Below, in pieces: positions 1-64,000 of a stretch of DNA of 64,000 bases. The notes below the pieces were generated by a model. That model made no database searches and was not told the origin of the DNA. It saw only the letters and a list, made by a program, of their open reading frames with translations. Source of the stretch: an uncultured Oligoflexia bacterium. Lineage in GTDB: Bacteria; Bdellovibrionota; Bacteriovoracia; Bacteriovoracales; Bacteriovoracaceae. Each line of letters begins with the position of its first letter. Positions within the stretch are counted from its first letter, which is position 1. The stretch is from assembly GCA_913058265.1 (NCBI GenBank), contig CAJXPQ010000004.1, positions 124,001-188,000 on the forward strand, written 5' to 3'. The translations under genes and the position numbers were made by a program.

Positions 1-182
1 ATAGAGTCTCGTGTTTTTTTTGCATAAGAAATGACGATATCATCTTCAGCAATAGGTTTCTTAGCGGTTTCATTTTCAATTAATAACTTCTTTATGAACC
101 GAAGTACATTTAATCTGGTTTTAGCCTTGGCCTTCATAGCGGCTATTATTTCTTTACTAATGGTATCTTTTAAAGTGCTGAT
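1..182 (-). CDS. yqeY: GatB/YqeY-domain protein, 5' part (runs off left edge)
   Basis: About 60 codons of the N-terminus are visible. They contain the segment AAMKAKAKTRLNVLRFI followed by an acidic AEDDIVISYAKKTRDS segment, the layout expected of the YqeY family. YqeY proteins resemble the tail domain of the amidotransferase subunit GatB and are linked to tRNA or translation, but their precise role is unsettled. No ATG, GTG or TTG lies in frame between the in-frame stop at 231-233 and the conserved region. A GGAG at 191-194 sits 8 bases before an ATC codon (180-182), exactly where family members begin (M-S-x-L), so ATC is proposed as the start. The next in-frame ATG (135-137) would remove the first helix. 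An upstream open frame on the other strand is only its shadow. Confidence 0.75.
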   Translation of the reverse strand, partial: MSTLKDTISKEIIAAMKAKAKTRLNVLRFIKKLLIENETAKKPIAEDDIVISYAKKTRDS

Positions 183-295
183 AGGTGTATCTCCGTTTAA
201 TTTAGTAAGACATACTATATAACAGTAGAATCATATTAACAAATATGTGTAGTTATGATTAAATGATAAAAATATAAAGTACCTAGGTGGTCTGA

Positions 296-988
296 ATGAA
301 CATGGTTTTTAAAATATTAGCTTTCTCAATAGTTTTAAGCTGCTCTTCTCACGGGCACAAGAATATGAATGAGAAATTCTTAAAGAAGGATCTCGATGTT
401 AATAGTTGGATTACTCGTTTTGAAAGTAGTAAGCGAGAAGTCTTTAAATATCGTAAAGAAATTGTAAGAAAAATGAAACTTCAGAAGGGAATGGTTGTTG
501 CTGATATTGGTGCCGGAACAGGGGCATTTTTAGAGGAGGTATCACGTGCTGTTACAGACGATAATATTGTCTCTTCTAGAGGTAAGGTATACGGAGTTGA
601 TATATCTTCAAAGTTTGTAAGCTTCATGAACGAAAGAGTACAAAAAGAAAAAATTAAAAATACAGAAATCATCTTGGGGGAATTTGATCGAACAACCCTT
701 CCGATGGAATCTGTTGATGTTATTTTCATGATTGATACATATCATCACTTTGAGAATCCAGAAAAAATGCTTGCAGATATTCGGGCAACCTTAAGACCCG
801 GTGGTTTTATGTATATAATTGATTTCGATAAAGATTCACCTCAATTAAGTAGCTTTTTAAAGAAACATATTATTAATTCGAAAGAAAGTTATATAAACCA
901 AATTAAAGAAAATGGTTTTGAATTTATTGGTTCTGAAAACGTTCCACTTGATCAAAACTTTATGATAAGTTTTAGGGTTACTAAATAA
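296..988 (+). CDS. class I SAM-dependent methyltransferase with lipoprotein-type signal
   Basis: The protein has 230 residues. Motif I of class I methyltransferases is clear (VVADIGAGTGAFL, about residues 68-80), followed by the acidic motif II (VYGVDIS), the IDTYHHF segment and the post-motif RPGGFMYIIDFD. The N-terminus is hydrophobic and ends in VLSC, a plausible lipobox, so the enzyme may be exported and lipid-anchored. That would be odd for a SAM-using enzyme. The start is well supported by AGGTGG six bases upstream of the ATG, although a later Met at residue 24 would give a cytoplasmic form. The stop overlaps the next ATG by one base, so it is translated together with the GNAT gene. The substrate is unknown. 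Confidence 0.8.
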   Translation: MNMVFKILAFSIVLSCSSHGHKNMNEKFLKKDLDVNSWITRFESSKREVFKYRKEIVRKMKLQKGMVVADIGAGTGAFLEEVSRAVTDDNIVSSRGKVYGVDISSKFVSFMNERVQKEKIKNTEIILGEFDRTTLPMESVDVIFMIDTYHHFENPEKMLADIRATLRPGGFMYIIDFDKDSPQLSSFLKKHIINSKESYINQIKENGFEFIGSENVPLDQNFMISFRVTK

Positions 989-1440
989 TGATTAGTATTG
1001 AGAAGGCAGAGGACAGAAAGTACATCGACATTATTGTGAATCTTCAAAAGCAAATGGCATTTGAAACTGAGGAATTAAAATTAGATGAAATTGTGCTTAG
1101 AGCAGGTGTTACCGAAGTTTTTGATAATCAAAGTCGTGGAAAATATTTAGTCGTCTTAAGAGAAGGTGAAGTTGTCGGAATGCTTTTTTATTTATCTGAG
1201 TGGAGTGATTGGAGAAATGCAGAGGTCTTATGGATCCACTCAGTTTTTGTAATTTTAGAATACCGCGGACAAGGCTTCTATAAGGCCATGTATGAGCACA
1301 TGAAGCAAATGGTTACTTCTTCTGCTAAGTATGCAGGACTTCGCTTATATGTAGATAAGAATAATTTAAATGCTCAAAAAGTTTATGAAAAATTAGGTAT
1401 GTCTAAAGAACATTACGAACTTTATGAGTGGCTAAAATAA
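988..1440 (+). CDS. GNAT-family N-acetyltransferase
   Basis: This 150-residue protein has the GNAT fold signature. A strand (HSVFVILEYRGQGFYKAM) carries the acetyl-CoA-binding R-G-Q-G-x-x motif near residues 94-100. The C-terminal N-x-x-A-Q-K-V-Y-E-K-L-G-M segment is the typical family ending. GNAT enzymes transfer acetyl from acetyl-CoA to amines, and the acceptor cannot be read from sequence. Its ATG overlaps the stop of the upstream methyltransferase by one base, so the two form a coupled pair. Confidence 0.85.
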   Translation: MISIEKAEDRKYIDIIVNLQKQMAFETEELKLDEIVLRAGVTEVFDNQSRGKYLVVLREGEVVGMLFYLSEWSDWRNAEVLWIHSVFVILEYRGQGFYKAMYEHMKQMVTSSAKYAGLRLYVDKNNLNAQKVYEKLGMSKEHYELYEWLK

Positions 1441-1464
1441 TCTATTCAATTTTCTATTTTATGA

Positions 1465-1470
1465 TAATAT
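1465..1470 (+). promoter_or_regulatory. -10-like hexamer for a possible leaderless transcript
   Basis: TAATAT lies exactly 6 bases before the ATG at 1477 and no purine-rich ribosome binding site is present. The -35 region is not convincing. Confidence 0.35.
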
Positions 1471-1476
1471 TTATAC

Positions 1477-1914
1477 ATGAAGATAGAATTTAGAGAATCA
1501 GATTTTAAGGAGTTCCACTATTCATACATTTTTACGAATGAGACAAGTGGGACCGAATTTATAGATTATCAAAATATAATTCCCCAAGATATTACTTCGA
1601 CTGGAATAACCCTTAAAGTCTTAACGAACTCCTGTAACACAGGACATAATTTGATGATTATGTTATTTAGTGGACATAACCCTATACTTCCAAAGCGTAT
1701 ACCTAAAGATGGCAGACGTAAGGGAATATGTTTTTCTGCAATCGCGAAAGTTCTTAGTAAAACTCCTCAGGAATCGAACGGCGAATTTTCGTTTGTCGAG
1801 CTTAGATTTACTCAGTTTGATAAGTATGGTTGGGAAGATATTGTCGAGGAATATAAAGATGCGCAGGAAGCTGTTTCTAAACTTATGAAGAAGATTAAAG
1901 TAAATGAAGAATAA
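1477..1914 (+). CDS. PilZ-like domain protein (uncertain)
   Basis: The protein has 145 residues and no signal peptide. A segment PQDITSTGITLKVL resembles the D/N-x-S-x-x-G motif of PilZ (cyclic-di-GMP binding) domains, and the strand pattern up to FSFVELRF also fits. The upstream R-x-x-x-R motif of PilZ is not visible, so nucleotide binding is doubtful. Its 3' end overlaps the next gene by 11 bases, coupling it to a pseudo-receiver/TPR protein. That neighbour makes a regulatory role plausible but unproven. No Shine-Dalgarno sequence precedes the ATG. Confidence 0.5.
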   Translation: MKIEFRESDFKEFHYSYIFTNETSGTEFIDYQNIIPQDITSTGITLKVLTNSCNTGHNLMIMLFSGHNPILPKRIPKDGRRKGICFSAIAKVLSKTPQESNGEFSFVELRFTQFDKYGWEDIVEEYKDAQEAVSKLMKKIKVNEE

Positions 1915-3211
1915 AAATGAAGAAATTATAAGAGAGTATCTGAGAGGCAAGACAGTGTTACTTGCTACAGATAGTTCTACTGATAAGGTTGCGTGGAAAA
2001 AAATCCTGCATGATATGGGTCTTGAAATGCCCCATTTTTCTGATGCTAACTCCCTTGCCGATGCTCTTGCCATTATTCAAGAAAAAACGATTAATATTGT
2101 ATTTACGTCTCATATTATTGGTGGTGAGAATATGATGAGCTTATTAGATAAACATATAGAGAAGCACACAGATCGTAACACTTTCTCATGTCTCATGGTT
2201 ACGGAGAAGAGCTCACTTGCGATTGCCGCTTATGCAGCTGAACATGATGTGGATTCACTTATTGTTAAACCGTATAATCAAGCAGATCTTATAAAAAGTA
2301 TCAGTAACATGATACTGGAAGCTGTAAATAGATCAAAAGAACTTGTTTTGTATCACCAGACGATCTCAAGTTTAAGGCTTGGAGAATTGGATAATGCTTC
2401 AAAGCAAATTGATGAATATCTTGCGCTTAAGCCTGAGAGCGGAAATACTTTTTTCCTAAATGGCTTACTTCATTTTAAGCAAGATAATTTTGAGGATGCA
2501 ATAAATATTTGGGAGAGTGGACTAGAGCATAGTCCTGATCATCATCAGATACTTTGTCACCTTTTCGATACCCTTATAATGGAAAAAGAGTTTACTAGAG
2601 CGTACCCATGCGCAGTAACTCTAAGTGATAAGTTTCCAATAAATCCAGAACGAATCCCAGATTTTATCCGCGTCTCACTTGCAATGGGGGCTTATCACGA
2701 CTTGATTAATTTCTGTGAAATGATCTTAGAACTCGAGGAAGATTTAAGCTCCATTGATAAGCCTATTGCGGCCGCTTTGGCAGTAAGTGCAAAAAGCCTT
2801 GTTGATGAAGATAGTGATATAAAGCTTATTAAGGAAACGACTTTGCGAGCAATGGACCTAACTGATTCTAGTAGTGAAATCTTTGCTACATGTATTGAAA
2901 GCCTTTATCGAGTGGAATGTTTCAAAGAGGTTACAGAGGCGATTAATAAAATTCCTAATGATGAATTGAGCCCAAGATTAGTTGATATTGAATTGTTGAT
3001 AGAGGAAAGAGTGGGGTCTGTGGATCTTGTCTATGCCAAGGCCCAGGGCTTGGTAAAACTTAAAAAGACGTCAGAACATGTCTACTTTGTTCTCATTAGA
3101 ACTGGCTTAAAATTAGGAAAGTCGAATCAGCACTTAGAAGATATTATATATGAAGCGGCCAAGAGCTTTCCTCATATAAAACAAGAACTTCTTAGTTTAA
3201 TGGATCTTTAG
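1904..3211 (+). CDS. pseudo-receiver domain fused to TPR repeats
   Basis: The protein has 435 residues. Residues 15-140 have a CheY-like pattern (TVLLATDSSTDK strand and a later LIVKPYNQADL with the conserved Lys-Pro). The phospho-acceptor Asp is missing: the strand end reads NIVFTSHIIGG where a D-x-x-M-P would be expected. The acidic pair near the N-terminus is reduced to one Asp. From about residue 145 helical TPR-type repeats follow (for example NTFFLNGLLHFKQDNFEDAI). It is probably a phosphorylation-independent scaffold or regulator. The start at 1904 overlaps the upstream gene; an ATG at 1918 in another frame is irrelevant. Confidence 0.75.
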   Translation: MKNKNEEIIREYLRGKTVLLATDSSTDKVAWKKILHDMGLEMPHFSDANSLADALAIIQEKTINIVFTSHIIGGENMMSLLDKHIEKHTDRNTFSCLMVTEKSSLAIAAYAAEHDVDSLIVKPYNQADLIKSISNMILEAVNRSKELVLYHQTISSLRLGELDNASKQIDEYLALKPESGNTFFLNGLLHFKQDNFEDAINIWESGLEHSPDHHQILCHLFDTLIMEKEFTRAYPCAVTLSDKFPINPERIPDFIRVSLAMGAYHDLINFCEMILELEEDLSSIDKPIAAALAVSAKSLVDEDSDIKLIKETTLRAMDLTDSSSEIFATCIESLYRVECFKEVTEAINKIPNDELSPRLVDIELLIEERVGSVDLVYAKAQGLVKLKKTSEHVYFVLIRTGLKLGKSNQHLEDIIYEAAKSFPHIKQELLSLMDL

Positions 3212-3295
3212 AATCACTTTAGTCGGTTAATTTATTTTCGTGACGTTTTAAAAATATTAGTTCACTATCTATCTATAAACAAAAAAGGTGGAGTT

Positions 3296-3802
3296 ATGAA
3301 TAATTCTTATAATCAAATTGCTCATCAGTTTTTAAATAAAGATAAGAGCAGCCAGTTTAATTTTTTTATGCAAGAGATTGATTTAGAGGATAGTAAGTAC
3401 TTAACCAAAGAGTTTATTTCAGCTTTTCGTTCATTGGCTGAATCTCACCCTGCCATTTTTATACTTTTTGGTGATGCAAATTTTAAAAAACTAGTTTTCT
3501 TCTATGTACAGTATTTTTTACTTTCTGAGGAGAATGCAGCTAAGTATGGTAAACAGTTTGGCGGCTTTATTCAGGCCCTTCCAACACTTGCTAATATGAA
3601 TTATTTAAAATGGATTGCCAAGCTAGATTGGTTTTGGACTCATCAAGATCAGCAATATATCCTGCTACCTAAGGGGACTCTTGAGTCTTGGGGAAGTGTC
3701 TATAAGGATTCAGAAGAAATTAATATTTTAATTGATGAGAACTTTATAGAAAAATTAACAATCCAAAGATCTGGAAACGAAGTTTCAATTGTTAAAATTT
3801 AA
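3296..3802 (+). CDS. DUF2063-like (HvfC/BufC N-terminal type) protein
   Basis: The protein has 168 residues. The middle part, with SHPAIFILFGDANFKKLVFF and later NYLKWIAKLDWFW, follows the pattern of DUF2063 domains (a fixed P...G..F..L then Y-L-x-x-x-A-x-L-x-W-x-W). Such domains occur beside DUF692/MNIO enzymes that modify small peptides, where they act as partner proteins. No DUF692 gene or small precursor gene is present nearby, so this copy is an orphan within the window. AGGTGGAG before the ATG supports the start. The homoserine kinase gene begins 19 bases downstream. Confidence 0.5.
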   Translation: MNNSYNQIAHQFLNKDKSSQFNFFMQEIDLEDSKYLTKEFISAFRSLAESHPAIFILFGDANFKKLVFFYVQYFLLSEENAAKYGKQFGGFIQALPTLANMNYLKWIAKLDWFWTHQDQQYILLPKGTLESWGSVYKDSEEINILIDENFIEKLTIQRSGNEVSIVKI

Positions 3803-3821
3803 TTTTAAAGTGTAGTAAGTT

Positions 3822-4775
3822 ATGGGTGTTTATTCTGAGGTTGATCTCACTGAAATTAATGAAATCTTAAGCCACTATGAATTAGGGTATGCTGTAGACT
3901 ATCAAGCTACTATTGCTGGTATATCTAACTCTAACTACAGATTGAATCTTAATACTGGTCAGTCGATACTACTTAAGGTTTCAAATGATAAAACAGTTGA
4001 ACAATTAGTAAATGAACAAAATATCTTATTAAAATTAAAAAAATATAACTATCCTTTCTCATTAAATCCGTTTGAGACTATTCAGGGAAAGCCAATCTAT
4101 CAGCACAATGGCTTGCACGGAGTGGTATTTCCTTTTATTGATGGGCTTCCACCGGTCATTGATAGTACGACAATTAAGCAAATTGGCATGGCATTAGGTA
4201 AGCTTCACTCGCTTGAGATACATAAAGAAGACTTGGATACCATTAGGCCTCATGATTTAGTTGGTTACGGCGGTATGAATGTTTATGACTATGCCTATTC
4301 AAAAGATGCAGCTCCAATGTTTAAAGAGTATTTTGAAAAATTGATTCCTGAAAACTTAAAAGACATACCCTATGAACTTTTTCCTGCTGGAATTATTCAT
4401 GGTGATCTATACTTTGATAACTCTCTTTTTAATAATGGTGATTTAGTCACACTTATTGATTTTGAACAGGCCGGAAGGGGACGTTTTATACTTGATCTCG
4501 GAATTGCTATTAGTGGAAGCTGTCTAAATTCAGATAGATCTAATATAGATCAAAATTTAATGAAAGCCTTTTTAGCCGGATATGAAAATGAAAGAGCGAT
4601 GAAAGTGATTGAGAAGGATTACCTTGATCTTGCAATTAAGATTGGATTTTTTTCTATATCACTTTGGAGAATTAAAAGGTTCTATGATGGAAGTCTTGAT
4701 GAATCAAAGAGAGATAACTACATAGAGCTTTTAAAACGGGCCGAATCTTTCTCCGCTATCTGTATGGATACTTGA
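3822..4775 (+). CDS. thrB: homoserine kinase, type II (aminoglycoside-phosphotransferase fold)
   Basis: This enzyme would phosphorylate L-homoserine with ATP in threonine synthesis. The 317-residue protein starts MGVYSEV and continues with a GISNSNYRL strand, both typical of the APH-like ThrB family. The kinase catalytic core is intact: IIHGDLYFDNSLF (H-G-D-x-x-x-x-N) near residue 190 and the metal-binding LIDFEQAG near 212. Length matches the family. No clear Shine-Dalgarno sequence precedes the ATG, but it follows the upstream gene by only 19 bases and may be co-transcribed. Another small-molecule APH kinase is possible but less likely. Confidence 0.8.
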   Translation: MGVYSEVDLTEINEILSHYELGYAVDYQATIAGISNSNYRLNLNTGQSILLKVSNDKTVEQLVNEQNILLKLKKYNYPFSLNPFETIQGKPIYQHNGLHGVVFPFIDGLPPVIDSTTIKQIGMALGKLHSLEIHKEDLDTIRPHDLVGYGGMNVYDYAYSKDAAPMFKEYFEKLIPENLKDIPYELFPAGIIHGDLYFDNSLFNNGDLVTLIDFEQAGRGRFILDLGIAISGSCLNSDRSNIDQNLMKAFLAGYENERAMKVIEKDYLDLAIKIGFFSISLWRIKRFYDGSLDESKRDNYIELLKRAESFSAICMDT

Positions 4776-4797
4776 TTCTGGTCGTCGGTTGATAGCG

Positions 4798-4826
4798 TTG
4801 GATAAGTAATGTTGTATGATTATATT
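4798..4826 (+). promoter_or_regulatory. candidate promoter of the bL25 gene
   Basis: TTGGAT (4798-4803) and TATATT (4821-4826) are separated by 17 bases, about 75 bases before the bL25 start. The match is moderate. Confidence 0.35.
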
Positions 4827-4900
4827 GTGCCGCGAATTGAGAAAATCACTTATAGGTGGTTTTATTAAACATAAATAAACTAACGAACAAAGGACAGTTG

Positions 4901-5545
4901 ATGGGATCATTATCAAGTGAAAATAGAGAACTAGGTTTTTCTAAAGGACAAATGAATAAATTTAGAAAGCAAGGAAGAATTCCTGCTGTTGTATTTGGTA
5001 AAAATAGAGATCAGTCATGGCCTATTTTTGTTAACTGGGTAGCTTTTCAGAAATGTCTAAGCTCAGAAGGAAAAGTTTTTCAATTAGAAGTTAATGGCAA
5101 AGTAGAACTTGTAAATGCTAAGGTCGTTGATCTAACTCCAATGGGAAAACCAGAGCATATTTCTTTTCACCAATTGGTTAGAGGTGAAGCATCTGTATTT
5201 AAGGTGCCGGTTAACCTTGTCGGTGAATCTGTAGGTGAGAAGGCTGGTGGTGTTATTCAAGCTGTTGAATCACAGATTTCTGTAAAAGGGATGCCAAAAA
5301 ATATTCCAGAGAATATCGAGTTAGATATTAGCTCTCTTGAAATTGGGCAAAACTTAACCGCAGGCGATTTAAAGCTTCCTACTGGTCTTGAGCTTGCTCA
5401 AGAGACGGATCTTAATCTAGTTGTATGTCAAGCACCTAAGCAAGAAGAGGCTGAAGAAGAAGTCGCTCTCGCTCCTGAAGGTGAAGCTCTAGAAGCACCG
5501 GTTGCTGAGGCCCCTGCTGAAGCTCCAGCTGAAGAGAAAAAATAA
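4901..5545 (+). CDS. rplY: 50S ribosomal protein bL25 (Ctc form)
   Basis: bL25 binds 5S rRNA in the large ribosomal subunit. The N-terminal domain has the expected layout (GQMNKFRKQGRIPAVVFGKN), and the C-terminal beta domain marks the long CTC form. The chosen ATG (214 residues) has AAAGGAC 6 bases upstream and gives the expected N-terminus; the open frame could extend to a GTG at 4856 but that region has no family match. The last 30 residues are an Ala/Glu/Pro-rich tail, common in this family. A strong terminator follows directly. Confidence 0.93.
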   Translation: MGSLSSENRELGFSKGQMNKFRKQGRIPAVVFGKNRDQSWPIFVNWVAFQKCLSSEGKVFQLEVNGKVELVNAKVVDLTPMGKPEHISFHQLVRGEASVFKVPVNLVGESVGEKAGGVIQAVESQISVKGMPKNIPENIELDISSLEIGQNLTAGDLKLPTGLELAQETDLNLVVCQAPKQEEAEEEVALAPEGEALEAPVAEAPAEAPAEEKK

Positions 5546-5570
5546 TATATTAATTATTAGAAATTAAAGA

Positions 5571-5598
5571 AGCCGCTCTGTATTGAGCGGCTTTTTTA
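5571..5598 (+). terminator. rho-independent terminator after bL25
   Basis: AGCCGCTC and GAGCGGCT form an 8-bp stem with a 6-base loop, followed by a run of T. It ends the bL25 transcript. Confidence 0.9.
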
Positions 5599-5623
5599 TA
5601 TTTAAACTACAGAATTTCTCAGG

Positions 5624-5629
5624 TAAAAT
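5624..5629 (+). promoter_or_regulatory. -10-like hexamer for a possible leaderless transcript
   Basis: TAAAAT lies 5 bases before the ATG at 5635. No ribosome binding site is at usable distance. Confidence 0.3.
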
Positions 5630-5634
5630 GTATT

Positions 5635-6786
5635 ATGCCTGCAATAATTTTCATTCCCATTATCACTGCCACTATAATCTCTATTTTCATTGTCCTTCTG
5701 TATGTGAGGTATAGGAAAAAAAACAAGTTTTTACTGCAGGATCAAACAGGCCTTATTCCCGCAAATGCTAGTTATGAATTTCTAGACGCTAAAGAAGATA
5801 AGAGCGTTTTTAAAAGTTATAATACTCCTTTGACAGAAACATTACAGCGTCACGATGTAAGTAGTATCTATCTAATCCACGGAACATTTGTGGGTAATGA
5901 TCCTTTTCAAATAATTGATTTATTGGGGGAAGCATTTCCAAAACTTGGCACTAAGCTCATTTCAACAATTAAAGAAAGGACAAAGCAGACTCAAAATATC
6001 TTTGCAAAGGATTTAGGCAACTTTACTGACGAACACGTTGACTATATTAGAACTATGACTGGAAACAGATTTAATGTTCACAATATCACATGGTCTTCTG
6101 GTAATAATCATCTCGCCAGGGTGAAGGGAGCGATAGATCTTATCCAAAAGCTCTCAACAGAAAGTCCAAATAGTAGGGTTCTGCTGATAGGTCATAGTCA
6201 CGCAGGACAACTTTTTGCACTCATTACACAATTGATGAATAACCCAGCTTTAGAAAAAAAACTAAAGACCATAACAAAAAAGATCATTCCTGACAGTGAC
6301 TGGAAAGATATCAATAAGCAAATAAAAAAAATGAGAACTCTTAAATTCGATATTGTCACAATGGGGACACCACAGAGATATGAATGGAGACTCAGTGATA
6401 ATATTAAGCTTCTGCACTTCATTAATCATAGAGGAACGAGTGTATTTGGAGGTGATGTAAAAGGCGCATTAAATACACTCGATGGAGACTATATCCAACA
6501 GTGGGGAATTGTTGGATCGGATATCGTTTCGCCGCTTAAGGAAGAAAAGCTTATTAATATTGAACTAGATTCAATCTTTGGAGCAGGTAGTAATTTGGAG
6601 GAACTAAGGAAGAATATTGTTTTTCGTAAGAGATTGCATTCTGAGGGACATCATATTCTTGTGAACTACCGAGATAATGCAAAATACCCAAACTTTCTTT
6701 TAACAATATTTGGGCATGGCAGTTATACTAAATTTGGATATTTAGGTTTTCACTTTGAAGAAATCTGTAAAAGGCTTTATAAATGA
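5635..6786 (+). CDS. membrane-anchored alpha/beta hydrolase-like protein
   Basis: The protein has 383 residues. Residues 2-25 form one membrane segment followed by a basic stretch (RYRKK), suggesting an N-terminal anchor. The hydrolase signature is the nucleophile elbow LLIGHSHAGQL near residue 185, with a preceding IYLIHGTFVG strand that would supply the oxyanion region. A late HSEGHHILVNY segment may hold the catalytic His. The substrate (lipid, ester or other) is unknown. Its last 4 bases overlap murI (ATGA type), so it is coupled to a peptidoglycan precursor gene. Confidence 0.65.
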   Translation: MPAIIFIPIITATIISIFIVLLYVRYRKKNKFLLQDQTGLIPANASYEFLDAKEDKSVFKSYNTPLTETLQRHDVSSIYLIHGTFVGNDPFQIIDLLGEAFPKLGTKLISTIKERTKQTQNIFAKDLGNFTDEHVDYIRTMTGNRFNVHNITWSSGNNHLARVKGAIDLIQKLSTESPNSRVLLIGHSHAGQLFALITQLMNNPALEKKLKTITKKIIPDSDWKDINKQIKKMRTLKFDIVTMGTPQRYEWRLSDNIKLLHFINHRGTSVFGGDVKGALNTLDGDYIQQWGIVGSDIVSPLKEEKLINIELDSIFGAGSNLEELRKNIVFRKRLHSEGHHILVNYRDNAKYPNFLLTIFGHGSYTKFGYLGFHFEEICKRLYK

Positions 6787-7544
6787 AGAAGGTAGGATTA
6801 ATTGACTCAGGGATTGGCGGATTAACTCTTTTAAAGGAACTGATGGACTATAAGGTTCACGCGGAGTATCTCTATATCTCCGATTCTCAAAATGTTCCTT
6901 ACGGTGAAAAATCACAAACATTTATGCTTAATCAAGTAAGAGATATGTCTTTAAAGTTAATTGCCAAGAAAGTTGAAGTGATTATTCTCGCATGTAATAC
7001 CCTTACGGCCGAGACTATTGATACTTTAAGACTAGAGCTTACAGTCCCTATTGTAGGGCTAGAGCCATATATTAATTATTTAAATCAAGACTTTGCTATT
7101 GATTCCAAAATGGCACTGATATTGACGGAAGCAACTTTCAAGTCTACTCGTTTTCAGACTCTACTCATTGAAAAAGACCCTGAACATAAAATTGATATTT
7201 ACCCTTTAAAGAAACTTGCCATGATTCTGGAATCCTTAACAATTCAGGACTTCGAAACCATAAGAGTCGAAGTAGAACGTGAACTCATGCAGGTTGAGGG
7301 GCGAGGCTATACCCATCTTATCTTAGGCTGTACCCACTATCCAATCATCAAAAATTTTTTAGAGAGTTATTTGGGGCTTATTGTTGTTGATTCAGCTGCA
7401 GCTGTTAGAAATCATGTAATGAATAGCGTAGGGCTAAATACCACTGATGAGTATCATGATACTTTCTTATATAATTCTGATAACTCAGATACTTGGTTAA
7501 GCTCAAAGCTATCAGAGCTTAAATTTTTAAGAGATATTGTTTAA
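6783..7544 (+). CDS. murI: glutamate racemase
   Basis: MurI converts L- to D-glutamate for peptidoglycan stem peptides. The 253-residue protein keeps the family hallmarks: GLIDSGIGGLT at the N-terminus, VPYGEKS, the first catalytic Cys in ILACNTLTAET near residue 73, and the second in LGCTHYP near residue 181. Length is normal. It overlaps the hydrolase gene by 4 bases at its start. Its 3' end overlaps the convergent helical-repeat gene by 18 bases. Confidence 0.95.
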   Translation: MKKVGLIDSGIGGLTLLKELMDYKVHAEYLYISDSQNVPYGEKSQTFMLNQVRDMSLKLIAKKVEVIILACNTLTAETIDTLRLELTVPIVGLEPYINYLNQDFAIDSKMALILTEATFKSTRFQTLLIEKDPEHKIDIYPLKKLAMILESLTIQDFETIRVEVERELMQVEGRGYTHLILGCTHYPIIKNFLESYLGLIVVDSAAAVRNHVMNSVGLNTTDEYHDTFLYNSDNSDTWLSSKLSELKFLRDIV

Positions 7545-8489
7545 GTTTGTAATAATACTCTTTAGGTTGTCGATCATAGCTTGATCAAGTGGTTGAATCT
7601 CTCTTTCATTCTCTCTTAGCGCCCTAGACATAATGCCACCAAACATAAAGAAGACAACATCAACCATGAGAGTTGCTTCTTTTGCAGTGTCCGAGGCTGG
7701 ATTTCTTGTTTCAACTTTAAAACAATTACTAAGTTCTTTGATCGTTTCCTCACTGTATGATCTTTTCATTATTTTTTGAATCGCCGTGTTTGCATTAACT
7801 CTAACTGTTTGGCTTGAATGGTTTAAAAGGTCTAGTAAAAGAAGTATGTCTTCTTTAGATCCGTGTCTTGCGAAGTACTTTGTGATCCCTGTTTTTTTCT
7901 CAAGACTCTGATCTAGAATAAGTTCTCTTATATAATCTAGATGTTGAGGTGATCTAGAGAGAGCAAATCCTGAGACAATATATTCTTTTGTTTTAATTGT
8001 CGTCGCATCTGCTTTATATAATTCTTTTAATCCATTAGAAACTTTTTTGTTATCTTCTACAAAGTTACCTAACTTCATTATCGCCATATGCTGAGATCTA
8101 TATGAAGGAGATTTTGCAAGTGTAAATAAAAAATCGATCATTTTGTCTGAAGGATCATCAGTTATATCCGAGTTGATCGTTGGAGAGATCCATCTTTTTG
8201 GAGCTTTCTTTAGTAATTCTATGACAAGCTCATCATTTCTTGTTTGAACATGAATGATTTCAGTCAGACTGCTAAATGTTTCTCTATCTTGAGTTTTTTT
8301 AGCTTCGACTATTAGCCTATTTAGTAGGGTGTTATCAGAGGCTTGCTTTAATTCTTTTGACAGTTGCTTTTCAGCATCAATCCTTTCTCCAGTATCTCTA
8401 CTCGATAGATTTTTAATGGTTTGATTGGTATCAATTGCAAAAGCTGTGATTAGATTTAAACTTAATGTCATTAAAATGATAAACTTCAT
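7527..8489 (-). CDS. secreted helical-repeat (HEAT-like) protein
   Basis: The product of about 320 residues begins MKFIILMTLSLNLITAFA, a signal peptide. The chosen ATG is preceded by GGAGAG; an ATG four codons upstream overlaps that site. The mature part is alpha-helical with recurring short helix pairs (for example ILLLLDLLNHSSQTVRVNAN), in the style of HEAT or armadillo repeats, suggesting a periplasmic binding scaffold. No enzyme motif is seen. Its 3' end overlaps the convergent murI gene by 18 bases. Function is unknown. Confidence 0.65.
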   Translation of the reverse strand: MKFIILMTLSLNLITAFAIDTNQTIKNLSSRDTGERIDAEKQLSKELKQASDNTLLNRLIVEAKKTQDRETFSSLTEIIHVQTRNDELVIELLKKAPKRWISPTINSDITDDPSDKMIDFLFTLAKSPSYRSQHMAIMKLGNFVEDNKKVSNGLKELYKADATTIKTKEYIVSGFALSRSPQHLDYIRELILDQSLEKKTGITKYFARHGSKEDILLLLDLLNHSSQTVRVNANTAIQKIMKRSYSEETIKELSNCFKVETRNPASDTAKEATLMVDVVFFMFGGIMSRALRENEREIQPLDQAMIDNLKSIITNLNNIS

Positions 8490-8519
8490 CTCTCTCTCCA
8501 TTTATACGCATTTATTTTT

Positions 8520-10133
8520 TTAGTATGTCCACTCTCTTAATTGCCCTTGCTCCCCTTGATGTGATCCTATTCCAAGGTGCATTTTTCCATTTCCTTTGCC
8601 ATCACCATGACCAAGTCCAATAGAAAAACCTAGGTCGGATGATTCTAGCGGGTAACGAATATCAAAAATATCGTTTTCCCAAATATTATTTTGAGCATAG
8701 CTTTTATAGTATTCAAAAGAATCATGGCCAGCAAAGACAACATCAAATGCAGCAGCATGAATATGATCACTTTTCGTGTTACCAGTAAGTTTCTTTTGGT
8801 AACAGGCACTACGCCACCAACTTGTAATATATCGGAACTCTTGAAAGCTTCCGAGTAAAAAACCTAACTGATTTTGCTTGTTTAAATCTTTCGTCATTTG
8901 TTCAAATATTAAAGATAAAACAATTGCCTTCGGCCATAGATTTTGAGGCGGAACAAGTGCTTTTAAATCTTCAGGGTCATGACAGGCTAAAAACTTTGCT
9001 GTATTACTTCTTCCTGGAACTAAAAAGTTATAGGTCTTATCAACAATATTTTTATGAGTAATTCCTGAAAGTGTCAGGTACCTTACAAAATCGTACTTAG
9101 AGCGATCAAATTTAGTTGGGTCAATAAAGTTTCCGCCTAGTTTATATATAAGGGTACCATTTGTGTAACAGTATTCAGTGTCCTTTAGACCTTCATGGCA
9201 GGGTGCAAAGAGCTTTTTGTTGATATCATTTACAATATCTTTTGACCCATTAACCCTAGAGTCTTTAAGCTTTGATTCTATAGCAATAAGCTCTAGACGA
9301 GTCGTAAGAACTTCATCTTTTATTTGAGCTATTTCATCACGAAAACTTTCAAGTGTTATATCTTCGTAAACAGCGACTACCGGTTTGCTCTTACTTTCTT
9401 TAAGTTGCTCTAGGTCAGATTCGAATTGAATTCTTTTGGCAGTAACCATCTCTAGGGATCTAAGCATTGATTCCTGTGTTACTTTTATTCTTGATACTTC
9501 ATTCTGTATGAGTGCTTGAATATCTGTCGTTATCTCATTATTACTATCTGCTAACATTTTAGTGAATTTTTCATTCCAGGCAGCAATGGCAGCATCAACG
9601 TATTTTTTATATTTATCTTTATTTTTTTGGTAAAGAGCGAGGTGAGACTCGAACTTTACTCTCAATTTTTTTGCAGATTCAACGGTCTGAGCCTGCTCTA
9701 ATTGAATTTGTAGCATATCTGATTTAAGAGCAAAGTTATCATTTAGATTCTTAACAACTAATTGTAAACTTGATACTTTGACATAATTAGTTAGTTCTTC
9801 ATCTATATAGGCTTTGTATTTATTGAAGTTATCATCAAGCTCTATATAATGATCATCTAGCTTAGAATCTAGCTGAGACATAAGTTGTTCTAGCTCAGAT
9901 CTTAGTTGAGCTAATTCTTGCTTGGTTGCATATTGAGCTTGCTCTGTTGGAGCAACGCTAGTATCGGCTTCAACTTCTTTTATCTTCTCGCTTTTTTGCT
10001 TAACTTCAATTTCGAGTGTTTTTATTGCTAACTTTTTGTCTTGCGGAGCTTTACTGTCTGAGTCTTGCTCTTTCTTAACTCCACAAGCGATAGCAATAGT
10101 TAGTACAAATAAATACATTAAAGACATTTTCAT
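8520..10133 (-). CDS. coiled-coil lipoprotein with C-terminal M15-like peptidase domain
   Basis: The protein has about 537 residues. The start at 10133 gives MKMSLMYLFVLTIAIAC-G, a lipoprotein signal with lipobox IAIAC. Residues 30-300 are charged and form long coiled coils. The last 160 residues contain WWRSACYQKK, then SDHIHAAAFDVVF (H-x-x-x-A-x-D, near residue 460) and a late MHLGIG (near 519). This resembles the S-x-H-x-x-G-x-A-x-D ... H zinc site of M15-type D-Ala-D-Ala or L,D carboxypeptidases. The Gly before Ala is replaced by Ala, so activity is not certain. Acting on murein across the periplasm is the most likely role. Confidence 0.65.
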   Translation of the reverse strand: MKMSLMYLFVLTIAIACGVKKEQDSDSKAPQDKKLAIKTLEIEVKQKSEKIKEVEADTSVAPTEQAQYATKQELAQLRSELEQLMSQLDSKLDDHYIELDDNFNKYKAYIDEELTNYVKVSSLQLVVKNLNDNFALKSDMLQIQLEQAQTVESAKKLRVKFESHLALYQKNKDKYKKYVDAAIAAWNEKFTKMLADSNNEITTDIQALIQNEVSRIKVTQESMLRSLEMVTAKRIQFESDLEQLKESKSKPVVAVYEDITLESFRDEIAQIKDEVLTTRLELIAIESKLKDSRVNGSKDIVNDINKKLFAPCHEGLKDTEYCYTNGTLIYKLGGNFIDPTKFDRSKYDFVRYLTLSGITHKNIVDKTYNFLVPGRSNTAKFLACHDPEDLKALVPPQNLWPKAIVLSLIFEQMTKDLNKQNQLGFLLGSFQEFRYITSWWRSACYQKKLTGNTKSDHIHAAAFDVVFAGHDSFEYYKSYAQNNIWENDIFDIRYPLESSDLGFSIGLGHGDGKGNGKMHLGIGSHQGEQGQLREWTY

Positions 10134-10289
10134 AGTTATCTCACATTTGAATAGTTTCTCTCCCTTATATATGAGCAAAATAGATACCACTCTTTTGACC
10201 TGATTACGGTATGTTATGTAGTTCTAGCTATTCAATTTATAGATAACATGTTAAAAAGTTGAACATAATCAAATATTTAAGGATGAATT

Positions 10290-11483
10290 ATGAATATTTT
10301 ACTGCTCGAGAATATACACTCTACTGCGAAAGAAAAACTCGAAGAACAGGGATTTAAGGTTGATCTATTAACCTATTCACCAGCACCTGAAGAGCTCAGT
10401 AGTTTACTCGCTAAGTATCAGGCGGTGGGGATACGATCTAAAACAAAACTGACTAAAGATATTCTAGATAAAAATAAACACCTCCTAGCTGTCGGGTGCT
10501 TTTGTATTGGAACAAACCAGGTTGATTTAGAGGCAGCTAAGGTTAATGGTACAGCAGTATTTAATGCTCCTCACTCAAATACTAGAAGTGTCGCAGAGTT
10601 AGTTATCGCTGAGATGGTTGCACTATCTAGACAACTAGGAGACAGAAACTCTATGGCCCACGAAGGAAAGTGGTTAAAATCTGCAGTAGGAGCGAATGAA
10701 ATACGAGGCAAGAATCTTGGTATTATTGGTTATGGACATATTGGAAGTCAGGTAAGTGTTCTTGCAGAGTCTTTTGGTTTAAATGTCTTATTCTATGATG
10801 TGACAAAGAAACTATCTCTTGGTAATGCAAAATCTGTAAGTACTCTAAAGGAACTCCTGAGTATTTCTGACTTTGTTACTTTGCATGTCCCTGAAACACC
10901 TGAAACAAAAGATATGATTACAAGTGAAGAACTGAGCCAAATGAAGAAGGGAAGCTATCTTATAAATGCTAGTCGTGGCAGTGTTGTCGTCATCGCTGAC
11001 CTCGTCGCTGCTCTTAAGTCTGAGCATATTAAAGGTTGTGCTGTTGATGTTTTTCCGAAGGAGCCAGCCTCTAATGAAGAGATGTTTACTTCACCATTAC
11101 AGGGATTAAAGAATGTGATTCTTACTCCACATATAGGTGGAAGTACTGAAGAGGCTCAAGTGGCCATTGCGGAAGAGGTCTCTGATAGTTTAGATAAGTT
11201 TTTAAAAGTAGGTTCGTCAGCAGGTGCCGTGAATTTTCCTATTGTAGATATAGGTAAGCACGGTTCAGCGAAAAGAATTGTGAATGTACATGAAAATAAA
11301 CCTGGAGTTCTGGGTGAAATAAATTCTATTATTTCTGCTGCAGGTGCAAATATCGATGCACAGTTTTTGGCCACTGATGATAAAATTGGTTACCTCGTGA
11401 TTGACGTACATGCTGATCATGTTGATGGGTTATCCCAAAGCATCGTAAAACTTGACTCTAACATTATTACACGTGTTGTTTAA
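10290..11483 (+). CDS. serA: D-3-phosphoglycerate dehydrogenase with ACT domain
   Basis: SerA oxidises 3-phosphoglycerate with NAD+, the first step of serine synthesis. The 397-residue protein has the catalytic-domain start, the N-A-P-H-S-N-T-R-S-V-A-E-L segment, a Rossmann motif GIIGYGHIGSQ near residue 146, the catalytic Arg (NASRGSVV) and His (LTPHIGGSTEEAQ). The C-terminal 75 residues form an ACT domain (ENKPGVLGEI), the usual site for serine feedback. AAGGATG precedes the ATG. The MATE gene starts directly after its stop codon. Confidence 0.95.
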   Translation: MNILLLENIHSTAKEKLEEQGFKVDLLTYSPAPEELSSLLAKYQAVGIRSKTKLTKDILDKNKHLLAVGCFCIGTNQVDLEAAKVNGTAVFNAPHSNTRSVAELVIAEMVALSRQLGDRNSMAHEGKWLKSAVGANEIRGKNLGIIGYGHIGSQVSVLAESFGLNVLFYDVTKKLSLGNAKSVSTLKELLSISDFVTLHVPETPETKDMITSEELSQMKKGSYLINASRGSVVVIADLVAALKSEHIKGCAVDVFPKEPASNEEMFTSPLQGLKNVILTPHIGGSTEEAQVAIAEEVSDSLDKFLKVGSSAGAVNFPIVDIGKHGSAKRIVNVHENKPGVLGEINSIISAAGANIDAQFLATDDKIGYLVIDVHADHVDGLSQSIVKLDSNIITRVV

Positions 11484-12809
11484 GTGACACTCCTAGAATC
11501 CACTAAGAAATTAGTTTTATTTTCAATTCCTATCATGATCGGCCAACTCGGCCAAATGCTTGTATCTGCCGGAGATGTTTTTGTGGCAACCAGATATTCA
11601 ACTGAGTCCGTTGCAAGTATTGGTGTTGCTTCTGGAGTTATAAATCCAATCTTTCTCTTCGGTATTGGACTCATGATGGGTGTTAGCCCTTCATTGGCCA
11701 TGAGCCGAGGTGAGGGGACAGATGATAAAGAAACACTTTTTTCTATCATAATCTATGCACTTCTTGTTGGAGGTTCACTAACGATACTTACCCTGATCGC
11801 AAACGAGTTTGTCCCATACTTTGGTTTTGATCCATCCCTTGTTCCTTCTATTCAGCAGTATATATCTATTGTCTCATGGTCATTTCCTTTTGCTCTCTTA
11901 TTTCAAGGCATAAAAGAGTTCCTACAGGCTTACGATGAAGTCTTTATGCCAAATATGTTAGCGCTCGGAAGTGTTGTCTTGAATTTAATTATAAACTTCA
12001 TTCTTGTTTTTGGTTTTGCTGGCTTTGGTGGAATTGGAGAAGTCGGACTTGCCTATGCTAGTTTGGCCATAAGAATCATCTTAGCAGGGACGATTTTACT
12101 CTTAGTTTGGAGTAAGCTTTCTAATTTAAATTTTGATAAGTTATTAGTACTCAATATTTTTAAATTTAGTCTTCCAATTGCTTTTATGTTCTTTCTTGAA
12201 GTCCTAGCTTTCTGTACTGTCACAATTTTATCTGGTGTCCTAGGAGTCACTGAGGCCGCTACGAATAATATCATCATGACTTTGGCATCTATTGCTTTCA
12301 TGATCCCTCTTTCTATATCAAGTGCAGTCTCTGTAAAAGTGGGGAATGCTTATGGAAGAAAAAGCCTTCATGACGTTAGACGATACACTCAATCATCTCT
12401 AATTATTGTTTTGAGCTTTGTAGGCTGTTCTGCAAGTTTCTTTTTCTTTTTTCCAGAGCAGGTAATGGGATTACTCTCAAAAGACTTTGATGTGATCCAA
12501 CTAGGAATTAAGCTTCTTTTAATTGTAGCGATCTTTCAACTTTTTGATGGGTTTCAGGTCCTTTTAACAGGCGTTCTTAGAGGCTTGAATAGTACTCACA
12601 TTTCATCCGCCCTTGTTTTTATGGGGTATTGGTTAATAGGGATTCCAATTGGTATTTATCTCGCATTTTATACTGATATCGGGGCAGAAGGTTTGTGGAT
12701 TGGACTAGCACTGTCTTTATCAATAGTTGCCACTTTAATGGCCATTTTTACGATGTATAGATTTAGAAAACTAAGCTTTAACCCTGAAGGGGACTATGAG
12801 AATAACTAA
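11484..12809 (+). CDS. MATE family multidrug/Na+ antiporter
   Basis: The 441-residue protein has about 12 hydrophobic segments and the MATE-family N-terminus (FSIPIMIGQLGQMLVSAGDVFVA), with a second related half starting near residue 240. MATE proteins export drugs or metabolites in exchange for Na+ or H+. The start is a GTG immediately after the serA stop codon, so translation is probably coupled. The 3' end overlaps the following gene by 14 bases. The substrate is not readable from sequence. Confidence 0.88.
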   Translation: MTLLESTKKLVLFSIPIMIGQLGQMLVSAGDVFVATRYSTESVASIGVASGVINPIFLFGIGLMMGVSPSLAMSRGEGTDDKETLFSIIIYALLVGGSLTILTLIANEFVPYFGFDPSLVPSIQQYISIVSWSFPFALLFQGIKEFLQAYDEVFMPNMLALGSVVLNLIINFILVFGFAGFGGIGEVGLAYASLAIRIILAGTILLLVWSKLSNLNFDKLLVLNIFKFSLPIAFMFFLEVLAFCTVTILSGVLGVTEAATNNIIMTLASIAFMIPLSISSAVSVKVGNAYGRKSLHDVRRYTQSSLIIVLSFVGCSASFFFFFPEQVMGLLSKDFDVIQLGIKLLLIVAIFQLFDGFQVLLTGVLRGLNSTHISSALVFMGYWLIGIPIGIYLAFYTDIGAEGLWIGLALSLSIVATLMAIFTMYRFRKLSFNPEGDYENN

Positions 12810-13422
12810 ATTAATCTTTCTAATTTGTGCTGTTGCACTTGTTCTTTTTTTTGCTAAAGCCTTTGATAAGACAATTCAAAACTCTAACAGTCGATTGATG
12901 GAGCTTTCAGAGTCAAATAAGCAGAACTCACTTATCTCTGTTTCTCGAACAGAAGCCGATATGGACGCTAAATTCCCTGATAGAAGAGTTCATAGATACT
13001 CAGCGGTACTAAAAGAATGTACGGTAAGTTGGGATGTTATTGTTCATATTGACCTAGGCTTCAAGAACTACCACTTAGATCTAACTAATATGACAGAGAC
13101 ATGTTTTGCAATGGATAACTCTGCACTCTTAGAAGTTCATAATAAAGTTATTACTAAAATTCTTCGTGATTGGAATCAAAAGCGATTCTTTCAATGGAAT
13201 ACCGCTGACTTAAGGTTTATTGTAGCAGATACAGCACTGAAGGATTTACTTGGAGCTATAAAGTCTGGAGAGGTTACTTCTACAGCTATAAACAAAGCTC
13301 TTAAAGAAAGTAAGATTTTTAGTACTATACTTAAAAATAAATTTAATTTAGTTGATATTAAGAGCTTTGAAATAAAAGAGATGAGCTTACTTTCAGTAGA
13401 GATTAGTCTTGAAGCTTTATAG
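12796..13422 (+). CDS. hypothetical membrane-anchored or exported protein
   Basis: The product of 208 residues has one N-terminal hydrophobic segment (residues 4-20) and a soluble remainder with two cysteines (Cys-75 region ECTVSW and ETCFAM) that could form a disulfide outside the cytoplasm. No known family is recognised. It starts within the end of the MATE gene (14-base overlap), and its own end overlaps a convergent gene by 20 bases. Confidence 0.65.
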   Translation: MRITKLIFLICAVALVLFFAKAFDKTIQNSNSRLMELSESNKQNSLISVSRTEADMDAKFPDRRVHRYSAVLKECTVSWDVIVHIDLGFKNYHLDLTNMTETCFAMDNSALLEVHNKVITKILRDWNQKRFFQWNTADLRFIVADTALKDLLGAIKSGEVTSTAINKALKESKIFSTILKNKFNLVDIKSFEIKEMSLLSVEISLEAL

Positions 13423-13720
13423 CGTTCTTATGAATGACCTTCAGGCGATCAATCTCGGATATGAGTTTCTTTGAATATTCACTAATATCTTTATTGATGA
13501 CTATCTTACTAAGATTGCTTTGAAAGCTTAAGGAGTACTGCTCAAAAGCAGTTAAGGAATCTAGTGAGCTTTTATTGTCAGATAGGGAATACGAACTTTG
13601 TAAACTCTTAAGCTTTTCCACTAGTTCAATATTTAAGCTCTCTTTACTGTCACGAATAAGTTTTTCACTTAAAATATGTGCCAATTGTTCAATGGTATCT
13701 AGTCTCAGTAAGATTGACAT
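13403..13720 (-). CDS. small hypothetical helical protein
   Basis: The protein has about 105 residues, is mostly helical and has no signal peptide or recognisable domain. The open frame extends upstream to a TTG at 13744, but the ATG at 13720 is preferred because a TATACT hexamer lies exactly 6 bases before it and no ribosome binding site favours the TTG. It may be leaderless. Its 3' end overlaps the convergent upstream gene by 20 bases. Confidence 0.5.
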   Translation of the reverse strand: MSILLRLDTIEQLAHILSEKLIRDSKESLNIELVEKLKSLQSSYSLSDNKSSLDSLTAFEQYSLSFQSNLSKIVINKDISEYSKKLISEIDRLKVIHKNAIKLQD

Positions 13721-13726
13721 ATATAT

Positions 13727-13732
13727 AGTATA
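13727..13732 (-). promoter_or_regulatory. -10-like hexamer for a possible leaderless transcript
   Basis: TATACT (minus strand) lies 6 bases before the ATG at 13720, with no ribosome binding site between. Confidence 0.35.
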
Positions 13733-13841
13733 CTCGGAACTCAATTTTTTTAAAGTGCCATCTTAGCTTATAAAATTCAAGTAACTTAGCTCCCTTACAA
13801 TAAGATTTATGTACTGATATATCCGATTGTCTTGTTTTTGG

Positions 13842-13860
13842 TCATGTACTTTTTACATGA
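13842..13860. promoter_or_regulatory. perfect inverted repeat upstream of the DUF4956 operon
   Basis: TCATGTA and TACATGA form perfect 7-base arms around CTTTT, about 70 bases before the first gene of the operon. No T-run follows, so it is more like an operator for a dimeric regulator than a terminator. A smaller repeat, ACGC-TTC-GCGT, lies at 13878-13888. Confidence 0.4.
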
Positions 13861-13930
13861 AAAATCCGAATAGAATTACGCTTCGCGTTGATCGTGATAT
13901 TCTTTGGCTACTAAAAAAAGGGTTATAAAA

Positions 13931-14620
13931 ATGGAAATGTTAGACATCTCAAGCTTATTGACTACGGTTAAAAATCCAACAGTGATTTCGATTACTTATT
14001 CAATTTGCTTATCATTCATTCTATCTACATTGGTAGCAATGACTTATCAAAGAACCTTTCAAGGTTTGAGTTACTCAAGAAACTATATCCAAGCCTTAAT
14101 ATTAGCCTCAATCGTTGCAACAATTGCAATGCAAGCAATCGGTGATAACCTGGCCCGTGGTCTTGGGATGATGGGTGCTTTAGCGATTGTCAGGTTTAGA
14201 TCTTCACTGAAAGATCCCAAAGATATGATCTTTATATTTATGGCATTAGCAATAGGAATTTCATGTGGAGTTTACTCTTTCTCAATCGCGACAATCGGAA
14301 CTTTGGGTTTTAGTACATTTGCCTTTATCATTCATAGATTACCTTTCTCTAAGGAAAGTCATTTTGATGGTTTACTGAAATTTAACTTAGAGAATAGTTC
14401 AACAGATAAAGCCTCCCTAGAGAAAATATTGGATAAAAACTGCCAGAACTTTGCACTGATAACCTTACGTGAAGTTGGACAGGGTGCACGTCTAGATTAC
14501 GCATACCAAGTAAAACTAAGAGCAAAGAATACATATACTGAGTTCGTTGAGGAGTTACAAGGTTTAGAAACAATTAAAGGTGTTAACTTGTTATTACAAG
14601 AAAGCACAGTAGAGATATAG
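13931..14620 (+). CDS. DUF4956 inner-membrane protein
   Basis: The protein has 229 residues. Four or more membrane segments cover residues 12-140. The family signature GALAIVRFRSSLKDPKDM, in the MgtC-like region, lies between segments. The last 80 residues form a small soluble alpha/beta domain, ACT-like as in MgtC relatives. DUF4956 genes are often found beside VTC-domain genes, as here. The ATG at 13931 has AGGG 9 bases upstream; the frame could extend to a TTG at 13904. It is the first gene of a tightly packed operon with a fusion protein, an outer-membrane channel and a VTC protein. Function is not known. Confidence 0.85.
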   Translation: MEMLDISSLLTTVKNPTVISITYSICLSFILSTLVAMTYQRTFQGLSYSRNYIQALILASIVATIAMQAIGDNLARGLGMMGALAIVRFRSSLKDPKDMIFIFMALAIGISCGVYSFSIATIGTLGFSTFAFIIHRLPFSKESHFDGLLKFNLENSSTDKASLEKILDKNCQNFALITLREVGQGARLDYAYQVKLRAKNTYTEFVEELQGLETIKGVNLLLQESTVEI

Positions 14621-14628
14621 GGTTGAAT

Positions 14629-16404
14629 ATGAATTTAGAAATGACATTAAGAAAAGTACAAAGATCTCTTAGAGAAAACTTATTATTCTCATCTGTATGG
14701 ATCCTGGCCTTAATTACAGTTTTATTTGTTAATATAACTGCTAAGCGAAGCTATAACTTTGTAGGGATGACAGACTCTAAGGAAGATGTATTAAACACTA
14801 ACTATCCAGTTGTTATTAAGCATGTAAATGTGATCTCTGGGCAAAGCGTAGAGAAGGGTCAGTTGTTAGCAGAGCTGGAAAGACCAGAACTCGCGAAACA
14901 GATCAATCAAGTTTCTGGAGAGTTAGAAGAGTTAGTTCACCAATACGAACTTAATGAATCTTTGACTAAGAATTTAAAAAGTATCAAAAGAAAGCGTGCA
15001 AAAGGCGAAAATAGCCTCACGATTAAGATTAAAAGCTTAAAGCGTGACCTTGCACTTCTTAAGAATGAGCAAGATGAATTATTAGTCTTTGCAACTTTTG
15101 ATGGTCATATTGGATCAGTTAACTTTAAGGTCGGTGAGAATGTATCTCCATTTTCTCCAATCATGACAATGCATAAAAAGACACCAACATTTGTAAGAGG
15201 ATTTATTCACGAATCCATTTCACACGAAGTAACAGTTAATTCAGTTGTTCGTATTACAAATTTGAATAGTAATAACACACTTGAGACAGTGATCTCGAGT
15301 GTCGGAACAAGAATTGTTGAATTCCCAGTTCGTTTTCAAAAAGCTGGAGCTGAGGTTGTTTGGGGAAGAGAAGTTGTAATCAAGCTTCCTGAGAATAATG
15401 ATTTTCTTTTAGGAGAAAAGGTTTTTATGGAAGTTGTATCTTTCGCCACAAGATCTACTCGTGAAATTGCAAATACTATTATAGACGATATTAAAGTCGG
15501 ACTTAGAAGCATCTCATTGCCTAAAGAGTTATTAGGAAAAGTCGTTTTAGAGCCTTCTGGAGTTGTTTACTCTAGAAGTCATGGTAAATACCTTGTCATT
15601 AGTGATGATAATAATGCCGACAGACCTCTTGTGTATATGATGGACAGTGATGGAAATATTTCTTCTGAAGTATTATCTGTTGAAGGTCTAGATAAGATCA
15701 AGGACATGGAGGCAATGACTCAGGACGAAGATGGAAATATCTATATTGCATCATCACAATCTAAAAGTCGAAGTGGAAATATTGCTAAATCTAGAAGACT
15801 ACTAATTAAAGTACGAAAAGAAAAAAATAAATTAGTACTAGAAAGCAAAATTAAGCTGATCTCAAAACTAGATGCAATCGCAAAAAAGCATCCGAACCTT
15901 GAATGGGTTAAATTATTATCAAAAAATAGAAAATCTAAAGGTAAAAAATTTAGAATTGAAATGGACCTAGAGGGAATGGCAATAAAAGATAATGTTTTAT
16001 ATCTAGGACTTAGAAATAAAGTTGCGAGCAAGTCAGAAGTAGCAATCTTATCGATTACTGACATCCAGAAAACATTTGTTTCTGGTGATATAAAAGTTGA
16101 GCAAGTGGAACTGTGGTCAACAATAGAAACACCAATTAATTTCTCTGATGATAGATCTGAAGGGATCAGTGGTATTCAGATTATCAATAATGAAATGATT
16201 ATTGTAACCGCAAGTAACAAAGTTAAGAACAAAGGTCGTCTTCTTAAAGTTAGCATGGAAACTAGAAAGGTTACGGATCTTTTAGCAGAGTTTGATGGCA
16301 ATAGACCTGAGGGAATTGCTTTTAATGTAGATAAGCAAGTATACGTTATAACATTTGATGATAACACTGGTGAGAAATCATCAATGGTGGAGCTTAAACT
16401 ATAA
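14629..16404 (+). CDS. HlyD-type membrane fusion protein fused to DUF3616-like propeller
   Basis: The protein has 591 residues. Residues 20-38 form one membrane anchor. A split lipoyl domain follows (KHVNVISGQSVEKGQLL and FDGHIGSVNFKVGENV) around a coiled-coil hairpin, then a beta-barrel part to about residue 280. This is the architecture of periplasmic adaptors that link an inner-membrane partner to a TolC-type channel. Unusually, about 300 more residues follow with propeller-type repeats (DMEAMTQDEDGNIYIAS, DLEGMAIKDNVLYLGLR, RPEGIAFN), like DUF3616. The ATG at 14629 has AGGG six bases upstream. The stop overlaps the next ATG by one base. Confidence 0.8.
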   Translation: MNLEMTLRKVQRSLRENLLFSSVWILALITVLFVNITAKRSYNFVGMTDSKEDVLNTNYPVVIKHVNVISGQSVEKGQLLAELERPELAKQINQVSGELEELVHQYELNESLTKNLKSIKRKRAKGENSLTIKIKSLKRDLALLKNEQDELLVFATFDGHIGSVNFKVGENVSPFSPIMTMHKKTPTFVRGFIHESISHEVTVNSVVRITNLNSNNTLETVISSVGTRIVEFPVRFQKAGAEVVWGREVVIKLPENNDFLLGEKVFMEVVSFATRSTREIANTIIDDIKVGLRSISLPKELLGKVVLEPSGVVYSRSHGKYLVISDDNNADRPLVYMMDSDGNISSEVLSVEGLDKIKDMEAMTQDEDGNIYIASSQSKSRSGNIAKSRRLLIKVRKEKNKLVLESKIKLISKLDAIAKKHPNLEWVKLLSKNRKSKGKKFRIEMDLEGMAIKDNVLYLGLRNKVASKSEVAILSITDIQKTFVSGDIKVEQVELWSTIETPINFSDDRSEGISGIQIINNEMIIVTASNKVKNKGRLLKVSMETRKVTDLLAEFDGNRPEGIAFNVDKQVYVITFDDNTGEKSSMVELKL

Positions 16405-17708
16405 TGGAAAAGATCTTTATCTCAATCATTCTATTCACTTTCTCTATAAACTCTTTTGCTTTGAGTATTGATAAGGTTCTAAGTAGTTACCAGTTAGATG
16501 ATTCTAGCGAAGAGTTAGGTACAAATTATAGTATATTTAAAGAGGTTTCATTTAGGTATGGACAAGAAAGTAAGACACAAGAGAGTTCAAAAGTAAGAAA
16601 AGATCTGACTGGCTCAGATGCTAGGGAATTTTCTGATAAAGATGGTGAGGAAACAGCAATGGATCTTTCATTGCGTTTTTCTCTTAATGCTTTTGATAAT
16701 TATAAAAATAAGTGGGAGTTGGCAAAAGTTCAAAATCAAAGACTTAATAAAGTAAAGTTAGAGCAACAGAGCCTTGAATTATCTGTTATTTATAAAACAT
16801 ATATTAACCTACACTTTGGGTTACAAGAAAGAGATAAATTGAAGAACCTCTTAGAGACTCATGAAGATGCAGCAAAAGTTAGCAAGGTTCTCTTAAAGAA
16901 AGGTAAGCTCTTTATAACAGATGTTATTACAGCGGAAAAAAAGATAACTGAAACATTAAGTCTGTTGAGAGTTAAAGAAGAAGAGGTTGAGTTGACTAAA
17001 AAAATGCTTTCAAAGTTAACTGGATTGCCTATTAACGAAAAATCAATGTCTACTAAGAATAAATTTATTAATGTTAATAAAATTGTAAGATTAATTAAGA
17101 AATCACCAAAACTATCATTTTCTAATCTAGAAGTGAAAAAAGCTCAACTAGACTATGAAATAGAGAAAGCAGAAGCTAGTCAGATTGTAGATTTTATTGA
17201 GTTTTCTAGATCAACAAGTTTTGGAACAGATGAGACTTTGAATAAAACAGAAGACGAAAGAGATAACTCTGATTTCGATAAGGCAAGTTTGGGCTTCAAA
17301 ATAGGCTTTAAAATACCATTTTTCACTGATAAATCTAGAATGCACGAGAAAAGAATAAATAAAATGCGTAAAGAGCATGAGGCAAAGATGGCCAATCAAG
17401 CAAGTACTGAAGAGTTAGGAGAGATACAATCAGATATAATTGGACAGGTCCAAGAACTTAAAAGTTTACTTGGTTCATCTTATTTGAAGATGACGAAGAA
17501 GTATTTACGTATATATAAAAATTCTAAGGGTGTTTCACCATTTAGATTATTGCAGCTAAGAAGTGTACTTACTGAAACCGAAATTAAACAAGCTCAATTA
17601 GAAAAAGAAATTTATAGTATGTATATAAGCTTTCTTGAAACAAGAGGAAGTCTTGTTCGGAACCAGAAGACAAACGTTCTATCACCAAAATTCAGAGGAG
17701 AAGTTTAA
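16404..17708 (+). CDS. TolC-like outer membrane channel protein
   Basis: The protein has 434 residues. It starts with a signal peptide (MEKIFISIILFTFSINSFA). The mature part is made of two long helical halves with intervening strands, the pattern of outer membrane efflux proteins (for example VIYKTYINLHFGLQERDKL and VSKVLLKKGKLFITDVITAEK). TolC-type trimers form a barrel in the outer membrane with a periplasmic tunnel. The length is somewhat short for the family. One-base overlaps with both flanking genes tie it to the fusion protein and the VTC gene, so it most likely serves this one assembly. No ABC or RND transporter is present in the operon. Confidence 0.8.
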   Translation: MEKIFISIILFTFSINSFALSIDKVLSSYQLDDSSEELGTNYSIFKEVSFRYGQESKTQESSKVRKDLTGSDAREFSDKDGEETAMDLSLRFSLNAFDNYKNKWELAKVQNQRLNKVKLEQQSLELSVIYKTYINLHFGLQERDKLKNLLETHEDAAKVSKVLLKKGKLFITDVITAEKKITETLSLLRVKEEEVELTKKMLSKLTGLPINEKSMSTKNKFINVNKIVRLIKKSPKLSFSNLEVKKAQLDYEIEKAEASQIVDFIEFSRSTSFGTDETLNKTEDERDNSDFDKASLGFKIGFKIPFFTDKSRMHEKRINKMRKEHEAKMANQASTEELGEIQSDIIGQVQELKSLLGSSYLKMTKKYLRIYKNSKGVSPFRLLQLRSVLTETEIKQAQLEKEIYSMYISFLETRGSLVRNQKTNVLSPKFRGEV

Positions 17709-18529
17709 TGAGTGCTTTTAACTCCCCATTATTATTCGAGAGATATGAATTGAAATTTTTAGTTCCTTTTGACATGGTCGAAGATATTTCAAATTTTGTA
17801 GAAATTTTTTGTGAGCTTGACCCATTTTCTGCCAGAGAGCCAGATAACTTTTATAAAGTTAATAATATATACTTGGATTCACCAAATTACTTATTCTTAG
17901 AGAGAAGACTAGCGGGTATTGATCACCGTTTTAACATGAGAATTAGAAGTTATGGAGATGATCCTATCTTCCCTTATTTTTGTGAAGTTAAACATAAGAC
18001 CGCAGGAGTTGTAAAAAAGAAAAGGGCCAAGATATATGAAGACAACTGGGCCGAAACATTTCAAAATAAGCATATTATGAGTGATAACGGGAAAGTTTGG
18101 TCTGACCAAGAGGATTATAAGGATCACTTTCTACGTTTGGCCTATGTACATAATATTGAACCAAAAATCTTTACTCAATATAGACGTAAAGCCTATGCTT
18201 CTGTGATTGATGATTACGCACGAGTTACATTTGACAGAGATCTTAGGTACCAAAGACGTGATACTTATGACATGAGTCCTGTTGAGTCTAAGTTATCTCA
18301 TTATGATAATCCTACAAAATTTTATGAAGAGAATGATGTCATTCTTGAATTGAAGTGTACTACTAATGTACCTAAGTGGTTCATTGATATGATTAGCTAT
18401 TTTAATTTAAGTCGAACGAGCTTCTCTAAGTATGTCACAGGAATTCAAGAGGTGATTGAAGATAATAGACCATATATTCCTGATAGAGTTCTTTGTAATT
18501 CTGCACAGTTAGATTCCGCATATATGTAG
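17708..18529 (+). CDS. VTC-domain protein, putative polyphosphate polymerase
   Basis: The 273-residue protein is a single VTC domain, the triphosphate-tunnel fold that makes polyphosphate from ATP in the yeast VTC complex. Tunnel residues expected from that family are present: E11-x-x-E14-x-K16, R78-I-R80, E93-V-K95, a K103-K-K-R106 cluster, R159/R160, R172-x-T-F-D-R, E214-L-K216 and S240-K241-Y. No signal peptide or membrane segment is seen, so it is cytoplasmic. It is coupled by one-base overlap to the TolC-like gene and shares an operon with a DUF4956 membrane protein. Catalytic activity is inferred from conserved residues only. Confidence 0.85.
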   Translation: MSAFNSPLLFERYELKFLVPFDMVEDISNFVEIFCELDPFSAREPDNFYKVNNIYLDSPNYLFLERRLAGIDHRFNMRIRSYGDDPIFPYFCEVKHKTAGVVKKKRAKIYEDNWAETFQNKHIMSDNGKVWSDQEDYKDHFLRLAYVHNIEPKIFTQYRRKAYASVIDDYARVTFDRDLRYQRRDTYDMSPVESKLSHYDNPTKFYEENDVILELKCTTNVPKWFIDMISYFNLSRTSFSKYVTGIQEVIEDNRPYIPDRVLCNSAQLDSAYM

Positions 18530-18664
18530 TTGGTACACTACTTGCTTCTATAATACCTAGTTAGTTAAATTTGTTAATTAAAACGAAGGCTTAGGTTATC
18601 TATTAACTTAGATAATTGTCTAAAATGTAGACAGTTCACCTGTGGCCTAACACTGAGGGTTTAT

Positions 18665-21600
18665 ATGAGAGCGACTATTATCTTGTTATTCATTTTTCTT
18701 GTAAAGAACACATTCGCTGTTGAATTTCATTCTGAAAGTATAAATAAGCAAATTGAAAATACATTTCTTGCGGAAGACTTTACTCTTGATAGAAAAAAAG
18801 TGAAACAATTTAAAGCTGAAATAAAAAAACGTAGAAATGAATTAACAAACTCTATCGTAACAAGTGAAGTCTTATTAGATGATAAATCCGAGAAAAAAGC
18901 TAAGAAGAAAGCGAAAAAAGAAACTGAGATTTTTACTTATAATCTCATTCTTGATTATATTAGAGAGTTGAAGAGGCTTGATAGTGAAAGTGAAGTCAGG
19001 CTTATAGCACAAAAAATAATTGACCTAGATTTTGCTGTAAAAGTTTCTGGTAGAGAGAATATCGTCTCAAAAAGTGCTAAGACTGTCTTAGAAGTCATAA
19101 GGGAGCGAAGTGTACTTAAGCAAACTGGTCCCGAGGGTGAGGCGAGTAATCTAATCGATCCTCATACTGGTGATTATTTTTCTCAGACGGGACTTAAAGA
19201 GCTTCAAACTTCAGACTTTGATATCTCAACTTTAGAGCCACATGCACAAAGTTCTTTCTGGACTAATCCTGGTGATATCTCAAAAATTGATATTGAATCA
19301 AACTATATGGGGCAGAATAAACTCTACGGTGATATGGATATCAAATTTCCAAACCACTTTGGTGTATTTAAAAAAGTTAGAAAGACACAATCAAAGCCTA
19401 AGATTGATATTCTTGCAGATATAGACGGTAAAGAAGTAAAGTTTAAAATAAAAATCGGTTCAGAAATGCACTCTGAGGCGACTGCGGGGGCCTTACTTTC
19501 TGCTCTTGGATTTCACACTGACATTACTAAGTATCAAAAAGATTTTAAAATGCTTCTTCCTGATGGGTTGACTCTTAGAGAACTCAAAAGAGAGTGGTAT
19601 TCCTATTTCTCTGGTTGGGACTTTGATAAGTATATTTCTGAACATGGAATTGGACTTGATGGAAACGAGTATGTTGTTTTTAGAGAGGTCCTAATTGAAA
19701 CCAAACCTAAGGATATTGTAAGAGTTGGTCCTTGGGCTTACGGATCAAATGGGCATAGAGCTCTGAGAGAAGTTCGAGGTCTATTCTTGTTTAATGTGTG
19801 GGTTGCTAATAATGATTTAAAAGAATTTGGTAATAATAAACTAGCTTTAAAAGAAGCTGATGACGGATTTGAAGTCTTTAAATATCAACATGACCTGGGC
19901 TTTGCATTTGGGCGAATTTCCCGTGAGAAACCATCAGAGTATGCTTGGGATATTGTTAAATCCACAAGTAATAAAAAAGTGAAGCTTAATTTTTGGAGCT
20001 TTCAGCCTAATTCAGGATTTGAGCATGTCACATATTCTGATTCACGTTGGATGATCAGGAAAATGGCTGAACTTACCAGAGATCAAATTGAGAAAGCTGT
20101 TGAGCTTGGGGGCTGGCCTAAAGAGGTAGGAATGCTTTTGGTTGAAAAAATGATTAGCAGAAGAAACCAGCTTGTTAGTGCCTTCGGTTTAGAAGAAGAA
20201 GTTGGCCTACTTGAGTTTGATCGACATATAACAACAGATAATAAAATTTTAGTGGATGGTAATCTTATTCAAACTGAATTTGAAGGATATACTCAGGACT
20301 ATGGGAATGAGATTAGCTCTCTTCTTGAAAATGTGAAAGAGAGCGTGTTGCAATACGCTGCCAAAGCAGTGATTCTTGGTACATCAAATTTTGACTCAAT
20401 TATTATTGAACCTAAAGATATTGGTTTTGATTCATCGATTATTACTGAGTTAGAGCTTTCAATTGATAGAGATATTACAAAGAATTTAGAACAAACTGGT
20501 CGAGATGATAACTTCTTAGTTGAAGATGTATTAAGAGTTAGGATTGCTCTTGGTGTAGGGGCAATCCTTAGAGGTAAGGTTAATTATATTAAAGAATATC
20601 GTCTTGTATATCCAGTTAAAACAAAGTTGGAGGGAGTTGTAAATAATGGTTTCATTGTTAATGCTCTTCTCCCACTCCATGTGAGAAAGGCCAAGATGCC
20701 TGATAGTTATGTGTTAATTCTGAAGGATTCATTCGAAGGAACTGCGGAGTTATTAGTTGAAGATTTATCTATGCCAGTTGCTTTTGGAATTGAAAGTGGT
20801 CAAGGTTTTCTAAGTCAAACCGTTATAAGTCGTAAGGCGAATTCATACACTGTATATAAGGATGTTTCACCATATAAGGTTTTATATAAAACACTTTATG
20901 CTTCATTGAAAATTCTAAGAATCCCTGTTTGGTGGGCGACTGATATGTCAGGTGTCCTAGGTAGACAAATTTATAAAGTGAACCTAGATGAAGGGAGTCG
21001 TGAAAGTAAATTGAAAGCTCTAGATCAAGTCTTAATTTATTCTGATCTTTATGCTCTGGATGGACTTGCTGTGAAAACAAACTTAACTGATAGTTATGTC
21101 TTAGAAAGGTCTCAGTTAAATTTTTTAAATTTATTTAAACGAGATTATAACCGTAGAGTAGATAAAATTAATGAAGTCATTTATGAGAAAAATGGTGATT
21201 TAGATGAAGAATTAGATACATTACAGGCCGTGGTCGATAAGAAGAACGAATGGAGTTTTCTTGGGGACGGAGAAGAGAAGAGGCGCCGCTACCGCTTAAA
21301 TGGATCTAAACAAGCCGACGGCACTATCAAGAATCCATACCTTGATGTGAGATTTGAGATAAATGATTTCCATACAAAGACAGTTGAGTTATCAGAAGGG
21401 TATATACCCTTTATTAATAAGGCCGCACTTGATAAAGACTTTATCGAGTTTTCTCCAGAGCTACATACCCGAAATGACTTGTGGGGACATATAACTGTAA
21501 ACGTCCACATGATGTATAATAAGGACGCTTTGGATAAAATATTAGTAACACCTATTAGTGTCTTTAATGAATTAATGGCTAAAAGATCAGATCTGTCTGC

Positions 21601-21994
21601 TGAGCTTTGGGGCACAAAAAATAATTATAAGAACTATACAGGTCGAGTTAAAGAGATATTACGTCGGTATCAACAATTCATAAAACATTTAACGCTAGCT
21701 CAGCAAGCGGTGAGTGAGAGTGACATGTATATTCATTTAATAGATGCTATTGACCATTCAATATGGCGAGACACCCACAGTTTTGACACGGTTTTACTGC
21801 AAACTATAAATAATCTTGTTGGTGTCGATAATTACTATGTAAAAGGAATTGTTTCTATGCCAGAGAATAAAGAAATGAGACTTCCTGCAAAGGCTCCACT
21901 CGTAAATCTACGTAATAAAGATCTAAAAAAGAAACTAGAATTTAAAGAATTTGATTTTGATAATGCTGAAGAAATTTGGGAAGTCTTTCACTAA
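18665..21994 (+). CDS. large secreted protein with possible kinase-like segment
   Basis: The 1109-residue protein has a signal peptide ending near TFA-VEF and is otherwise soluble. Residues 20-110 are charged and helical. Around residues 360-412 the pattern LREVRGLFLFNVWVANND then GNNKLAL then FKYQHDLGFAFG recalls atypical secreted kinases of the CotH/FAM20 kind, which use spaced Asp/Asn residues and a D-x-G. CotH proteins are known partners of DUF4956 and VTC genes, which supports the idea, but the match is weak. The remainder has beta-rich segments of no recognised family. GAGGG before the ATG supports the start. A 135-base gap separates it from the VTC gene. Confidence 0.7.
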   Translation: MRATIILLFIFLVKNTFAVEFHSESINKQIENTFLAEDFTLDRKKVKQFKAEIKKRRNELTNSIVTSEVLLDDKSEKKAKKKAKKETEIFTYNLILDYIRELKRLDSESEVRLIAQKIIDLDFAVKVSGRENIVSKSAKTVLEVIRERSVLKQTGPEGEASNLIDPHTGDYFSQTGLKELQTSDFDISTLEPHAQSSFWTNPGDISKIDIESNYMGQNKLYGDMDIKFPNHFGVFKKVRKTQSKPKIDILADIDGKEVKFKIKIGSEMHSEATAGALLSALGFHTDITKYQKDFKMLLPDGLTLRELKREWYSYFSGWDFDKYISEHGIGLDGNEYVVFREVLIETKPKDIVRVGPWAYGSNGHRALREVRGLFLFNVWVANNDLKEFGNNKLALKEADDGFEVFKYQHDLGFAFGRISREKPSEYAWDIVKSTSNKKVKLNFWSFQPNSGFEHVTYSDSRWMIRKMAELTRDQIEKAVELGGWPKEVGMLLVEKMISRRNQLVSAFGLEEEVGLLEFDRHITTDNKILVDGNLIQTEFEGYTQDYGNEISSLLENVKESVLQYAAKAVILGTSNFDSIIIEPKDIGFDSSIITELELSIDRDITKNLEQTGRDDNFLVEDVLRVRIALGVGAILRGKVNYIKEYRLVYPVKTKLEGVVNNGFIVNALLPLHVRKAKMPDSYVLILKDSFEGTAELLVEDLSMPVAFGIESGQGFLSQTVISRKANSYTVYKDVSPYKVLYKTLYASLKILRIPVWWATDMSGVLGRQIYKVNLDEGSRESKLKALDQVLIYSDLYALDGLAVKTNLTDSYVLERSQLNFLNLFKRDYNRRVDKINEVIYEKNGDLDEELDTLQAVVDKKNEWSFLGDGEEKRRRYRLNGSKQADGTIKNPYLDVRFEINDFHTKTVELSEGYIPFINKAALDKDFIEFSPELHTRNDLWGHITVNVHMMYNKDALDKILVTPISVFNELMAKRSDLSAELWGTKNNYKNYTGRVKEILRRYQQFIKHLTLAQQAVSESDMYIHLIDAIDHSIWRDTHSFDTVLLQTINNLVGVDNYYVKGIVSMPENKEMRLPAKAPLVNLRNKDLKKKLEFKEFDFDNAEEIWEVFH

Positions 21995-22002
21995 GAAAGG
22001 TC

Positions 22003-22770
22003 TTACCTTACTTTATTAGGTATTCGAGTTTTAGGAAAAATGACTTCATGAGGTTTTATGACGACATTTTCGCCGATCTCAACATCCCCCATGATTGTTG
22101 CTTTTAAGCCTATAGTTGCTCCTTTCTTTATTTTTACAGGGGCAAAGACCATAAAGCCTGATTGTGCGTAGTGAGCAATAATAGTCACTGAGCCACCAAT
22201 TGTTACATTGTCTTCAATTTCTATTAAGCAGGGATCAGAGATATTAGATGTATTCACAATACAATTCTTCCCAATTTTCATACCCATTGCTTTGTAGAAA
22301 AAAATATTTATCGGTGTTGGTGTAACAAAATCTAGAAATGTGAACCTCACCAGCTGAACAAGAGCGTTGTGATAGTACCAAGGTATAACTTGCATCGAGT
22401 ACCAGTTCCCACGCCAGGGTCTCACTTTAAATGGCATCAACTTATTTAAAATAGGAACGATCAATATTAATGTGAGACCGTAAGTAATATATGAGAAACC
22501 TAACGTCATTCCCATAAGTAGTGCATTAAGTAGAAAATTCATATCATTTGTAGCTGAGTAGGCCAAAGAGGTAAATATATAACCAGGAGTCATGGCGATT
22601 CCAAAGCCTAAGATATAGGCAAACGCTATGGGGATCATTGCGAAGACAAAAGCTAGTCCTTTGAATTTTCTAAGAGATGACTCAAACATGCCAGCAAGCC
22701 CAGATAGATCAGATTCGGTACTATGAATATCGATCTTATTTATTCCAGGCTTATTGTCTTTATCACTCAC
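22003..22770 (-). CDS. membrane protein with hexapeptide-repeat acyltransferase domain
   Basis: The 255-residue protein has two or three membrane segments (about residues 38-125). The last 100 residues form a left-handed beta-helix of hexapeptide repeats (IGKNCIVNTSNI, IEDNVTIGGSVTI, IGLKATIMGDVEIGENVVI), as in O-acetyl and acyl transferases. Such proteins modify sugars or peptides at the membrane. The start is a GTG with AAGGAT seven bases upstream. It ends 9 bases from the convergent large secreted protein gene and lies 12 bases downstream of the M1-like peptidase gene, so the two probably form an operon. Confidence 0.78.
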   Translation of the reverse strand: MSDKDNKPGINKIDIHSTESDLSGLAGMFESSLRKFKGLAFVFAMIPIAFAYILGFGIAMTPGYIFTSLAYSATNDMNFLLNALLMGMTLGFSYITYGLTLILIVPILNKLMPFKVRPWRGNWYSMQVIPWYYHNALVQLVRFTFLDFVTPTPINIFFYKAMGMKIGKNCIVNTSNISDPCLIEIEDNVTIGGSVTIIAHYAQSGFMVFAPVKIKKGATIGLKATIMGDVEIGENVVIKPHEVIFPKTRIPNKVR

Positions 22771-22782
22771 TAATGATCCTTA

Positions 22783-24132
22783 CTATAATAGGTCTTTAAG
22801 CTCTTTTGCTGAAAGTTGTGGGTGATAAGGATTATTCTTTTTAGCATGTGAGTGCTTGTGATTTTTTTCAGACTTTGATCCTAAAATGTATTTTTTAAAA
22901 TCTGCTGTGAAATCCATCCCAGAATACATCTCTAATTCTTTTTTGAATATTTGAGTTGAGATATTTTGCTGAGAATAGGTGTTATGCATATGTGCAAGAA
23001 ACTTAATTAATCCACCTTGCTTAGATAGTTTATGATTTAGATAGGCCATAAAATTTGCACCTTCAGTGTAAGCTTTTCTATCCGTAAACCTTTTATAGTT
23101 TGATTGGCCACTCATTCTAGTTGTTGAGAAATTTGGAAGCTTAGCGCTTTTGTATCCATCGTCTCTCCAACTTGCAATTGCTTCATCCATCCAACCAGAA
23201 TTTCCATCAATTGGCATTACACCTCTTGCAAAGTAACTATGACAAATTTCATGTTGTAATGCCCATAGTGATGTGATGGTAGCTCCAGAGTGCTCCATTC
23301 CACCGCGTCCAGCAACGTATATTGTCAGAGATGGGTGTGGCCATGCTCCAATTTTAGCTTCTAATTCCGCTAAAACTTCTTTCGTGCTTTTTACAGCATC
23401 CTTTAATTCATATGCATATTTTGCATAGATTATAACAGGAACCACTTTTCCGCTGTTTGATTGAAAGTTAAATGTTGATCTAGGGAAACGATCTTTCTTT
23501 GTCATATGAAAGAAATACGATGAAGTTGTAAAGTACTCTGGGTAAACGATAGTAAAGTCGTTAAGAGCATTTTTTGTTATGATACCGTTAGCAAAAACCT
23601 CATGTAGTTCTGCTTTTTTAGTTCCAATAACTTTTACATTTAAAGTCATCTGATATTGATCAAACTCTAGATTCGCTGGAATATATCGCTCTAGGTATTT
23701 TCTATCAGTTAGGTCACTCATCCAAAATGCTGAGCTTACATAACTACCTTTGAAGTCTACATTTTCATCAAATTCATTTCTTACCATTAGTTTGTGTGAT
23801 CCAGCTTCAATTTCGGCCGATACCATTCTGTATTCAGTTATTTTTGATGGATCAGCAATTTTAGTGATCTTTACATGTTTACCATTTAGAGTTGCTGTTT
23901 TGATTGAAGGAACTACATCAAAAAGAGGTGAACCTTTTTCACTTGCTGTGAATTCAATATGTGTTTCTGCTAATACTTTTTTGTTATCTAAATTGTAAGT
24001 AATAGTCGTTTCAACTCTAGTAAAGTCAACAAAGATTGCTTTATTAGCGCCAGAATTGAAGCTTACAGGTGCTTTGCTGATGTTAGCAAATGCTTGGGTA
24101 CTTACCATTAATACTACTAGAATCCATTTCAC
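22783..24132 (-). CDS. secreted M1-like zinc metallopeptidase
   Basis: The 449-residue protein has a signal peptide (MKWILVVLMVSTQAFA). It keeps the M1/gluzincin markers in order: G-G-M-E-H-S-G-A (exopeptidase-type motif), the zinc motif H-E-I-C-H near residue 290, and NSGWMDEAIASW with the third zinc ligand Glu. The front half is beta-rich, as in M1 N-terminal domains. It is shorter than full aminopeptidase N. The start is GTG with AAGGAGATAG upstream. It should act in the periplasm or outside on peptides. It ends in a His/Lys-rich stretch (KNHKHSHAKK). Confidence 0.8.
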   Translation of the reverse strand: MKWILVVLMVSTQAFANISKAPVSFNSGANKAIFVDFTRVETTITYNLDNKKVLAETHIEFTASEKGSPLFDVVPSIKTATLNGKHVKITKIADPSKITEYRMVSAEIEAGSHKLMVRNEFDENVDFKGSYVSSAFWMSDLTDRKYLERYIPANLEFDQYQMTLNVKVIGTKKAELHEVFANGIITKNALNDFTIVYPEYFTTSSYFFHMTKKDRFPRSTFNFQSNSGKVVPVIIYAKYAYELKDAVKSTKEVLAELEAKIGAWPHPSLTIYVAGRGGMEHSGATITSLWALQHEICHSYFARGVMPIDGNSGWMDEAIASWRDDGYKSAKLPNFSTTRMSGQSNYKRFTDRKAYTEGANFMAYLNHKLSKQGGLIKFLAHMHNTYSQQNISTQIFKKELEMYSGMDFTADFKKYILGSKSEKNHKHSHAKKNNPYHPQLSAKELKDLL

Positions 24133-24357
24133 GACTATCTCCTTATCTCTATATAAACATGATGGAGTATCCTATTAATTTAGTTGTGTATCGTAAAGCG
24201 CTGCGCAGTATTATTTTCTAAGTAGTTGGAACTATGATAATTTATATGTTGCTTTGCTTCTTAATATTAAATCTTTGATATGAATTTATAACGCACTGTT
24301 GGTACACAAAAGGTATCTGCCCTCTTAAGATAATGACCGAGTAAATTAGGAGAGAAT
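24133..24357. other. intergenic divergent promoter region
   Basis: This 225-base gap separates the divergent M1-like peptidase and OPT transporter genes and must hold both promoters. No strong -35/-10 pair stands out. A palindromic CTGCGCAG at 24201-24208 in an otherwise AT-rich stretch is the only notable sequence. No gene is supported here. Confidence 0.4.
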
Positions 24358-26112
24358 ATGACACAGAAAGTTTATCGTGAACTAACATTCGCGGCCGTAT
24401 CCTTGGGCGTCTTACAAGGTGTTGTTCTAAATTTAGCGTTTGTCTACGCTGCTTTAAAACTTGGTTTTTCAATTGGTGGATCTACTGTTGCTGCAATCAT
24501 GGGCTATGCACTTTTAAAAGGTGTATTAAAAGTAGGTACTTCAGTTGAAAATAATATTAACCAAACAATTGCTTCTGGAATTAATACCGCTGGAACAGGG
24601 ATTGTTTTTACTTTGCCAGCACTATTTATGCTGAATGCAATGTGGGAGCAAAACGGAGAAGCCACGATTGGTTTTACACCATGGCCTTTTATGATCGCGG
24701 GGATTGCGGGTTCAATAATTGGTGTTGTCCTTATAATACCCCTTAGAAAACAAATGATTGATCTGGATCGTTTACGATTTCCTTCAGGTGTAGCAGTAAC
24801 TACTATTATTCGCTCTGGCTCAACAGGAATTGGGAAGGCAAAAATTTTAGCAATGGGATTTATAATCTCTGCACTATGGAAAATAGCAGTTACATATATT
24901 CATATTCCCGGAATTATCGAGCATGAAGAGTTGAACCTAACTTTTAATGGTCTACTTCCAATCCCTGGATACCTTTCTCCGTTCTTGTACTTATCACTTA
25001 TGAATATTGCTGCAGGTTTACTTGCAGGACGTGGAGGATTGAGTTTCTTTGCCGGCGGGGTTCTCGCTTGGTGGGTTGTTTCTCCAATTGCAGTAAGCCT
25101 TGGCTGGGTTCCTATGACGGATGCGGGAGTTTTTGACTCTGGCTTCATTTATGGAAAAATGTTGAGGCCACTTGGTATTGGTGCTCTTATGGGGGGAGCT
25201 CTCATGGGAGTTGTTATGACATTCCCTGCTATTAAGTCCGCCATTGTCTCCTTAATGAATGCATCTAAACTTGCAAAAACTGAAGGGGGACAGAAGTCTG
25301 ATGAGATGCCATTTGGAGTCTTAATCATTGGTTTAACTTCCTCAGTAGTACTCTTTTTTACAGCGGCATATATGATTGAAGGCGTGACTCTGACTCAAGC
25401 ACTTATTACTGCCGTTGTCGGTCCACTGTGGATGGGTCTAGCAGCACTTATCGTTGCTCAAGCAACTGGTATGACAGATATTAGTCCGATGTCAGGAATG
25501 GCACTTATTTCTGTAACTTTAATGATGTTTATTTTAGATAAAAATATTGCTGCGGCAATGGTTGTTGCTGTGGCAGTTTGTGTGGCCATTGGGCAAGCTG
25601 CAGATATGATGCAAGATCTTAAAACTGGTTTTATGATCGGTGGACGACCTGTTAAGCAACAGGCAGTTCAGTTTGCAGTGACATGGATTGGGGCAATTAT
25701 CTCAATTGGTGCTATCTATGTACTTTGGCAAGCAGGCCCTAATGGACAAGGTGGTTTTGGTGAGGGGACGGCCCTTCCTGCCCCGCAAGCAGGTGTTCTT
25801 ATGGGGATTATTACAGGTCTAAAGACTGGTGTTATTCCCATGGATAAGTATTTACTTGGTGGGGGAATTGGAGCACTTCTTGCGACAGCTCCTATGAGTG
25901 GCCTTGGAGTTATGGTAGGACTTGCTATGTATCTTCCTTTTTCAATAACCCTTGGTTATGGAATTGGATGTTTAACGCAAATGTTTATTCAAAAGAAAAA
26001 AGGGTTACACTTTGCAGAACATAAATTAGTACCGTTTGCAGCTGGTTTAATTATTGGTGAAGCAATTACGGGAATAGGACAAGCCTTTGTTGGCATCCTA
26101 CAACAGATGTAG
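24358..26112 (+). CDS. OPT family oligopeptide/metal-chelate transporter
   Basis: The 584-residue protein is a multi-pass membrane protein with about 14-16 hydrophobic segments. The start (FAAVSLGVLQGVVLNLAFVY) and the segment ISPMSGMALISVTLMM match the OPT superfamily, which imports peptides or metal-siderophore complexes by proton coupling. AGGAGAGAAT before the ATG supports the start. The next gene starts 10 bases downstream and is likely a partner. The substrate cannot be read from sequence. Confidence 0.85.
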   Translation: MTQKVYRELTFAAVSLGVLQGVVLNLAFVYAALKLGFSIGGSTVAAIMGYALLKGVLKVGTSVENNINQTIASGINTAGTGIVFTLPALFMLNAMWEQNGEATIGFTPWPFMIAGIAGSIIGVVLIIPLRKQMIDLDRLRFPSGVAVTTIIRSGSTGIGKAKILAMGFIISALWKIAVTYIHIPGIIEHEELNLTFNGLLPIPGYLSPFLYLSLMNIAAGLLAGRGGLSFFAGGVLAWWVVSPIAVSLGWVPMTDAGVFDSGFIYGKMLRPLGIGALMGGALMGVVMTFPAIKSAIVSLMNASKLAKTEGGQKSDEMPFGVLIIGLTSSVVLFFTAAYMIEGVTLTQALITAVVGPLWMGLAALIVAQATGMTDISPMSGMALISVTLMMFILDKNIAAAMVVAVAVCVAIGQAADMMQDLKTGFMIGGRPVKQQAVQFAVTWIGAIISIGAIYVLWQAGPNGQGGFGEGTALPAPQAGVLMGIITGLKTGVIPMDKYLLGGGIGALLATAPMSGLGVMVGLAMYLPFSITLGYGIGCLTQMFIQKKKGLHFAEHKLVPFAAGLIIGEAITGIGQAFVGILQQM

Positions 26113-26122
26113 GGGAGAAAAT

Positions 26123-26698
26123 ATGTTAGATCAAACGACAAAAAATAAACGAACAATCGGAATGAGCCTTTTCTTTATTGGTAGTATTATCGCTATTTCT
26201 GCTGCGGCAAAAATGCCGAATGAAGGTGATACTTATCCCACAACAGTTGCAGTATTTGTCATTGCACTCATCTGTGGGATTGTTGGCAACGTACTATGGC
26301 ATGGAACAGAAAAAACAAAAGTATTGGCAGAGCTTGAAGAGCATAAAAATGATGCGAACTCAAATCCAGTTATGCTTTTACAAAATACGATCCCAGCGAT
26401 TGAAAAGTTAACTGAAAAAGCTAAGACTTTGAAGGGCATGGAATTATGTGATGAAGTTGATAATGTTCTGGATACATGTGTTCATCCATTCACAGAGAGA
26501 CGTAAGACATTTCAAGATATTTTAGGTCAGGCAAATGGTGCTGAAGTACTTTTAGTTGTCGCCTATGCTGAGAGAATGCTAAACAGAGTATGGTCTGCCT
26601 CATCTGATGGTTATCATGATGAAGCAGTTAGTTGTCTTGCAGACTCTTTAGTGAACTATAAGATTGCCTTAGAAAAAACAAATAAATATAATGTTTAA
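26123..26698 (+). CDS. small membrane protein linked to OPT transporter
   Basis: The 191-residue protein has two membrane segments at about residues 12-28 and 38-56, followed by a helical cytoplasmic or periplasmic domain of about 125 residues. The ATG at 26123 with AGGGGAGAAA upstream is preferred; the open frame extends further upstream into the OPT gene. No known family is recognised. The tight spacing to the OPT gene suggests joint function. Its end overlaps the convergent gene by 4 bases. Confidence 0.68.
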   Translation: MLDQTTKNKRTIGMSLFFIGSIIAISAAAKMPNEGDTYPTTVAVFVIALICGIVGNVLWHGTEKTKVLAELEEHKNDANSNPVMLLQNTIPAIEKLTEKAKTLKGMELCDEVDNVLDTCVHPFTERRKTFQDILGQANGAEVLLVVAYAERMLNRVWSASSDGYHDEAVSCLADSLVNYKIALEKTNKYNV

Positions 26699-29481
26699 TT
26701 AGAGAAGAGGTTGATGAATACTTCGTTTTCAGTTGTACCATCGGCCTCTTTTTTTATAAAACGATAACCATAAGTTAATGGGATTTTTCTAAAAGTGTTG
26801 GAGTTAAAACTTAACTCAAAACCATAACTATTTAAAGTTCTTCTTTGCTCGTTAAATTCCACGTCAGTGTGATCATAAAAAACAGTTCCATGAATTCTAT
26901 TGAAATAAATATAGTCTTTTATTCCCCATCTTGGGTAGGCAAGAGGGAGTGTATATTCAAGTGTATATTTATTGAACTCAGGAGTGAATTCATAAACGTA
27001 CCCTCTTGAGAACGTATAGTTCTGAAGGAGAAGGTTGGAGTTTTGAAAGTTGTATAAAGCTTCATCCTTTGGTCTCACTTGGCGACTAGTTTTGATCGCC
27101 ATAGAGTGATCCTGAGTTGGCATCTCAAAGCTAAGATCAAACTGTGTTTGAGAAAAGTAATTAGTTCTGTCGTTTTTCTCAGTCTCCAAGTCTACATACA
27201 AACTAGAAAAACTATAACTAAATGAAGGAAGTAATTGTTTGCGAGTCATTCTTTTTGCATAGCTTGATGAAATAGAAATGTCCTTAGTTGTTAACTTATT
27301 GTCACTCAATGCACTACTCGAATTCGAGCCAGTATCATCTGTGATCTCAATCATACTTGTTCCTAGTGTCAGTGCATTTACTCCTGTATATAAACTTTTT
27401 TGTAGAAAGTAGGGAAGTGTTACACTTGCACCGTAAATATTTTCTGACCAATCAAAATTATTTCTCTCTCCTGCAATTTTATAAGAATCCTTTCTTTTTT
27501 GGTGAGCACCATAAACAGAAAAAATGGGGTAGTACTTAGCATAATTAAATCTGACGCTTGCTAAAGGAGTCTTATCTTCAGAACTCACCCCCGCAAGTAG
27601 TGTTGAGTTCATCGTACCAATTTTATTTTGTGTCCTGACTTCTAAACTTGTTCCCCTGGTGAGAAGGAAGTCCCAAGCGTATGGAGTAAAGATGCCGGAT
27701 GTTTCATTATAGTCCTTCTCATTATGCTTTTGAGTATTTGGGGACTTAAATAAGAAACTCTCATTTTTTGTGTAATTATCTGAGGGAGTCTTACCAATAT
27801 AAGCTAAACCCTTAAAGTAATCTGGGTTTATCAGTTCATCACAATTACCTAGAGATTTTTTTACAGCAGAGCCATTGTAATTAGACTCAATATAGTAAAG
27901 ATTACCCTCCGTTGGATGAGGAGCACTTGTGATTAAATTTGTATTCGTACATCGTAGGATATCTTGGTTGGATAAATCTATTTTGAATATGTTTACGGCA
28001 CCTTTATCATCAGCTTCAAAATATAAGGAATCATCGTATGCCTGGAGGTAGAAGATATTATTTCGTGTGGTTGGAATAAGTGTCTTAAAAGTTTTATCTA
28101 TAATATTGTAATGAATCACTTGCTTGTAACCATTCATATCTAAGATAATGATAAAGACTTCACTATCGTTCTTCCAGACGGCTTCAGCAAATTGATGATT
28201 CTCTTTAATCTTAGGTAGAACTTCTAGTAGCTCCCCATTAAGGTCAAATATATGAAGCTCAGTATCTTCTTTGTCGTTATAGACGGTAGTGATTATCTTT
28301 GATCCGTCAGGTGAGAAGCTAGGGTGAAAAATTCTTTTGTTAACAGTCAGCCTAGTATTCGTATTTGTTTTTGTGTCATAGATATAGAGATCAGAGTAAT
28401 TTTTAAAGGAATACCTCTTATCAATAATATTTTGAACATAAATCAATTTACCGCTTTTAAAGTCTGGCTTTGAAAGTGTAGGTGATATATTTAGCTCAGT
28501 TAATTCTTTCTTGTTTTTAAATAGTCTCCAATGATTGTTAAAGTCCCATTTTAGTGTGTACTCATCTCCTTGTTCAACCTTAATCATAGCAACTTTTTCA
28601 AACTCTTTTTGTTCTTCAACCTGAGTCTCTTCCGTAGTCCACTCTTCTTTTAGCTCTTGCATCGAATCTTTATAGAAACTCTCAAAGCTTTGTTTTGTGA
28701 CTTGTTCAAATGCATTATAGAAGGCCCATACGTTCCAAGGTCTATTTGCAGCTAGTACAGTAATTTTTTTCCAAACCTTAGGGCCGAATTTTTTATATGC
28801 CCTAGCTGTTAGATAATAACCATAGACATAAAGATTCGGTAGGCTTTGATTGTAATCACCAATTAAGAGATCATCGTATTTTGGAATTTGATCATTTATT
28901 AATAAAGACTTTAATCTTGCCGAAAAGCGGGGAGAGCGACCTCTGCCTGCATCTGAGTAAGCTGTTTCTGCCCATACTGCATCTCCTTCAAAATACCAAT
29001 TTGGCATAACCACATTAATGAGAAAACCTAGAACTTGTTCTCCAAAAAGTGCATAGCCCCAGCGTGTATAGCCTTGATTTAGATGATCTAGTTGGACGAC
29101 ATGTCGGTATTCGTGAACAGCAAGACTTTGATACCAGTTTAGTCCTCCAACCAGTGGGGTTATACTGTGACTGGCGTACCATTCACTTCTGCGAGGTGCC
29201 AATGTCACAAAACCGTTTGGCTCTGCCATTTCTGATCTTAAGACAATGGAGATTTTTTTTGGACTGATACCATATGATTTATTAACGATTGGTCTGAAGT
29301 AATTCAGTTGGCTTAAAATATAGTCTGCTTTATCTTTGAGCTTGCTAGGGTAAACAATTTCAAAGTATTCATTTTCAATTTTTTTCCACTCTATACTTGA
29401 GCTACCTTGCATGATTGATACTTGTGCTATGGCCTGTAAAGAGAGAAGAAGTGTTGATATATAAAATAGTGATTTAGTCAT
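26695..29481 (-). CDS. secreted gluzincin-like peptidase with propeller and outer-membrane barrel
   Basis: The 928-residue product begins with a signal peptide (MTKSLFYISTLLLSLQAIAQ) and AAGGAATC lies before the chosen ATG. A zinc motif AVHEYRHVVQLDH (H-E-x-x-H) lies near residue 122, followed by WYFEGDAVWAE with the likely third ligand, as in MA-clan peptidases. A middle region has TolB-like propeller repeats (SFSPDGSKII). The last 350 residues are beta-strand rich and end in aromatic F-x-N, as in outer-membrane barrels. It may therefore be a surface-displayed or outer-membrane-embedded protease. The barrel assignment is by pattern only. Confidence 0.72.
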   Translation of the reverse strand: MTKSLFYISTLLLSLQAIAQVSIMQGSSSIEWKKIENEYFEIVYPSKLKDKADYILSQLNYFRPIVNKSYGISPKKISIVLRSEMAEPNGFVTLAPRRSEWYASHSITPLVGGLNWYQSLAVHEYRHVVQLDHLNQGYTRWGYALFGEQVLGFLINVVMPNWYFEGDAVWAETAYSDAGRGRSPRFSARLKSLLINDQIPKYDDLLIGDYNQSLPNLYVYGYYLTARAYKKFGPKVWKKITVLAANRPWNVWAFYNAFEQVTKQSFESFYKDSMQELKEEWTTEETQVEEQKEFEKVAMIKVEQGDEYTLKWDFNNHWRLFKNKKELTELNISPTLSKPDFKSGKLIYVQNIIDKRYSFKNYSDLYIYDTKTNTNTRLTVNKRIFHPSFSPDGSKIITTVYNDKEDTELHIFDLNGELLEVLPKIKENHQFAEAVWKNDSEVFIIILDMNGYKQVIHYNIIDKTFKTLIPTTRNNIFYLQAYDDSLYFEADDKGAVNIFKIDLSNQDILRCTNTNLITSAPHPTEGNLYYIESNYNGSAVKKSLGNCDELINPDYFKGLAYIGKTPSDNYTKNESFLFKSPNTQKHNEKDYNETSGIFTPYAWDFLLTRGTSLEVRTQNKIGTMNSTLLAGVSSEDKTPLASVRFNYAKYYPIFSVYGAHQKRKDSYKIAGERNNFDWSENIYGASVTLPYFLQKSLYTGVNALTLGTSMIEITDDTGSNSSSALSDNKLTTKDISISSSYAKRMTRKQLLPSFSYSFSSLYVDLETEKNDRTNYFSQTQFDLSFEMPTQDHSMAIKTSRQVRPKDEALYNFQNSNLLLQNYTFSRGYVYEFTPEFNKYTLEYTLPLAYPRWGIKDYIYFNRIHGTVFYDHTDVEFNEQRRTLNSYGFELSFNSNTFRKIPLTYGYRFIKKEADGTTENEVFINLFSN

Positions 29482-29657
29482 ATGATTCCTTTTAATAATA
29501 TTATGCATATCTGAGGGGACAGGCAACAAATCAATACTTGAGAGTTACCGTTTTTATTCAGCTAACAAATGCTTACATTGAGCTTTGTTCTATTGCAGAA
29601 AATTCAGAATTTGTTTCAATAGATATAGAAGAATTTTTCTAGAAATCAGGAGGATAT

Positions 29658-30884
29658 ATGAAAAATTTAGTGGTCGCTATGGCGTTACTAAGTACATCTA
29701 CGTTTGCATCAGAGTACATCGTAAAACTTAAAAATCAAAATTCATTAAAAGAAATGAAGACAACTTTAAATGCTAAGTCGCTGGATCTTTCATTTGGAAA
29801 TTTTGCCTTAATTAAAACAGAAAATAAATCAGATCTGATTTCATTAAGAGAAAATCCTCAAGTAGAGTATATTGAACCTAACTATACATACAAGGTTATT
29901 AATACTTCTCCTAAAGATAAAGAGTTCAAGAAACAATGGGGACTTGAGAATGATGGTAAAAACTCTGGGGGAATATTTTCTCGAGGTGTTGTTGGTGTTG
30001 ATATTTCTGCTATCCAAGCTTGGAAAACAACTAAAGGTCACAAAGATGTAAAAATTGCAATCATTGATACTGGTGTTGATTACAATCATGAAGATCTTAA
30101 AAATAATATTATGGTTAATATGAGTGAAAAAAATGGAATCGCTGGTGTTGATGATGATGGGAATGGTTATATTGATGATGTTTATGGATATGACTTTGCT
30201 AATGATGATGCTGATCCAATGGATGGACACGGACACGGTACTCATTGTGCGGGTGTTATAGGTGCTGAACATAATGGGATTGGAATTGTTGGAGTTATGG
30301 CAAATGTTCAGATCCTTCCAATTAAATTCTTAACAGATCAAGGTTCAGGAACTTTAGAAGGAGCATTGAGAGCTATCGATTATGCAACTCAAATGGGTGT
30401 TCATGTTATGAGTAACTCATGGGGTGGAGGTGGAAGATCTGAAGCACTTTTTGAAGCTATTCAAAGAGCGAAAGATGCCGGTATCTCATTTATTGCTGCT
30501 GCAGGAAATGAATCAAATAATAACGATACAAAAGCGACTTACCCTGCTAATTACAAACTTGATAATGTAATCTCTGTTGGTGCAATGGACGGAAAAGGGA
30601 AGAAAGCAAGCTTCTCTAACTATGGTAAGACAACAGTTCATGTTTTTGCTCCAGGTGTGAAAATCTTTTCAACGGTATCAAATAACAAATATAAAAAGAT
30701 GAGTGGAACAAGTATGGCCTGTCCACATGTTGCAGGTGTTGCAGGACTTTTAATTGCTAGTGAGCCAAACCTTACTTACCTTGAAGTAAAGGCAAAGCTT
30801 ATGAGTACAGCGATTCCATCAAAAGAATTAAGCCAATATACAGTATCTGGTTATGTAGATGCTGCTAATGCCTTAACTAAGTAG
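29658..30884 (+). CDS. secreted subtilisin-like serine protease (S8)
   Basis: The 408-residue protein has a signal peptide (about 17 residues), an I9-type propeptide (YIVKLKNQNSLKEMK to YIEPNYTY) and a complete S8 catalytic domain. The triad is visible as Asp in IAIIDTGVD (near 136), His in GHGTHCAG (near 193) and Ser in SGTSMACPHVAG (near 351), with the oxyanion Asn in AAGNESNNN. AGGAGG before the ATG is an excellent ribosome binding site. Repeated D-D-D-G-N-G segments suggest calcium binding. It is followed by a hairpin terminator and then a trypsin-like protease gene. Confidence 0.95.
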   Translation: MKNLVVAMALLSTSTFASEYIVKLKNQNSLKEMKTTLNAKSLDLSFGNFALIKTENKSDLISLRENPQVEYIEPNYTYKVINTSPKDKEFKKQWGLENDGKNSGGIFSRGVVGVDISAIQAWKTTKGHKDVKIAIIDTGVDYNHEDLKNNIMVNMSEKNGIAGVDDDGNGYIDDVYGYDFANDDADPMDGHGHGTHCAGVIGAEHNGIGIVGVMANVQILPIKFLTDQGSGTLEGALRAIDYATQMGVHVMSNSWGGGGRSEALFEAIQRAKDAGISFIAAAGNESNNNDTKATYPANYKLDNVISVGAMDGKGKKASFSNYGKTTVHVFAPGVKIFSTVSNNKYKKMSGTSMACPHVAGVAGLLIASEPNLTYLEVKAKLMSTAIPSKELSQYTVSGYVDAANALTK

Positions 30885-30896
30885 CTGAATTTTCAA

Positions 30897-30922
30897 AGGG
30901 AGAAGGTACTCTTCTCCCTATA
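30897..30922 (+). terminator. rho-independent terminator after the S8 protease
   Basis: GGGAGAAG and CTTCTCCC form an 8-bp stem with a 5-base loop, followed by an AT-rich but weak T-run. Confidence 0.7.
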
Positions 30923-31000
30923 TTATTTTCAATTTATCCATTTTTCCTCGCCATTTAACTTCAATAATTGTAAGTTTTTTCTTCAAAACTAGGGGAAGAT

Positions 31001-31849
31001 ATGAAACTTTTATTATTAGCATTATCGCTTTTTTCTATGTCAGCTATGGCAATAGAGTTACCAACAACATCAAATTTTATCTTTAAAAAAATAAACAAAA
31101 ACACTGAAGATAATGTGTCTCAATATGACTTTGAAGGAATTGTTAAGCTTTCAAATTGTTCTGGTGCCATTATTCGCTTCGAAGGTCAGCCAGATACAGC
31201 GAAGGCCTATGTTCTAACTAACGGGCATTGTATTCAGAAGCCAGGTGGTTATTTAAACCCAGGTGAAGTTTGGACTAATGTAGACCTTAAAAGATCTATG
31301 AAAGTCTTTAATAAAGACATGAAATTATTTCCAATCAAGTCAACTAAAATTGTCTACGCTACTATGACAAACACAGATGCAGCAATCTATGAATTAAAAG
31401 AAACTTATGCAGATATTAATGCAATGGGGATTGAATCTTTTACTCTTGATTCTAATCGTCCTGTTGTTGGAGTTCCAATGGATATAGTTTCTGGATATTG
31501 GGACCGTGGTTATAGATGTGAAGTTGATGGATTTGTTCATCAGCTACTTGAAGGTGACTGGACATTTACAGACTCAATTCGTTACTCAGATAAAGGTTGT
31601 GACACTATTGGTGGAACTTCAGGATCTCCAATCATTCAAACTGGAACAAGATATGTTATTGGTGTGAACAATACAGGAAATAAAGAGGGCGGTAGATGTA
31701 CTCTTAATAATCCATGTGAGAACGATGTAAACGGCGATATTACTGTTTTAAAGAGATCATATGGACAGCAAACATATAACTTCTATTCATGTTTAACTGT
31801 AGATTTCAAAATTGATACAACACTTACTAGTTGTACTTTACCGAAGTAA
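31001..31849 (+). CDS. secreted trypsin/V8-like serine protease
   Basis: The 282-residue protein has a signal peptide (MKLLLLALSLFSMSAMA). The chymotrypsin-fold triad is visible: His in VLTNGHCI near residue 74, Asp in TNTDAAIYEL near 126 and Ser in IGGTSGSPII near 208. The arrangement resembles glutamyl-endopeptidase or other secreted S1-type enzymes rather than pancreatic trypsin. Several cysteines may form disulfides. AGGGGAAG precedes the ATG. It stands just downstream of the S8 protease but has its own upstream region. Target proteins are unknown. Confidence 0.85.
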   Translation: MKLLLLALSLFSMSAMAIELPTTSNFIFKKINKNTEDNVSQYDFEGIVKLSNCSGAIIRFEGQPDTAKAYVLTNGHCIQKPGGYLNPGEVWTNVDLKRSMKVFNKDMKLFPIKSTKIVYATMTNTDAAIYELKETYADINAMGIESFTLDSNRPVVGVPMDIVSGYWDRGYRCEVDGFVHQLLEGDWTFTDSIRYSDKGCDTIGGTSGSPIIQTGTRYVIGVNNTGNKEGGRCTLNNPCENDVNGDITVLKRSYGQQTYNFYSCLTVDFKIDTTLTSCTLPK

Positions 31850-31851
31850 CC

Positions 31852-32847
31852 TTAAAGCGAACTCTTCTTAAGTCTTATTAAAAAGGGGAAGTTATCTCTC
31901 CAAGGAGATTTCTTTCTCTTTTGAAAGTAGTTCGCACCAGCTTCAAATAGTGTCCACACCCCTGTAGTTGTTGCATGAAGGTTTTCAGCACCAGCAGGAC
32001 CCTTAAATACGATCTCTGTCTTTAGGTACTTATACTTATAATAGTAAGGCTTGTGATAATTATAAGTGATTTTGTAAATATATGAAGGCTTGTCTCCATA
32101 AGATGTTGCCAGTAGCACTTGATATTGCTGTTTTGAAGCCTTCTTAAGAGTAACTCCTTGGACATTTTGTATTCTTGCTGGAACGTAGAATCGATACTTA
32201 GGTTTTGTTGATACCTTTCCTGCAGAAATATAGTAACCAAAAATATGCATTGCAGTATTATTTTTTTTGAATTCACCAGTCCATAACACATTCTTTCCAG
32301 TATGATCTTTAGCAATATTTAAAAAGCTTACAGCACTTGTAAACTTACTACTTCCAAAAAATAATTTTTTTCTGTGACTATAGTAGGCACGGTACTGGTT
32401 TGATTTTATTCTTTTTGCAGTATTCTTGTTAAAGAAGTAGATGTATTTACCATGAGTGACAATGATATATTTACCACTTATTGCAAGGCCTCCAACATGT
32501 CCCATGTATGGAGTCTTCTTTGATTTATATAGGAAATATGTTCTCTCAAGTTTATTTGTATTCACTGAGTAACGACTTACGATACTTGGTTTTGATTTAA
32601 TGCCTCTAGCATCTTTATGATACATACTCTTATAGGCACTACCAGTTTTCGTTATATAGACGCCTTGTGGGATATAGTTAGATTTCATATAAGGTAGTCG
32701 ACGTAAAGATGTTGCTTTATGTAATCCAAGCGAAGTGTTGTAATGATTAAAGGTTTCAATCTCTGAAGCACTCTTAGGGCCATCAATAAGTTTAATAGCA
32801 TAGGCATGCGATGTAAGTATTAATAGTATTAAAGTTATCGCTTTCAT
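31852..32847 (-). CDS. secreted protein, beta-propeller-like, unknown function
   Basis: The product of 331 residues starts MKAITLILLILTSHAYA, a signal peptide, with CTGGAGAC before the ATG; the open frame extends upstream but lacks support. The mature part has repeated strand patterns (GHVGGLAISGKYIIV and YIPQGVYIT) of the kind seen in secreted propellers and is rich in Tyr and Lys. No catalytic motif is seen. It converges on the trypsin-like gene with a 2-base gap. Confidence 0.65.
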   Translation of the reverse strand: MKAITLILLILTSHAYAIKLIDGPKSASEIETFNHYNTSLGLHKATSLRRLPYMKSNYIPQGVYITKTGSAYKSMYHKDARGIKSKPSIVSRYSVNTNKLERTYFLYKSKKTPYMGHVGGLAISGKYIIVTHGKYIYFFNKNTAKRIKSNQYRAYYSHRKKLFFGSSKFTSAVSFLNIAKDHTGKNVLWTGEFKKNNTAMHIFGYYISAGKVSTKPKYRFYVPARIQNVQGVTLKKASKQQYQVLLATSYGDKPSYIYKITYNYHKPYYYKYKYLKTEIVFKGPAGAENLHATTTGVWTLFEAGANYFQKRKKSPWRDNFPFLIRLKKSSL

Positions 32848-32965
32848 AATAGTCTCCAGTACTTTAATAGGTGCATTATTAGTGCCAAGGACTACACGTA
32901 AAAACGATATGTTAGCGTCATTTAAGCTGTGTGTTTCTTGGCCACTGTCCTGCAATTATACAGGA

Positions 32966-33568
32966 TTAGCGCTGAAACTTAAAAACAAGCATTTGATTAT
33001 TGGCAGGAAGGTCTATTCTTTCTGCCAGTTCAAGCCCACTTTCATTCAGTCTATCTTCAAGCTCTTCAAAATCTCTAATACCACTTAGTGGATTTCTACT
33101 CTTAAGAGAGAGGTCAAAGTTAGCATTACTCTCACTAGTAAACTCACCACCAAACTTAAATGGGCCATAAAGAAATAGCAGACCATTATCCTGCATGAGT
33201 TCTGCAACTTCATTACAAAAAGCATAAGCTTGCTCTTCAGACATAATGTGTAGAGTATTTGCGGTAAAAATATAATCAAAGGTCTCAATTAGCTGTTTAT
33301 GTAGAGGAGCGGCACCTGCTTTTAAAGGAATTTTGGACTTAATATTTTCTGTTGGATATTGTCTTAAATACATCTCAAGGTATTCATGGTTTTCCGGAAG
33401 GTCTGAGGCGTACCAGGTCACAGGAAGCTTTGGCGCCATATGAATGGCATGCTGACCCGTTCCATGTCCCATCTCAAGAAGTTTTCCAGGTACATTTATA
33501 TAACGTTTCAGTTCATTAAGTATGACATTTTTATTATTTTCACAGGCTTGGCTGAAAGGCAGTTCCAT
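32966..33568 (-). CDS. DUF938 SAM-dependent methyltransferase
   Basis: The 200-residue protein matches the DUF938 pattern: SQACENNKNVIL at the start, then LLEMGHGTGQHAIHMA (SAM-binding motif I, with His in the usual Gly/Ser position), a WYASDL second motif, TANTLHIMS and a late PFKFGGEFTSESN segment. DUF938 enzymes are predicted methyltransferases without a settled substrate. AAAAGGAT upstream supports the start. It has no signal peptide and faces a divergent small gene. Confidence 0.85.
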   Translation of the reverse strand: MELPFSQACENNKNVILNELKRYINVPGKLLEMGHGTGQHAIHMAPKLPVTWYASDLPENHEYLEMYLRQYPTENIKSKIPLKAGAAPLHKQLIETFDYIFTANTLHIMSEEQAYAFCNEVAELMQDNGLLFLYGPFKFGGEFTSESNANFDLSLKSRNPLSGIRDFEELEDRLNESGLELAERIDLPANNQMLVFKFQR

Positions 33569-33629
33569 TTTGATATCCTTTTAGCTAGTATATAAGCATA
33601 TTGAAACGAATTTGAACAATAGGTTATTG

Positions 33630-34019
33630 ATGAAAGATTTTGCGGCACAAATACTTAAAAATTTAGAAACAAATGGATTTCCTTCCAAAAAAGTAAGTCT
33701 TCCTACAGAGAAGATGTACGAGGTTGCAGATAAGAAAGGTCATAGCTTAAATACTGTTCTTGATTATATGCGAGATGAGATGAATGTTGAATCCGCTATT
33801 GAAACAGAGAAAATTGTATTTTCACCTTTAGCTAAAGAGACAGAAGTCAATGACTTCGGTTTTGATGGCGTGACTCCTGATATGATGGCCAAGGCTCAAG
33901 AGATGATGGCAAAAATGGATCCAAATCAGTTAAAAGAGATGAAGGATAAGGTCATGAATATGTCCGACGATGAACGTGCCAAAATGATGAGTGAAGCAAA
34001 AAAAATGGGTATGATGTAA
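33630..34019 (+). CDS. small hypothetical protein
   Basis: The 129-residue, soluble and mostly helical product has a Met-rich C-terminus (MMAKAQEMMAKMDPNQ and a final KKMGMM). The ATG at 33630 has AGG seven bases upstream; the open frame could start at a TTG 18 bases earlier. Function is unknown. The CDF transporter gene begins 14 bases downstream with AGGAG before it, so they are probably one transcript. Confidence 0.6.
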   Translation: MKDFAAQILKNLETNGFPSKKVSLPTEKMYEVADKKGHSLNTVLDYMRDEMNVESAIETEKIVFSPLAKETEVNDFGFDGVTPDMMAKAQEMMAKMDPNQLKEMKDKVMNMSDDERAKMMSEAKKMGMM

Positions 34020-34033
34020 TTTAGGAGTATTAA

Positions 34034-35026
34034 ATGGCCACTGGTGGAACTAAAGTTGTTGTGCAAGCAATATCTGGTAATTTTTTTATTACTATTATTA
34101 AATTTATAGGGTGGTTTGTTTCACATTCACCTTCACTATTAGCTGAAGCTATTCATTCAGCTGCAGATACGAGTAATCAAATTCTTCTTTTAATTGGAAT
34201 GAAACAAAGTCAGAAGCAGGCTTCGCGAGACTACCCAAGAGGTCATGGTTCTTCTAGTTATATGTGGAATCTTATCTCTGCTGTTGGAGTCTTTTTTATT
34301 GGTTTTGGAGTGACTTTTTATCATGGAATTCATTCTCTACTTAGTGGTCACTACGAATCTGGCACGATTAGTTGGATTCCTATTACGGTATTAGTTGTCG
34401 CTTTTATCATTGAGTTTTATGTTCTTATTGGCGCATATAAAGAAGTTAAGTCGCAAAAAAAAGATTTATCATATCTTGAATTCTTTCATGAAAGTGACGA
34501 CCCAACTGTATTGGCCGTTTTATTAGAAGATGGTGTGGCGGTACTAGGTGTACTTCTTGCTCTTACGGGAATTATTTTGGGACAAGTTTTCCAAACAGCA
34601 CTTTTTGATATTGGCGCCTCTATTGCGATCTCTTTACTATTAGGATTTATGGCAATCGCTTTGGCCTTTATAAACGGCAAGCTGCTTATAGGGAGGAGTC
34701 TCTCCCTTGAGAAAGAAGACCAGATAAAGTCCTTTGTATCTAATCTTCCAGAAGTTGAATCAATTGAAAAATTTCAAACCATTGTGCTAGGAGCATCTAG
34801 GGTTCGCCTATCTTTAGAGATTGAACTTTGTGGAGAAAGTATTATCGATAAAAATGCACTGAACGCTGACGCAAAGAAGCTCGCTTCCGGAGACGAACCG
34901 ATTAAGGTACTTACTAAGACGAGTACACGAATGGTAAGAGCAACCGGCAAGACAATCAATGAAATAGAAGCATTAATTTATAATGAGTTTCCAGAAGTTA
35001 AAATGATCGATTTTGAAATTAACTAA
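34034..35026 (+). CDS. cation diffusion facilitator (CDF) metal transporter
   Basis: CDF proteins export Zn2+, Fe2+ or similar metals by H+ exchange. The 330-residue protein has about six membrane segments and the family motif SLLAEAIHSAADTSNQ (H-x-x-x-D site in the second segment). A late soluble domain (residues 210-330) matches the cytoplasmic dimer domain. The sequence style is closest to the SLC30A9-like branch. Its last four bases overlap the convergent cytochrome gene. Metal specificity cannot be decided. Confidence 0.88.
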   Translation: MATGGTKVVVQAISGNFFITIIKFIGWFVSHSPSLLAEAIHSAADTSNQILLLIGMKQSQKQASRDYPRGHGSSSYMWNLISAVGVFFIGFGVTFYHGIHSLLSGHYESGTISWIPITVLVVAFIIEFYVLIGAYKEVKSQKKDLSYLEFFHESDDPTVLAVLLEDGVAVLGVLLALTGIILGQVFQTALFDIGASIAISLLLGFMAIALAFINGKLLIGRSLSLEKEDQIKSFVSNLPEVESIEKFQTIVLGASRVRLSLEIELCGESIIDKNALNADAKKLASGDEPIKVLTKTSTRMVRATGKTINEIEALIYNEFPEVKMIDFEIN

Positions 35027-35616
35027 TTACATTCACGCATAAGACGATTGCCATTTAAAAATGTCGTTATGTATTCGATATTCTCATCGTCTAAAATCGG
35101 AAGTATGCGATCCATATACTTATTCTTGCGAGAACCATTCATAAACTCAGTTAGAGTAAAGTCGAGATAAGCTTTCTTTTGTCCATAAAGTCTTGGGGCA
35201 GCATGATGAAAGCTTCCATGGCAATGCATACAGTTATTATTTTTTACCAGTTCACGACCAGCTTTAAATTTCTCTAGAAATCCTTCTGCTTTAGGATCAA
35301 TAGTCATTTTGACCACACAAGGATCAATTCCAGCAACATACGCTGCAACTTCTCGTATATCTTTCTGTGACAATCTCTTAGCAACATTATTCATCGTTCC
35401 CATATTGCTGTCTTGTCTGTCACCAGCTTTATAAGAGTTTAGCTGGTTAATGATATAGCCAGGCTCTTGTCCAAATAAAACAGGAACTTTTGGAAAAATC
35501 TCATTTTGACTATGACAGCTCATACATTTATTTTTGAAGATCTTCTCACCTTTGGAGGCGCTAAAGGAGCTTATGGAAGATAATACTAGGCATAAAGTAA
35601 TGGCGAGACTTTTCAA
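35023..35616 (-). CDS. diheme c-type cytochrome (c4-like)
   Basis: The 197-residue product has a signal peptide and two covalent heme sites, C-M-S-C-H near residue 31 and C-M-H-C-H near residue 129, so it carries electrons in the periplasm. Two similar halves, each with a heme and a possible Met ligand, match cytochrome c4. The start is a TTG with GGAG five bases upstream, giving MKSLAITLCLVLSSISSFS. The gene is convergent with the CDF gene and divergent from xdhA. Confidence 0.87.
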   Translation of the reverse strand: MKSLAITLCLVLSSISSFSASKGEKIFKNKCMSCHSQNEIFPKVPVLFGQEPGYIINQLNSYKAGDRQDSNMGTMNNVAKRLSQKDIREVAAYVAGIDPCVVKMTIDPKAEGFLEKFKAGRELVKNNNCMHCHGSFHHAAPRLYGQKKAYLDFTLTEFMNGSRKNKYMDRILPILDDENIEYITTFLNGNRLMRECN

Positions 35617-35737
35617 GTGGGCTCCGAAGGTTAACTGTAATCATTAAATTGACTAAAATTCTACGAATTTGTATCGAATATGTGAAGTAGTTAGTCTCAA
35701 TTGTTTGTTGAAACTTTCGTTTTTATTCAAATATTGT

Positions 35738-35743
35738 TAGTAT
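35738..35743 (+). promoter_or_regulatory. -10-like hexamer of xdh operon, possible leaderless start
   Basis: TAGTAT lies exactly 6 bases before the xdhA ATG and no ribosome binding site is present. The -35 region is weak. Confidence 0.4.
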
Positions 35744-35749
35744 CTTTAA

Positions 35750-37189
35750 ATGAGAAATTTTGCACTTTGTTATATAAACGGTAGGCCACATGAGATTACA
35801 GGCGATCAGGCTTTTATGACCGTCGCTGAGTACCTTCGTTATGAAAAAGGTCTTACTGGGACTAAGGTTGTTTGTTCTGAAGGGGACTGTGGTGCCTGTA
35901 CCATTTTAGTCTCACGTTTTAGTTCAGGAGCGATGGGCGAGTACAAATCAATTAATTCTTGTATCAGCTTTATGTACCTTCTTGATCGCTGCCATATTGT
36001 GACGGTAGAGGGACTTAAGCAAGAAAATCATATCCATGAAGCTCAGCAGAAGATGCTTGACTCCCATGGGGCTCAGTGTGGCTTTTGTACTCCTGGCTTT
36101 ATCTGTGCGATGGCAGGTATGGCAGAAGATCTCAAAATATCTGGTAAGCCAATAACGGAACAAAAGGTTAAGAATTACCTTACGGGAAACCTTTGTAGGT
36201 GTACTGGCTATAGTCCAATTATTGAAGCAGGTAAAAGTATTGACCTCACAAAAGTAAAGATCTTAGGAAATGTTTTTAATGACAAGAATATTGCACAAAC
36301 ATTTACAGATTTAAAGGATACATCGTTACTTATAGAGTCGAAGGGGAGAGAAGCTTTTCTTCCAGGGACACTTAACGAAGTTGTAGAGTATAAAACTAAA
36401 AACAAGAAATGTAGTGTTACTTCTGGCGCAACTGATTTAGGAGTTCAACTTAATAAAGGACACTCTGTTCAAGGAAAAATTCTAAGCCTTAATAATTTAA
36501 CAGAGGCTTATGAAATACTTGATACGGAAAAAGCTCTTGAAATTGGTGCTAAGGCCAGCTTAACTGATATTGAAAAGAAGTGTGAAAAATCGTTTCCAGA
36601 ATTTAGTCAGATGTTACATCTTTTTGCATCTCCACAAATTAAGAATAAAGGGACACTTGTTGGTAATATTGTGAATGCTTCACCAATAGCTGATACCATT
36701 CCATTTTTGATGGTTGCAGGGGCCGAGCTTGATATCGTAAGTGATTCAGGGAAGAGAACTGTAGATATTAATGACTTTTACCAACCTGGGTATAAGAAAC
36801 TTGATTTGAAAGATGATGAACTTGTTTCTAAGGTTTCAATTCCAAAGACATCGGGGCAATTTAAACTTTATAAAGTATCCGTTCGAAAAGATCTTGATAT
36901 TTCTACGGTAACTTTCGCAGCGAAATACGAAATTGAAAATAATAAATTTAAAAGTATTGATATTGCTTTTGGTGGAGTTGGTCCAAAGGTACTTAAAGTA
37001 TCAGGTGTATCAAATACCGCCTTAGGACAAACTTTGTCAGCTGATTTATTTTCAAAACTAGCGGATGATGTCATCAGTGAAGTCACACCAATGTCAGATC
37101 ATAGAGGCTCTAAGGAATTTCGTTTTAAATTGTGTCAAAATCTTTTGTTAAAATTTGGTAAAGAAATTATGAATAAGGCGCTAGTATGA
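35750..37189 (+). CDS. xdhA: xanthine dehydrogenase small subunit (2Fe-2S and FAD)
   Basis: XdhA carries electrons from the molybdenum site to NAD+. The 479-residue protein has two [2Fe-2S] clusters, C-S-E-G-D-C-G-A-C near residues 42-50 and the QCGFCTPGF/NLCRCTGYSPI pair near 115-155. An FAD-binding domain follows (residues 190-360; SGATDLGVQ and NIVNASPIADTIP). A C-terminal domain completes the subunit. The order is that of the fused bacterial XdhA. Its end overlaps xdhB by 4 bases. No Shine-Dalgarno sequence precedes the ATG, so it may be leaderless. Confidence 0.93.
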   Translation: MRNFALCYINGRPHEITGDQAFMTVAEYLRYEKGLTGTKVVCSEGDCGACTILVSRFSSGAMGEYKSINSCISFMYLLDRCHIVTVEGLKQENHIHEAQQKMLDSHGAQCGFCTPGFICAMAGMAEDLKISGKPITEQKVKNYLTGNLCRCTGYSPIIEAGKSIDLTKVKILGNVFNDKNIAQTFTDLKDTSLLIESKGREAFLPGTLNEVVEYKTKNKKCSVTSGATDLGVQLNKGHSVQGKILSLNNLTEAYEILDTEKALEIGAKASLTDIEKKCEKSFPEFSQMLHLFASPQIKNKGTLVGNIVNASPIADTIPFLMVAGAELDIVSDSGKRTVDINDFYQPGYKKLDLKDDELVSKVSIPKTSGQFKLYKVSVRKDLDISTVTFAAKYEIENNKFKSIDIAFGGVGPKVLKVSGVSNTALGQTLSADLFSKLADDVISEVTPMSDHRGSKEFRFKLCQNLLLKFGKEIMNKALV

Positions 37190-39525
37190 TCGGTAAAAAT
37201 ATACCTCATGATTCTGGACTTGCTCATGTAACAGGAGAGTCAGTATTTATTGATGATAGGCCTATGTTGTCTAACGAAGTTCATGTGGGCATGATTACTA
37301 GTCCAGTCGCTAAGGGCAAGTTATTAGGTGTTTCTTTTGATAAGGCTTCTTCGCATGAAGATTTTCTTGGCTTTTGGACAGCTAAGGATCTTGCCAATAA
37401 AAACTGGGGAACAATTGTTCATGATCAGCCTATACTTGTTGAGAGTCAAATCTCTTACATGGATGAAGTTATTGCTTTATTTGCCTGTAAAGATAGAAGT
37501 AGCTTATTAGAAATTAAACAACTTGTTGAAATTGATATTGAGGAAGAAACACCTATATTCTCAATTAGTGAAGCTAAAGCAAAAGAGAGCATTATCTATA
37601 AAGCTCCTAAAGCTTTTGAACAGGGAGATGTGAAAGCGTCTTTATCTAATGCACCTCATACACTTGAAGGTAAGTTTATTTGTGGAGGACAAGAACATTT
37701 TTATATGGAGTCTCAAGCAGCTTTAGCTTATCCCGGTGAAAATGGTCAGATTGAAGTTCACGCCTCTTCTCAACATCCAAGCGAAACTCAAAGAGTTATA
37801 TCTGAAGCCTTAGGAATTCCCCTTCATCACGTGGTTTGTGTTGTTAAGAGAATGGGAGGAGGCTTTGGTGGTAAAGAATCACAAGCTGCGCCAATCGCAG
37901 CTTACGCGGCATTAGTCGCCACGAAACTAAATAGGGCCGCAAGACTTATCTTATCTAAAGATGACGATATGAAGATCACAGGTAAGAGACATCCATTTGA
38001 AAATGATTATAAAGTTGGATTTGATAAAAATGGAAAGATACTTGGGCTAGATATATCCTTACAAGCTGACGGTGGTGCTTACGCGGATCTTTCAGCTTCT
38101 ATCTTAGAGCGAGGGATGTTTCATGCCGATGGTGCTTACTATTTAAAAAATTGCTCGATCTCTGGAATTTGCTATCGAACAAATAATCATCCTAACACCG
38201 CCTTTAGAGGATTTGGTGGGCCGCAAGGTAATATGACTATAGAGAGTATTATCGAAGATATTGCTCAATTTCTAGGTAAGGATGCTTTTGAAATTAGAAA
38301 AATAAATGCTTATCAAGGAAATAATTTAAAAACTCCTTATGGGCAAGTTTTTGAGAATAACTTATTGCCAGAATTATTCTCAGGTTTATACGATAAATCT
38401 GATTACCAAAAAAGACTTAAAAAAATTGAAGACTTTAATAAGTTAGATAATGGCAAAGTCAAAGGTCTCTCCATGACTGCCACCAAGTTTGGAATTGCCT
38501 TTACGGCAAGGTTTCTGAACCAAGGAAATGCTCTTCTTAATGTTCAGCTTGATGGTTCTGTTCAAGCTAGTACCGGTGCTACAGAAATGGGACAAGGGGT
38601 AAATACTAAGATACAGCAAATTGTTGCTCATGCATTTGGTATAGAGGCACGCTCTGTTCAACTTATGACGACATCCACGGAGAAGAATAGTAATACAAGT
38701 CCAACCGCTGCTTCTAGTGGATCAGACATTAATGGTGCAGCTGCTCTTAAGGCATGTAATATGATTAAGGGGAGGCTTTGTGAGCTTGCTAATTTAATCT
38801 TCCAAGGACATAAGTCTGATGATCTTCAAGAGTATGAAATCAAGGGAAAAGAAATTGATCCTAATCTCATTTTTGAAAATGGAAATATAACCCACAAAAA
38901 GACGAAGCAAAAAACCACTTTTGTAGAACTTATTAATACAGCATATTTAAACCGCGTCTCAGTTTCAGGGTATGCTCACTTTAAGACACCTGGGCTTGGT
39001 TTCTCAAAAGAGAAAGTTGAAGGGAAGGCCTTCAATTATTTTACCCAAGGTACAGTTGTTTCAGAGGTAACTCTTTGCGAGTATACTGGAGACCTAAAAG
39101 TTGATCGTACAGATATTTTTATGGACTTAGGCCGAACGCTTAATCCTGGTATTGATCAGGGACAAGTGAGTGGAGCTTTTGTACAAGGAATGGGATGGGT
39201 TACTGCTGAAAACCTCGTTTACTCTGATAAGGGCAATCTTCTTACTCATTCTCCTACTACTTATAAAATTCCAAATATTCAAGATACTCCGAGAGTTTTC
39301 AATATCGATTTTATCAAAAATGATGATAATGACTGTACTGTTCACCGCTCTAAAGCTGTTGGGGAGCCGCCATTTATCTTAGGGATAAGTGTCTGGACAG
39401 CGATTAAAAATGCCTTAAGCTTTAGGGCCAAGAAAGGTGACCTTGTTAATATAACTTCTCCTGCAACAAACGAAATTATTCTAAATGAGCTTACTCGTTT
39501 GAAAGAGGGAAATGGATTCTCTTAG
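37186..39525 (+). CDS. xdhB: xanthine dehydrogenase large (molybdopterin) subunit
   Basis: XdhB oxidises hypoxanthine and xanthine to urate at a molybdenum cofactor. The 779-residue protein has the expected motifs: GGQEHFYMESQ (purine-binding Glu), MGGGFGGKES, TAFRGFGGPQGN (with the conserved substrate Arg) and the catalytic Glu in KAVGEPPFI near the C-terminus. These point to genuine xanthine dehydrogenase rather than another hydroxylase. The start overlaps xdhA by 4 bases (ATGA type), and the end overlaps xdhC by 14 bases. Confidence 0.94.
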   Translation: MIGKNIPHDSGLAHVTGESVFIDDRPMLSNEVHVGMITSPVAKGKLLGVSFDKASSHEDFLGFWTAKDLANKNWGTIVHDQPILVESQISYMDEVIALFACKDRSSLLEIKQLVEIDIEEETPIFSISEAKAKESIIYKAPKAFEQGDVKASLSNAPHTLEGKFICGGQEHFYMESQAALAYPGENGQIEVHASSQHPSETQRVISEALGIPLHHVVCVVKRMGGGFGGKESQAAPIAAYAALVATKLNRAARLILSKDDDMKITGKRHPFENDYKVGFDKNGKILGLDISLQADGGAYADLSASILERGMFHADGAYYLKNCSISGICYRTNNHPNTAFRGFGGPQGNMTIESIIEDIAQFLGKDAFEIRKINAYQGNNLKTPYGQVFENNLLPELFSGLYDKSDYQKRLKKIEDFNKLDNGKVKGLSMTATKFGIAFTARFLNQGNALLNVQLDGSVQASTGATEMGQGVNTKIQQIVAHAFGIEARSVQLMTTSTEKNSNTSPTAASSGSDINGAAALKACNMIKGRLCELANLIFQGHKSDDLQEYEIKGKEIDPNLIFENGNITHKKTKQKTTFVELINTAYLNRVSVSGYAHFKTPGLGFSKEKVEGKAFNYFTQGTVVSEVTLCEYTGDLKVDRTDIFMDLGRTLNPGIDQGQVSGAFVQGMGWVTAENLVYSDKGNLLTHSPTTYKIPNIQDTPRVFNIDFIKNDDNDCTVHRSKAVGEPPFILGISVWTAIKNALSFRAKKGDLVNITSPATNEIILNELTRLKEGNGFS

Positions 39526-40303
39526 TTACCATCAAAAAACACTTGAGCTTCTCAATCAAAATAGTAATTTTGTTACAGTGACATTAACGAGTGTAAAAGG
39601 CTCAGCTCCTCAGAATTTGGGAGCTAAAATGATTGTCTATAAGGATGATATCTTATTTGGCACCGTAGGTGGTGGCAAGGTTGAAGCTCATTGTATTAAA
39701 ATTGCGAAAGAAATTCTAGATACAAGCGATAATCAACTATCTTTTACTTGGAATTTACAGAAAGACATTGGCATGACTTGCGGTGGTGAGGTGAGTTTTT
39801 TATTTGAAAAACATATTTGCTCTCAACTTTGGAATATTGCCATTTTTGGAGCGGGACATGTTTCCCAAGCACTTACTAGGTTACTTATAAATTTAAACTG
39901 TAAGCTAACGGTTGTTGATACGAGAAAAGAGTGGCTGGATAAATTACCTCATGATTCGAAGTTGACTCAGATCCATGCAGATAACCCTGCTGAGGTTTTA
40001 AAAGAACTTGAAGTAAATACCTTTGTTATTTTAATGACCAAAGGGCATAGTTCTGACGTACCTGTTCTAGAAGAAGCATTGAGGACTTATCAATTTCCTT
40101 ACCTAGGTGTCATTGGAAGTAAAAGTAAACGCAATGTGATGGAGAAAGAACTTTTAAGCTTGGGGCTTCCTAATGAAAGGGCGAGAGAATTTATATGCCC
40201 AATTGGTGATGACTTTGGAACTAATGACCCGTTTGAAATTTCACATAGTATTATTGCACAGCTTATAAGAGAACGAGAGCGCCTAAGTCTTTCATCTGAC
40301 TAA
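39512..40303 (+). CDS. xdhC: xanthine dehydrogenase accessory protein XdhC
   Basis: XdhC binds molybdenum cofactor, helps its sulfuration and inserts it into XdhB. The 263-residue protein shows the N-terminal domain (GSAPQNLGAKM, FGTVGGGKVEAHC) and a Rossmann-type second half (IFGAGHVSQAL, IGSKSKRN). It completes a compact xdhABC operon. Its last four bases overlap the convergent membrane protein gene. Confidence 0.93.
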   Translation: MDSLSYHQKTLELLNQNSNFVTVTLTSVKGSAPQNLGAKMIVYKDDILFGTVGGGKVEAHCIKIAKEILDTSDNQLSFTWNLQKDIGMTCGGEVSFLFEKHICSQLWNIAIFGAGHVSQALTRLLINLNCKLTVVDTRKEWLDKLPHDSKLTQIHADNPAEVLKELEVNTFVILMTKGHSSDVPVLEEALRTYQFPYLGVIGSKSKRNVMEKELLSLGLPNERAREFICPIGDDFGTNDPFEISHSIIAQLIRERERLSLSSD

Positions 40304-41181
40304 TTATTTTTATCATTCTTATCTAGATACTCTTTTCGATAAATTTCAAGGTACCTTCCGATCTTAGAATTTTTTAAAACTTTACTGACCCACGATGTAG
40401 GAATAACTCTCATTATTAGAAAAATAGTATATCCAACCGCAAAAGGTCTGAGCAAAAACCAAACCGAAGGGGATAGTTCAGACTTAACAAATACGAAAAA
40501 AATTATAAATAAAGAATAGGAAAAGATAAACATCGGATTAACTAAATCTTGTAGTGCAGCAAGGTAGCGGTTTTGGCTTCTACTTTTCTTCTTAACCTTC
40601 TTATGGGATATCGCCCACTTATTATACAGAGAGAGCCTTTCTGGGGATATTTTGTAGGCAATAAGACTGACTAGTACTGCTAGTATCATTTTTACTAATA
40701 TCAGAAGGATGAGAACTTCAATAATATTATTAATATCTGTATTGATAATGTTATTGAGCTTCTTTACAAAGTAGTTTAGTAAATAGATTAGGTCCTCACC
40801 AAATAGTATAAGGTAAATACATATTGGTTGAATAAAGGCCCAAAGACTTAAGAGTATTGCTCCAAAGACATATCCCGCAATATTACTTCCAAATATAGCG
40901 ACTCCAATTGAGTAAAGATGGCCTTGGGCCGTAATGGCGAGCATGGGGGTTAATTTTTTTCCTGCGGGAGACATTGTCTTCATCAAGGCACAAACAGTAC
41001 TAATATCTCTTCCAGCTGACTTATCACCAGAGTCAATTGTTGCCCTGGTAAGTATGAAGATTTGATTGAGTGAGAGTGAGTGTCCGCTGAAAGGGATCCT
41101 AAAACTATGGAGAAATGCCCCTAATCCAACTTCGATAGCTGCCAGCGTCGCAATATAGGAAACTATAATCTTTTCATGCAT
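40300..41181 (-). CDS. multi-pass membrane protein, unknown
   Basis: The 293-residue protein has about six hydrophobic segments and a conserved-looking N-terminal loop (LHSFRIPFSGHSLSLNQ). The loop and the small-residue-rich segment after it recall substrate-binding subunits of vitamin transporters (ECF-type), but the match is too weak to name. AAGGAATAT lies 9 bases before the ATG. Its end overlaps xdhC by 4 bases. Confidence 0.6.
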   Translation of the reverse strand: MHEKIIVSYIATLAAIEVGLGAFLHSFRIPFSGHSLSLNQIFILTRATIDSGDKSAGRDISTVCALMKTMSPAGKKLTPMLAITAQGHLYSIGVAIFGSNIAGYVFGAILLSLWAFIQPICIYLILFGEDLIYLLNYFVKKLNNIINTDINNIIEVLILLILVKMILAVLVSLIAYKISPERLSLYNKWAISHKKVKKKSRSQNRYLAALQDLVNPMFIFSYSLFIIFFVFVKSELSPSVWFLLRPFAVGYTIFLIMRVIPTSWVSKVLKNSKIGRYLEIYRKEYLDKNDKNN

Positions 41182-41321
41182 TTGCTAATATTCCTTTATA
41201 GCTACGTCATATCACCAACTTGTAGTCTATGCAAAGGCTCTCATTAGGTAATTATTATAGACATGTATTTGCAGATGAAGTATTCCTTTCTACAGTTCGA
41301 ACACACGCAATAGGGGGCAGA

Positions 41322-43058
41322 ATGAATCAAAAGAATATTTTAGCTGTATTAGCAATGACGTCAGTACTTTTCACATCATGTGGAAACAACGAGTCATTAA
41401 AAAATGATAAGCCAACTCCAGATAGAATTACCAATCCCAAAGGTGACGAAAGAGTCTCAGCACTCTTGTCTAGCCGTGATTTGGAAGATGCAGAGTTCGC
41501 AAACTGGCATAACCTTGACCTTTCAAAAGAAGGTTTGTTCGGGGTAAGTACAGATAAAGCTTACGCAGAATTAAAGCTAACGCAAAAAAGAGAAATTATA
41601 GTGGCCGTTATTGACTCAGGTGTTGATTATAAGCATGAAGATCTGAAAGATGTTATGTGGGTCAACAAAGGTGAAATCGCTGGGAATGGAATTGATGATG
41701 ACCAAAATGGTTATATTGATGATATTCACGGTTGGAATTACCTTGGTGGAACTGACGGTAGAAATATTAATGATGAAACTTTAGAGCAAACAAGAATTTA
41801 TAAAACTATGCTTGATAGATTAGCAAACGGTGAAGTTTTAAATGATGCTGAAGACAAACTTTATATGGAAGTTAGAGATATGGTTGAGACTGAGTCAAAG
41901 AAATTTGGTGATATGCTTGCTGGAGCAGAAGCTGATGCTTTAATGGTTAAAAAGTTCAAAGCTAAACTTAAGGAACTTACAGACATTACTATTGAAGATA
42001 CAAGATTATCAATCGAAAGTATTAATAGCACAGACCCTGAAGTCATTGAGTTAAAAGCAGATATGCTTAAACTATGGGACAAGCATGGAAGATCAGGTTA
42101 CCCAAGAATACAAAGAGTTATTGATTACGCAGGTTACTACGCAAAAACGGGGTATAATGTTGATCATAATGATAGAGCTGAAATTTCAAAAGACGATACT
42201 TCAGACTTCTCAGTTATAAATGCTGAAAACCCAATGAATTATGGAAATAATAATGTAAAAGGTCCTGATTCTTCTCACGGTACTCACGTTGCAGGTATTA
42301 TTGCTGCAAAAAGAGATAACGGTATTGGGATGAACGGTGTTGCAGGTAACACAAAAATTATGTCTTTAAGAGTTGTTCCTAACGGGGACGAGAGAGATAA
42401 AGATATTGCTCTTTCTGTTAGATATGCTGCTGACATGGGTGCAAGTATCATCAATATGAGTTTTGGAAAGAAGTTCTCTCCATATAAAGCAGAAGTCGAT
42501 GCTGCTTTTAAGTATGCTGCAAGCAAGGGTGTCATTTTAATTCACGCTGCTGGTAATGATGCTAGAAACACTGATAAAGGTGATCATAACTATCCAAATA
42601 CTTATATCGAAGATGGTTTTGGTGTTCTTCAAGTAAACTCAATACCTAATTGGATTGAAGTTGGAGCTTCTACAAGATTTAACTCTCTTGATTTAGTGGC
42701 AACATTTTCAAACTTTGGTGATGAAGCGATTACATTATTTGCTCCTGGACATAAGATATACTCTACAACTCCAGAGAATACATATGCAGCTTACAACGGT
42801 ACATCAATGGCATGTCCTGTAACTGCTGGTGTTGCAGCATTATTAATGTCTGAATTTCCAACGATGACTGGTTTTGAAGCAAAAGATATAATACTTGAAA
42901 CAGTTGTTAAGCCTGAACTAGACATAAGAAAGCCTGATGACAATGCTTCTAAGCCTGACTTTAGAATTCCAGTTCCGTTTAGAGATCTTTCTCAAACAGA
43001 TGGTGTTGTGAACGTACTCGATGCAGTTAAATTAGCTAAAAAACTTTTAGGTAACTAG
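41322..43058 (+). CDS. subtilisin-like lipoprotein protease with large insertion
   Basis: The product of 578 residues starts with a lipoprotein signal (LAMTSVLFTSCGN; lipobox FTSC). AGGGGG is close before the chosen ATG, and the open frame upstream of it is unsupported. The S8 triad is visible: Asp in VAVIDSGVD near residue 97, His in SSHGTHVAG near 319 and Ser in NGTSMACPVTAG near 492, plus Asn in HAAGND. Asp and His are about 220 residues apart, compared with about 55 in the other S8 protease here. The insert is highly charged and helical. It probably acts at the outer membrane surface or in the periplasm. Confidence 0.9.
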   Translation: MNQKNILAVLAMTSVLFTSCGNNESLKNDKPTPDRITNPKGDERVSALLSSRDLEDAEFANWHNLDLSKEGLFGVSTDKAYAELKLTQKREIIVAVIDSGVDYKHEDLKDVMWVNKGEIAGNGIDDDQNGYIDDIHGWNYLGGTDGRNINDETLEQTRIYKTMLDRLANGEVLNDAEDKLYMEVRDMVETESKKFGDMLAGAEADALMVKKFKAKLKELTDITIEDTRLSIESINSTDPEVIELKADMLKLWDKHGRSGYPRIQRVIDYAGYYAKTGYNVDHNDRAEISKDDTSDFSVINAENPMNYGNNNVKGPDSSHGTHVAGIIAAKRDNGIGMNGVAGNTKIMSLRVVPNGDERDKDIALSVRYAADMGASIINMSFGKKFSPYKAEVDAAFKYAASKGVILIHAAGNDARNTDKGDHNYPNTYIEDGFGVLQVNSIPNWIEVGASTRFNSLDLVATFSNFGDEAITLFAPGHKIYSTTPENTYAAYNGTSMACPVTAGVAALLMSEFPTMTGFEAKDIILETVVKPELDIRKPDDNASKPDFRIPVPFRDLSQTDGVVNVLDAVKLAKKLLGN

Positions 43059-43087
43059 AAAGAAAAGATTACATATAGTTTTATGAT

Positions 43088-43115
43088 GGGGACAGTGAGA
43101 GCTGTCCCTTTTTTT
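43088..43115 (+). terminator. strong rho-independent terminator after the S8 lipoprotein
   Basis: GGGACAG and CTGTCCC (43089-43108) form a 7-bp stem with a 6-base loop, followed by seven T. Confidence 0.93.
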
Positions 43116-43125
43116 ATTATCATGC

Positions 43126-43131
43126 TATAAA
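43126..43131 (+). promoter_or_regulatory. extended -10 element for a possible leaderless transcript
   Basis: TGC-TATAAA lies 6 bases before the ATG at 43138, directly after the terminator. No ribosome binding site is seen. Confidence 0.4.
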
Positions 43132-43137
43132 TTAAGC

Positions 43138-43545
43138 ATGAGCTATAGTTATAATACACCTGAGGGTTATCAGGTCATGACCAGTGAATTTTTAAAGAAG
43201 AAAGGTACTTGTTGTAAGTCTACTTGTCTTCATTGCCCTTATGGACACACCATAAAGTTAAGTCCAGTTCAATTTCATAAATATTCAGATGAAACTCAAA
43301 ACGTCATTAGGTCAATTTTTGATGAGGCCTATAATAAGGACGATATAACATCTAGTCTGCTAGGTTCAGCTTTTGGAACGAAGAAGAAAGAGCTTGTTAC
43401 TGATCATTACTTCTTACTAACACTGAAAGGGTTCGAATGTGGTGTCGCGGAAGTCGTTGACGGAAGTCTTAAGTCATTTTACCTCACTGAACATTTTAGA
43501 GATCAGGGGATCAACGAGTCTTATCTAATGAGTTTATTAGTATAA
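43138..43545 (+). CDS. DUF5522 cysteine-motif protein
   Basis: The 135-residue protein has a cluster C-C-K-S-T-C-L-H-C-P-Y-G (residues 23-34) that marks DUF5522 proteins and looks like a metal or Fe-S site. The rest is a small alpha/beta domain with no recognised activity. It has no signal peptide. The 3' end overlaps the convergent nuclease gene by 9 bases. No Shine-Dalgarno sequence precedes the ATG, consistent with leaderless expression. Confidence 0.7.
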   Translation: MSYSYNTPEGYQVMTSEFLKKKGTCCKSTCLHCPYGHTIKLSPVQFHKYSDETQNVIRSIFDEAYNKDDITSSLLGSAFGTKKKELVTDHYFLLTLKGFECGVAEVVDGSLKSFYLTEHFRDQGINESYLMSLLV

Positions 43546-44388
43546 AGTGATATCCGCAAAGATTGCACGATGATCAGAGGTAAACTTTTGATTAGTTCCA
43601 TATTTAAATTGATCAACTCCCCATTTCTGAACTGACCATAAATTCTTTTTATCAGTAAAAATATGATCAACTCTACACGCAGGAAAAGTCTTACCTTTTT
43701 CAAGGTTACAGGAATCGTCTTTGTTGGTGTCGGCATTTTTTACAAACTCAATCTCAGAGGCAGCTTCAAAAGTATCTGTATAGAACTTTGTAATATGCTT
43801 ATAGCCTTCTAAGTCAGGCTTTAAGTTTGTATCAGCAGCTAATATTACTGGGATATCAATATGATCAAAAGATTTTACAAAAAGTTTTGCAGAAGGATTC
43901 TTGTTCTCTTTACGGTTATCAAAGTGAGATCCTGCAAAGTAGAACTCTCGACCAGATGTTTTATCAAGAAGTCTTGTCCATTGAAGTCTTCGTGGCAGCG
44001 CAAAGGTCCAACCAAAAATATTTCTACTACTCGGCCCTAGCCAATAGCCTCCATACTTTTTTACTTCAAATCGATCAGTCTTTATAAATAGAGCTGGGTC
44101 TGCAAAGCGAAGAACATAGTACTTTCTGAAGTAGATTAACCTGTAATCTTTTAACTCTTTTTGTATCCACTTTAATTGAGGGGTAATAAGAACTTCTTGC
44201 ATTGAAATTAGGTCCGGGGCATTACGCTTAACGGTATCTACGATCCAATGCTTTCGCTTCGAATACTTGTCAAACTCACCTTTGTTACATAATGAACAGG
44301 TTGTATTAAAGCTCATCACTCTGAAAGGCTCAGATGCAAAAGCATTGATACTTAAGAGAAGAGTTGTAATAAAGATAAAGTTTTTCAT
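43537..44388 (-). CDS. secreted endonuclease/exonuclease/phosphatase (EEP) family protein
   Basis: The 283-residue product has a signal peptide (about 18 residues). EEP-fold catalytic residues appear in order: Asn in VMSFNT, Glu in SMQEV, His in GSHFDN, Asp/Asn in AADTN, Asp in VDHIF and His in SDHRA. The family includes DNase I-type nucleases and sphingomyelinases; the substrate here is not settled, but export suggests digestion of external DNA or lipid. AGGAAAACTT precedes the ATG. It lies 14 bases after a barrel protein gene on the same strand. Confidence 0.82.
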   Translation of the reverse strand: MKNFIFITTLLLSINAFASEPFRVMSFNTTCSLCNKGEFDKYSKRKHWIVDTVKRNAPDLISMQEVLITPQLKWIQKELKDYRLIYFRKYYVLRFADPALFIKTDRFEVKKYGGYWLGPSSRNIFGWTFALPRRLQWTRLLDKTSGREFYFAGSHFDNRKENKNPSAKLFVKSFDHIDIPVILAADTNLKPDLEGYKHITKFYTDTFEAASEIEFVKNADTNKDDSCNLEKGKTFPACRVDHIFTDKKNLWSVQKWGVDQFKYGTNQKFTSDHRAIFADITLY

Positions 44389-44402
44389 AAGTTTTCCTAT
44401 TA

Positions 44403-45338
44403 TTAAAATGCAGTAATGTAAAAAGCTGTTCCAAATACAGACTCATCTGCCATGATTTTTGCTAAGTCTCTTTTGTCATAAGTGTTAGATAGCTTTGTTT
44501 CATAATAAAATTCTACCATTGAATTACGACTTAGAAAGTACATCACTGATGGGTGCCATGTGACAAGCTCTTGTTCTTTTTTAGCAATTTGAAGGCTATC
44601 GAAGTCAGGTCTTGTAAAAGTCGTCGTGGTTCCAGGACCAGTTGGTACAGTCTCTGTGATCATATCAACTTCTAGTGCTTGCTTGTAGTTAGGCCCTTCA
44701 TCTTTTCTAAATTTATGTTGGTATTTAAATTGATTAAATAATAAAACTCTTCTTGAAACCATTGCTGAGAGGTTTAGGTATGCTCTGTCTTCTGTATCAA
44801 CAGCGAGAGCACTATTGGCATTTGTATGGTTAAAATGCTTTCTTAGTTTTAACTCAAAAGATCCATATTTCCCAACCTTTTGCTTGAAGATAACTTGAGG
44901 AATAGTACTTCCATTCATATCATACTGATCTCTGATTTCAGGATCCAGGTAGTAGAGATTTTTAAACTCAAACTTCATATTTATGCCGTGTTCATTTTCA
45001 GTTAAGATATTTTTTCTTCGATACATAAACTCTGTAAAGTACCAGTCAAATTCTTTTGTATCTTCAATTTCGCTTGTTACATATCTGGATGAAAGAAAGT
45101 ATCTTACTTCATCATTTGGGGTTAATCCTTGTAAAAGTGAGGCATCCATTTTGGTAAACGTTCCATCATATTTGTTAAAACGGGCCGTTTTAATCTGTTC
45201 TGTTGCAACAAGAAACTCTAAAGACCATGGCTTTACTTCCGTTTTACTTGGATTAGTACGTATAGTCGTAGTAGAGTTTGTTTGAGCAAATGCAACTTGA
45301 GATAAAAATAAGACAACGGTAAATAATTTAGTTTTCAT
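44403..45338 (-). CDS. outer-membrane barrel-like protein, unknown
   Basis: The 311-residue product begins with a signal peptide (MKTKLFTVVLFLSQVAFA) and AGGAAGAAG upstream. The mature protein has alternating short strands with frequent aromatic residues (EFDWYFTEFMYRRKN and FNQFKYQHKF) and ends in a Phe, typical of beta-barrel envelope proteins. No specific family is recognised. It is in one operon with the EEP nuclease. Confidence 0.65.
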   Translation of the reverse strand: MKTKLFTVVLFLSQVAFAQTNSTTTIRTNPSKTEVKPWSLEFLVATEQIKTARFNKYDGTFTKMDASLLQGLTPNDEVRYFLSSRYVTSEIEDTKEFDWYFTEFMYRRKNILTENEHGINMKFEFKNLYYLDPEIRDQYDMNGSTIPQVIFKQKVGKYGSFELKLRKHFNHTNANSALAVDTEDRAYLNLSAMVSRRVLLFNQFKYQHKFRKDEGPNYKQALEVDMITETVPTGPGTTTTFTRPDFDSLQIAKKEQELVTWHPSVMYFLSRNSMVEFYYETKLSNTYDKRDLAKIMADESVFGTAFYITAF

Positions 45339-45414
45339 GCTTCTTCCTATTTTCAATGGTGTTTTGATCGTGATAAATTATCAGTATCTGATAATTTTGT
45401 ACAGGAATGACGCA

Positions 45415-46233
45415 ATGAAAAATAATTTTAAGATTTCTATACCTTTAGCTATTGTTATTACACTAATGGCGGTTATATACCAGCGAACTACAGGGCCTAC
45501 ATATCCTAAAAAATTCAAAATAGGCCAGGACCAGTCAATCACAGCAAAATTTTTAAGATCTCACGGTGGCGATACTAATGCACCGGTGGAGCTTCCAAAA
45601 TTGACTGAGACTATGTCAGCAACGATGACGTACAAGAGATATCCAACTAACGATGAATGGACCACGGTTGAATTAGAAGATAACGGTAATTTCCTTCAGA
45701 CATCTTTACCTAATCAGCCACCCGCAGGAAAGCTGACATATTTTCTTAACATAAATTATGGCGACAAGACTCAGGCATTGGGTAGCAAAACTGATCCTAT
45801 TTATATTCGTTACAAGGGGGAGGTTCCGACTTTTATTCTAGCTCCTCATATTGTTTGTATGTTCTTATCAATGCTTTTATCTGTTGTTGCACTTTTTGAA
45901 GCACTCTATAGAACAGATATGTATAAGACTGTAGGAAGAATTACTCTTAGTTGTTTGATGATCGGAGGTATGGTTCTCGGTCCTATCGTTCAAAAGTATG
46001 CTTTTGGAGTTTACTGGGCAGGCTTTCCTTATGACTATGACTTAACAGATAATAAGCTTCTTATAGCAGTTTTAGCTTGGTTATTTGCTGTGATTCTCTC
46101 CTGGAAAGGAACTAGAAGATGGCCAACTATAGCAGCGGCAATCGTTTTATTTTGTGTTTATTCGATTCCACATTCAATGCAAGGTTCAGAGTTTGACTAT
46201 GAAAAAGGTGTTGTGACTACGGATATGGATTAG
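45415..46233 (+). CDS. membrane protein, unknown family
   Basis: The product of 272 residues starts at the ATG with AGGAATG upstream; the open frame extends earlier without support. An N-terminal membrane anchor (residues 8-22) is followed by a beta-rich domain outside the membrane (about residues 30-140), then four more membrane segments with a conserved-looking WAGFPYDYDLTDNK loop. The function is not known. Its last base overlaps the start of the next gene. Confidence 0.65.
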   Translation: MKNNFKISIPLAIVITLMAVIYQRTTGPTYPKKFKIGQDQSITAKFLRSHGGDTNAPVELPKLTETMSATMTYKRYPTNDEWTTVELEDNGNFLQTSLPNQPPAGKLTYFLNINYGDKTQALGSKTDPIYIRYKGEVPTFILAPHIVCMFLSMLLSVVALFEALYRTDMYKTVGRITLSCLMIGGMVLGPIVQKYAFGVYWAGFPYDYDLTDNKLLIAVLAWLFAVILSWKGTRRWPTIAAAIVLFCVYSIPHSMQGSEFDYEKGVVTTDMD

Positions 46234-46691
46234 TGAAAATCTGGATAGATGCCGACGCATGCCCTAATATGGTCAAAGAGATCATCTTCAAAGCTTCTTT
46301 TCGTCTTAAAATAGATGTGACGTTAGTGGCGAATAGCTACTTACAAATACCTCAAGCTCCAAACATTAATCTGATTCAAGTTGATAAAGGTGCTGATGTA
46401 GCTGACTTCTATATAGTCGAACACCTTGATGAGAAGGACCTAATAGTTACTGCCGATATTCCCTTGGCAGCATTAGTTGTAGAGAAGAATGCAACTGCGA
46501 TTAACCCTCGTGGTGAAATTTATACTGAAGAAAATATTCGCGAAAGGCTTTCGGTTCGAGATTTTATGCAAGAGCTTAGGGATGGTGGTGTAAACACTGG
46601 TGGTCCGCCTCTGCTAGATAATAAAGCAAAAGAGAAGTTTGCGAATGCTTTTGATCGTATTATTACCAAAATGCTAAGAGAGGCGAACTAA
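46233..46691 (+). CDS. YaiI/YqxD family protein (DUF188)
   Basis: The 152-residue protein has the family start KIWIDADACPNMVKEI, the V-A-N-S strand and the DLIVTADIPLA segment. This NYN/PIN-like domain family has conserved acidic residues suggestive of a nuclease, but the function is unknown. The start is GTG, overlapping the stop of the upstream gene by one base. Confidence 0.88.
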   Translation: MKIWIDADACPNMVKEIIFKASFRLKIDVTLVANSYLQIPQAPNINLIQVDKGADVADFYIVEHLDEKDLIVTADIPLAALVVEKNATAINPRGEIYTEENIRERLSVRDFMQELRDGGVNTGGPPLLDNKAKEKFANAFDRIITKMLREAN

Positions 46692-46697
46692 GCTTTT

Positions 46698-47321
46698 TTA
46701 TTTTATTAAAGGCCAAGGCATACGAGTTGATGGGTCCTGATAAGCCGTTCCCATTAAATAAGAAGACATTCCAGTTGATTGAATTCGATCAAAGGCAAAG
46801 CGAATATTTACTTGATTAGCGACAGGTCTATAAATAAACCCAAGTTCTTTATTACCTATTTCATCAACAAGTTTTTGAATATTAAATGTCTTCGTTTCAG
46901 CTAATCTCGATTGCGCATAGATTCCAAGGCGAATAGGCCGATGGAATTGATTTGCCCACCCAATGGAATAAAGCTTCGACTTTAAAAAGAACCTTTTGAT
47001 TGTTTGGCATTCTTTATTAGATCTAAAGTATCCATCTAGGTTCAGTTTTCTCTTAGACACATTTTGAAGTGTGATTTTTGTAAGATTATTTCCCATTTTT
47101 TCTTGTTCAATTAAAAGAGGGACTTTTTCAAATTTATATTCAAATTTTGCAGAGTCACCTATGACAAACTTTTCATAACGGCAGGCCATCTCTAGTTCAA
47201 AATCAACTTCATAGCTATCGCTTTCTAAGTAAAATTCTAGCTCAAAAGGGTTTACCGTTACTGACGCAGCAAAAGATATAGAGCAAGTAAATAGACTGAT
47301 AATAGATATAAGTTTTTTCAT
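46698..47321 (-). CDS. secreted protein, unknown function
   Basis: The 207-residue product has a signal peptide (MKKLISIISLFTCSISFA). The mature part is beta-rich with two cysteines (MACRYEKF and KECQTIKRF), which could form a disulfide, and ends in a basic-aromatic tail. No family is recognised. AGGAGAATT before the ATG is a good ribosome binding site. Confidence 0.68.
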   Translation of the reverse strand: MKKLISIISLFTCSISFAASVTVNPFELEFYLESDSYEVDFELEMACRYEKFVIGDSAKFEYKFEKVPLLIEQEKMGNNLTKITLQNVSKRKLNLDGYFRSNKECQTIKRFFLKSKLYSIGWANQFHRPIRLGIYAQSRLAETKTFNIQKLVDEIGNKELGFIYRPVANQVNIRFAFDRIQSTGMSSYLMGTAYQDPSTRMPWPLIK

Positions 47322-47370
47322 AAAATTCTCCTAATACCTATTTTTATCAAAGTTTTAGGGGATTTGAAAC

Positions 47371-47526
47371 TTATTTCCTGCCGGCCCTCTTCATCATCTC
47401 AATAGCTATGTCAAAGTCATTGCCATCTGGGTCATACTTCCTTCTTAATCTTTTAAACCAACTTGGAACTTCTGGGTGAAAACCAGAAACAATAACTTTA
47501 CCTTTACCAAAAATCCATTTACAGCA
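47371..47526 (-). pseudogene. 3' remnant of a glutamine-amidotransferase-like (BPL_N) gene
   Basis: The minus strand reads through about 48 coding-quality codons, including FGKGKVIVSGFHPEVPSWF then RRKYDPDGNDFDIAIEMMKR, and ends at TAA (47371-47373). The pattern of a G-x-G strand then S-G-x-H-P-E is the C-terminal part of class-I amidotransferase-like BPL_N proteins. A TAG at 47527-47529 lies directly upstream and no start exists, so the 5' part of the gene is missing. On the other strand the next gene's frame begins inside this stretch, so a rearrangement probably joined two truncated genes here. Confidence 0.65.
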
Positions 47527-48429
47527 CTATTTAATCAACATCTTAACTATGTAGATAATCAACTGTCACAGGTATTAAAGCTAAGCCGGAAGTTAGTTTC
47601 AGCTCGAGTAAAATTAGATGTGCTCTTATCAAAATATGATTCGATTGTTAAGGAAACTAAGAAAGAAAAGACTCTTAAAAAGATTGAGAAACAGAAAAAA
47701 ATTATATCTAAACTTACTAACGATTCTAATATCGCATTTAAGAAAAGAGCTAGGCATGCTGAGCTCTCAAAACATACTTATGCTCTCGCAGGACAAGAAT
47801 CCGCAATGAAGTTAGCAAGAATTAAAAACAAAAACTGGCTTTCTCTTGATCAGTCAGTTAAAAAATCAATCGATCTCGGAAGTAATATTGAGGACAAGAA
47901 GGAGTTTTCAATTAGTTTTTGGTTCCGAACTGATCTTTCTCAAAATGATAAAAGAATTTTAAACTCAGGTTATAAAGGGTCTATGAGCTCTTTGATTGTA
48001 GGTCTTAAGAGTGAAAAAGTATTTTTTGGCTATAGGGACTCAGAAGAAAAATATATAACTCAAGATTATGAATTAAATTATTCGACTAATGAATGGCAAA
48101 ATTTTATTGTTACCTATAATCAGAGCAAGTTCGAGATTTATATAAATGGAGAGCTTAGAGATAGTATAGAAGATGGTTTCGTTGGACTAAATGAAGAACC
48201 TAGTTATTTAGGTTCTTACCAGTTTAGAAGCCATCATTATCTTGGTGATATCGATGAACTCTCTCTCTGGAAAACAGCTCTATCGCCGGACTCTGCCCAG
48301 GACATTTATAATGATGGAGTGCCTTCAAACTTAGTTCTTCACTCTGAACATGCTAATATCGTAAAGTGGTGGAGGATGGGAGATAAAATTAAGCGAAGTA
48401 TCGCTGGTTCTCTTATCGATCATGAGTAA
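47476..48429 (+). CDS. LamG/concanavalin-like domain protein, possibly 5'-truncated
   Basis: The open frame encodes 317 residues from a GTG at 47476. Residues 18-100 form a charged coiled coil and residues 115-290 a LamG-type domain (EFSISFWFRTDL, WQNFIVTYN, FEIYINGELRD, YLGDIDELSLWKTALS). LamG domains bind sugars or proteins outside cells, yet no signal peptide is visible. The first 15 codons lie over the reverse-strand gene remnant, so the original 5' end has probably been lost. No ribosome binding site supports the GTG. Confidence 0.6.
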   Translation: MKTRNNNFTFTKNPFTALFNQHLNYVDNQLSQVLKLSRKLVSARVKLDVLLSKYDSIVKETKKEKTLKKIEKQKKIISKLTNDSNIAFKKRARHAELSKHTYALAGQESAMKLARIKNKNWLSLDQSVKKSIDLGSNIEDKKEFSISFWFRTDLSQNDKRILNSGYKGSMSSLIVGLKSEKVFFGYRDSEEKYITQDYELNYSTNEWQNFIVTYNQSKFEIYINGELRDSIEDGFVGLNEEPSYLGSYQFRSHHYLGDIDELSLWKTALSPDSAQDIYNDGVPSNLVLHSEHANIVKWWRMGDKIKRSIAGSLIDHE

Positions 48430-48496
48430 GTAAAACTTCCAAATAGATTGATTGTTGCTCTGTGTTGTTCGTGCCATTACGGACAAATCTGTATTG

Positions 48497-48524
48497 TTGA
48501 ATATTCCTTGATCTAAGTTATAAT
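48497..48524 (+). promoter_or_regulatory. candidate promoter of the S74 fusion gene
   Basis: TTGAAT (48497-48502) and a consensus TATAAT (48519-48524) are 16 bases apart. A GGGAGAA ribosome binding site follows before the ATG at 48542. Confidence 0.55.
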
Positions 48525-48541
48525 TTTTCTAGGGAGAATTT

Positions 48542-50146
48542 ATGACTAAATCAGTGAGAGTAGTATTAGATCAAAGCGGTATATCCATGGTTCAGGTCAT
48601 GATTTCGGTTGGCTTAATGGGAGTTATTTCACTTGGAATGCTTAGGATGAATGAAAATCAACAGAAAGCTTCAAATACTGTAAGCCAAAACTTTGAAGCT
48701 GTTCAAATTATGACCCAAGTTGAAGGTGTACTAAGAAATAAAGAAGGTTGTTTTAAAAGCTTTGGTGCTGGAACCATGAACTTGAAGAGTGATTTTACTC
48801 AAATCATAGATAGAAACGATAGGGTGATAATTAAAAAAGGTGAGACCTACAGTGGTATGGGAGCCGGCAGTAAAATTAAAGTGGAGAGTATTGGCTTTCA
48901 AATGGATGGCCCCAATGTCATGTTGGAAGATACTTCAGCTCCTTTTATGTACAAGGGAGCCTTAGCAGTGACCAGTACTGCTAATATTAAAATTACATTA
49001 GATAGAACTGTTAACTCCTCGGATCCAGGTACATCAAATAGTTACGGTGGAAGAAAGGTAAATAAAATCCTAAAGGGTTTTAGAGTCGTTACGAGAACAA
49101 ACACAGATGGAAATATTATTGGCTGTCATGCACCTGTGGATATGTATGTCGAGGCAGCTTGTTCTGCCTTGGGTGGAACGATTAGTGCATTAGATGGCAA
49201 ATGTAATGATCTTCATATAGATCAAATCTCTGTTTCAGGAAATGCTGATGTCACTGGTCAAATTGGCGGGGGGAGTATCAAATCAAATACTACTGTCGTT
49301 GTTCCAAGAGTAGGGACTGATGGTAATAATGGTGCATTTAAAATTACTGGTTGTGGTGGTATTTCTCAAGGGGCAGGTCCTGGAGGAGTAAATGGGATGA
49401 AAATGAGCTCAGAAGGAGCTTGTCCTAAAACATTCCTACATGCAGGAAATACGAAAAACTCTGCTTATGATAATTTTTCTTTGTCAGGTTATTTATTTAT
49501 TATGTCTGGTGAGATTCGTTTTGGCGTTGACGGTGGAGGTGCAACTATCACTGGAGATCCTTCATCTGGAACACTGACTTACTCAGCTGCAGGATTAAGT
49601 CGACATGTTTTTGATAAAGGGGATGTTCAAATCGAGAATAAATTATCAGTTGCAATGACCTCAGAATTTAAGGGGCAGGTCGATATGACAAATAATAATA
49701 TTACGGGAGTTAATCAATTAAAAGTTAATAACGTTGTCGGTACTGGTAACCTAAGTGGCTTTAGTGCTATCTCTGGCATCGGTACTATCCAGGCATCTGG
49801 AACGATAACAGCTTCAGATATTAGATTAAAGAAAAATTTTGTTGAAATTGATTCTGCTCTTGATAAGGTCTCTCAGCTTGGTGGATATATCTTCGATTGG
49901 ATCGATGAAGACAGTGCTAAGCAGATGGGGACGCAAGTAGGTGTAAAGGCGCAGGAAGTACAAAAAGTGTTTCCAGAGCTAGTTAAGGTGGGAGAGAGTG
50001 GTTACCTCTTTGTAAACTACCAAGGACTAGTTGCGCCACTTATAGAGGCGGTAAAAGAGCAGAAAGAGTTATTTGATAAGCAACAACTTGAACTGAATGA
50101 ATTAAAGAAACAAGTTCAATTACTCATTGATAGTAAAAAAGAATAA
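48542..50146 (+). CDS. pilin-like protein with C-terminal S74 chaperone/autoprotease domain
   Basis: The protein has 534 residues. Residues 10-30 (DQSGISMVQVMISVGLMGV) look like a type IV prepilin leader: Gly before the cut, then a hydrophobic helix, with Gln instead of Glu at position 5. The middle is beta-rich and Gly/Thr-rich. The last 120 residues hold SDIRLKKNF, GGYIFDWIDEDS, QEVQKVFPELV and LIEAVKEQKEL, the features of the peptidase S74 intramolecular chaperone of phage tail fibres, which trimerises and cleaves itself off. This would be a surface fibre with pilin-type membrane export. GGGAGAA precedes the ATG. Confidence 0.83.
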   Translation: MTKSVRVVLDQSGISMVQVMISVGLMGVISLGMLRMNENQQKASNTVSQNFEAVQIMTQVEGVLRNKEGCFKSFGAGTMNLKSDFTQIIDRNDRVIIKKGETYSGMGAGSKIKVESIGFQMDGPNVMLEDTSAPFMYKGALAVTSTANIKITLDRTVNSSDPGTSNSYGGRKVNKILKGFRVVTRTNTDGNIIGCHAPVDMYVEAACSALGGTISALDGKCNDLHIDQISVSGNADVTGQIGGGSIKSNTTVVVPRVGTDGNNGAFKITGCGGISQGAGPGGVNGMKMSSEGACPKTFLHAGNTKNSAYDNFSLSGYLFIMSGEIRFGVDGGGATITGDPSSGTLTYSAAGLSRHVFDKGDVQIENKLSVAMTSEFKGQVDMTNNNITGVNQLKVNNVVGTGNLSGFSAISGIGTIQASGTITASDIRLKKNFVEIDSALDKVSQLGGYIFDWIDEDSAKQMGTQVGVKAQEVQKVFPELVKVGESGYLFVNYQGLVAPLIEAVKEQKELFDKQQLELNELKKQVQLLIDSKKE

Positions 50147-50157
50147 GGGATATACTT

Positions 50158-50562
50158 TTGAAAAGCTTTATTTTCATTCTAACATTTTTTTCAAGTTCTT
50201 TAGTTTATGCAACCTGCTCTCCTTCGTGTGATTCAGATACACAAAGATGTAGTGGCTCCACGGAGTTTTTAGGGTGTTCTAATCGGCCTGTACCAGCTCC
50301 TAACCTCAAAGCTTTTAATCAGTTGCCTCTAGCTGGTTTTACCATACCTGGTGTTGCTGGTAGACCTGGTCGATATTCATGTACTGGCTTCGCTTCAAAA
50401 GCTGCTGTGAGTGTGCCCACGATAAATAAACTCCCTCACACATTCAATTATCACGGACTCCAAATTACAGTAAATAGTATGAGGTTTGGTGGAAGAAGTT
50501 TTGGTAGTTTTACTGAGAATTATGCTCGAACAAGAACGGTCTATGCTTGTGTTTCAAAGTAA
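50158..50562 (+). CDS. small secreted Cys-rich protein
   Basis: The product of 134 residues starts at TTG with AGGGA eight bases upstream. A signal peptide (KSFIFILTFFSSSLVYA) is followed by a Cys-rich front (TCSPSCDSDTQRC, later GCSN, YSC and ACVSK) and a Pro/Gly-rich middle. No known domain is recognised; disulfide bonds are likely outside the cell. It follows the S74 fibre gene by 11 bases and may be co-expressed with it. Confidence 0.68.
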   Translation: MKSFIFILTFFSSSLVYATCSPSCDSDTQRCSGSTEFLGCSNRPVPAPNLKAFNQLPLAGFTIPGVAGRPGRYSCTGFASKAAVSVPTINKLPHTFNYHGLQITVNSMRFGGRSFGSFTENYARTRTVYACVSK

Positions 50563-50681
50563 TCCTATTGTGAAATAACTATCTACTGTATACTTTTTAG
50601 ACATTACCATCTTTGTAAAATCAGCGTCTTATCTTGTCTGTCTGCTTGTTTATATGGCAAGACCTTTGCATCATAGTTTGT

Positions 50682-51600
50682 ATGAAAAAAACAACAATCG
50701 GAATCTTAGTATTTATTATCACTCTAACATGTCAGTTCTCTGCATTAGCAAATGATCGGTGTAATACAAAAGTACCTTCAATCATTTATCTTGATGACGT
50801 TGGTACTCATAATCAGGCAGGGTCAGGCTTAGGTGATCGGGATGATGCCAATGGAGTTCAAGATCTTGGGATTTTACTTCGCTGGGAAGATGAGATGGAC
50901 CTTGTGGCCATCGGTTCGACGAGTCGATTTGGAAACAAAAGTGAAACCATAGAGTTGATAAGAACAATTGTTGCTTCTAATGGGTAGTACCAATATTAAG
51001 CCATGGGAGCTTAACGATGCAAGAGATCTTGCCTTTTGTATGAACCCGGGTGAAAAAATAAATGGGTTGAAAAACTTTCAAGAGATAACAAGTCAAATGC
51101 CAGCAGGGAGTATCTTTAGGATTAGTGATAATAATACAGTGCCAGCAACTGTTGATGCTGGGATAAGAGATTTCACTTGTCATAATAATACATATACTGT
51201 TGGCGTAATGGATAATTTTTATGATAAAGCAGTTGGATCAATGTTGAATAAAGCAAGAGATCCAAGTACTGGACTTGTTATTAGCGATTCAAGGTCTCCA
51301 TATGTTAAGGAAGCAGTAGCTCTCTCAAAGCTGCAATGTAATCATCCAAGTATTCCGTCTAGTCAGAGAATCGGATCTAAGCTTAGGATTGCCGATTTTT
51401 TAGCAGTTGCTCACGTACTTGCAAAAAATTATAAGACTAAAAATGAAGAAACAGGGAAGAGTCTAAATTATTTAAACCGTGATGAAATATATGACTATAT
51501 TGCAGGTGAGAAAAAATTTAAACAAAAACCTGATATTGGATATCTTGTACCAATTATTATGATGCTACTTGAAGATGATGCAGTTGAGACTAAAGACTAA
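50682..51600 (+). pseudogene. secreted protein gene broken by a one-base frameshift
   Basis: Two adjacent frames join into one protein. The first (50682-50987) has a signal peptide (MKKTTIGILVFIITLTCQFSALA) and then IIYLDDVGTHNQ and LGDRDDANGVQDLGIL, acid-rich motifs faintly like nucleoside-hydrolase folds. It ends at TAG (50985-50987) after AATGGG. Removing one G from GGG (50982-50984) continues the second frame without a gap as S-N-G-S-T-N-I-K, giving about 305 residues. Either the gene is inactivated, the base is a sequencing error, or frameshifting is programmed. The function of the intact form is unknown. Confidence 0.75.
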
Positions 51601-51603
51601 TTT

Positions 51604-52545
51604 TTAGTGACTTAACTCACAGACAAGGGGAACGTGATCAAAATAAGGTTGATTTAAGATATACCCTGTGTTTTTTGAAACCCCATAGGCCTTACAACTC
51701 ACTCTATCTAGTGAATCAGTATAAATATGATCTAGTGTCACTAAACCAGCGTAGGTCTGTCTGTTAATACTTCCATTAACTCTTTTAAATTTATTTGCCT
51801 TAGCTAACTCTTTAAGTTTTTTAGCACTTCTATCAAAGCGCTTTAACTTGTTTGGGTCAGTGTTAAAATCACCTAGAATAATATTATTACCACTTTCTGG
51901 GTAGTCATTAAACATGAGACTGAATTGTTTCTTACGACAGTCTTTATCATCACCTTTAAAGCCAGAAGTTCCGTGAACATGAATGACATTATACTTCTCA
52001 CCACTATAAGATGAGATGATAGCTTTTCCAACTCTAGAGCGCCCCCCACAATTCTTAATGACTTCGCCTTCAAGTGCATCAAGGCATATGTCAGAATAAC
52101 AGCCTTCAATATATCCAAATGATTTTTTTACTGCGATACATTTTTCACTATCATGGATATGACATGCAATCTGGTACTTCTCACTAGTTACTTGCTGTAT
52201 AACCATAGGGGCATCTTTTCTCCAACCCTCACAAATAAATGAGTTGTGAAACTCTTTAGGTATAGTGGAGCAGTTACGAGAATCAAACATCTCTTGGAAG
52301 CCTATAATGTCAGCGTTTTGATCAGTTATAAATTTCTTAGCAGCAGCAACTGCGGGTAGCCAGGCGAGTCCATTTCCGTAATAGTTATCAGAGGTTTTTG
52401 CTAGCTTTCGACTATATTCTTCAGGTCCACCATTTCTTTTACCTTTACTAGGGGTTGTTCCGGTATTGAAAGACATCACCTTGATCGTTTCAGCGTATAG
52501 GTCCAAAGTTAGTAGTAGAGCAAGTGTCGAAATTAATATTTTCAA
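51604..52545 (-). CDS. secreted EEP family nuclease or phosphatase
   Basis: The 313-residue product starts at TTG with AAGGAATA upstream. A signal peptide (KILISTLALLLTLDLYA) leads to an EEP-type core with residues in order: Asn in VMSFNTG, Glu in GFQEM, His in IHVHGT, Asp/Asn in LGDFNTD, Asp in TLDHIYT and His in FDHVPLV. Ten or so cysteines in the mature part suggest disulfides. It is related in architecture to the other EEP gene in this window but clearly diverged. It ends 4 bases from the frameshifted gene. Confidence 0.82.
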   Translation of the reverse strand: MKILISTLALLLTLDLYAETIKVMSFNTGTTPSKGKRNGGPEEYSRKLAKTSDNYYGNGLAWLPAVAAAKKFITDQNADIIGFQEMFDSRNCSTIPKEFHNSFICEGWRKDAPMVIQQVTSEKYQIACHIHDSEKCIAVKKSFGYIEGCYSDICLDALEGEVIKNCGGRSRVGKAIISSYSGEKYNVIHVHGTSGFKGDDKDCRKKQFSLMFNDYPESGNNIILGDFNTDPNKLKRFDRSAKKLKELAKANKFKRVNGSINRQTYAGLVTLDHIYTDSLDRVSCKAYGVSKNTGYILNQPYFDHVPLVCELSH

Positions 52546-52644
52546 AAATATTCCTTTATTGATTTAAGTACACAATCTCGTCGGAATATTTATTACCATG
52601 CTAAATATAGTCAGATAAAAGTGGCAAGAAGTGCCGAAAGGACG

Positions 52645-53130
52645 CTATTTCTTAGGACAGGTATAACCTTTAACCGCCGCTCCATGATCATAGACCATCT
52701 CTCCACCCAAATGAGCAGCGCGGAACATTAAGATATTACCAATTAAAAGACTTAGTAGAATAAAACCTTGCACTACTGAGGTATAAGTTTTGATGGACTT
52801 TACTTTTGCAAGAATTAAAACTTCCAACACAATTGCTAATAGAAAAAATGGAATAGGGATCTCAGCAGCTTCTTCATGTTGGTAGGCCAGTGTTATATTA
52901 CAAAGATCTTTTTTGATAATTTCAAATGCCATATCTCCTAAATAAATTGAGACTAAATAAAACAAGGGACCGATAAAGAGTAGTGCCTTGGCCACAATTC
53001 CAACTTCATAAGATACTTTCTTCTTTAAACAAAGACATAGTACTTCAGTAAATTTAAAAACAAGTGCCAGTGAGAATATGGCAATGGGAAAATGAATTAG
53101 CGCTGTGTGTAAAAGCTCTTCTCTGATCAT
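52645..53130 (-). CDS. DUF2231-like membrane protein
   Basis: The 161-residue protein has four hydrophobic segments, begins with LLHTALIHFPIAIFSLALVF and ends with HLGGEMVYDHGAAV, the pattern of DUF2231 proteins (conserved His in segments one and four). These may bind heme or a quinone, but the function is not established. AAGGAC lies 9 bases before the ATG. It is divergent from the M28 peptidase gene. Confidence 0.8.
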   Translation of the reverse strand: MIREELLHTALIHFPIAIFSLALVFKFTEVLCLCLKKKVSYEVGIVAKALLFIGPLFYLVSIYLGDMAFEIIKKDLCNITLAYQHEEAAEIPIPFFLLAIVLEVLILAKVKSIKTYTSVVQGFILLSLLIGNILMFRAAHLGGEMVYDHGAAVKGYTCPKK

Positions 53131-53183
53131 TGTAAAACTGTCCTTAACTTGCTAAAAGATACCTTAATCCTGGAGAAATGTAT

Positions 53184-54971
53184 ATGAGACTGACTCTATT
53201 ATCCCTAACTATTTTACTAAGTATTCTTACACAAAATTTGTACGCAAATAGCTCTATGAAAGAGATGCTAGAATATCTGGCCTCTGATGCGCTTGAAGGA
53301 CGAAAGCCAGGCCAAATAGGCAATGAGTTGGCGACATCATATATCGAGAAGAAGCTTGTGGATATGGGACTAGCTCCGCTTGGGAAAAGCCATAAGCAAG
53401 ACTTTACAATATTCACTGAAATGACAAAGTCTGGAACAAATAATCTCTCAATTAGTGGTCAGAAGATTAGTTCATATGAGCCAATATCATTTTCCTTATC
53501 TGGAGATTTAAAAAATAAAGAATTAGTTTTTGTTGGTTACGGTATTTCAATCTCTAAAAATGATACAAAAATCAAATACGATGATTATGAAAACATTGAT
53601 GTAAAAAATAAGATTGTTATTTTTATGTCTGGTGACCCTGCAATTGGAAATATCAATTCTCCTTTTAGGCACCCTGATTATATTTCTTATCGCTCACTTT
53701 TTTATAAATTAAAAAATGCAATCGGACATGGAGCAGTTGGGGCAATCTATATTAATGATCCCATGAGTATTCCAGGTTACCCCGCTGAGGATGAGCCATA
53801 CTTTAATGCAACAGAGGGTGGAGGAAATCGCTTTTCAATCGTTGTTGGTAGAACTACTAATGCTGCTATAAAGAGGTCCATTCCAAGTTTAGATATTTAT
53901 AAAATTCAAAAGAAAATTGCCAAAACTGGCATACCTTACAGTTTTTCCTTAAAAAAGACTGCTGATCTTTCTGTTAACTTAAAGAAGAAGACAGGGAGAG
54001 TTTCTAATATCGTTGGAGTTATTGAGGGGAGTGATCCGGTTCTAAAGAAAGAAGTAGTTGTTCTTGGTGCTCATATGGATCACCTGGGGCATGGTGGTGA
54101 ATCTTCAACTGATCCTATTCCTGATGGAAAAATCCATAATGGAGCAGATGATAATGCCTCTGGAACAGTTCTTGTCATGTCTCTCGCTAATAAAATAAAA
54201 AAGATGAATCCTAAAAGAACATATGTTTTTGTACTCTTTAACGCAGAAGAGATGGGGCTATTGGGATCGACTCACTTTGTAAATATGTGGGCCGCTCATA
54301 CTGAGCAATACGGAGAGATCGTATCTATGCTCAACTACGATATGGTAGGACGGTACGATAAAGAGCTTTCAGTTATGGGAGTAGGATCTTCAAAAGAATG
54401 GAGTCGCTTGTTTCCTGCAACACCTAGCACTCATAACTTTGTTCTAAAGAAGAATGCTCTTGAATCTTCAGACCATGCTCCCTTTATAAGAGCAAAAATT
54501 CCAAGTCTATTTTTTACTACCGGTGCCCATGGTGATTACCATAGTAGTACTGATACAGCTGAAAAAATCAATTACCAACCTATGTTGACCCTGCAAGACT
54601 ACTCAATAAAGTTAATAAAGCAGATGGAAGCTAATAGTAGAATTGTCTTTGATAATTCATATTCAAGTGGAACTACAACCGGTACTAGGGGCTATGGTGC
54701 ACATCTTGGTTGTATCCCATCTTTTGGTCAATCAGATGATATCGTAGGAGTTCTATGTACTGGAACGAGTCCTAACTCACCAGCTCAAGCTGCAGGTATT
54801 CTTGCTGATGATATCATTGTACAAATTGGAGAAGTTGAAATCAAGTCTATCTATGATCTCGCTTTTGCTCTTAAATACTACCGAGCAGGAGATAAGATTG
54901 AACTTGGATGGATGCGTGGTCAAACTCTTTTTAAGCAAGTCATTACTCTGGCCAGATCTCGTCGTCAGTAA
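53184..54971 (+). CDS. secreted M28 metallopeptidase with PA and PDZ domains
   Basis: The 595-residue product has a signal peptide (MRLTLLSLTILLSILTQNLYA). A protease-associated insert is followed by the M28 zinc core: LGAHMDHLGHG (His and Asp), HNGADDNASG (bridging Asp), FNAEEMGLLGS (Glu pair), NYDMVGR (Asp) and HSSTDTAEKI (His). The last 100 residues form a PDZ domain (SPAQAAGILADDII). M28 enzymes are usually aminopeptidases. The ATG at 53184 is eight bases from GGAG; an ATG two codons upstream is too close to it. Confidence 0.92.
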   Translation: MRLTLLSLTILLSILTQNLYANSSMKEMLEYLASDALEGRKPGQIGNELATSYIEKKLVDMGLAPLGKSHKQDFTIFTEMTKSGTNNLSISGQKISSYEPISFSLSGDLKNKELVFVGYGISISKNDTKIKYDDYENIDVKNKIVIFMSGDPAIGNINSPFRHPDYISYRSLFYKLKNAIGHGAVGAIYINDPMSIPGYPAEDEPYFNATEGGGNRFSIVVGRTTNAAIKRSIPSLDIYKIQKKIAKTGIPYSFSLKKTADLSVNLKKKTGRVSNIVGVIEGSDPVLKKEVVVLGAHMDHLGHGGESSTDPIPDGKIHNGADDNASGTVLVMSLANKIKKMNPKRTYVFVLFNAEEMGLLGSTHFVNMWAAHTEQYGEIVSMLNYDMVGRYDKELSVMGVGSSKEWSRLFPATPSTHNFVLKKNALESSDHAPFIRAKIPSLFFTTGAHGDYHSSTDTAEKINYQPMLTLQDYSIKLIKQMEANSRIVFDNSYSSGTTTGTRGYGAHLGCIPSFGQSDDIVGVLCTGTSPNSPAQAAGILADDIIVQIGEVEIKSIYDLAFALKYYRAGDKIELGWMRGQTLFKQVITLARSRRQ

Positions 54972-54972
54972 T

Positions 54973-55560
54973 TTACTTTACGAGCTTTAAAACAGGCTTA
55001 TAAAGCCAGCCTATAAAGACTTTATTTTTCAAGAGGTCATTGAACTCAACCTTGATCCAGCCTTTAGAGGCACTAAGCTCTTTTACCTGCAAGTGTGGTG
55101 CAAGAGTTGTTATTATACTGCCCTTTGATGATGGAGCAGATCTTAGGTTTCCGTATTTAGTGAGGACCCACATTTTATCTGACTGCTGTATTTGGCCAAT
55201 GGGCTCAAAGACAACCTTAGTTGGAGTTGGATTATTAAGCGTAAGGCCGACACCAATAAATAGTCCTGCTAAAATGATTGCAGCACTGTAAAAGTATATT
55301 CTCTTAGGTGTGTTATCTATCTTAATTGTTTTAACTTCTGCAGGCCCTAATTCTGGTACATTTGGAGTCATGGACTTGATGAGATCTTCAATATGGTCGA
55401 GTTTTGTATCGATCTTATTCTCAATCGTATTCGCCTTATTTGGAGATAGTAGTCCCTGGATATGAGAATTATTCTCTACTTGTTTTGCTTGTTCATCAAA
55501 CATTTGACTAAAATTAATATGACCCTTCTTAGAGGGTGTTGAGCGATGTGTGTCTTTCAT
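54973..55560 (-). CDS. membrane-anchored SH3-like protein
   Basis: The 195-residue product has no signal peptide but one membrane segment (about residues 92-108), putting a C-terminal SH3b-like domain (GNLRSAPSSKGSIIT and KGWIKVEF) on the far side. SH3b domains of this type often bind peptidoglycan. AAGGAAGTATATC precedes the ATG. It converges on the M28 gene with a 1-base gap. Confidence 0.73.
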   Translation of the reverse strand: MKDTHRSTPSKKGHINFSQMFDEQAKQVENNSHIQGLLSPNKANTIENKIDTKLDHIEDLIKSMTPNVPELGPAEVKTIKIDNTPKRIYFYSAAIILAGLFIGVGLTLNNPTPTKVVFEPIGQIQQSDKMWVLTKYGNLRSAPSSKGSIITTLAPHLQVKELSASKGWIKVEFNDLLKNKVFIGWLYKPVLKLVK

Positions 55561-55636
55561 GATATACTTCCTTGTATAAATCGTTATAAAATCTTATAAG
55601 ATACTGATATTATTGTAAAGAAGTGAAGGTGAATAA

Positions 55637-56281
55637 ATGCAAAATAATTTTTGGATCAATAAATGGGAAGTTAATCAAATTGGATTTCATCAAGACGATA
55701 TTCATAAATATCTAAAGAATTATTGGAAAAAATTTATTCAGGATTTCAATATTACGGGAAAGACTGTATTTGTACCTCTCTGTGGTAAATCCCTTGATAT
55801 GATTTTTTTAAAGGATAATGGCTTTCATGTTATTGGCTGTGAGCTTTCAGAAATAGCCTGTCAGTCTTTCTTTCAGGAAAATGAAATTGAATATACCGTT
55901 CATGAAATTACAAACTTTAAGCTGTTTAAGAGTCAATCTATTGAATTATATTGTGGCGATATTTTAAATCTTACTCAGCTTAGTCCTATTGATATCATTT
56001 ATGATAGGGCCAGTATTATTGCCTTAAGTGATACTTTGCGTGCAAACTATATTTCAAAGATAAAAGAGCTAGATGCTGACTTTCAATTCATCATAACTCT
56101 AGAGTTTGACAATAAAGAAGTTGGGCCACCATTCTCAGTAAGTATGGAGAATATTAATAATTACTATAGCGATAGATATAAGGTCACAAAGACTGTGTCA
56201 CAAGAGCTGCCTATTGAAGTCCATAAAGATCACCTTAAGTCACTTCATGAGAATTTATTCATTTTAAACAGAGGTATATAA
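55637..56281 (+). CDS. tpm: thiopurine S-methyltransferase family protein
   Basis: The 214-residue protein matches the TPMT fold: FWINKWEVNQIGFHQ at the start, VFVPLCGKSLDMIFL as SAM motif I and HVIGCELSEIACQ as motif II, then IYDRASIIALS. Family members methylate thiol, selenium or tellurium compounds. AAGGTG before the ATG supports the start. The last base of its stop codon overlaps the next ATG, so it is co-translated with a CBS-domain protein. Confidence 0.86.
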   Translation: MQNNFWINKWEVNQIGFHQDDIHKYLKNYWKKFIQDFNITGKTVFVPLCGKSLDMIFLKDNGFHVIGCELSEIACQSFFQENEIEYTVHEITNFKLFKSQSIELYCGDILNLTQLSPIDIIYDRASIIALSDTLRANYISKIKELDADFQFIITLEFDNKEVGPPFSVSMENINNYYSDRYKVTKTVSQELPIEVHKDHLKSLHENLFILNRGI

Positions 56282-56793
56282 TGTCATTTTTTGTTTTATT
56301 AAAGGGAAGTGTTACTAAGTATAATTTTGATTATATCAATAAAAGAAATCCGAAAAGATTAGATGATACTAAGGTGGCTAATAAAGTCTTTAAACATGAA
56401 ATTGATAGTATCAACTCAGGTGTCTACGCTATTGAAATAATGACTAAAGGTATTCAGGTCTTAGCTGCTCAAGATACAGTTAATGAGGCGATGGATTTTA
56501 TGAGTAAGTATGGTGTTCACCATATTCCAATAATTGTTGATAATAGGCTTGTCGGTCTTGTCTCCTATAGTGATATTAACCAAGCAAAGAGCAGTGATAG
56601 ACTTGAACAGTATATGACAAAGACAATTTTGGCGGCTCATGAAAATACTGCTCTAAGAGATATACTACAGGTTCTTATGCATGAAAATATTAGATCTCTT
56701 CCCATGGTTGATGACAATTTCAAGGTGACAGGAATTCTTACTATAAATGATGTTTTCAAGTGGATGTTAGCGAATCACAAGTACACGAAATAA
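56281..56793 (+). CDS. CBS-domain protein
   Basis: The 170-residue protein has two CBS repeats: TKGIQVLAAQDTVNEAMDFM with HHIPIIVDNRLVGLVSYSDI, then AAHENTALRDILQVLM with RSLPMVDDNFKVTGILTINDV. CBS pairs bind adenosine nucleotides and regulate partner proteins. About 55 leading residues have no recognised domain. It is translationally coupled to the TPMT-family gene upstream. Confidence 0.86.
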   Translation: MSFFVLLKGSVTKYNFDYINKRNPKRLDDTKVANKVFKHEIDSINSGVYAIEIMTKGIQVLAAQDTVNEAMDFMSKYGVHHIPIIVDNRLVGLVSYSDINQAKSSDRLEQYMTKTILAAHENTALRDILQVLMHENIRSLPMVDDNFKVTGILTINDVFKWMLANHKYTK

Positions 56794-56817
56794 AAAAAGG
56801 GCCTGATTATCAGGCCC
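56792..56817 (-). terminator. rho-independent terminator for the coiled-coil protein gene
   Basis: On the minus strand GGGCCTG and CAGGCCC form a 7-bp stem with a 5-base loop, followed by seven T. It lies 28 bases after the stop of the large minus-strand gene, and may also partly end the convergent plus-strand transcript. Confidence 0.88.
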
Positions 56818-56844
56818 TCATATACTTAAATTTTTTTGATCTTA

Positions 56845-59800
56845 TTAGTGAGGTCTAAGTTCTAGAACCTCAGTCTTAATCACTTTACCATTATGCTTAT
56901 AGATAAGATTTAGATTAAGTACCTTGTTGTCGGCCGCTTTCTTAAGGGTATATTTAAACTTGATATCTTTACTTGAACCAAGGTTAATTCTACCAGTCGT
57001 CTCAATTGAGTCTTTGATCTCAACTAAGCTTGAAGCCTCACCAACAGCGACTAACTCAATCGTATATCCAGCTTTTATATCTTCAACAGAAGGACTTACT
57101 TCCATTTTAATATTATGAATATATGTTCTTCCAAAAGTACTTTTTATTCTTGGAGAACTATCATAGTCAAGGTCTGCCTTAACCGCAGGGTTGATACTTG
57201 TTACAGCTGACGCTGAAAATGCTTCAACTCTTTCGGCCTCATACTTTCCACCTGGTAGAACTACTTGACCTGTAACCTTAACAGTTTGACCCGATCTAAC
57301 TCTTGAACCTACATTTAATGTTATTTCTGAAAATTCAGTTGTAGATTTTCCTTTAGCATTTTTGATATAATAACTAGTTGATTCTGCAACAGCATTTTCA
57401 GTATTAGTTATAATGACCTTGATTGGCTTGTTTAAATCTCTTGGTGAAATATTCTTAACATTAATAGCAACTTTTACTTTTGCTCCACCTTTTATTTCTT
57501 CAGCTTGAATTGATGAACCAGATAGTGTTAATGCCGCGTTATTTTCTACCCAAGACTTAACTTCATTTGTAGCATCAACCTTTGCAACATTTGTAGATTT
57601 TGGAAGCTGTATCTTGTAAGCATTGTCGTAAGATGCTGCGTAAGCTTCTTTATATATTTGTCTCTCTCCAGCTGAAATCCCTGAAGATAGAGCTGTTGGG
57701 TAGAACTTGTCATAGTCTTGATCATAAACTGCTGAAACTGTTTCGCTTCTTACATCCTCAACTTTTTGTTCATATAGACTCTTGTATTGAACTTCAAAGT
57801 TATCGTAGTGTTCAGTTGTATACTTTGATTTATAGTGAGTGGCATAAGAGCTATTACAAGCTGACTCAAACTCTGCAATCATTTTATAAACGCTTGAACA
57901 GTCTGCTGAGCCGATATCATAAACGGTTGGAGCTTCATAAACATTTGATGCGACACTTAGAGACTGAACTTGATTGTTAACTTGTCCTAAATTGTTTTGA
58001 TAAACAGTGATTGAACTATCAAGATCTGTTGCCGTTCTCATTGACTGTTGTAACTCTTGAGTACTAATAGGACTAATATCCATTAGGATTTCACTTAAAG
58101 TTAATTTTTGAGTTTCCACTAACTTGAACATTTTCTCTGAAGAGATAAATGCTTGAGTTAAAACTTTATTTTGACCATTAAGAGTCGAAGAGTACATTTG
58201 ATTAAAAAATTGCGGCTTTAAAGTATTTTGAGCATAGTCATTTGCAGCTTGAATTCCGGCGGCGTTCCCAGCTTCGGATCCTTTTGATTGTTCTGCATCT
58301 GAAGCATATCCCTTTGCATATCCATCATTATAACCTTTAATTTCTGCTCTAACAGATGCCCATAGAGAAGATTGAGCATTAGCTAGCTCTGCTCCCATTT
58401 GATTACCCATTGCTGCTGATTTTTGATCTACGTATTGGTCACTATCAACTCTTGCAGCATTAATCGCCACACTTGTTTGGCTTTCACCGACCATTTTTGC
58501 TTCAGATAATTTCTGAGAGTAATAATTATAACGAGAAATGTACTCTTCGTATTTTCTATCTCTGCTAGTCGTGGCCATTGTTTGCTGTGATGAGAGTTTG
58601 TTAACATCATCGTTCAGTTGGATGATTTCGTTCTGAGCTGTGGCAAGTCTAGTATCTAGTCTTTGAAGAGAAAGTGAGTTATCTCTAATATTTCTTCTCA
58701 TAACAGGAAGAGCATTCTCAATGCTAGCTATTTGATCTAGGGTTCTATTGTAATCATTGTTATTTATACGTAACTTACGATCTATCTCGTTTAGCCTTAT
58801 ATTAATTTGATCTAGTCTTGATAGTAAGTCTCGGTAGACAATTGATTCAGCATCTAGTTTCGACTTTTTTCTATCTAACTTATCAGCAACAAATATAAGG
58901 TCAGCAGTTTGAACATCAGCTTCACCTTGTGCGCTTGCAACATTTGTATTTGCAGTGGCGAGTTGAACGTTTTTGTTATCCAGTGCTACTTTCGTTGCTT
59001 GTAGTTGAACTTTAGTTTGTTGAATTTGTACTGGTATTGTTGTCTTAGATTTCTCTAAGTTTGCAATGTTGGTTTTGATATTATTAACGGCTTTAACTTT
59101 TGTAGGCACCGCTTGTTGTGCTGCTTTCAATTGCTTATCTTGTTCTCTTTTATTTCTTGCTAGCACTGCAATCTCTTGTCTTAAGGCAATGACCCTTGGA
59201 TCTCTTTGTGCACTTCGAGGATTTCCAAGCTCCTGGATAATGGCTCTCATCGCTGCCGATTTTTCTTGAATGGCAGTAGTCGTTGCATTAACTGCATCTT
59301 GCTTTGTTTTTACATTCTTACGAGCTGCCTGTAGTTGTTTTTGTGCGTTCTGTAGACCTGTTTTAGCTGTTGCAATATTTGTATCAACAGATGCAAGGCT
59401 TGCGTTTAAAATTGTCACTGCATTTTTTAAGTTCTTTCTTTGCTTTTGAAGTCTTGAAACTTCTCCAGCTACTTTATTTTTGTTTGAAACGACATTTGCT
59501 AGTCTCTTATTCGCTTTTTCTAATCTATTTTTTACTTGGTTTTTCTCTTCACGAAGAGTTCTTACTTTATCTCTTAAAGGTTGAAGTCTTCTATCTTCTC
59601 GTCTTGATTCTCTTTCTACATCTCTTTTATCACTTTCAAATTGTCTTGCTCTTCTATTTAATCTATCAAGCTTATTTTGTAGCTCGTTAGCATTTTGATT
59701 AAGCACGGCCTTATCATCTAGAGACTGATCTATTTCATTTTGAAGTCTTTGATTATCATCCTGTAAACTTTGAATCGATGCATATGTTTGCGCCTCTTCT

Positions 59801-59991
59801 GTGTAGGCGTTTTCAAGTTGTGCTTCGGCCTGATTTAAGTTCTGGGTAATGACGTCTACATCTGCCGCAAGCCTGTCATATTGAAGTTTGTAAGGCGTGT
59901 AGTTTACTTCATCAGGTAAACTGGCATTGGCGTTTGTGATTAGCATTGGTGCCATCATTGGAATTACATAGAAGAGAGATTTGATTTGCAT
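56845..59991 (-). CDS. very large secreted coiled-coil protein with GxxxG segment
   Basis: The 1048-residue product has a signal peptide (MQIKSLFYVIPMMAPMLITNANA) and AAGGAACAA before the ATG; the open frame extends 20 codons upstream without support. Residues 25-500 are long heptad coiled coil. Near residues 555-585 the sequence has glycines every four residues (GYNDGYAKGY), a helix-packing pattern as in FliH. The last 250 residues form beta-rich CARDB/Ig-like repeats (KVAINVKNISPRDLNK). It may be a periplasmic strut or a secreted structural protein. A strong terminator follows. Confidence 0.75.
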   Translation of the reverse strand: MQIKSLFYVIPMMAPMLITNANASLPDEVNYTPYKLQYDRLAADVDVITQNLNQAEAQLENAYTEEAQTYASIQSLQDDNQRLQNEIDQSLDDKAVLNQNANELQNKLDRLNRRARQFESDKRDVERESRREDRRLQPLRDKVRTLREEKNQVKNRLEKANKRLANVVSNKNKVAGEVSRLQKQRKNLKNAVTILNASLASVDTNIATAKTGLQNAQKQLQAARKNVKTKQDAVNATTTAIQEKSAAMRAIIQELGNPRSAQRDPRVIALRQEIAVLARNKREQDKQLKAAQQAVPTKVKAVNNIKTNIANLEKSKTTIPVQIQQTKVQLQATKVALDNKNVQLATANTNVASAQGEADVQTADLIFVADKLDRKKSKLDAESIVYRDLLSRLDQINIRLNEIDRKLRINNNDYNRTLDQIASIENALPVMRRNIRDNSLSLQRLDTRLATAQNEIIQLNDDVNKLSSQQTMATTSRDRKYEEYISRYNYYSQKLSEAKMVGESQTSVAINAARVDSDQYVDQKSAAMGNQMGAELANAQSSLWASVRAEIKGYNDGYAKGYASDAEQSKGSEAGNAAGIQAANDYAQNTLKPQFFNQMYSSTLNGQNKVLTQAFISSEKMFKLVETQKLTLSEILMDISPISTQELQQSMRTATDLDSSITVYQNNLGQVNNQVQSLSVASNVYEAPTVYDIGSADCSSVYKMIAEFESACNSSYATHYKSKYTTEHYDNFEVQYKSLYEQKVEDVRSETVSAVYDQDYDKFYPTALSSGISAGERQIYKEAYAASYDNAYKIQLPKSTNVAKVDATNEVKSWVENNAALTLSGSSIQAEEIKGGAKVKVAINVKNISPRDLNKPIKVIITNTENAVAESTSYYIKNAKGKSTTEFSEITLNVGSRVRSGQTVKVTGQVVLPGGKYEAERVEAFSASAVTSINPAVKADLDYDSSPRIKSTFGRTYIHNIKMEVSPSVEDIKAGYTIELVAVGEASSLVEIKDSIETTGRINLGSSKDIKFKYTLKKAADNKVLNLNLIYKHNGKVIKTEVLELRPH

Positions 59992-60127
59992 GATTGTTCC
60001 TTTTTTACGGATGTGTTTCCGTGCCCCTTGTAGTGCAAAAGCGAATTTCAATCAATGTATGCGATGTACGTGAGTAAAGATTACAGATATCTAGACAATC
60101 TGGCACTAGCTGTGGCAGGCGGTTCTA

Positions 60128-60628
60128 CTATTTTGTAATTTTTTCCCATAATTGGGCCGCAGATACTGCAAGACCAAATAAAAGGGATGAACTATCTTCT
60201 TCTGAGGGTGTCGGGGTAGATATTAACTTCGTTAGCTTCTCTTTGTTCTCGAAGCCTTTTTCCTGCCAGTAATCTCTATATTGTTGTACTTTCTCAAGTT
60301 CATGTTTGTTTAACCATATTCCATGATTCTTGGGACATTTATCGATAATGACTCCAGAGTCAATTGTGTAATTAATTGGCTTCATATTTACATGACATTT
60401 AGGACACTCTTTTATGCTCTCTCTCTCTTGAAGAGGAATGCCAGAGAATGCAGCTGAAACAGTTTTTCTTACTTCGTCTTCAGAAAAGGTTGTGACTTTA
60501 TTAGATATGATACTTTGTATTTCACCTTCATCAAGCCAGACACCGCTACAAGATGAACAAATATCTATATGCTCCATTTCATATTCTTTAGTAGTAAAGG
60601 CAGCAGTTTTACATTCTGGACATTTCAT
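60128..60628 (-). CDS. zf-TFIIB zinc-binding protein
   Basis: The 166-residue protein has two zinc-ribbon-like halves. The first is C-P-E-C near residue 3 with ICSSCSGVWLDEGEI; the second is ECPKCHVNM with DKCPKNHGIWLNKHEL, the known zf-TFIIB pattern (C-x-x-C ... C-x-x-C-x-G-x-W-L-D). The fourth ligand of the second half is Asn-His in place of Cys-Gly. The molecular role is unclear. GGAGTC precedes the ATG. It is on the same strand as, and 16 bases from, the ChaN-like gene. Confidence 0.85.
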   Translation of the reverse strand: MKCPECKTAAFTTKEYEMEHIDICSSCSGVWLDEGEIQSIISNKVTTFSEDEVRKTVSAAFSGIPLQERESIKECPKCHVNMKPINYTIDSGVIIDKCPKNHGIWLNKHELEKVQQYRDYWQEKGFENKEKLTKLISTPTPSEEDSSSLLFGLAVSAAQLWEKITK

Positions 60629-60643
60629 TTGGACTCCGACTAT

Positions 60644-61495
60644 TTAGTTCGTAATAATTATATAGTCACTATGATAACCGTATTGTGCTGTTGATGAAAG
60701 ATAGTAATTTATATCAGATAACGTTGAGTTCCCTTCGGATACAACCTTTAGAGTCGTTACTGGCTCAGTAGTTAAACTCTTAAGCCTGACAACAGTTCCA
60801 TCAAAAAAATCAGTATGAAATGAACCTGCAATAGTAAAATTCAGAAAGATATGTTCATTTTTAGCGATTTGATCGGCCATTACAGAGTCAGTTAAACATT
60901 GGGCCAAGAAATACTTTTTAATCATATCAGGAGATGCATGACCTCCCATAACCTTAGTGAATCTTTCTTTATATAAAGCTCCACCAACGTAGTGGTGGGA
61001 AGGAATATATTTTTGGTCAACTGAGCCAATACCATTATCCATGACTTGTTTTTTTATTTCACGTGGAAGATTAATTCCATAAAATTCTCCGTTTAAATCT
61101 GAAGTAACCTTTGCAATGGGAGCATAGCTAAGGTTCTGTTTACCAGCAGTATTTGTAATGAATTCTCCTTCATTAATTTCCCCAATAAATAATTTAAAGA
61201 ATTCATCATCTACTTTTTTTTGATCTGTGTAGTTCAAAAATTCCCAGTGTACTGCAAAGTTTGCGGCCAAATTCTCAAGTGACACTTTATCGCGGATGAT
61301 TTTTGCCTGAAAGTCTTGAATGTCTTGATTATTGTGAAATTCTCCAATTACAATATGACCTTGAACAGGTAGTTCCTTTAGGAACTCATCGTACTTCATA
61401 TATGATGCTGTTTGTGTATTAAAGACACGAACGTCAGCAGCGAATAGATTTAGAGATATTAAAAAGACTGAGGCAAAAGCGATTATATTTTTCAT
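60644..61495 (-). CDS. ChaN-like (Tiki/heme-binding uptake) secreted protein
   Basis: The 283-residue product has a signal peptide (MKNIIAFASVFLISLNLFA). It has the ChaN layout: IVIGEFHNNQDIQDFQ, HWEFLNYTDQ and a late NFTIAGSFHTDFFDG. In the family, Glu/His pairs at these positions bind metal or heme and some members are metalloproteases. No Shine-Dalgarno sequence precedes the ATG; a TTGACA-17-TATCAA promoter puts the likely transcription start at the ATG itself. Confidence 0.8.
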   Translation of the reverse strand: MKNIIAFASVFLISLNLFAADVRVFNTQTASYMKYDEFLKELPVQGHIVIGEFHNNQDIQDFQAKIIRDKVSLENLAANFAVHWEFLNYTDQKKVDDEFFKLFIGEINEGEFITNTAGKQNLSYAPIAKVTSDLNGEFYGINLPREIKKQVMDNGIGSVDQKYIPSHHYVGGALYKERFTKVMGGHASPDMIKKYFLAQCLTDSVMADQIAKNEHIFLNFTIAGSFHTDFFDGTVVRLKSLTTEPVTTLKVVSEGNSTLSDINYYLSSTAQYGYHSDYIIITN

Positions 61496-61501
61496 ATATT
61501 A

Positions 61502-61530
61502 TTGATAAGTTTTCTATGTTTTGATGTCAA
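61502..61530 (-). promoter_or_regulatory. leaderless-type promoter of the ChaN-like gene
   Basis: On the minus strand TTGACA (61525-61530) and TATCAA (61502-61507) are 17 bases apart, and the ATG (61495) follows 6 bases after the -10. This would place +1 at or next to the ATG. It is the best-formed case of this kind in the window. Confidence 0.6.
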
Positions 61531-61540
61531 GGAAGTAAGG

Positions 61541-61885
61541 CTAATTACAATCACAGTTTGGTGAGAAAATATCTGACATATCAAAGCATTTAGTATTGTT
61601 TTTCTCAATACACCTGGCAGTAACTTCATAAAATTGAATACATTCATTAATCGTAATGAAGTTCTCAGTAATTAGAAGACCATCAAGATCATAAAAATCC
61701 AGTTTTTGAAAGAAGCTCTGACAGTCCAAGATACCGTAATATGAATTAGGTTTCGAATTTGTAAGTAGAAACGACTGAGTAAAGTCAGGAAGAATAGACA
61801 TTCGATCAACTGTAAACTGCTTTGTTTGCGCTGAAATGTTTGCGCAGAGCAGTATTAGGGAACCAGTTAGGATCAAGTTTTTCAT
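61541..61885 (-). CDS. small secreted Cys-rich protein
   Basis: The product of 114 residues has a signal peptide (MKNLILTGSLILLCANISA) and about seven cysteines in the mature part (DCQSF, NECIQF, ARCIE, TKCFD and the C-terminal SPNCDCN), likely disulfide-bonded. No family is recognised. There is no ribosome binding site; TATGAT lies 6 bases before the ATG, so it may be leaderless. Confidence 0.65.
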   Translation of the reverse strand: MKNLILTGSLILLCANISAQTKQFTVDRMSILPDFTQSFLLTNSKPNSYYGILDCQSFFQKLDFYDLDGLLITENFITINECIQFYEVTARCIEKNNTKCFDMSDIFSPNCDCN

Positions 61886-61891
61886 TTTTGC

Positions 61892-61897
61892 ATCATA
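61892..61897 (-). promoter_or_regulatory. -10-like hexamer for a possible leaderless transcript
   Basis: TATGAT (minus strand) lies 6 bases before the ATG at 61885. The -35 region is weak. Confidence 0.35.
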
Positions 61898-61941
61898 GAC
61901 CTTAATGAGCGAAAGATAAAATAAAAATTAATTTTGTGTGG

Positions 61942-62211
61942 TTAGCTAAAGAAGTACCTTGTAAACCTTCTAAGTAGGCTTTTCTTTGGAAATATTCTTT
62001 GCCATAAAATCTGATCGTTATCACCTTTATATCGCTTAACAAGTTTAAGACGTACAAGGCTCTTGAGTACAGAGTCTAGATCATCCAGAGTGAGTTCAGA
62101 GTTAGCGAGCAAAAAGTCTTTATCAAGGTCCAAATATATAAGCTCCATGCTCATGGGCTCATAAAATGAAAGGGTTTTAAGAAGCTCTTGTTCAAGTTTG
62201 TTGAGTGCCAT
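61942..62211 (-). CDS. small winged-helix-like protein
   Basis: The 89-residue protein is helical with a pattern like a winged helix-turn-helix (TLDDLDSVLKSLVRLKLVKRY), suggesting DNA binding or a small regulator. The C-terminus is basic and aromatic (RRFTRYFFS). No Shine-Dalgarno sequence is seen; a TAGATA-17-TATTCT pair with the -10 six bases before the ATG points to leaderless expression. It is divergent from the pseudouridine synthase gene. Confidence 0.55.
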   Translation of the reverse strand: MALNKLEQELLKTLSFYEPMSMELIYLDLDKDFLLANSELTLDDLDSVLKSLVRLKLVKRYKGDNDQILWQRIFPKKSLLRRFTRYFFS

Positions 62212-62217
62212 GAAGTA

Positions 62218-62246
62218 AGAATAGTGAAAGATTTTACTTCTATCTA
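62218..62246 (-). promoter_or_regulatory. leaderless-type promoter of the small winged-helix-like gene
   Basis: On the minus strand TAGATA (62241-62246) and TATTCT (62218-62223) are 17 bases apart and the ATG (62211) lies 6 bases after the -10. Confidence 0.45.
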
Positions 62247-62279
62247 TACGACATGCAGCATTTTTGGTAGTTAGTGCAT

Positions 62280-63095
62280 ATGAAAATCCAATTTAAGAAA
62301 AAATACGAAGCAACTGAACCCCAATTTATTGTTGACTACCTTGCCGCAAATATAGATCTCTCTAAAATGAAAATCAAGAAAGGGATTGAATTAGGTGGGC
62401 TTTGGTTCAAAAAAAATGGGCAGAAGAAGAAAGCTAGAGTTAAGAAAATTAAAACTCTCATACAGCCGAATGACTCTGTGGAGTTTTACTTTGACCCAAA
62501 CCTTGTTCCACTCGATACTGATTTAGCTCTGGAAATCTACAAGGGCATGGACTTTGGGATATGGTACAAACCAGTTAATATGCTTTCAGATGGCAGTCCT
62601 TTTAGTGATAAGGGAAGTCTTAGTTACGCAATTAAATCCAAATCTAAAAAATGTTTTCTTATTCAAAGACTGGATCGAGAAGTTGGAGGACTTATGTTAG
62701 TTGCCTACAGTAAGAGGCAGGCAGCATTTTTCTCTAAAGAGCTTGTAGATAAAAAAATAAAAAAAATGTATCAAGTTGAAGTCATGGGATTTCTCGAAGG
62801 ATCCGACTCAATAGATAAAAAAATAGATGGAAAAGACGCTCTTACCCATTATCAGTTCAACTCTAATGGAGAGGGGTCAAGCTTTCTTGATGTTGAGATT
62901 GAAACAGGACGCTTCCATCAAATCAGAAGACACTTTGATAGTATAGGGCATGCTGTTATAGGGGATCCTCGTTACGGAGAAGGTAATAAGAATAAAGATG
63001 GATTAAAACTGGTTGCTAATAAAGTAGAGTTTTTTGACCCTCAAAAAAGAGAGAGGGTCTTGGTAAAGCTGGACCAAAAATATTGTCTATTTTAG
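62280..63095 (+). CDS. RluA-family pseudouridine synthase
   Basis: The 271-residue protein has the RluA catalytic motif IQRLDREVGGLMLVA near residue 125, with the essential Asp (family usually H-R-L-D; here Gln replaces His). Downstream QVEVMGFL and GRFHQIRRHF-DSIGHAVIGDPRYG complete the family pattern. It probably makes pseudouridine in rRNA or tRNA. The N-terminus is S4-like in charge but short. The ATG at 62280 is preferred over a GTG two codons upstream; neither has a clear ribosome binding site. Confidence 0.87.
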   Translation: MKIQFKKKYEATEPQFIVDYLAANIDLSKMKIKKGIELGGLWFKKNGQKKKARVKKIKTLIQPNDSVEFYFDPNLVPLDTDLALEIYKGMDFGIWYKPVNMLSDGSPFSDKGSLSYAIKSKSKKCFLIQRLDREVGGLMLVAYSKRQAAFFSKELVDKKIKKMYQVEVMGFLEGSDSIDKKIDGKDALTHYQFNSNGEGSSFLDVEIETGRFHQIRRHFDSIGHAVIGDPRYGEGNKNKDGLKLVANKVEFFDPQKRERVLVKLDQKYCLF

Positions 63096-63704
63096 TTAGA
63101 AACTTACTTTGTTATTTTCTAAGTCAATGAATAATCTAAAAGACCCATGTGCCATAACTCTTGAGCCTAACTTAATAGTATCTGTATAAGTTTTAGTTTT
63201 TGTTTTCAAGAATAAAGTTGTGAAGAATTCACCCTTATCCTGTGCATTTGGAAAGAAATTCTTATCTAGGTCTTTCAGTTTTACCTCAAGTAGAGTAAAT
63301 GTAGCTAAATCTACACCTTTAATTTCACTAGATCCAACTTCTTTAAAACTAGTTGAGTAGGCCACAAGATTTTTTTCTAGGTCAACTCGGTATACTGTCG
63401 TATCTTCTCCAGTAACAACATTTGGAAACTTGTACTGAGCACTCATATGATTAGCTATTTGTGTAAAAGAGTACTTACCATCATTAAGGTTACAATCATA
63501 AAACTTAATATCTGCAGTAATAACGACTCCATCATTTGTTTGAAGCATTCTAGGGTTGGTTAGAGTGTATACGTTTGCTCTTTTAGACTTAATAGAATCA
63601 AACTTTGTTTTGCAATAAGCATTTGCACCATCAAACATTCTGATCATATCTGAACTGAAGACCGATGTTGAAATAAGTAATGCTAGTAGTAATGTTGTCT
63701 TCAT
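63096..63704 (-). CDS. secreted protein, unknown function
   Basis: The 202-residue product has a signal peptide (MKTTLLLALLISTSVFS) and a beta-rich mature part with two cysteines (NAYCKTKF, YDCNLNDG). No recognised family. GGGAGATC precedes the ATG. It meets the convergent pseudouridine synthase gene end to end with no gap. Confidence 0.67.
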   Translation of the reverse strand: MKTTLLLALLISTSVFSSDMIRMFDGANAYCKTKFDSIKSKRANVYTLTNPRMLQTNDGVVITADIKFYDCNLNDGKYSFTQIANHMSAQYKFPNVVTGEDTTVYRVDLEKNLVAYSTSFKEVGSSEIKGVDLATFTLLEVKLKDLDKNFFPNAQDKGEFFTTLFLKTKTKTYTDTIKLGSRVMAHGSFRLFIDLENNKVSF

Positions 63705-63782
63705 AAAAGATCTCCCAAGTATAATGTATAGTTTTCACTATCTTAATACTTGAGAGATCTCAGTGTGTCTACTAAAGAGCTT

Positions 63783-64000
63783 TTATTTTAAATAAACAGA
63801 ATTATCATCTAGCTCTGATACAAATTCCTCTTTTTGAGCAATTAATGCATCATCATCATCTTGAAATAACGAGATCGGCTCAAAGATAAACTGATCATCT
63901 TCTGCTACCATGGCTCGGTATAAGACTCTACCTTCATCTTCTAGGCGAACTCGTCCAAGCTGGTAACCGATATACTTTGGAGTAGAGATTTCAACTGTAT
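63783..64000 (-). CDS. 3' end of an unknown acidic protein (runs off right edge)
   Basis: About 71 codons of the C-terminus are visible, ending at TAA (63783-63785). The stretch is strongly acidic near its end (FQDDDDALIAQKE, SELDDN) and contains a strand pair (KYIGYQLGRVRL, LYRAMVAEDDQFIFE). It reads as coding with no internal stop, but the family is not recognised. The start lies outside the window. Confidence 0.65.
   Translation of the reverse strand, partial: TVEISTPKYIGYQLGRVRLEDEGRVLYRAMVAEDDQFIFEPISLFQDDDDALIAQKEEFVSELDDNSVYLK

What the first reader, a model, noticed from the sequence alone, without database searches (positions are those of the whole stretch)
13842..21994. A candidate polyphosphate synthesis and export assembly: DUF4956 + propeller-fusion protein + TolC-like channel + VTC polymerase + 1109-aa secreted protein
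Seen: four genes in one operon with overlaps or gaps of 8 bases or fewer (inner-membrane DUF4956, HlyD-type fusion protein, TolC-like channel, VTC domain), then a large secreted protein. Known: in yeast, VTC polymerase domains make polyphosphate from ATP and pass it through a membrane domain; DUF4956 and VTC genes often sit together; HlyD- and TolC-type proteins span the rest of the envelope. No ABC or RND pump is present. Inference: DUF4956 may serve as the membrane channel coupled to the cytosolic polymerase, with the fusion protein and TolC-like channel carrying the polymer or a phosphate-linked product out of the cell. I do not know whether this combination has been described.
Basis: partly seen in the sequence, partly recalled or inferred. 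Interest (0 to 1): 0.85.

Follow-up and report, generated by a model that had tools for sequence, protein, structure and literature searches.

The report
Pump-less VTC–DUF4956–HlyD–TolC export cassette
A four-gene unit that seems to couple an intracellular polyphosphate-making enzyme to a channel crossing both bacterial membranes, usually next to a secreted kinase-like protein, is kept together across several distant bacterial phyla and appears not to have been described.

Summary
DUF4956, a MacA-like adaptor with a C-terminal propeller, a TolC-like channel and a VTC-domain protein lie 2, -1 and -1 bases apart. A 1109-aa secreted protein follows after 135 bp.

The four genes are a real unit. 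All 31 related DUF4956 loci with readable context have the adaptor. VTC follows in 21 of the 26 that can be judged (Bdellovibrionota, Desulfobacterota, Fibrobacterota, Sumerlaeota). In 66 genomes of the Bdellovibrio family, DUF4956 and VTC are gained or lost together (20 of 21), about 3 kb apart. No ABC, RND or MFS pump belongs to the set.

VTC keeps nearly all Vtc4 active-site residues, and three of four positions that separate polymerases from triphosphatases are basic.

The 1109-aa protein is not an export part. Its N-terminal domain is kinase-like: AF2 pLDDT 87, and the 50 listed Foldseek hits are all kinases, though none passes E 0.001. It takes the place that a secreted CotH kinase holds in other phyla and in this genome's second VTC–DUF4956 locus.

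Best reading: a diderm version of the CotH–polyP-polymerase–DUF4956 cassette known beside Gram-positive Pel clusters, with an added envelope conduit. PolyP synthesis, transport, and DUF4956 as the channel remain inference.

The parts
13843..13859 (.). 6-bp inverted repeat CATGTA-CTTTT-TACATG upstream of the operon (possible regulatory site, unproven)
   Evidence: Read from sequence; not tested for conservation
13932..14620 (+). DUF4956 inner-membrane protein (about 229 aa; four hydrophobic segments, soluble C-terminal part; remote MgtC/SapB-like resemblance; invariant RFR motif)
   Evidence: Pfam PF16316 4.1e-14; NCBIfam MgtC/SapB-type PRK09977 8e-4, below its cut-off; start set from homologues; hydropathy
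14623..16404 (+). MacA/HlyD-type periplasmic adaptor with a C-terminal beta-propeller-like extension (593 aa)
   Evidence: RND_mfp 7.8e-13, below cut-off; profile vs PDB: MacA 4.2e-8; alignment A7
15460..16401 (+). Approximate extent of the propeller-like extension (Phytase-like / SdiA-regulated YjiK class; weak similarity)
   Evidence: PDB YjiK 3qqz at E 0.13 only
16404..17708 (+). TolC/OEP-type outer-membrane channel (434 aa, signal-like N terminus)
   Evidence: PF02321 6.4e-6; NodT/TolC models, below cut-off
17708..18529 (+). VTC-domain protein, TTM tunnel domain only (273 aa, no hydrophobic segment), polymerase-type active site
   Evidence: PF09359 8.7e-41; profile vs yeast Vtc4 6.1e-5; active-site residues invariant in 30 of 30 operon-type proteins
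18665..21994 (+). KIN: 1109-aa protein with Sec-like signal peptide; N-terminal kinase-like domain plus beta-rich C-terminal half
   Evidence: No Pfam family; alignments; signal peptide
19112..20284 (+). Kinase-like domain of KIN (residues 150-540): K261/K263, E267/E271, D384-x-K386 to N390, D410-x-G412
   Evidence: AF2 pLDDT 87.1, pTM 0.90; the 50 Foldseek hits listed are all protein or lipid kinases, none at E <= 1e-3; motif conservation

Best explanation
Shown: DUF4956, adaptor, TolC-like channel and VTC are one conserved gene unit, and at these loci a secreted kinase-like protein is a frequent neighbour (KIN in the window's family, CotH in other phyla). Inferred: the cytosolic VTC domain polymerises phosphate from ATP, and the growing chain is threaded through the DUF4956 inner-membrane protein, as eukaryotic VTC threads it through its own membrane helices. 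The MacA-like adaptor, with its periplasmic propeller, then docks DUF4956 to the TolC-like channel so that the chain leaves the cell. Chain growth, not a separate pump, supplies the drive. The secreted kinase-like protein acts outside the cytoplasm on the exported chain or on surface or matrix molecules receiving phosphate. In short, an envelope-spanning version of the CotH-polyP-polymerase-DUF4956 cassette.
For: All 31 DUF4956-type loci with readable context carry the adaptor, with VTC next in 21 of the 26 judgeable. In the Bdellovibrio family DUF4956 occurs in 21 of 66 genomes and VTC in 20 of those 21; only two further genomes have weak remote hits, and the pair sits about 2.8-3.1 kb apart on one contig in 19 of 20. 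VTC residues equivalent to Vtc4 K200, R264, R266, K281, K294, R361, E426, S457 and K458 are invariant in 30 of 30 (alignment). R12, R106 and K216 replace acidic-patch glutamates that two-metal TTM phosphatases need (against PMC4641920). Eukaryotic VTC couples cytosolic polyP synthesis to translocation (PMC9911596). The adaptor is MacA-like. The partner is a secreted kinase: CotH up to 6.5e-66, KIN kinase-like; N-terminal hydrophobic stretch in 30 of 35 KIN and 24 of 26 CotH sequences, the exceptions mostly cut sequences.
Against: No activity, cargo or complex has been shown. E14 keeps one acidic-patch glutamate that Vtc4 is reported to lack, and the Vtc4 R373 and K455 equivalents are not conserved. 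Bacteroidota loci and one same-genus genome have DUF4956-adaptor-channel without VTC beside it; one such MAG has no VTC at all. The B. bacteriovorus kdesi genome has the cassette but neither CotH nor KIN detected. VTC-DUF4956 pairs also occur without adaptor or channel, including in this genome, so the conduit is not needed for VTC-DUF4956 to be useful.
Confidence: 0.5

Rival explanations
1. The cassette serves an exopolysaccharide or matrix polymer: VTC, DUF4956 and CotH/KIN modify or regulate a polysaccharide, and the adaptor and channel export that polymer or a precursor rather than polyP.
For: CotH, polyP polymerase and DUF4956 sit beside Pel polysaccharide genes in Gram-positives (PMC7112168). 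This genome's second VTC-DUF4956-CotH locus lies among genes that look like a UDP-glucose dehydrogenase, a Wzy-like ligase/polymerase and a sugar-1-P transferase (by reading the sequences).
Against: The four-gene cassette in the window and in Bdellovibrio has no glycosyltransferase or polysaccharide genes recognised beside it, and the adaptor/channel type is MacA/TolC-like rather than a Wza-type exporter.
Confidence: 0.2
2. A small-molecule or ion efflux or sensing system: DUF4956 is an MgtC-like regulator or transporter using adaptor and channel, and VTC makes or senses a small phosphorylated signal rather than a polymer.
For: DUF4956 has a remote MgtC/SapB resemblance, and the adaptor and channel belong to efflux families.
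Against: VTC carries the polymerase-type set of basic residues. Two different secreted kinase families as neighbours fit a phosphate-transfer system better than drug efflux.
Confidence: 0.15
3. The adaptor and channel export the large secreted protein itself (a type I-like route).
For: Adjacent genes; HlyD/TolC pairs serve type I secretion (established knowledge).
Against: No ABC exporter belongs to the set. KIN and CotH proteins carry Sec-like N termini. Cassettes exist with no KIN or CotH in the genome, and KIN relatives are found far from the cassette.
Confidence: 0.05

Closest known systems
CotH + polyphosphate polymerase + DUF4956 (+ DUF4832) accessory genes of Gram-positive Pel clusters (PMC7112168)
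   Same: Same VTC and DUF4956 families and a CotH-type kinase in one gene set; function unproven there too.
   Different: No adaptor or TolC-like channel there; here there are no Pel genes, and in the window KIN stands in for CotH.
Eukaryotic VTC complex (Vtc1/Vtc3/Vtc4)
   Same: TTM tunnel domain with the catalytic residues of Vtc4; proposed coupling of synthesis to membrane passage.
   Different: No SPX domain and no membrane helices of its own; DUF4956 would have to supply the channel; the target is the outside of a two-membrane cell.
MacAB-TolC and other tripartite efflux systems
   Same: MacA-like adaptor (4.2e-8 against 4dk0) and OEP/TolC channel.
   Different: No ABC, RND or MFS pump in the set; adaptor often carries a propeller; partners are DUF4956 and VTC.
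Actin-fragmin kinase / Helicobacter CtkA (HipA-like) kinases
   Same: Predicted fold of KIN residues 150-540 resembles them most (Foldseek prob 0.91-0.98).
   Different: About 10% identity, E 2e-3 to 1e-2, TM-scores 0.29-0.50; KIN has a Sec-like signal and a 570-residue beta-rich C-terminal half.

Membership tests
VTC-type polyphosphate polymerase (TTM domain) | VTC-domain profile match | tested here: met
   PF09359 8.7e-41, cut-off passed; profile vs Vtc4 6.1e-5
VTC-type polyphosphate polymerase (TTM domain) | Catalytic residues of Vtc4 (including R264, R266, E426, K458) | tested here: met
   K16, R78, R80, K95, K104, R172, E214, S240, K241 invariant in 30 of 30; R264/R266/E426 are the residues mutated to inactivate VTC in PMC9911596. 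R373 and K455 equivalents are not conserved.
VTC-type polyphosphate polymerase (TTM domain) | Acidic patch of TTM phosphatases replaced by basic residues | tested here: inconclusive
   Three of four positions basic (R12, R106, K216; the R106 assignment is inferred), one kept as E14 (criterion from PMC4641920)
VTC-type polyphosphate polymerase (TTM domain) | Polymerase activity on ATP | not testable with these tools
   Needs purified protein
Eukaryotic VTC complex | SPX domain and own membrane helices on the polymerase subunit | tested here: not met
   273-aa protein, VTC domain 12-248 only, no hydrophobic segment
Tripartite efflux pump (ABC, RND or MFS) | Periplasmic adaptor and OEP/TolC channel | tested here: met
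Tripartite efflux pump (ABC, RND or MFS) | Dedicated inner-membrane pump in the set | tested here: not met
   None in the window operon or recurrent in related loci; one ABC exporter follows L131 only
CotH-polyP polymerase-DUF4956 cassette | VTC and DUF4956 encoded together | tested here: met
CotH-polyP polymerase-DUF4956 cassette | CotH kinase in the cluster | tested here: not met
   Window cluster has KIN instead; the only CotH match of the genome is at the second locus on contig C5. CotH is present in related cassettes of other phyla
CotH kinase family (for KIN) | Sequence homology to CotH (PF08757) | tested here: not met
   No Pfam hit; profile-profile E 0.04-0.11, not significant, though it pairs the D..N..D-x-x-x-FG regions
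Protein-kinase-like fold (for KIN residues 150-540) | Kinase-like predicted fold with K / E / D..N / D-x-G in order | tested here: met
   pLDDT 87.1; 50 of 50 listed PDB hits are kinases, Foldseek prob up to 0.98 but E >= 2.1e-3; motif residues in 24-30 of the about 30 sequences covering them
Protein-kinase-like fold (for KIN residues 150-540) | Phosphotransfer activity and donor | not testable with these tools
   Needs enzyme assay

The most novel reading that the evidence does not exclude
A pump-less, polymerisation-driven exporter: VTC makes polyphosphate and pushes it through DUF4956, adaptor and TolC-like channel to the outside, where the chain (or phosphate drawn from it) is the donor for a secreted kinase-like enzyme, CotH or KIN. 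That would explain how a kinase works outside a cell where ATP is scarce.
Probability: 0.15. Interest if true: 0.95.

Novelty: new variant of a known kind. Interest (0 to 1): 0.75.

Why it matters
Bacterial polyP is usually thought of as an intracellular store made by PPK. A conserved unit that joins a VTC-type polymerase to a two-membrane conduit would give a genetic basis for polyP, or a phosphate-linked product, on the outside of Gram-negative cells, and a kind of tripartite export with no dedicated pump. It makes three open questions testable: what bacterial VTC and DUF4956 proteins do, why CotH kinases travel with them, and how secreted kinases obtain phosphate. The cassette is present in several Bdellovibrio genomes, a group that can be grown and genetically handled.

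Tried and rejected
KIN as a CotH homologue: Pfam none; hhalign E 0.04-0.11, rejected as membership, kept as analogy. KIN against PDB by sequence: nothing. DUF4956 against PDB: only an implausible multicystatin match. Full-length KIN model was poor (pLDDT 63) with no hit at E <= 1e-3, although kinases and outer-membrane barrels topped the list; the domain model was far better. Type I secretion of KIN rejected (Sec-like signals, no ABC). A 23-codon ORF (13857-13928) and the upstream inverted repeat were checked; no similar small ORF is evident upstream of homologues. Promoter and terminator scans gave nothing notable above shuffles. E. coli genome search for VTC DNA: no match. Literature: no paper held has polyphosphate, TolC, HlyD and VTC together; subscription papers and preprints are not covered.
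Full report
What is there. Five + strand genes run from 13932 to 21994: DUF4956, an HlyD/MacA-type adaptor with a propeller-like C-terminal half, a TolC/OEP-type channel, a VTC-domain protein and a 1109-aa secreted protein (called KIN here). Gaps are 2, -1, -1 and 135 bases.

Is the set real? Yes. A scan of one genome per species with the operon-type DUF4956 alignment gave 35 loci with named records. Four end at DUF4956. All the other 31 have the adaptor beside it (counted by hand from the gene maps). VTC follows the channel in 21 of the 26 that can be judged; one of these, L129, was mis-called by my ORF picker, but its VTC lies at the expected place. The loci come from Bdellovibrionota (Halobacteriovorax, Bdellovibrio, Pseudobdellovibrio), Desulfobacterota (Desulfamplus, Desulfobacteraceae), Fibrobacterota (Chitinispirillaceae, Fibrobacter) and Sumerlaeota. 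Bacteroidota have DUF4956-adaptor-channel without VTC beside it. Nine of these loci are the same contigs that I had also taken from the window's family, so the two samples are not independent.

Co-occurrence. In 66 genomes of the Bdellovibrio family, operon-type DUF4956 is in 21 and operon-type VTC in 20 of those 21; the exception is a contig that ends inside the channel gene (L142). Two further genomes have only weak remote hits to both, and the remaining 43 have neither. In 19 of the 20 the two genes lie on one contig 2.8-3.1 kb apart, the room needed for adaptor and channel (my subtraction of the listed coordinates). The full-length adaptor profile finds 37 of 291 genomes sampled across the phylum, some of them only the propeller part.

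The VTC protein. It is a bare TTM tunnel domain. Residues equivalent to Vtc4 K200, R264, R266, K281, K294, R361, E426, S457 and K458 are invariant in 30 of 30 cassette-type proteins (register from the profile alignment, with the E426N mutant chain visible there as a check; K200 lies outside that alignment and rests on the beta-1 motif; the residue list is partly from memory, R264/R266/E426 and K458 being confirmed). R373 and K455 equivalents are not conserved. Published work separates polymerases from triphosphatases by an acidic patch replaced with basic residues in Vtc4 (PMC4641920). Here three positions are basic (R12, R106, K216) and one is still acidic (E14). So polymerase is the better reading, not a proof.

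The fifth gene. KIN has no Pfam family. It belongs to a multi-copy secreted family: 93 of 115 sampled family genomes have at least a partial relative. Eleven of the 66 best matches lie within 15 kb of a VTC gene against 0.6 expected. A full-length model was poor, but residues 150-540 alone fold with pLDDT 87 and pTM 0.90, and the 50 PDB matches listed are all kinases, led by actin-fragmin kinase and CtkA. No match passes E 0.001 and TM-scores are modest. Lysines in beta-3, glutamates before and in the next helix, D384-x-K386..N390 and D410-x-G412 come in kinase order and are conserved. Phosphotransfer has not been shown.

KIN and CotH swap. Cassettes of Desulfobacterota, Fibrobacterota and Sumerlaeota, and one Bacteroidota locus lacking VTC, have a CotH-type kinase alongside, often with lamin-tail-domain proteins. 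In the window's family, 36 VTC or DUF4956 loci have CotH (16), KIN (11) or neither (9), never both (Fisher p 2.8e-4, which ignores shared ancestry, and gene calling at contig ends is imperfect). Most carry secretion-type N termini. This genome itself has a second VTC-DUF4956 pair with CotH (E 5e-12, 1.6e-13) and no adaptor or channel. The partner is not obligatory: the B. bacteriovorus kdesi genome has the cassette but no CotH or KIN at these thresholds.

How it most likely works. Shown: conserved unit, pump absent, intact polymerase-type site, secreted kinase-like neighbour. Inferred: VTC makes polyP and feeds it through DUF4956, adaptor and channel; the secreted kinase-like protein acts on or with the product. 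I put 0.5 on the export of a VTC product by this conduit. Rivals are export or modification of a polysaccharide (0.2), a small-molecule or sensing role (0.15), and export of KIN itself (0.05).

Known or new. CotH, polyP polymerase and DUF4956 have been noted together beside Gram-positive Pel clusters with function open (PMC7112168), and VTC and CotH genes in a Clostridium perfringens locus (PMC2879425). I found no paper with the adaptor and channel, in an open-access library only. PPK1 (PF02503) was not found in this genome but is present in the Bdellovibrio genomes tested, so VTC is not simply a substitute for PPK1 everywhere.

Noticed in passing
L025 (second locus of the same genome, contig C5 22000-41000): VTC-DUF4956-CotH set among genes that look like UDP-glucose dehydrogenase, a Wzy-like protein and an undecaprenyl-phosphate sugar transferase; a bare version without adaptor or channel.
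   Followed up: partly
KIN residues 454-547 (window 20024-20305) and relatives: A stretch around TYADARWMxRKxAxLTRxQI...RRNQLVxAFxLE matches roughly 1000-1100-aa proteins in most genomes of the family; a widespread uncharacterised family of large proteins.
   Followed up: no
KIN residues 576-1108; L036-L038: The beta-rich C-terminal half also occurs as separate roughly 600-aa signal-bearing proteins away from any VTC; the full-length model's hits include outer-membrane barrels at non-significant scores.
   Followed up: partly
L134, L138, L144, L146: Lamin-tail-domain proteins directly after the cassette in Fibrobacterota; candidate substrates or surface partners of the CotH kinase.
   Followed up: no
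L134, L136, L138: Two consecutive HlyD-type adaptor genes in Chitinispirillaceae cassettes.
   Followed up: no
L149, L153, L154, L125: DUF4956-adaptor-channel without VTC beside it, although these genomes have VTC elsewhere; L152's MAG has none.
   Followed up: partly
window 13843-13859 and 13857-13928: Inverted repeat CATGTA-CTTTT-TACATG overlapping the start of a 23-codon ORF just before DUF4956; the ORF has no evident counterpart upstream of homologous operons.
   Followed up: partly
whole genome G000: No PPK1 (PF02503) found in this nearly complete genome, nor in five cassette-bearing relatives.
   Followed up: partly
L131 13712-17461: A 1249-aa full-length ABC exporter follows one cassette; seen only once.
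   Followed up: no

Follow-up and report, generated by a model that had tools for sequence, protein, structure and literature searches.

The gene at positions 48542–50146 (+) of the window, a stretch of 64,000 nucleotides from the genome of an uncultured Oligoflexia bacterium of the family Bacteriovoracaceae, whose wider group is noted for its predators, raises the question of what a protein might do that begins as a type IV prepilin and ends in an S74 self-cleaving chaperone of the kind found on phage tail fibres. The reading frame is intact (534 aa plus stop), and a Shine–Dalgarno-like AGGGAG can be read in the sequence at 48531–48536 (+). Its two modules, its family and its intact catalytic residues, all apparent from sequence, suggest that, on balance, the product is a modular minor type IV pilin whose trimeric fibre, matured by S74, would be presented on a type IV filament, probably at the tip. 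An initial annotation of the window had spoken of surface fibres; a fibre-bearing minor pilin describes the proposed molecule better.

The N-terminus indeed displays a class III (prepilin) signal, MTKSVRVVLDQSG, followed by ISMVQVMISVGLMGVISLGM. The leader comprises 13 residues (48542–48580, +), including Lys3 and Arg6, and ends in Gly13, after which a cut is predicted from the sequence itself, from the invariance of this glycine and from a pattern test. The mature protein begins ISMVQVMIS, with an uncharged, mostly hydrophobic run after ISMVQ. Mature position 5 is Gln and not Glu, as had been noticed initially; Glu is usual at this position of type IV pilins, but not universal. Amongst the 60 ORFs of the window that reach 120 aa, a fixed prepilin pattern fits just that of the S74 protein, and a chance match was rejected on this count, although the pattern is imperfect: it also picked out an ordinary signal peptide in L235 and overlooked two prepilin-type starts (L231 and L041). 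The window protein has no match to Pfam N_methyl (E up to 1), nor to the NCBIfam pilin models, including NF007848, and no AXA-like site follows its hydrophobic stretch.

Beyond the leader, residues 14–230 (48581–49231, +) constitute a putative pilin module, with a long N-terminal helix and a cysteine pair (Cys70/Cys195). A putative fibre stretch comes next (residues 231–424; 49232–49813, +), which shows weak shaft matches and ends at the predicted S74 cut. The assignment of the C-terminal end to S74 holds, with a Pfam Peptidase_S74 match over residues 425–482 (49814–49987, +) that scores 62.2 bits (cut-off 22; E=5.6e-17). SDxxxK, the motif of S74 (PMC10769870), is intact as Ser425, Asp426 and Lys430 (SDIRLK), so that both catalytic residues, Ser425 and Lys430, are present, and self-cleavage is predicted just before Ser425. 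The chaperone closes with a long helix, probably a coiled coil (residues 493–533; 50018–50140, +), modelled at pLDDT >95.

Structural predictions are uneven. The AlphaFold2 model of the whole protein, built from 34 aligned rows, has a mean pLDDT of 54.8; most of the S74 domain exceeds 90, and the remainder, including residues 231–424, is poor. A helix is predicted over residues 16–65, mostly at pLDDT 70–85, and this corresponds to the length typical of the alpha1 helix of type IV pilins (~50 residues). Residues 1–235 modelled separately reached a mean of 40.3, and the beta part of the pilin module is unreliable in both models. With Foldseek, the S74 model retrieved the MyRF ICA (7dc3, E 2.1e-5) and the K1F intramolecular chaperone (3gw6, E 9.2e-4). 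Similarly, a profile of 20 proteins of the same family aligned, over its C-terminal part, with the solved S74 proteins 6f45 (E 2.7e-25), 8jov, MyRF 7dc3 and 3gud, and, over its first 66–76 positions, with a Geobacter pilin (7tgg, E 0.0014) and the toxin co-regulated pilin (8uhf, E 0.011).

A survey for such fusions, as suggested in the initial annotation, brought up numerous relatives. S74 matches occur in 37 of 59 genomes of the same family, 94 altogether; the 91 lying outside the window genome were all retrieved and their reading frames read. Prepilin-type proteins account for 32 of the 94 frames, in 18 genomes, 31 being recognised by pattern and one (L041) by eye, with nine frames that lack a 5′ end counted as non-prepilin. 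The window genome (3.23 Mb, 99.6% complete) holds three S74 matches, all of prepilin type, the other two being at C1:262 kb (Gln5) and C6:47 kb (Glu5). The remaining S74 proteins fall into Sec or lipoprotein fibres, the longest with 2,545 aa, and a set of 13 frames shorter than 175 aa. Residues 1–230 of the window protein match 27 of the 31 other prepilin-type S74 proteins and none of the 62 others (E<=1), and residues 201–430 give weak matches to the shafts of both S74 classes. These shared residues, together with the prepilin signals of relatives, led to the rejection of an ordinary signal peptide, in favour of the prepilin start first proposed.

Alignment of 20 of the 32 proteins reveals Gly13, Cys195, Ser425 and Lys430 to be invariant, and Cys70 nearly so. 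Pilin models that find nothing in the window protein do recognise these relatives: Pfam N_methyl matches 11 of the 20, NCBIfam NF007848 ('prepilin peptidase-dependent protein') 13 and TIGR02532 seven (each at E<=0.1). The catalytic Ser and Lys are kept in all 32 proteins, and the full SDxxxK in 30 (in L068 and L123, Ser replaces Asp). At mature position 5, 22 of the proteins have Glu, seven Gln, two Met and one Gly; the Gln5 seen in the window protein is therefore recurrent, and a missing Glu5 is not a family rule.

Cysteines before the S74 domain are even in number and non-zero in all 32 prepilin-type proteins (counted upstream of the S74 start, with L070 included after a recount before S74). 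Even numbers are found in 34 of 52 other window ORFs and in 37 of 40 Sec-type S74 proteins, 29 of these non-zero, and 12 of 13 short S74 frames have no cysteine before S74. Even cysteines fit export to an oxidising compartment and are not specific to the prepilin class; because Sec-type S74 proteins are mostly even too, parity supports export, and not pilin status. Whether the fusion had a single origin was addressed with an S74 tree, on which switching between prepilin and other labels takes 17 steps; only two of these are forced by well-supported branches, and long branches meet. As a separate observation, the short S74 frames include a class of ~145–170 aa in which a common 'LDVFAGSD' precedes the S74 motif and no signal peptide is visible (L035, L038, L045, L046, L049, L054, L055, L060, L062, L066, L067 and L069); this class looks cytoplasmic and is absent from the window genome.

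Within the prepilin-type family, similarity is unevenly distributed along the chain. For the four closest pairs, identity falls from 63–93% over the first 60 aa to 52–83% up to residue 230 and 46–72% in the middle, reaching 34–45% in the last 45 residues ahead of the cleavage Ser, with S74 itself at 33–48%. In seven of the 11 pairs compared, this stretch ahead of the Ser is the segment with the lowest similarity. In the MAT fibre proteins of Bdellovibrio bacteriovorus (S74 subgroup), the exposed tip sits just before S74 once S74 is shed (PMC10769870, in the portion concerned). At the sequence level, divergence rises from the pilin end towards the predicted tip.

Gene contexts were read in 16 stretches, with neighbours named by eye. 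Prepilin-S74 genes appear singly, in pairs or in an array, with no other prepilin gene nearby in these 16 contexts, save one in L265. A seat by recA-like and recX-like genes is common to L251, L261 and L264. L265 contains a divergent pair (4741–6243, −; 6529–8634, +) with near-identical prepilin starts, in which the S74 motif is found, by pattern, only in the second gene; the two are perhaps tip-swapped relatives. The largest array, L252 (1874–17998, −), consists of six consecutive prepilin-S74 genes on one strand, encoding 866–912 aa, arranged as a three-gene cassette in two tandem copies (L108-L098-L110 and L117-L100-L104). Identity is 47–50% between partners across copies and 27–33% for other pairs. 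Genes within a cassette touch or overlap by <=11 bp, 134 bp separates the cassettes, and none of the encoded proteins has Glu5 (Gln or Met). A search of 38 other genomes with a cassette member gave no match at E<=1e-20, and the L252 host genome is only 66% complete. After the six S74 genes, and overlapping, lies a gene for a secreted-looking protein (L252 3–1910).

The window gene is not within a pilus operon. Just 5′ of it, at 47476–48429 (+), is a gene for a Laminin_G_3 protein (Pfam E 7.6e-18) with no visible signal peptide. On its 3′ side, after 11 bp, a small ORF with a TTG start encodes a secreted-looking, cysteine-containing product (50158–50562, +), a candidate that could be a TcpF/CofJ-like partner of the S74 protein. 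Amongst 58 other genomes it drew two matches (E 0.04–0.06), neither of them a convincing homologue, and, being almost without homologues, was rejected as a conserved partner. A comparable small secreted ORF adjoins the S74 gene of L263, with no sequence similarity to that of the window.

With regard to distribution beyond the family, genome contigs were scanned with the pattern AQEV[QE]x[VI]xPE, and the frame was readable at 78 of the best 80 loci listed. Titles reading Bacteriovorax, Bdellovibrio, Bdellovibrionaceae, Bacteriovoracaceae and Oligoflexia are taken by us to denote the phylum Bdellovibrionota. Amongst these best loci, four of the eight with such titles are prepilin-type and none of the 70 others, frames without a 5′ end numbering one of the eight and eight of the 70; Fisher's test on the complete frames of the best loci listed gives p=4e-5. 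Amongst the loci sampled, a restriction of prepilin-S74 proteins to Bdellovibrionota is therefore supported, whilst the titles of many other loci point to Bacteroidota and lineage effects may lie behind it. S74 occurs in 82 of 144 genomes from other families of the phylum. A hand-picked sample of these (20 stretches with shorter frames, 23 frames read) contains six prepilin-type proteins by eye (L230, L231, L236, L238, L243 and L247), the start of L238 being identical to that of L150, on a contig that equals L150's in length. Another of these families provides four small tandem S74 genes with ordinary signal peptides on one short contig (L235).

How such a protein might work can be proposed by analogy with known families, as regards leader processing, trimerisation and S74 cleavage. 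The leader would insert the subunit into the inner membrane, and prepilin peptidase would cut after Gly13. In the periplasm, three subunits would trimerise via their C-terminal stretch, guided by the S74 chaperone, and the folded trimer would allow S74 to cut before Ser425, shedding the last 110 residues to leave a fibre with an exposed end. Shedding ahead of the secretin may act as a quality gate. The alpha1 helices would then carry the subunits into a type IV filament; given a bulky fibre and a window protein that lacks Glu5, a place at or near the tip is most plausible. Less securely, the exposed end may bind a ligand, possibly on prey, to which the phylum points, as do, by analogy, the Kil tips of Myxococcus. 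Against the minor pilin interpretation count the window protein's missing N_methyl and NCBIfam pilin matches, its Gln5, the unreliable models of its globular pilin part and the lack of a pilus operon around its gene, and also that a threefold S74 trimer must fit a helical, non-threefold filament. This last clash would be eased by a heterotrimeric tip formed from the three cassette genes without Glu5. Such a trio belongs to a bolder proposal, which we offer tentatively and think rather doubtful as a whole: that Bdellovibrionota possess type IV filaments with phage-tail-fibre-like tips, made of S74 trimers whose self-cleavage licenses secretin passage and whose fast-changing ends serve prey choice, the L252 trio being one heterotrimeric example.

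Other fates for the protein were considered. The prepilin-like start might merely tether an S74 fibre in the inner membrane, with no filament assembly; such a start would be hydrophobic and helical whatever its function, the residue at position 5 is variable and the genes are scattered outside pilus operons. A simple anchor requires, however, neither the Gly before the cut that is invariant in 20 of 20 aligned proteins nor the Glu5 of 22 of 32, and a fibre retained at the inner membrane would be unable to extend beyond the cell, making this unlikely. In keeping with the minor pilin interpretation, the window genome has two Peptidase_A24 matches (prepilin peptidase genes), along with N_methyl pilins and PilB/PilT-like ATPases, and N_methyl pilins lie close to T2SSE-type ATPases at C6:87-96 kb; a search for PilY1 found no match here, nor in control genomes, and so carries no weight either way. 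T2SSE ATPases also adjoin N_methyl pilins at C3:174-178 kb, as would suit a pseudopilin, joining a type II secretion pseudopilus or other periplasmic type IV filament, with a role in secretion and a fibre that is not outside. Minor pseudopilins that are large and lack Glu5 have been described, GspK being one (PMC5207764, in the part concerned), and two of the 20 aligned relatives weakly match GspJ-type models. S74 fibres are nevertheless described, in the relevant part of PMC10769870, as external and ligand-binding, and multicopy families, arrays and divergent ends fit adhesins better than a core secretion part, such that we regard a pseudopilin as improbable. Finally, an exported fibre of the MAT kind, whose Sec signal peptide merely resembles a prepilin signal, could be imagined from the signal peptide, fibre and S74 of B. 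bacteriovorus MATs (PMC10769870, relevant portion) and from the one normal signal peptide flagged by our pattern, but is very improbable given the 0/62 matches of residues 1–230 to Sec- or lipoprotein-type S74 proteins, the missing AXA-like site, a modelled helix extending to residue 65 and the unmistakable prepilin signals in many relatives.

Several known systems come close to the proposed one. Fusion of a prepilin start to S74 is already in print, in that Raynaud et al. listed in 2021, amongst modular type IV pilins, the architecture IPR012902-IPR030392 (prepilin motif and S74), which likewise places a prepilin N-terminus and an S74 module within one protein (PMC8179133). There it is a database count, read as a 'predicted peptidase', and the section in question gives no family, trimer or link to Bdellovibrionota. 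No other publication on S74 or an intramolecular chaperone combined with a pilin was recognised in a search conducted mostly outside subscription journals and preprints. The present work adds the existence of a family in Bdellovibrionota, its divergent tips and gene cassettes, and the interpretation of its intact self-cleavage site in terms of a trimer chaperone. MATs share the phylum, the SDxxxK S74 and a fibre before S74, and for the B. bacteriovorus protein Bd3182 self-cleavage at the same Ser has been published (PMC10769870, in the part concerned). At their N-terminus, MATs are there described as having a signal peptide plus a conserved domain of ~130 aa that is rich in beta structure, as opposed to a prepilin leader and pilin-like module, a distinction from the published proteins that is one of description, as the 0/62 test employed S74 proteins of the family set.

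TcpB and CofB, the trimeric tip minor pilins of type IVb pili, similarly join a pilin module to a long C-terminal extension, form a tip trimer and have a secreted-protein gene adjacent (PMC5207764, PMC9565799). They differ, by description only, in bearing Glu5, and the portions of those papers concerned report no S74 chaperone or self-cleavage. Pilus tip complexes are capped by a subunit without Glu5, according to the relevant section of PMC10191384. A further parallel comes from the Kil Tip complexes of Myxococcus xanthus, which have exchangeable large minor pilins with variable distal domains and are used in predation, but are Tad-type complexes of several minor pilins, with S74 unmentioned in the main text (PMC12075869, in part).

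Pili and S74 fibres have each been implicated in the recognition of varied prey by predatory bacteria. Prepilin-S74 proteins unite the two in one polypeptide, and form a sizeable family that is confined to Bdellovibrionota in our sample. If the proposed working is correct, a self-processing, chaperone-assisted step would be added to the routes of pilin maturation, and the pili of these bacteria may end in gripping fibres that resemble those of viruses.
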